From: Deltaproteobacteria bacterium | GTDB taxonomy: Bacteria; Desulfobacterota; GWC2-55-46; S146-70; JAUXIU01 | DNA length: 15,529 bases | Reading direction: 5' to 3' | NCBI GenBank assembly: GCA_030620895.1 | Contig: JAUXIU010000006.1 | Coordinates: forward strand, 1 to 15,529 | Shown here: one piece after another, positions 1 through 15,529 of the stretch | Numbering within the stretch: position 1 is the first letter of the stretch | Layout: the number at the start of each line of letters is the position of its first letter | The notes under the pieces: model-generated | The model's input: the letters and a program-made list of their open reading frames with translations, nothing else | Database searches by the model: none | Told to the model about the DNA's origin: nothing | Translations under genes and position numbers: made by a program

Positions 1-82
1 GGTCATCAAGCTTATTTAAGAGGTTAAATTTTGCGTCAGCCCTGAGGTTAGCGAAATATACGGTGGAGATGTTATCCTTCAT
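1..82 (-). CDS. DUF362-like protein, N-terminal 27 residues only (runs off left edge)
   Basis: The minus strand is open from an ATG at 82 to the left edge. The first residues include VYFANLRAD and, a little later, NLLNKLDD. This matches my memory of how DUF362-family proteins begin (a VYFxxxR stretch followed by NLLxKLxxL); those proteins often also carry ferredoxin-like 4Fe-4S domains further on, which would lie outside the window. No clear Shine-Dalgarno sequence precedes the ATG, and no other in-frame start is more convincing. The gene is divergent from the exported protein gene at 417, with about 330 bases between them that hold a hairpin element. Function is unknown; the family call rests on only 27 residues. 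Confidence 0.5.
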   Translation of the reverse strand, partial: MKDNISTVYFANLRADAKFNLLNKLDD

Positions 83-106
83 TGAATTATATGTAAAGAC
101 AATGAT

Positions 107-144
107 CAGTTTCCAGGGGTTTTTGCACTGGAAACATTATTCAA
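107..144. repeat. Interspersed hairpin element, copy 1
   Basis: A perfect 8-bp inverted repeat, GTTTCCAG (109-116) and CTGGAAAC (128-135), encloses an 11-base loop of G and T runs. Nearly the same element recurs at 6914-6950, and a shortened form at 6789-6813, including flanking bases (CAG before, ATAT/ATTATTC-like after). It lies 5' of the left-edge gene on the minus strand. It could serve as a terminator or be a small dispersed palindromic repeat. Confidence 0.6.
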
Positions 145-416
145 TTATCCCTCATTAAAGTCAAGCTGTTACTCATTCTAGCAATCTTATGAGACCCAAA
201 AAAGACTAAAAATATTTTATCTTTAGTCTGTAAGATATGCGCATTTTAAAATGTGCTTTAATCTTCCTTTAAGGTTGTTTCATTATAATTAGGCTCATTT
301 AAATATCGAAAAAGGAGGTGAGAGTATCTCTAAAGCCAGAAGTCTGGTAGCTTGATACACAGAATTAAAAAAAAGAGGATGTGCTATTAAAAATCAAACA
401 ATCAACAGGAGGGGAT
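136..416. other. Intergenic region with inverted repeats and a possible -10 upstream of the exported protein gene
   Basis: No gene is seen here. An 8-bp inverted repeat, AGACTAAA (203-210) and TTTAGTCT (222-229), has an AT-rich loop. Close by is an 18-base palindrome (239-256, core CATTTTAAAATG). A perfect TATAAT sits at 284-289, but no good -35 stands 17 bases upstream, so a promoter is only possible. A strong Shine-Dalgarno-like AAAGGAGGTGAG at 310-321 is not followed by a start codon at usable distance; it is followed by a short hairpin (CCAGA/TCTGG, about 336-347). The palindrome could be an operator. None of this matches a riboswitch class I know. Confidence 0.35.
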
Positions 417-956
417 ATGAAGAAGGTACTTTTATCAAGTATGATCTTTGCTGTTCTATCGATATTTATTTCTGCTGTTAGTCTAACGGGTTATAGTTAC
501 GCAGGGTCAAAAGAGGCTGGAACAAGGGATATCGCGATTGCCAAGCTGCAAACGATAAGGGAGGCCCACATTGCCAAAAAGAGGCTGGAGGCACTTAAGA
601 CCGGCAACCATGGAGGTATAACCAGCGGTCCAGCCAGTTCATGGATTACCAGGGTCAACCCGAATGAGGTAAATATGGTGACCAACCACTTTGAGTCAGA
701 GGCGCAGGGCGTGATTAAGATTGACGGCAATTCCTATTACGGTTCCTGTGAAGGGTGCGCAGAGAATATGAAGAATAACCCTTCAACTCGTTTTGCAACG
801 GATCCATTTACGAACAGCGTTGTTGATAAATCAAAGGCAAGCATCTTTGCGGATGCATCAGGCAGGGTGTGGTACTTCGAATCAGAGAATTCACATAAAG
901 ACCTTATAGGCCTCATCGACCGTGAAACTCTATTCGGATATGCAAAACCGGAATAA
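417..956 (+). CDS. Exported YHS/TRASH-like putative metal-binding protein
   Basis: 179 residues. The ATG at 417 is chosen because AGGAGGGG (407-414) lies just before it and because it puts a lysine-led hydrophobic signal peptide at the N-terminus (about residues 1-30, ending near SYAG). A GTG 12 codons upstream lacks these. After an amphipathic stretch (about 35-62), the order of motifs resembles a YHS/TRASH-type protein: NMVTNHF (86-92), DGNSYYGSCEGC with Cys111 and Cys114 (103-114), a DP...V.DKSKA segment (129-141) and a VWYFESE segment (151-157). In the relatives I recall, MVTN is preceded by Cys and the DP is followed by VCG or VTG; here the first Cys is replaced by Asn, so only one CxxC pair remains. 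Metal or heme handling in the periplasm is a family-level guess. It converges on malQ and has no operon partner in view. Confidence 0.6.
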   Translation: MKKVLLSSMIFAVLSIFISAVSLTGYSYAGSKEAGTRDIAIAKLQTIREAHIAKKRLEALKTGNHGGITSGPASSWITRVNPNEVNMVTNHFESEAQGVIKIDGNSYYGSCEGCAENMKNNPSTRFATDPFTNSVVDKSKASIFADASGRVWYFESENSHKDLIGLIDRETLFGYAKPE

Positions 957-1021
957 TTAGATTGTACTCAGTTGCACATCCAGGGTCTTTCTGAATATAG
1001 CTATTAAGTAGCTGTTATTAT

Positions 1022-1047
1022 GTAAGGGGGGTTAGTACCCCCCTTAC
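1022..1047. terminator. Strong hairpin between two converging genes
   Basis: A perfect 10-bp stem, GTAAGGGGGG (1022-1031) and CCCCCCTTAC (1038-1047), has a six-base loop. It lies 65 bases after the stop of the exported protein gene and about 130 bases beyond the end of malQ on the other strand, the usual place for a shared terminator. Neither side has a clean T run, so it is not a textbook intrinsic terminator. Confidence 0.6.
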
Positions 1048-1175
1048 TCATTATTAGTCCCCTGAAAAGAGGGTCTTCCTTTATAATTACAGTTCCTCCT
1101 TCCCTTAAACTCTCATCCTGCTTAATTATCCTTGGAACATACAACCTTGTAAAGCTTTTCCGTGTGAGTATCTGG

Positions 1176-3428
1176 CTATCTGCCTCTTACGGTATCCGCT
1201 CTTTTCAATAGGCCTGTACCCCTTTCTCTGTTTATTGCCTGCCCGATGGAGATAAAATTTGAATCCTTGACAATGGTATGGAGGTCCAGACACAACTTTC
1301 GGCGCCAGTTTGGGTATTGGTTTGTAGTTCCAGGGATATTTGCCTGTTCAGGTTGATTTAGCATATCTTCCAACTGTACCATCTGAATTTTGCATGGCGT
1401 GCGGGAGAGAAAGGTATGTATGGCCCGAGAGAGGGCAGTTGTCAATTCTGGTATTGAGGCTGGATCGGTTGTAGTTTCTTCAGGGAGCAGGTCTACATGC
1501 TCCAGGGCCTTGAGTAGAAGAGCCCTGTCCAGTTCTCTGGATAAGAGTTGATCGTTCAGTATTTTTTTAGATGGGAATAGATTAAGTTTCTTGCGCAGCG
1601 CTAAATCAATGCCTTCCCAATAACCCCTCAGGGTTGGAAGGTCATGGGTACTTACTGAAACCACGGCATCTGATTGGTACGCATCTGGTGTTTTGAATTC
1701 TCCTTCTTTTGTCTTCTCAAAATAGAAGATTTTGTATGAAAAAACACCCCACCTGACCATATCTTTACGAACGGCATCAGGAACTGTTCCCAGGTCTTCC
1801 CCGATAACAAGGCACTTGTTGCGCTCACTTTCAAGGGCCAGTATCCCCATGAGATCATCAAAGGGGTAATGTACATAGGTGCCTTCCCTTGAAGGTTTAT
1901 TGGGAGGGATCCAGAAGAGGCGCATGAGTGTCATTATATGGTCTATCCTGATAGCCCCGGCATGGCGCATATTATGGCGCAGGGTGGTAATGAAAGGGAG
2001 ATAGGCAGTATCACGCAGACGTTTTGGTATCATTGGTGGTAACTCCCAGTTCTGCCCATTGAGACTAAAGTCGTCAGGGGGGGCCCCGATACCTATATCG
2101 AGTGCATATAGTTCCTGATTGGCCCAGGCCTCAGCGCCACCACGGTCGATGCTGACTGCCAGATCGAGATAGAGCCCGACAGGCAGGTTATGTTCCGAAC
2201 ATTTAAGGGACACATTATGCAATTGTATATCCGCCTGCCATTGGAGATACTGGTAGAACTCTATCCTTTCTCCTTTTGTCGCTTCAAAATCTCTAACTGC
2301 CTTGCCATCTGGATCACGATACGGTTCAGGCCAGGCAGGCCATCCCCAGATCGATCTGTCCTTCTTATAAAAATGATCCTGCAGGGCCTCGAAGGTGGCA
2401 AGCCGTTTCATAAATTTCCCGCCCTCGGCAATAAATCTATAGAATGATTCCCCGCGATTCGTTTTGGTTAAGAGGTGGTTCTTACGGAATGAGCGGTACA
2501 ATATATCCAGAATCCTTAATTTAACGGTTGCTACAGCAGAATAATCAACAATGTCGCCTTGCCGGATGGTGTTCAGATGTTGCTGGAATTCATCTTTTGA
2601 GACTATATCGCACGCCTCCTTGCTCTCGGTAAAATCAGGTATAGCCTCTATGTCCAGGTAGAGTATATTTATCAACAGCCTGCTGGATGGTGAATACGGG
2701 CTTGTGTGAGATGGGTTGTGCGGGAAGAGTCCGTGAATTGGATTTATGCCAACAATACCAGCTCCTAGTTTGGCGCACAATTGCACCAGATCGGTAAGGT
2801 CTGTGAAATCTCCTATTCCCCAGTTTTGCGATGACCTCAGACTATAGAGTTGAACAGCCAACCCCCATATACGGTTTGTTCGGTCGTCTCCAACGAGGTC
2901 CGGTGGAAGATAACAACTGTCTGGGGTGACTATAAAGGAGATAATTGTTTCGTGTTTTTTCCCAGGTTCATCTCTTATAAGGATGAATCGGTGATAACCC
3001 TTATCAGGGACAATCGGCACAGGGAGTATATAACGGTCAAAGACCTCGCCATTAAAATTCCTGCTTTCAATTCGTTTAAGCTCATCTGGGCAGAAATTCC
3101 CCTCATGCCTTTTGCCATCCTCTTCTTCAAGGAGCCAGTGGAATCTGAGGCCTTCTTCATGACGAGGCAATCTCAGCGTCAAGGTGGTTGGCAGGTCTGA
3201 TTCACGAACAACCTGGACAGGGTCCAGTCTGTGTTGCCAGAGCTGGAATATCTCCTTCTCCAGGATAGCACTTGCGGGCCCGGTGGAATCTATACTTAAG
3301 CCTATCGCCTTGAGGAGTGTGAGACGTGTGCTCTCAGGAACAACATGTCGATTACCCCATATATCTGTGTATTCCGGTTCAATACCATATAGCTCTGTGA
3401 GTAAGGTAATGGCTTCTTTAGAGTTCAT
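1176..3428 (-). CDS. malQ: 4-alpha-glucanotransferase (amylomaltase, GH77)
   Basis: 750 residues. The enzyme moves alpha-1,4-glucan chains between maltodextrins, releasing glucose, in the cytoplasm. The GH77 signatures are intact: the expected nucleophile Asp496 in RIDHIM, acid/base Glu544 in VIGEDLG, and the third carboxylate Asp596 in STHDLP. The late NIPGTTNQYPNWRRK motif (697-711) is typical of the long, E. coli-like MalQ type. About 180 residues precede the catalytic barrel, as in that subfamily (E. coli MalQ is about 690 residues). The ATG at 3428 has no clear Shine-Dalgarno sequence, and its upstream region is a 7-base repeat array rather than a recognisable promoter. No glgP, glgB or malP lies beside it. 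It may be read from its own promoter or by readthrough from cbiD, which ends 152 bases upstream. Confidence 0.95.
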   Translation of the reverse strand: MNSKEAITLLTELYGIEPEYTDIWGNRHVVPESTRLTLLKAIGLSIDSTGPASAILEKEIFQLWQHRLDPVQVVRESDLPTTLTLRLPRHEEGLRFHWLLEEEDGKRHEGNFCPDELKRIESRNFNGEVFDRYILPVPIVPDKGYHRFILIRDEPGKKHETIISFIVTPDSCYLPPDLVGDDRTNRIWGLAVQLYSLRSSQNWGIGDFTDLTDLVQLCAKLGAGIVGINPIHGLFPHNPSHTSPYSPSSRLLINILYLDIEAIPDFTESKEACDIVSKDEFQQHLNTIRQGDIVDYSAVATVKLRILDILYRSFRKNHLLTKTNRGESFYRFIAEGGKFMKRLATFEALQDHFYKKDRSIWGWPAWPEPYRDPDGKAVRDFEATKGERIEFYQYLQWQADIQLHNVSLKCSEHNLPVGLYLDLAVSIDRGGAEAWANQELYALDIGIGAPPDDFSLNGQNWELPPMIPKRLRDTAYLPFITTLRHNMRHAGAIRIDHIMTLMRLFWIPPNKPSREGTYVHYPFDDLMGILALESERNKCLVIGEDLGTVPDAVRKDMVRWGVFSYKIFYFEKTKEGEFKTPDAYQSDAVVSVSTHDLPTLRGYWEGIDLALRKKLNLFPSKKILNDQLLSRELDRALLLKALEHVDLLPEETTTDPASIPELTTALSRAIHTFLSRTPCKIQMVQLEDMLNQPEQANIPGTTNQYPNWRRKLCLDLHTIVKDSNFISIGQAINRERGTGLLKRADTVRGR

Positions 3429-3456
3429 TATATTTTGTCTCGTACATGGAATGTTC

Positions 3457-3561
3457 TCGAGTTGCGTGTTGCGTGTTGCGAGTTTCGGGTTACGAGTTGT
3501 GTGTTACGAGTTGCGTGTTGCGAGTTTTAAACCTTAAACCTTAAGCCTTGAACCTTTTGCC
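3457..3561. repeat. Tandem 7-base repeat array, 15 units, two families in one register
   Basis: Ten consecutive 7-base units of the form NCGNGTT (variants include GCGTGTT, ACGAGTT and GTGTGTT) run from 3457 to 3526. Five units near TTAAACC follow at 3527-3561 without a break in 7-base phase. The array fills almost all of the gap between cbiD and malQ. No unit carries a promoter or a coding signal. Confidence 0.85.
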
Positions 3562-3580
3562 ACGAAGTGCCTAAGTTCTA

Positions 3581-4750
3581 TTATATGGCAAGTGTCTTAA
3601 TGTCAGAGAAGTATCCTACCAGTATACATCCAATCCGAGGATATGAACCTACAATCGCTCTGGCATTTTTCTTTATCTTTTTACACACAACATTAAAGAC
3701 ACCGTCTAATCTATTTTCCTGTAATACAAAGAATACCTCTCTGGCGGTATTTGCATCTATTATATTGTTAACGATTTTTCTTTTAGCCCCTGCATCTTCT
3801 GCAAGACCTGCAAGGAATTCCAGCTCGACACTAGAATCTTTACAGTGCGTTTCGAAGTGTCCGGATGCTAATTTGCTGAATTTCCCGAATTGTCCTGCGA
3901 TGATGACCTTTTTCAAGGCCCCTGATGCCTTCTCCTTCTTTGCTACCTCTCTTAGTGCAAAGCCCATGTGGTCTCCTACAAGTATGCAAGCGCAAGCCTC
4001 CTCAAGAAGGTTTAACTCTCTCTGGGCAACCTTCTCACTGCTCCTTCCTGTGGATAACAAGATTACACTACAGCCCGATGCAACAGCCACATCAAGGCTA
4101 CAGATTATTGAATGTCTGTATGCAGATATTGATAAGGGTTCTACGATACCTGTAGTACCGAGGATAGAGATACCCCCTGCTATACCCAAACGGGCATTCA
4201 TCGTCTTTTTGGCAAGGTCTTCACCCTTGGGAACTGAGATTGTAATCGAGAGTTGAGGAGGACACGTGGATAACTGGGAGATGACGTCGCGAACGGCCTT
4301 TTTTATCATCTTCCTTGGTACCGGATTTATTGCAGGCTCTCCAATCGGTACAGCCAATCCAGGCTTTGTAACGATACCGATACCCTTGCCTGTAAGGACC
4401 GTGAATCGTGAACCTTGAACCGTGAATCGAAAGGCATTTACACCACCGGCTAATAACTGCTGACCACTGACCTCTGCTTTTATCTCCGCCCCATTTGTCA
4501 CATCCGGGTCGTCACCCGCATCCTTGATTATAGATGCAACCACATTCTCTTGCCCTATTGAATAACTATGAACAGGCAGATTAACCGTCTGACCTGATGG
4601 TAGAGCCACTTCAACATTCTTTGGCCTTTTTCCCGATAAGAAGGCGATGGTTGCCGCCTTGCTGGCAGCGGCTGCGCAGGTGCCGGTTGTTAAGCCCCTT
4701 CTCAAACCCCTTTTCTTTGATATACCTTCCAAACGGTTCCTAATATACAC
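3581..4750 (-). CDS. cbiD: Cobalt-precorrin-5B (C1)-methyltransferase
   Basis: 389 residues. CbiD uses SAM to methylate C-1 of cobalt-precorrin-5B in the anaerobic cobalamin pathway. Visible family motifs are LTTGTCAAAA (20-29), DAGDDPDVTNGAEI (77-90), VTKPGL followed by GEPAINPVPR (127-146), and GTTGIVEPLS (198-207). Residues 108-121 hold a tandem 7-residue repeat (RFTVQGS, RFTVLTG) that I do not expect in CbiD; it is encoded by a 7-base DNA array, just before the conserved GIGIVTKPG loop. The start is uncertain. The ATG at 4750 gives a 49-base overlap with the upstream membrane gene and has no ribosome site. A TTG at 4732 has AGGA five bases before it. A TTG at 4705 overlaps the upstream stop as TTGA, which would suit translational coupling. 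The motif core is unaffected by this choice. Confidence 0.93.
   Translation of the reverse strand: MYIRNRLEGISKKRGLRRGLTTGTCAAAASKAATIAFLSGKRPKNVEVALPSGQTVNLPVHSYSIGQENVVASIIKDAGDDPDVTNGAEIKAEVSGQQLLAGGVNAFRFTVQGSRFTVLTGKGIGIVTKPGLAVPIGEPAINPVPRKMIKKAVRDVISQLSTCPPQLSITISVPKGEDLAKKTMNARLGIAGGISILGTTGIVEPLSISAYRHSIICSLDVAVASGCSVILLSTGRSSEKVAQRELNLLEEACACILVGDHMGFALREVAKKEKASGALKKVIIAGQFGKFSKLASGHFETHCKDSSVELEFLAGLAEDAGAKRKIVNNIIDANTAREVFFVLQENRLDGVFNVVCKKIKKNARAIVGSYPRIGCILVGYFSDIKTLAI
4398..4432. repeat. 7-base repeat array inside cbiD
   Basis: Five in-phase units near ACCGTGA or ATCGTGA lie within the coding region. Three units (21 bases) equal seven codons, so the array produces the 7-residue repeat RFTVQGS/RFTVLTG on the minus strand. 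The wording (CGTGAATCGTGA) is close to the ACGAATC-type units at 6870-6897 read on the opposite strand. Confidence 0.8.
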
Positions 4751-5121
4751 CCGAGTATAAGAGCCAGCACAAGACCCTGGAATGCCTGGACCCCTAAGGC
4801 ATTATATCTCCATGGACTCATTGCAGAGAGCAGAAACCCTCCGATAGAGAGTAATATCCATATAGAGGTAGAAACGAAGACCGCCTTTGTGAAAAAACCC
4901 TTAAAGGGAAGCCACTTGCTGGTAATCGCTAAAAAAACACCCACAACAATACCAATGACGGCACCTCCAACTGAGAAACTGATCAGGTTATGAAAAAGGG
5001 AACTCTCAAAAGGGAATACGCCGCTTATTGTATTTAAAACCATGGCTACCCATCCCCATATAATCCCTGCTACAACACCCGAACCAACCCCTCTCTTCCA
5101 ACCGGTATAATCCAGTTCCAT
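4702..5121 (-). CDS. Four-helix membrane protein, candidate cobalt-transport partner
   Basis: 139 residues. The ATG at 5121 has an excellent AGGAGGAA ribosome site on the minus strand (5125-5132). Four hydrophobic stretches are seen at about 12-32, 46-67, 78-100 and 112-133. There is one histidine (His44) and no cysteine or known catalytic motif. I do not recognise the family. It sits between a cbtB-like gene and cbiD in a cobalamin locus, and CbtB proteins are normally paired with CbtA, a membrane protein of roughly 220-250 residues. This protein is too short to be ordinary CbtA, so a cobalt-uptake role is inferred from its neighbours only. Its 3' end overlaps the start of cbiD, which suggests co-translation. 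Confidence 0.75.
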   Translation of the reverse strand: MELDYTGWKRGVGSGVVAGIIWGWVAMVLNTISGVFPFESSLFHNLISFSVGGAVIGIVVGVFLAITSKWLPFKGFFTKAVFVSTSIWILLSIGGFLLSAMSPWRYNALGVQAFQGLVLALILGCILGTVWKVYQRKGV

Positions 5122-5154
5122 ACTTTCCTCCTGAAAAATATGTTTTACATTGTT

Positions 5155-5182
5155 GCGAGTTGCGGGTTACGGGTTGTGTGTT
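5155..5182. repeat. 7-base repeat array, 4 units
   Basis: The units GCGAGTT, GCGGGTT, ACGGGTT and GTGTGTT are in exact 7-base phase, of the same family as 3457-3526 and 6849-6869. The last unit merges into the first unit of the 9-base array that follows. Confidence 0.8.
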
Positions 5183-5346
5183 TACCTGGTCTACTTGGTT
5201 TACCCAGTTTGCTTTGTTTACCTGGTTTTCTTTGTTAACTTTGCATTTTTTATTTAAACCATGTGAACTATGCCAACCCTGTGAACCATGTTAACCATAC
5301 AAACCATGTTAACCATACAAACAATGTTAACTATGTAAACCATCTC
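5180..5346. repeat. Inverted pair of 9-base repeat arrays (large quasi-palindrome)
   Basis: The left arm has seven 9-base units near GTTTACCTG (5180-5242). After a 14-base T-rich spacer, ten 9-base units near AACCATGTT follow (5257-5346). The reverse complement of the right-arm units reads as GTTTACATG-like, so the arms are complementary in repeat family and could fold into a long imperfect hairpin. The array occupies most of the gap between the cbtB-like gene and the membrane protein gene and ends five bases from the cbtB stop codon. Confidence 0.85.
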
Positions 5347-5350
5347 ATGC

Positions 5351-5527
5351 CTAATGGCATGGCATGCCGATAACATGCCTGAAATCATGGAATGCGTCGT
5401 GTACACCGTGGGCTATAGATTCCATACCGTAGACGATAATTACCGTCGCAAGGGCCATCCCAAAGATAAGCAGGACTGGCCAGAGGGTCTTTAAAAGCAC
5501 CTTTTCATCCTTCAATATCTGCTCCAT
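5351..5527 (-). CDS. cbtB: CbtB-like small membrane protein, predicted cobalt transporter subunit
   Basis: 58 residues. The ATG at 5527 is preceded by AAGGAGGT about eight bases upstream on the minus strand. One membrane helix spans about residues 13-34. It is followed by a histidine-rich tail with His40, His43, His47, His51 and His58, ending in FHDFRHVIGMPCH. That tail is the hallmark of CbtB proteins as I recall them (HDxFHDxRHxxGxPCH). CbtB is a proposed cobalt transporter subunit found in cobalamin loci, often under B12 riboswitches; the transport role is predicted for the family rather than proven here. A normal CbtA partner is not seen, and the next gene encodes a shorter membrane protein instead. 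A terminator separates this gene from cbiX-cbiC upstream, so it probably has its own promoter. Confidence 0.85.
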   Translation of the reverse strand: MEQILKDEKVLLKTLWPVLLIFGMALATVIIVYGMESIAHGVHDAFHDFRHVIGMPCH

Positions 5528-5553
5528 AGTTCTATACCTCCTTTTTGTTTTAT

Positions 5554-5582
5554 GTTTTAGGTTTTGTTTTATGACTTTCCAA
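5554..5582 (-). promoter_or_regulatory. Weak candidate promoter for cbtB-like gene
   Basis: On the minus strand, TTGGAA and TAAAAC are spaced 17 bases apart, downstream of the terminator that ends the fusion gene and upstream of the cbtB ribosome site. The -10 matches the consensus at four of six positions. Confidence 0.3.
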
Positions 5583-5610
5583 ACTTATTGTCCTACTCGG
5601 AGACTGGGAG

Positions 5611-5638
5611 AAAAACCCTCGCCTTTAGGCGAAGGGTT
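5611..5638 (-). terminator. Intrinsic terminator after cbiX-cbiC
   Basis: On the minus strand a 10-bp stem with one bulged base (AACCCTTCGCC and GGCGAGGGTT, loop TAAA) is followed by TTTTTC. It starts inside the stop codon of the fusion gene. Its presence implies that the genes downstream are transcribed separately or by readthrough. Confidence 0.75.
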
Positions 5639-6696
5639 TAGTTTGACTTTGTCTTCTCACTTGCTAAGATCAGGAGGGCGTTTATTATCGCCACCGCAAC
5701 AGTGCTTCCACCCTTCCTCCCCCTGCATGTTATATATTGAAACCCGGAACTAATCAATTCTTCCTTTGACTCAACGGCTCCGACGAAACCGACAGGGACC
5801 CCTATAATCATAGCAGGTTTTGCCCTTCCTCCGTTTATCAGCCTTATAAGTTCCGAGAGGGCGGTTGGTGCATTACCTATGGCCACAATGGAACCATCCA
5901 TCAACCCCGCGGCCTTTCGCAGGGAGGCGGATGTCTTAGTAATCTTCTCTCTATCTGCAAGCTCTATTATATCAGGATCCCTTGAGAAACACTTTACAGA
6001 TCCACCAAACCCCTCCAGTATACTCTTATTTATTCCTGCCTCTACCATGTGAACATCGGTAATAATATCTCCACCGCATCTTATAGAATCGATGGCTCTC
6101 TCTATGGCACCCTGACTGAACATGAGGTTACCTGTAAAATCAAAATCCGCTGTAGCATGGATGACCCTCTTTAGAATAGGCAGTTCCATCGGGCCAAATC
6201 TTGATTCATCGATCTCTTTGCCGATGATTCGGAAACTCTCCGCCTCAATTGGATGTTGTTTTGCCGGGTGCCGGGCCTTTTTCCGGGTATTGAGCCCTGA
6301 TCCACGACCCGTGATCCCTGGTCCCTGCTCCATTTCTTCCTCAATTCTTTCTACAGCCACTTCTACGATCTTCTCGTGACAACCCAGATTCTTGGCAACT
6401 CTAATCTCAATATCCGGGTATCTCCTCTTTGCTGAATCTACCTCTTGAGGGAGGTCCTTCCTGACATGGACCCCCATATAGAGGAAATAGGGGTGTATTA
6501 TTACCTTTTTTTTGCCCCTGTCTAAGATGATATCGATCGCCTCTTGAAAGTTTGGATGCTCAAATTCGAGGAAGGCAGGCTGGACAACTTCATAGTTGCC
6601 TTTCTCTCTTATACGATCGGCTACATCGAAAAGTGTCCTGTTTGCCTCTGGTACAGGACTGCCGTGTCCGAAGATAATTACTGCAGTTTTTTCCAT
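5638..6696 (-). CDS. cbiX-cbiC: Fusion of sirohydrochlorin cobaltochelatase and cobalt-precorrin-8 methylmutase
   Basis: 352 residues in two domains. Residues 1-120 are a short CbiX (CbiXS): an FGHGSP motif with His11 and an HPYFLYMGVHV segment with His68 and His77. The two metal-binding histidines of short CbiX proteins correspond best to His11 and His77. This domain inserts cobalt into sirohydrochlorin. Residues about 149-348 are CbiC, which moves a methyl group from C-11 to C-12 to give cobyrinate; the expected catalytic His180 lies in RVIHATADFD, with TDVHMVEAGI and VAIGNAPTAL further on. The linker (about 122-147) is encoded by a 7-base repeat array and is rich in Gly, Arg, Lys and Pro. 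The two activities stand at the start and near the end of ring synthesis, so the fusion does not suggest direct channelling. The ATG at 6696 lacks a clear ribosome site. The gene is led by the cobalamin riboswitch at 7055-7235. Confidence 0.93.
   Translation of the reverse strand: MEKTAVIIFGHGSPVPEANRTLFDVADRIREKGNYEVVQPAFLEFEHPNFQEAIDIILDRGKKKVIIHPYFLYMGVHVRKDLPQEVDSAKRRYPDIEIRVAKNLGCHEKIVEVAVERIEEEMEQGPGITGRGSGLNTRKKARHPAKQHPIEAESFRIIGKEIDESRFGPMELPILKRVIHATADFDFTGNLMFSQGAIERAIDSIRCGGDIITDVHMVEAGINKSILEGFGGSVKCFSRDPDIIELADREKITKTSASLRKAAGLMDGSIVAIGNAPTALSELIRLINGGRAKPAMIIGVPVGFVGAVESKEELISSGFQYITCRGRKGGSTVAVAIINALLILASEKTKSN
6263..6332. repeat. 7-base repeat array inside the cbiX-cbiC linker
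   Basis: Ten in-phase 7-base units are seen: two near GCCGGGT, two degenerate, then six near TGATCCC (6291-6332). The array coincides with the interdomain linker, codons about 122-145, and not with either folded domain. Confidence 0.75.
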
Positions 6697-6715
6697 GCTG
6701 TAAGTCTTATACTTT

Positions 6716-6789
6716 GATTACTCAGATTACAATAAGATTACACCGATTAAAAACATCGCAAAATTGACTGGTTAGAAATCTGTGTAATC
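6716..6789. repeat. 9-base GATTAC repeats with a distal inverted copy
   Basis: Units near GATTACACA occur at 6716, 6725, 6736 and 6745 (9-base steps, with two extra bases before the third). The sequence AATCTGTGTAATC at 6777-6789 is the inverse of 6716-6728 at 12 of 13 positions. The group lies in the leader of cbiX-cbiC. Confidence 0.65.
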
Positions 6790-6790
6790 A

Positions 6791-6813
6791 GTTTCCAAGG
6801 GTTTTGACGAAAC
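6791..6813. repeat. Interspersed hairpin element, degenerate copy 3
   Basis: GTTTCCAAGGG and a terminal GAAAC match the left arm and the end of the element at 109-135, but the right arm is shortened, leaving only a 5-bp stem. Confidence 0.4.
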
Positions 6814-6820
6814 AAAATCA

Positions 6821-6904
6821 TCGTATTGCGTGTGTCGTGGTTCGTGTTGCGAGTTGCGAGTTACGGGTTTCGATGCACGAATCACGATCCACGAGCTACG
6901 GTTT
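6821..6904. repeat. 7-base repeat array, 12 units, changing orientation midway
   Basis: Seven units near TCGTGTT or GCGAGTT (6821-6869) are followed, in the same 7-base phase, by units near ACGAATC (6870-6904). The second half resembles the reverse complement of the first (CACGA against TCGTG), so the array can fold on itself. It lies in the leader of cbiX-cbiC. Confidence 0.85.
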
Positions 6905-6913
6905 TTTATTCTT

Positions 6914-6950
6914 CAGTTCCCAGGGTTTTTTACACTGGAAACATATTCCT
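6914..6950. repeat. Interspersed hairpin element, copy 2
   Basis: GTTCCCAG (6916-6923) and CTGGAAAC (6935-6942) form an 8-bp stem with one mismatch or wobble. The loop again has GG followed by a T run. The whole is nearly identical to 109-135 and to the bases flanking it. Confidence 0.6.
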
Positions 6951-6961
6951 TATCCATTCCT

Positions 6962-7002
6962 GGAAAATAGAAACCCCGGCCCTGATGTCATGGGGTCCGG
7001 GG
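6962..7002 (-). terminator. Attenuator-like terminator downstream of the cobalamin riboswitch
   Basis: On the minus strand CCCCGGACCC pairs with GGGCCGGGG (6974-7002, one bulged base), followed by TTTCTATTTT. It lies about 50 bases after the riboswitch core and before the fusion gene, as expected for the expression platform of a transcription-terminating riboswitch. Confidence 0.65.
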
Positions 7003-7054
7003 ATTAATATAAATGCATATCATCCCTCACTCTCCTGACCCTCGAGGACGTTTG

Positions 7055-7235
7055 TGAGGTCTACCCAGACAGGTCTCCTGACTCGTGGTTCATTCTAGTC
7101 TCTGCGCCTTCCCACCCCGAGGTGGTGGCAGATAGTGCAGATTTCGTTCCCACTTACAGTGGCGGGGCCGTTCCCGATTCTCACGGGATTCCCTATTAAA
7201 CCCGCTTGCAGCGGGTTACCTGGATAGGATTCTTC
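7055..7235 (-). promoter_or_regulatory. Cobalamin riboswitch
   Basis: Read on the minus strand, the conserved parts appear in order. First comes an AACCCGC/GCGGGTT hairpin (7199-7217), then GGGAA and GAATCGGGAACGG-type segments, then GCCACTGT (7156-7163). GAAGGCG (7105-7111) follows, and lastly the B12-box AGTCAGGAGACCTG (7070-7083) with CCTGTCTGGGTAGACC after it. These are the hallmark strings of adenosylcobalamin-type riboswitches. It lies between a strong promoter and a terminator hairpin, ahead of cbiX-cbiC. High cobalamin should favour termination; that mechanism is inferred from the layout. Confidence 0.95.
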
Positions 7236-7244
7236 GTAGAAAGT

Positions 7245-7273
7245 TCATAACACCAGTATATACATACTGTCAA
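7245..7273 (-). promoter_or_regulatory. Promoter for riboswitch and cbiX-cbiC
   Basis: On the minus strand a perfect TTGACA (7273-7268) is followed after exactly 17 bases by TTATGA (7250-7245). Transcription would start near 7238, immediately before the riboswitch. Confidence 0.75.
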
Positions 7274-7320
7274 GGAATTATTGAAAAAATAGCTAGTCTA
7301 GGTTGTAGCTGGTTAAGTGG

Positions 7321-7367
7321 TAGCTTCTTAGGCTACTCCCTGTTTTCCCTGGAAAGCTAAGAAGCTA
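7321..7367. repeat. 11-bp inverted repeat in an AGCT-rich stretch
   Basis: TAGCTTCTTAG (7321-7331) and CTAAGAAGCTA (7357-7367) are perfect inverted copies separated by 25 bases. Further AAGCTA words continue to 7383 at 7- to 8-base steps, and GTAGCT words occur upstream (7305-7325). It lies between the divergent riboswitch promoter and glyS and has no T run. Confidence 0.65.
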
Positions 7368-7407
7368 TAAGCTAAAAAGCTAATTTGAACCCATTTCGAT
7401 AAAAAAG

Positions 7408-7436
7408 TTGGAAATTTTATCCAAATTTGATAGAGT
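7408..7436 (+). promoter_or_regulatory. Weak candidate promoter for glyS
   Basis: TTGGAA and TAGAGT are 17 bases apart. A start near 7443 would leave a leader of about 25 bases. No T-box sequence is present. The match to consensus is modest. Confidence 0.3.
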
Positions 7437-7468
7437 GTTTCGTCCCTACTTATACTAAAATTCCACCC

Positions 7469-9637
7469 ATGCCAAAAGACCTTATTCTAGAAATAGGAAC
7501 GGAAGAACTGCCAGCAAGCTTCATTTCGAAGGCCTATATTTCAATGAAAGAGGAGTTGGAGAAGGCGCTGCACGAAAATCGCCTTGATTTAAAAGACATA
7601 CGGTCTTTTGGAACTCCCCGCAGGCTTGTTGTCATTGTCGCGGGACTCGATGATAGGCAGAAAGATACGTTTACGGAGGTAAGCGGGCCTCCTAAGGAGA
7701 AGTCGTTTGATAAGGAAGGAAGGCCGACAAAGGCTGCCAAGGGTTTTGCAAAAAGCCAGGGGGTGTCTCTTAAGGAAGTAAAGGTGGTTAAAACCAAGAG
7801 GGGTGAATACCTATTCATAAGAAAGAAACTGAAGGGCTGGAAGACCGGGGATATTCTGAAGGAGATAATCCCTTCGATTATAACCAGGATCCCGTTCCCG
7901 AAGACTATGAGGTGGGGCGAGGGGGATATAGCCTTCGGCAGACCCATCCGCTGGATACTCTCATTATATGGAAGCGAGACCGTTTCTTTCGTGGTCGGAG
8001 ATGTAAAGAGCGGGCCACTCACCCATGGACACAGATTCTTAAAACCAAAATCATTCAAGATTGATTCAGTAAGTTCTTACCTGAAAAAACTAAAGTCATC
8101 GTATGTCATATTAGACCCGAAGGATAGGGCAATGATGATAAGGGATGGGATTGAGAAGGCTGTCCGTAAGATAAAGGGGCGGTGTATCGAGGATATCTCC
8201 CTTCTGGAGGAGGTTACAAACCTTGTTGAGTTTCCCATAGTCCTGCTAGGGGGGGTTGATAAGAACTTTCTTGAACTGCCCAGGGATGTAATTATAAATG
8301 CCATGAAAGAACACCAGAGATACTTCTCTATAACCGATAAAGAGGGGCGGCTAATGCCCTACTTTATTACCATTGCTAATATGAAGACCAAGAACCCTGG
8401 CGTTATTATAAAGGGTAATGAACGCGTACTTAAGGCAAGGCTTAATGATGCCAGGTTTTACTTCGAAAGGGATATTAGCGTTCCGTTAACCGACTGGGTT
8501 CAAACCCTCAAAGGTGTTGTCTTCCAGAAGAGACTTGGCACATCATATGAGAAGGTAGAGAGATTTACCAGGTTGGCACTATATATCGGTTCACAAATTG
8601 GCTTTTGCGAGGAGATGAGCCCCACTGAAAATCCGGGAGATTTCTTGACAGAAAATTTTAACCCTACAAGCTATCGTAGCTTTAGCCCCGATCCTGGATT
8701 CCTCTCGAAGGCCATTGTCGGCCGGGCTGCTATGCTCTGTAAGGCCGATCTGGTATCTGATATGGTCGGAGAATTTCCAAAACTACAGGGCATTATGGGG
8801 TCTATTTATGCGGGACGCTCTGGGGAGGTCCCGGAGATCTCAGTAGCTATATATGAACATTATCTGCCGACATCCGCTGGTGGAAAGTTGCCGGCATCTC
8901 TACATGGTGCGATTATAAGCATAGCCGATAAGCTTGATACCATATGTGGTTGTTTCGGTGTCGGTCTTCTTCCAACAGGTGCGGCAGACCCGTATGCACT
9001 GAGGCGCCAGGCCCTTGGGATCATAGCCATAATGCTCGATAAGGGGTTTAAGACCCCACTGGATGACCTTATCCAAAAGTCTCTGGAACTATTGGAGAAG
9101 AGGATCACACGAATGTCTGCCGATTCAGAAAAGGATGTGCTGGATTTCTTCAAGGAGAGGCTGAAGAACCTCCTTCTCTCACATGGCTATTCCTTCGACA
9201 TTATAGATGCGGTACTTTCGACACCCTGGTATGATATCGTAGATGCTGTAAGCAGGGTCAAGGCGCTCAGTACATTCAAGACGCACCCCGATTGTGAAAG
9301 GCTTGTAATTGCCTTCAAGAGGGTTTCAAATATTCTTAAGGGGTGCGACTTCAGGGCCGAAAAGCCGAATATCTCTCTATTCAAAGAGAAGTATGAGGAA
9401 GAACTCAATAGAGTCGCAGATAAAATAGCCCCGGTGATAGATAAGCACTGGCAGAATGGGGATTATGAGAAGGTATTTACAACACTAGTTTCGATAAAGG
9501 ATAAAATAGATATGTTTTTCGACAAGGTGATGGTAATGGTAGAGGATGAGGGAACGAGGAGGAACAGGCTTATGCTCCTGAGTTCTATTCAAAGGCTATA
9601 CTCAAAGATTGCAGATCTTTCAAAACTTAGATTGTAG
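7469..9637 (+). CDS. glyS: Glycyl-tRNA synthetase beta subunit
   Basis: 722 residues. The beta subunit of the heterotetrameric enzyme helps charge tRNA-Gly with glycine. The ATG at 7469 is preferred over an upstream TTG at 7427 because beta subunits begin with [15 protein letters not shown] sequence, seen here at residues 6-16; no clear ribosome site precedes it. Other family motifs are KTMRWG (145-150), [11 protein letters not shown] (158-168), [11 protein letters not shown] with LQGIMG after it, and a C-terminal anticodon-binding region ending with FFDKVMVM...RRNRL. Compared with E. coli GlyS as I remember it, there is an extra segment of about 30 residues near 385-415, between IGSQIG and AIVGRAAML. 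The alpha-subunit gene glyQ, usually immediately upstream, is absent here and replaced by divergent cobalamin genes. ppdK follows 22 bases later. Confidence 0.96.
8630..8700. repeat. Nested inverted repeats within glyS, matching an extra protein segment
   Basis: The outer arms AATCCGGGA (8630-8638) and TCCTGGATT (8692-8700) match at eight of nine positions. Between them AAGCTA (8668-8673) and TAGCTT (8677-8682) form a perfect hairpin with a 3-base loop. The 71-base unit coincides with the apparent insertion in GlyS. Confidence 0.55.
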
Positions 9638-9659
9638 AATATTATTAGGAGGGGTATAT

Positions 9660-12347
9660 ATGACGGGCAAAAAACATGTCTATTTCTTCGGCGGTGGTGA
9701 GGCGGAGGGAAATGCAGGGATGAAGGATATCCTTGGTGGTAAGGGTGCGAATCTTGCAGAGATGACAAATCTTGCCATCCCTGTGCCACCGGGTTTTACA
9801 ATATCAACAGATGTCTGTACTTATTACGATGAAAATAATGGAAACTATCCTGAGGGTCTGGAGGAGACAGTAAGAGAAAATATCCAGAAGATTGAAAATA
9901 TGATGGGCAAGAGGTTTGGAGACATGGAGGCCCCCCTCCTTGTTTCTGTAAGGAGTGGGGCAAGGATATCCATGCCCGGCATGATGGATACCGTGCTTAA
10001 CCTGGGCTTAAATGACGATACTATAAAGGGGGTTGTCGAACAGTCACAGAATGAGCGGTTTGCATACGATAGTTACAGAAGGTTTATCCAGATGTACGGC
10101 GATGTCGTAATGGGATTAAAGCCTGAGAGCCAGGGAGAGGAAGACCCATTTGAGCTGATACTCGACAAGAAGAAGAGAATGAAGGGTGTAAAATTTGATA
10201 CCGACCTGGATGTAGATGATCTTAAAGAACTTGTCCTTGAGTTCAAGACACTAATAAAAGAAAGACTCGGGAAGGTCTTTCCTGATGATCCCTGGGAGCA
10301 GCTCTGGGGGGCGATAGGTGCGGTCTTTACTTCATGGGAAAATCAGAGGGCCATTACATACAGGAAGCTCCATAATATACCTGACCACTGGGGAACGGCT
10401 ATCAATGTTCAGACGATGGTTTTCGGAAATATGGGTGATGATTCTGCAACTGGCGTGGCATTTACCAGAGACCCATCTACAGGAGAGAAAATATTCTACG
10501 GAGAGTTCCTTGTAAATGCCCAGGGAGAGGATGTAGTAGCGGGTACACGTACACCGCAACCCCTCAACAAAGGTCACAATACAGATACGACCCTTCCCTC
10601 TCTTGAAGAGGTTATGCCGAAGACTTACGGGGAATTGGTGGAACTCTATAAAAGACTTGAGGAACATTACAGGGATATGCAGGATATAGAGTTTACCGTA
10701 GAACGGGGAAGACTATGGATGTTGCAAACGAGGAACGGAAAGCGTACATCAAGGGCGTCCATAAAGATTGCGGTAGATATGGTTGAAGAAGGGCTCATTG
10801 ACGTAAAGACCGCTATCCTGCGGATTGATGCAAACCAGCTCGACCAGCTCCTCCATCCAAACATAGACCCGACGGCAAAGAAGAATGTCATCGCAAGGGG
10901 TTTACCTGCATCCCCAGGGGCCGCTGTTGGTGAGGTGGTATTTACAGCGGACGAGGCAGTGTCACTTGCGGCGGATGGCAAGAAGGTAATCCTTGTTAGG
11001 ATAGAGACGTCCCCCGAGGATATTCACGGCATGCATGCCAGTCAAGGCATATTGACCGCAAGGGGGGGGATGACAAGTCATGCGGCGGTAGTGGGGAGAG
11101 GTATGGGTAAATGCTGCGTTGTGGGCTGTGGTGAGATAAAGATAGATTACAGAGAAGAATTATTTACAGTTGGAGATATAACCGTCAAGAAGGGTGATAC
11201 GATAACACTGGACGGCGGCATGGGAGAGGTTATCCAGGGAAAGGTTCCAACAATAAACCCTGAGCTCTCAGGTGACTTTGAAAAGATAATGACCTGGGTG
11301 GATGAATATAAGAAGCTGAAGGTCAGGGCAAATGCAGATACCCCAAAGGATGCGAGGGTCGCAAGGTCGTTTGGTGCCGAGGGGATCGGACTATGCAGGA
11401 CTGAACACATGTTCTTTGAAGAGTCCAGGATAAGGGCAGTACGGGAGATGATACTCTCTATCGACAAGGAGGGAAGGAGAAAGGCCCTCGAAAAGATACT
11501 CCCGATGCAAAAAGAGGATTTTAAAGAGATTTTCAAGGAGATGGACGGCTTCCCCGTGACCATAAGGCTGCTAGACCCGCCTCTGCATGAGTTTCTGCCC
11601 CAGAAGGACAGTGATATAGAGGAGCTGGCATCGGAGATGTCAAAGCCATTTGAGATGATTAAGGAGAAGGTCGAGTCCTTAAAGGAATTCAATCCTATGT
11701 TAGGGCACAGGGGATGCAGGCTTGGCATAACATATCCGGAGATATATGAGATGCAGGTGCGTGCTATAATGGAGGCTGCGTGTGAACTCGCAAGGGAAGG
11801 TCATAAGGTAATCCCGGAGATAATGATACCTCTTGTGTTTATGGTATCCGAGTTAAAACTACTAAAGGAGCATATCTGTAAGGTTTGTAGTGAGGTTCAG
11901 GATCGCTTCAAGATAAGCCTTGAATATACGATAGGTACGATGATTGAGCTGCCCAGGGCTGCCATCACTGCAGATAAAATTGCCGCTGAAGCAGAATTCT
12001 TCTCTTTTGGAACAAATGACCTCACACAGACTGTCTATGGTTTAAGCCGCGATGATTCTGGTAATTTCCTCCCGTACTATATCGAAAAAAAACTTATCGA
12101 AAAAGACCCTTTTGTTGTGCTGGACCGGGAAGGTGTGGGTGAGCTAATAAGGATGGGTGTCCAAAAGGGCCGGGAGGTGAGGCCTGAGATAAAGTTGGGT
12201 CTCTGCGGTGAGCATGGAGGTGAACCGTCATCTGTAGAGTTCTGCCACAATCTCGGTCTTCATTATGTGAGCTGCTCACCCTACAGGGTCCCAATAGCAC
12301 GTCTTGCAGCAGCACAGGCTGCATTGGGCGAAAAAAAACCGGATTGA
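9660..12347 (+). CDS. ppdK: Pyruvate phosphate dikinase
   Basis: 895 residues from the ATG at 9660, which has AGGAGGGG (9647-9654) five bases before it; an in-frame upstream start lies inside glyS and is rejected. The enzyme interconverts pyruvate, ATP and phosphate with PEP, AMP and pyrophosphate in the cytoplasm. The N-terminal ATP-grasp region (about 1-360) begins with [11 protein letters not shown] and ends with [10 protein letters not shown]. The swivelling phosphohistidine domain has the catalytic His474 in [10 protein letters not shown]. The C-terminal PEP/pyruvate barrel carries [12 protein letters not shown] and the catalytic Cys849 in [11 protein letters not shown]. The length and all key residues are normal. 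It probably shares a transcript with glyS. With malQ in the same region it fits glycogen turnover and gluconeogenic or PPi-linked metabolism. Confidence 0.97.
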
Positions 12348-12383
12348 CTCTGGTATATTCTCGACTCTTGATGCATACCGTAA

Positions 12384-12406
12384 GCCCCGCCTTGTAGGAG
12401 GCGCGC
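12384..12406. other. GC-rich hairpin after ppdK
   Basis: CCCCGCCT and AGGAGGCGCG can pair around a short TGT loop. It is related in wording (CCCGCC) to the stronger hairpin 30 bases further on. Its role is unknown. Confidence 0.35.
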
Positions 12407-12433
12407 TAATGTAATGGAAACTTCCTTGCTGTC

Positions 12434-12463
12434 AAGATGCCCGCCCTGTTGGCGGGGCATCTT
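12434..12463 (+). terminator. Hairpin terminator candidate after ppdK
   Basis: AAGATGCCCGCC (12434-12445) pairs with GGCGGGGCATCTT (12451-12463) with one bulged base and a 5-base loop. It stands 87 bases beyond the ppdK stop and before smc. No T run follows, so termination is inferred from stem strength and position. Confidence 0.5.
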
Positions 12464-12543
12464 CACTTAAAGGTAGAAAAAGGGGAAAAATAACAATATG
12501 TTGTATTAGTGCAATCACATTATACCATCTGTTGTATTTTTCC

Positions 12544-12572
12544 TTTACAAAGGGATTGAATTCTGGTAGATT
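12544..12572 (+). promoter_or_regulatory. Candidate promoter for smc
   Basis: TTTACA and TAGATT are exactly 17 bases apart, 37 bases before the smc start and after the hairpin that probably ends the glyS-ppdK transcript. Confidence 0.35.
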
Positions 12573-12608
12573 GCCCCCGTAAAACCATTCTTAAGAACAA
12601 CTCTGCAT

Positions 12609-15529
12609 ATGAGGATAAAAAAACTCGATATCCACGGTTTCAAATCATTCGTCGATAAGACTACCCTTCAATTTCCAATGGGAGTTACCGCCATCGTGGG
12701 GCCGAACGGATGCGGTAAGAGCAATATTGTAGACGCCATCCGCTGGGTCCTTGGTGAGCATAACGCCAGGCACTTGAGGGGAAAGAATATGGAGGACGTA
12801 ATATTCAATGGCAGTGAGATAAGGAAATCTTTAGGCATGGCAGAGGTTGTCCTGACCCTATCCAACGAGGAGGGGCGGGCTCCTGTTAGGTATGCAGATT
12901 TTACAGAGATTGAGGTGGTGAGAAGGCTGTATCGTTCGAGCGAAAGTGAGTACTATATAAATAAAGTACAGTGCAGGCTTAAGGATGTCGTCGACCTGTT
13001 CACGGATACCGGGATAGGTACCAGGGCGTATTCGATTATAGAACAGGGAAGGATTGACTGGCTTGTTAATGCGAAACCGGAAGACAGACGACTGATATTC
13101 GAAGAGGCGGCCGGGATAAATAAATACAAGCAGAGGAAAGAGGCGGCCTTGAGAAGGGTTGAATCCACCAGGCAGAACCTCGTCAGGGTTAACGATATTA
13201 TAGGTGAAATAAAGAGGCAGCTTAATTCCTTAAATCGGCAGGCAAAGAAGGCTGAACGGTATAAGGCCGTTAAAGAGGAACTCAAGCATATAGAACTCTT
13301 ATTGGCATCAGAAGAGCATACTGAGCTAAACAGAGAAAATCATGACTTAAAGAAGAAACAAGATAATATAAGAACGAAGATAATTGAACTTACTACCAGC
13401 ATTGCCGATAAGGAGGCATTGCTTGAAGGGGCAAGGAGCAGATATCTCGACGAAGAGAGAGCCTTAAAGGATATAAGAGAAAGGACATTCAATCTGAAAG
13501 ATTCAATACATTCAAAGGAACGTGATATAGAACTTGCAATAGTCCGAACTCAGGAGTTGGAAAGGCTTGAAGAGCGGCTGCTTCAGGAGATAACGGAACT
13601 CAAAGGGCAGAAGGATAGTGCTGCCATGGAGATAGGGAGGATGAGGGAAGAGGCTACAAAGTTCTCTTCTGTTATGGAAGATACTGCCAGAAGCCTCCAG
13701 GATTCAGAGGGAAGCCACCGGACGATATCCAGAGATCTCCAATCAGGGGATGAGAGGCTTAAGGGTCAGAAGGCAGAACTCTTAGATACATTAACCAAGG
13801 TCTCGCATCTTAAGAATAAGGTACAGGGATATCTAAGAGATGAGGATATGCTCCACCTAAAGAAAGGAAAGGCTGGGAGGGAGAGGGAAGATGTAGAAAA
13901 GGCGATACTTGAGCGGGAGACATCTCTCAAACAGGTAAGTGATGATATAGAAAAATTGAGGCTTTTAAAAAAGGATGTTGACATAAAGGGTGTGGATACC
14001 CAGGTTGTATTGGAGAACCTTGAAGATGCACTCATGCGAAAGGAAGATTCTATAAGGCAGATAAAGGAGGAACTGGCGCTTCTATCTTCCAGATTATCCA
14101 CTCTGAATGATTTACAGAAAAACTTTGATGGGTTCAGGGATGGTGTAAGGTCAGTGATGAGGTCTGTTGGGGTAAAAGATGGATCAGCATATGAAGAAGA
14201 TAAGGGAGCGGGGTTACAGAAAGATTTCCTGCATGGTATCCATGGCGTTTTTGCTGACTTTATAGAGACGAAACAGGATTATGAAAAAGCTGTTGAGGCA
14301 GCACTGGGAGAGAAGCTTCAATATATTGTAGTTGAGAACCAGAAAGATGGCATAGAGGCTGTAGAATATCTAAAAACACACTCCTTCGGAAAGGGATCCT
14401 TTGTGCCACTTAAAATTGATAAGGAAGGATATAATAATAGTACTGCTGTTGAGACGATAGATACGGAGAATGAAGGATCTTCCAATAACGGAAATGAACT
14501 TATAAATCATGTGGTTGTAAAGAACGGTTATCTTCATATAGCCAAACAACTCCTTGGCGATGTATCGCTGGTAAATAATCTGGATGAGGCTATCGATATC
14601 TGGAGAAAAAATACCATAAAAAAGACACTGGTTACCCCTGAAGGCGAATTGATAAACCGGTATGGGGTGATTTCGGGTGGTAGCTCTGGCGGTCAGGAGG
14701 GTAGTATCCTGCAGAAAAAGAGGGAAATAAAGGAAATCTCTCGCCTGGTTGAAGAACTGAGACTGAGCCTTCGTGGGGCTGAGGTAGAGAAGAACAGCCT
14801 GATTGAAAGGGTTTCGGGCAAGAGGAGTATATTGGACAAGTCCAAGGCAGAGGCTCATTCGAAGGCCCTGGAGCTTGTTAATATTGAGGCGAAGCAGCGT
14901 GGTGATAAGGAGGATCTGGAGAGGTTAAGGGGACGTCTGGGGGTGCTGGACTTTGAGATTAATGAGGTAGAGGCTGAACTGGCAGAGATATCCAGGGAAA
15001 AGGCTGAGCTTATAAAGGAAAGAGACTCAACTGAGATCAAACAGAAGGAAACAGAGGAGTCAATAAATCTACTTTCTGAAGAGATCGACAGGTTATCTGT
15101 TGAGAAGGAAAATGCTGTAAGAATCGTAACCGATGCGAAGATATCACTTGCATCTTCAGGAGAGAGGATCGAGGCAATAAAGGGCCGGCTGGCCTCCAAG
15201 GAGGGTTTCCTCCATGATCTGGAAATGAAGCTGGAGAATAGGTTTAAAGAGAAAGAGGATGGAGAAGAAGAGGTTGAAGAGCTTAGGGAAAAAGCGTTTA
15301 TTTTGAAGGGGGAATTAGAAAAACTTTTAAGTGATAAAGACGAATTGCGTCGTGAAGAGATTGTTAAGGAAGAGGCAATAAGCACTACATCACAAAACAT
15401 AGGAGAACTGGATAACAGCCTGGGATATTTAAAGAAGGAGGTCAGCAAGATAGAGGAGGAGAAGAACAGACTTGAACTATCCATGAAAGAACTGGAATTA
15501 AAGCTTCTTCACCTCTCTGAAAAGATAGA
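12609..15529 (+). CDS. smc: Chromosome segregation ATPase SMC, N-terminal part (runs off right edge)
   Basis: One open frame of 973 codons from the ATG at 12609 to the window end, with no stop. SMC condenses and helps segregate the chromosome as a coiled-coil dimer with ScpA and ScpB. The N-terminus is typical: IHGFKSF at 8-14, Walker A GPNGCGKS at 31-38, and [10 protein letters not shown] and [13 protein letters not shown] further on. A first long Glu/Lys/Arg-rich coiled coil covers about 165-535. The hinge lies at about 540-695, from [12 protein letters not shown] to [11 protein letters not shown] second coil runs to the edge. The C-terminal signature motif and Walker B are outside the window; bacterial SMC is usually about 1,150-1,200 residues, so some 200 are missing. 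No good ribosome site is seen before the ATG, but the family alignment begins there. Confidence 0.96.

Follow-up and report, generated by a model that had tools for sequence, protein, structure and literature searches.

The window, that is the whole stretch of 15,529 nucleotides analysed here, carries a cobalamin locus with several short tandem arrays. According to gene calls made with a simple codon-score script, array A1 lies between malQ (start 3428, minus strand) and cbiD (end 3581, minus strand). Element E sits between the cobalamin riboswitch, the only match in an Rfam search of the window, and the start of cbiX-cbiC (6696), and it is likely to be within the leader of this gene. The features are as follows:

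3458..3526, plus strand: array A1, about 10 NCGNGTT units, not an inverted pair (TRF, lag-7 identity)
3527..3556, plus strand: array A2, TTAAACC units, in phase with A1 (TRF, lag-7 identity)
4398..4429, minus strand: array B, within cbiD at the first of three loop sites (TRF; arrays of relatives at these loops)
5152..5182, plus strand: array C, GTTNCGN units, intergenic (TRF, lag-7 identity)
5179..5343, no strand assigned: period-9/18 array with two inverted arms, 5187-5243 and 5286-5342 (TRF)
6263..6332, minus strand: array D, weak, in the CbiX-CbiC interdomain linker at 6259-6339 (lag-7 identity, domain matches)
6807..6821, plus strand: flank module common to five host loci that bear element E's kind (locus comparison)
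6815..6907, plus strand: element E, a heptad-armed hairpin with arms 6815-6846 and 6876-6907 (folding, tail motif, inverted-pair test)
6846..6873, plus strand: GTTNCGN core within element E (TRF)
7051..7238, minus strand: cobalamin riboswitch aptamer RF00174, given for context (Rfam)

The arrays are real. In the five intervals named by the original prediction (3457-3561, 4398-4432, 5155-5182, 6263-6332 and 6821-6904) the identity at lag 7 is 0.71, 0.75, 0.76, 0.56 and 0.66, respectively, while the remaining lags from 3 to 13 give 0.03-0.36. Sliding windows of 28 pairs reach at least 20 matches at 72 window positions for lag 7 and at none for lags 6 and 8; the same measure at lag 7 had a mean of 0.01 and a maximum of 2 in 200 first-order Markov shuffles. 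The prediction had hung on a lag-7 autocorrelation higher than that of shuffled sequence, and the local excess is far above it. Lags 9, 14 and 18 are also prominent (13, 41 and 82 positions by this measure) because of multiples of 7 and of a period-9 array. The mean over the whole window does not rise at lag 7 (0.256; lag 6 has 0.262 and lag 8 has 0.254), therefore the period-7 signal is local. TRF calls period 7 at 3458-3526, 3527-3556, 4398-4426, 5152-5176, 5542-5573 and 6846-6873. It reports no array at 6263-6332, where the best stretch, 6291-6331, scores only 12, and this array is therefore weak. Thus the claim of five arrays in strict 7-base phase stands clearly for four of them and weakly for the array in the linker.

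TRF also reports three repeats that were absent from the predicted list: a period-7 run with imperfect units (5542-5573), a palindromic array of period 9/18 (5179-5343) and an 8/15-base array (7353-7383). The period-9/18 array has an inverted score of 21, yet its folding energy is ordinary (z -1.5).

It had further been claimed that the unit family changes without loss of register. The in-phase change from A1 to A2 at 3526/3527 is directly visible. The supposed change within 6821-6904, however, is the point at which one hairpin arm gives way to the other. Among the period-7 arrays of the window the only inverted pair is at 6815-6907; the other predicted arrays are not organised in this way, so hairpin arms do not explain the change at 3526/3527. 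Element E, which ends in ACGGTTTTTT, has folding z-scores of -5.3 and -4.4 against base shuffles.

The period was followed through the host genome in a sample of every fourth contig (56 of 231 contigs; 285,634 of 1,258,513 bases, 23%). There were 58 tandem arrays in this sample: 37 with period 7, six with period 14 and two with period 21, the others having period 6 (one), 8 (four), 9 (four) and 12, 16, 18 or 20 (one each). One shuffle of each sampled contig yielded no array. The predicted genome-wide enrichment of period 7 over its neighbours is therefore borne out (45 of 58 arrays at 7, 14 or 21, against one at 6 and four at 8), and the absence of a period-7 excess elsewhere in the genome, which would have spoken against the prediction, is not what we observe. 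Host arrays are mainly intergenic, 49 of 55 lying outside open frames (10 of these 49 at contig ends). The layout had not been foreseen: 30 of the 55 sampled period-7 arrays form inverted pairs, as opposed to 4 and 3 in the mirror and background controls.

The CGTG/CACG words of the host form a dispersed family, of which 35 copies were compared, and element E is one copy of it. The tail motif of the family, CACGANNNACGGTTTTT, has 62 matches in the host and none in the control, and longer flanks are common to five loci and to three loci. One host repeat occurs both with and without an array, and no clean empty site was present among the host loci compared. Where the neighbouring genes are co-directional, the T-run is antisense to both in 21 of 24 copies and sense in three, which is not the arrangement of an intrinsic terminator, where a hairpin is followed by a sense T-run at gene ends. 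The bare word is balanced in orientation (26 against 25) and in Bryobacterales this word has the opposite bias (13 against 1), so a general orientation rule was rejected. Pairing between the two arms of one copy is not better than pairing of an arm with arms taken from other host copies: with the centre fixed on CG, 953 of 2000 permutations reach the observed value, and with free centres the self score is 12.5 compared to 14.1 for chimeras (the false match L038 was left out beforehand). This is expected with a fixed family consensus, and arm-to-arm correction or covariation inside a copy was rejected on the same data. The host has two Y1-type transposase genes. The tail motif is absent from contig C212, which carries one of them, and from 1.7 kb of C169 around the other, and no REP transposase adjoining an element was found in either place.

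Period 7 is also in excess in relatives (G005, G010, G012 and G014), the closest of the comparison genomes being from another family of the same order as the host. The stretches of the relatives include cobalamin contigs (L245, L250, L255, L260), and loci of one genome may overlap within one locus set. The excess is likewise seen in samples of G122 and G123 and in Bryobacterales stretches chosen at pattern matches, while an unbiased sample of G118 has few arrays; G117-G124 were selected by match to a pattern, and the G117 stretches lie at the matches. In four of the five genomes compared, the host among them, inverted pairs are commoner than in the mirror and background controls: 5 of 8 arrays in G118 (controls 0 and 0), 11 of 23 in G122 (2 and 2) and 16 of 34 in G123 (2 and 2). 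The Bryobacterales arrays show none in 21. Over 104 inverted pairs (hairpins for which two arrays were called enter this number twice), the unit consensus of the arms differs at 0, 1, 2 or 3 positions in 21, 49, 29 and 5 pairs.

The mean sharing of words is 0.147 within a genome compared to 0.040 between genomes and 0.021 at random, and it is highest within Bryobacterales (0.573) and within the host (0.116). In G010, G012 and G014 sharing within a genome (0.056-0.060) is about that between these genomes (0.053-0.057), so a few copied families do not account for most of their arrays. When GTTACGN words were followed into other phyla, enrichment was confined to G123 and the host; elsewhere the counts stay close to the control, G122 having 16 against 2. 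Some genomes of other phyla show a strong enrichment of CACGANT, and together with the dispersed CGTG/CACG family this means that the sequence is not free everywhere.

The seven-base arrays of the host and of some relatives are often inverted pairs capable of forming hairpins, and in relatives they lie even inside enzyme genes; 47 of 83 arrays of four relatives are inside open frames. The CbiX-CbiC linker holds an array of 7- or 8-nt units in 8 of 27 readable orthologues (the partial L099 and L100 and the misread L076 were left out; L099 also shows arrays), and six of these eight are inverted pairs with scores of 12-20. Eighteen linkers of 11-19 amino acids have no such array and inverted scores of at most 7. 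Four species of genus g6 have the gene: one is without a linker array and three carry mutually different ones. Arrays occupy the CbiD loops in all nine orthologues from families f3 and f6, and the host has one, whereas none of 19 orthologues from other families has any (the partial L238 was left out). At the second CbiD site several arrays are nearly neutral in length, 26-28 amino acids compared to 25 in most array-free orthologues. In arrays picked by hand (at CbiD sites 1, 2 and 3 from 9, 8 and 6 of the nine f3/f6 species, respectively; of the 8 linkers, the 5 with heptads) unit identity is 0.95 within arrays at the three CbiD sites and 0.60-0.65 between species, the random value being 0.52-0.54. 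As far as the orthologous sequences tell, step and place persist at these coding sites and the word turns over. The original idea of a process that conserves period rather than sequence agrees with this, but the CGTG/CACG family and the CACGANT enrichment speak against its purely sequence-free version.

The reading that we prefer starts from the period excess, the inverted layout, the recurrence at orthologous coding sites and the differences in word between species. From these we infer, tentatively and at somewhat less than even confidence, that the arrays arise by slippage together with DNA synthesis on a folded-back strand, in steps of 7 nt, and that dispersal of repeats contributes. A recurrent local process would write short, imperfect repeats with a step of 7 nt, or more rarely of 8 or 9, many of them as two inverted arms. 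The nascent 3' end would slip by one 7-nt unit along the template, and in many cases it would fold back and use its own array as a template, so that a hairpin whose arms consist of heptads results. Continued slippage would keep the units within an array alike, so that the word could turn over while step and site persist. The products would be retained wherever the damage is slight, namely in intergenic DNA and in those enzyme loops and linkers that tolerate them, and in some genomes particular words would additionally spread as dispersed families. Our reserve is partly due to the fact that the likeness among the units of one arm (0.75) does not exceed the complementarity of the two arms (0.79, in pairs picked for good pairing), and thus a separate homogenising of the arms is unsupported. 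A single fixed template for all arrays is unlikely, since there are too many words per genome.

Part of the evidence could also come from dispersed palindromic repeats of REP, MITE or RPE type, spread by copying, with heptads as the build of their arms and the coding copies as tolerated in-frame insertions. The host family with its fixed tail and common flanks, the two Y1-type genes and the greater sharing of words within than between genomes all agree with such copying. However, G010, G012 and G014 share words within as between genomes, the words at one coding site differ among species, the tail motif is absent from contig C212 and from the 1.7 kb of C169 around the Y1 genes, and a clean empty site is missing among the host loci compared. 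We find it rather unlikely that copying accounts for the arrays.

One could argue that ordinary slippage of heptamer simple sequences is sufficient and that the inverted pairs are incidental, because heptamers were reported to outnumber the other classes of long repeat in most genomes (2007 survey, cited in PMC4679880 and PMC4692102) and neither the Bryobacterales arrays nor the predicted arrays other than 6821-6904 are inverted. Slippage alone makes no complementary arm, though, and the pairs exceed their controls in four of five genomes and make up most of the array-bearing CbiX-CbiC linkers, so the inverted layout points toward fold-back synthesis over slippage alone, which we consider improbable. 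It is still harder to believe that the arrays are functional sites, such as terminators, mRNA hairpins or binding sites of nucleoid proteins (IHF/HU), for which Geobacter metallireducens offers a precedent (PMC2700814). The intergenic position of most host arrays and the fixed tail and orientation bias of the host family would suit a function; the antisense T-runs are nevertheless wrong for a terminator, the bias is reversed in Bryobacterales, more than half of the arrays in four relatives are inside open frames, and the words are too diverse for one binding protein.

Repair would play a part in the persistence of arrays formed by 7-nt-step synthesis. Loops of 7 nt exceed the size that is usually corrected by mismatch repair. 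The picture for MutS is mixed: a match below E 1e-80 is present in 3 of 8 f6 genomes (several of them incomplete; in G014 the gene is split into pieces that lie at contig ends), in all 3 f3 genomes, in the host and in 13 of 14 f7 genomes. Most genomes of the class have no clear match to the hairpin nuclease SbcD: of 41 genomes, 2 exceed the cut-off and 7 give any match. It is unmatched also in most of the array-poor f7 genomes, and repair loss as the sole cause was therefore rejected.

The wider proposal is that an intrinsic 7-nt-step DNA synthesis builds the arrays, folds the inverted pairs and repeatedly overwrites enzyme loops with different words, being strong in a few families of the class and paralleled in other phyla; as a whole it is possible but doubtful. 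If it is true, the same process rewrites protein linkers again and again with different words. The orthologous coding sites themselves suggest one way in which new stretches of protein may arise in ordinary metabolic enzymes, within their loops and linkers.

Rickettsia palindromic elements (RPEs) and REP/REPIN sequences are dispersed palindromes, each a sequence family, and RPEs sit in frame inside genes. The six inverted CbiX-CbiC linkers of relatives are likewise palindromes in frame within an open frame. One sequence family at different genes was not found in G010, G012 and G014, judging by their word sharing, and unlike in RPEs and REP/REPIN the coding-site words differ by species and the arms are tandem heptads. 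Dispersal of many similar copies, as in REP or MITE elements, is seen only in the CGTG/CACG family of the host. Period 7 is over-represented, as in heptameric simple-sequence repeats. Cyanobacterial STRRs have few fixed words. They share with our arrays the build of tandem heptanucleotides (for Calothrix, PMC4692102).

Heptamer excess and paired tandem sites on opposite strands are already published. For six of the array sequences no paper containing them was found in a literature that is thinly covered for subscription journals. GGGANTN in Xanthomonas and GGGGA(C/T)T in Nostoc form genome-wide degenerate heptamer arrays, mostly intergenic (PMC4692102). The passages on them describe, as here, degenerate positions, some inverted pairs and changes of length and sequence among related species; they deal with one G-rich word family per genome and discuss G-quadruplexes, whereas here there are many words and, in relatives, coding arrays. 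TAACTGA direct repeats occur in marine Beggiatoaceae, some Cyanobacteria and Bacteroidetes (PMC4679880): a single heptamer in tandem sets, patchy over distant phyla like CACGANT, but with a fixed word, few variants and positions mostly upstream of start codons. In Geobacter metallireducens tandem units of 7 or 8 nt stand mostly in opposite-strand pairs at variable distance, with a heptanucleotide family between and within genes and several word families per genome (PMC2700814). The two opposite-strand arrays are what we observe in 30 of 55 host arrays; the Geobacter sites were read as binding sites or RNA elements in one species. Turnover of the word at orthologous coding sites is found here and does not figure in the passages of PMC2700814 on these sites. 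The length of 7 nt has been suggested to reflect the stretch held by the polymerase (PMC4679880, PMC4692102), and coding sites with a constant step and place but a changing word make this suggestion testable.

Our data confirm that arrays with a 7-base period are in excess across the host genome, as the original prediction had proposed. The available draft (1.26 Mb, 231 contigs, 81% complete) includes the window as a single contig, C36. In a sample of every fourth contig (56 contigs, 285,634 bases), 37 of the 58 arrays had period 7, 6 had period 14 and 2 had period 21, next to periods 6 (n=1), 8 (n=4), 9 (n=4) and others (n=4); the shuffled sequence gave 0. With a looser threshold, 41 of the 53 arrays in the first 40 contigs had period 7, 14 or 21. 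The pattern GTTGCGNGTTGCGNGTT, allowing up to 2 mismatches, is matched 221 times in the host vs 7 times when reversed, and 0 to 51 times in 30 relatives. The suggested count of intergenic against genic sites placed 49 of 55 period-7 arrays outside open frames, 10 of those 49 being at contig ends; coding sequence makes up 80% of this sample.

In the window itself, 7-base arrays had been claimed at 3457-3561, 4398-4432, 5155-5182, 6263-6332 and 6821-6904. All five exist and four are clear, but the one at 6263-6332 is only weak. The lag-7 signal is local, and the window-wide mean at lag 7 is not raised. The neighbouring features are the following:

Minus strand: MalQ, CbiD, CbtB and a CbiX-CbiC fusion, downstream of the cobalamin riboswitch
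7051-7238: cobalamin riboswitch

Frames 381-956 (191 aa) and 4702-5121 (139 aa) have no match in Pfam or NCBIfam. An 8/15-base array of AAGCTAA lies at 7353-7383, ahead of a glyS-like frame. The halves of a period-9/18 array at 5179-5343 are inverted repeats (score 21) with ordinary folding energy (z -1.5); the layout is that of the period-7 hairpins and the step is different.

Host arrays frequently form inverted pairs, in which two tandem arrays are complementary arms, and the order in many of the sampled arrays is (TCGTGNN)n, then (NNCACGA)n. Such pairs were found in 30 of 55 arrays (mirror and background controls 4 and 3), and a stricter level gave 19 (controls 0 and 0). Folding energy singles out fewer, with z below -3 on either strand in 18 of 55 arrays when compared with base shuffles. 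In the window, the layout belongs to element E, a heptad-armed hairpin at 6815-6907 (score 14; z -5.3 and -4.4), and the five other period-7 arrays called there are without it (scores 5-7). Nearly every heptad of element E has CG at a constant place, and because CG is self-complementary the register is kept across the arm switch.

The dispersed component in the host and in Bryobacterales is real. Host family hairpins finish with ACGGTTTTT, and CACGANNNACGGTTTTT, with one mismatch, has 62 matches in the host (control 0) and fewer in 116 relatives (maximum 22, in G012, control 0). Orientation was counted for 30 loci listed of the 62 matches, giving 32 entries: the T-run is antisense to both neighbours in 21, sense to both in 3 and has divergent neighbours in 3, and the remaining 5 are without two neighbours, two of them duplicating a locus. 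One flank module is common to five family copies and another to three. Element E sits between one partial and one full copy of a further dispersed host repeat. This repeat, approximately TTTCCAGGGGTTTTTGCACTGGAAA, is an imperfect palindrome with window copies at 113-134 (without an array) and 6920-6941 (flanking E). The GTTGCGA core has opposite orientations relative to the hairpin arms in E and in the related element of locus L141, as if the loop had been flipped. Arms within one host copy pair no better with one another than with arms of other copies. Word sharing among array pairs is 0.116 in the host and 0.573 in Bryobacterales (random 0.021); in G010, G012 and G014, sharing within a genome (0.056-0.060) is no higher than between these genomes.

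Named genomes were scanned for CACGANNCACGANNNACGGTTTTTT, which yielded 14 stretches in two Bryobacterales genomes, four Deltaproteobacteria, one Muproteobacterium and one Desantisbacterium. These eight genomes, selected by this very match, contain 1052, 997, 142, 101, 20, 12, 5 and 4 matches to CACGANTCACGANTCACG (controls 0 to 4); the host contains 223 (control 0) and six other genomes of its phylum 0 to 8. Period 7 is the majority or commonest period of the arrays in G117, G122 and G123, and in a sample of 7 arrays from G118 none scored as period 7, two having period 14 and one period 21. Inverted pairs are common in G118, G122 and G123 and account for 0 of 21 arrays in G117. In the Bryobacterales genomes G117 and G121 the word CACGANT has about 1000 matches each and is not inverted; the CACGA strand in G117 is usually sense to its neighbours (13 vs 1).

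The main result comes from the relatives, between which arrays at orthologous coding sites change their words. All 9 orthologues from families f3 and f6 carry arrays at three loops of CbiD, the host carries one at a single loop, and 0 of 19 other orthologues have arrays at these loops. Unit identity within arrays is 0.95 at each site and between species 0.65, 0.61 and 0.60 at sites 1-3 (random 0.52-0.54). Some neighbour species do have identical words, as in 6 of 36 species pairs at site 1, 1 of 28 at site 2 and 0 of 15 at site 3. Several arrays at site 2 are near length-neutral. Site 3 of orthologues L217, L221, L223 and L224 holds in-frame GC-rich palindromes of another type, GTGGGCTGCGCCCAC in three orthologues and the GGGTACCCATCC type in G002. 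The density of period 7/14/21 arrays in two cobalamin loci, per 10 kb, is 10.0 in f6, 6.5 in f3, 2.4 in f1, 1.2 in f11, 0.19 in f7 and 0 in f5, f9, f10 and f12. Wholly within open frames are 47 of 83 arrays in four f3/f6 genomes (16 of 46 when chosen cobalamin contigs are left out) and 5 of 55 in the host.

The CbiX-CbiC gene was collected from 28 genomes. Among the 27 readable orthologues, 8 carry an array with a 7- or 8-nt step in the linker between the two domains, and one of these is the array at 6263-6332 of the window. Six of the eight are inverted pairs (score 12-20), the window's array scoring 6 and that of G008 scoring 8. The 18 linkers of 11-19 aa are without such an array (score at most 7), and one long linker has a 12-mer. 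In heptad linkers unit identity is 0.84 within arrays and 0.56 between species (random 0.51), and among four species of genus g6 with the gene the array is absent in one and different in the other three. Since G016 and G020, of different families, have 8-nt linker words in common, these words may reflect common descent or transfer. The linker of L075 contains an in-frame GC-rich palindrome of another type.

We infer that slippage in 7-nt steps and fold-back copying, which would produce the complementary arms, could be behind the arrays. This fits because the step is conserved, the units within an array change together, the arms are complementary and the arrays recur at tolerant sites. Unit likeness within an arm (0.75) is not above complementarity between arms (0.79), so separate homogenisation of the arms is unsupported. 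Of 41 genomes of the class (G000 to G040), 7 have any SbcD match and 2 have one that passes the cut-off; 14 control genomes gave 13 matches, 8 passing the cut-off. The SbcD match is mostly missing in family f7 also, therefore its absence would be a permissive background at most. MutS_V matches occur in 38 of 41 genomes and are weaker or missing in several f6 genomes.

Earlier publications describe heptamer excess, degenerate heptads and opposite-strand paired tandem sites (PMC4679880, PMC4692102, PMC2700814), as well as palindromes within coding sequence in the mitochondria of Nematomorpha (PMC6649704). Our literature search found no account of period-7 arrays with word turnover at orthologous coding sites.
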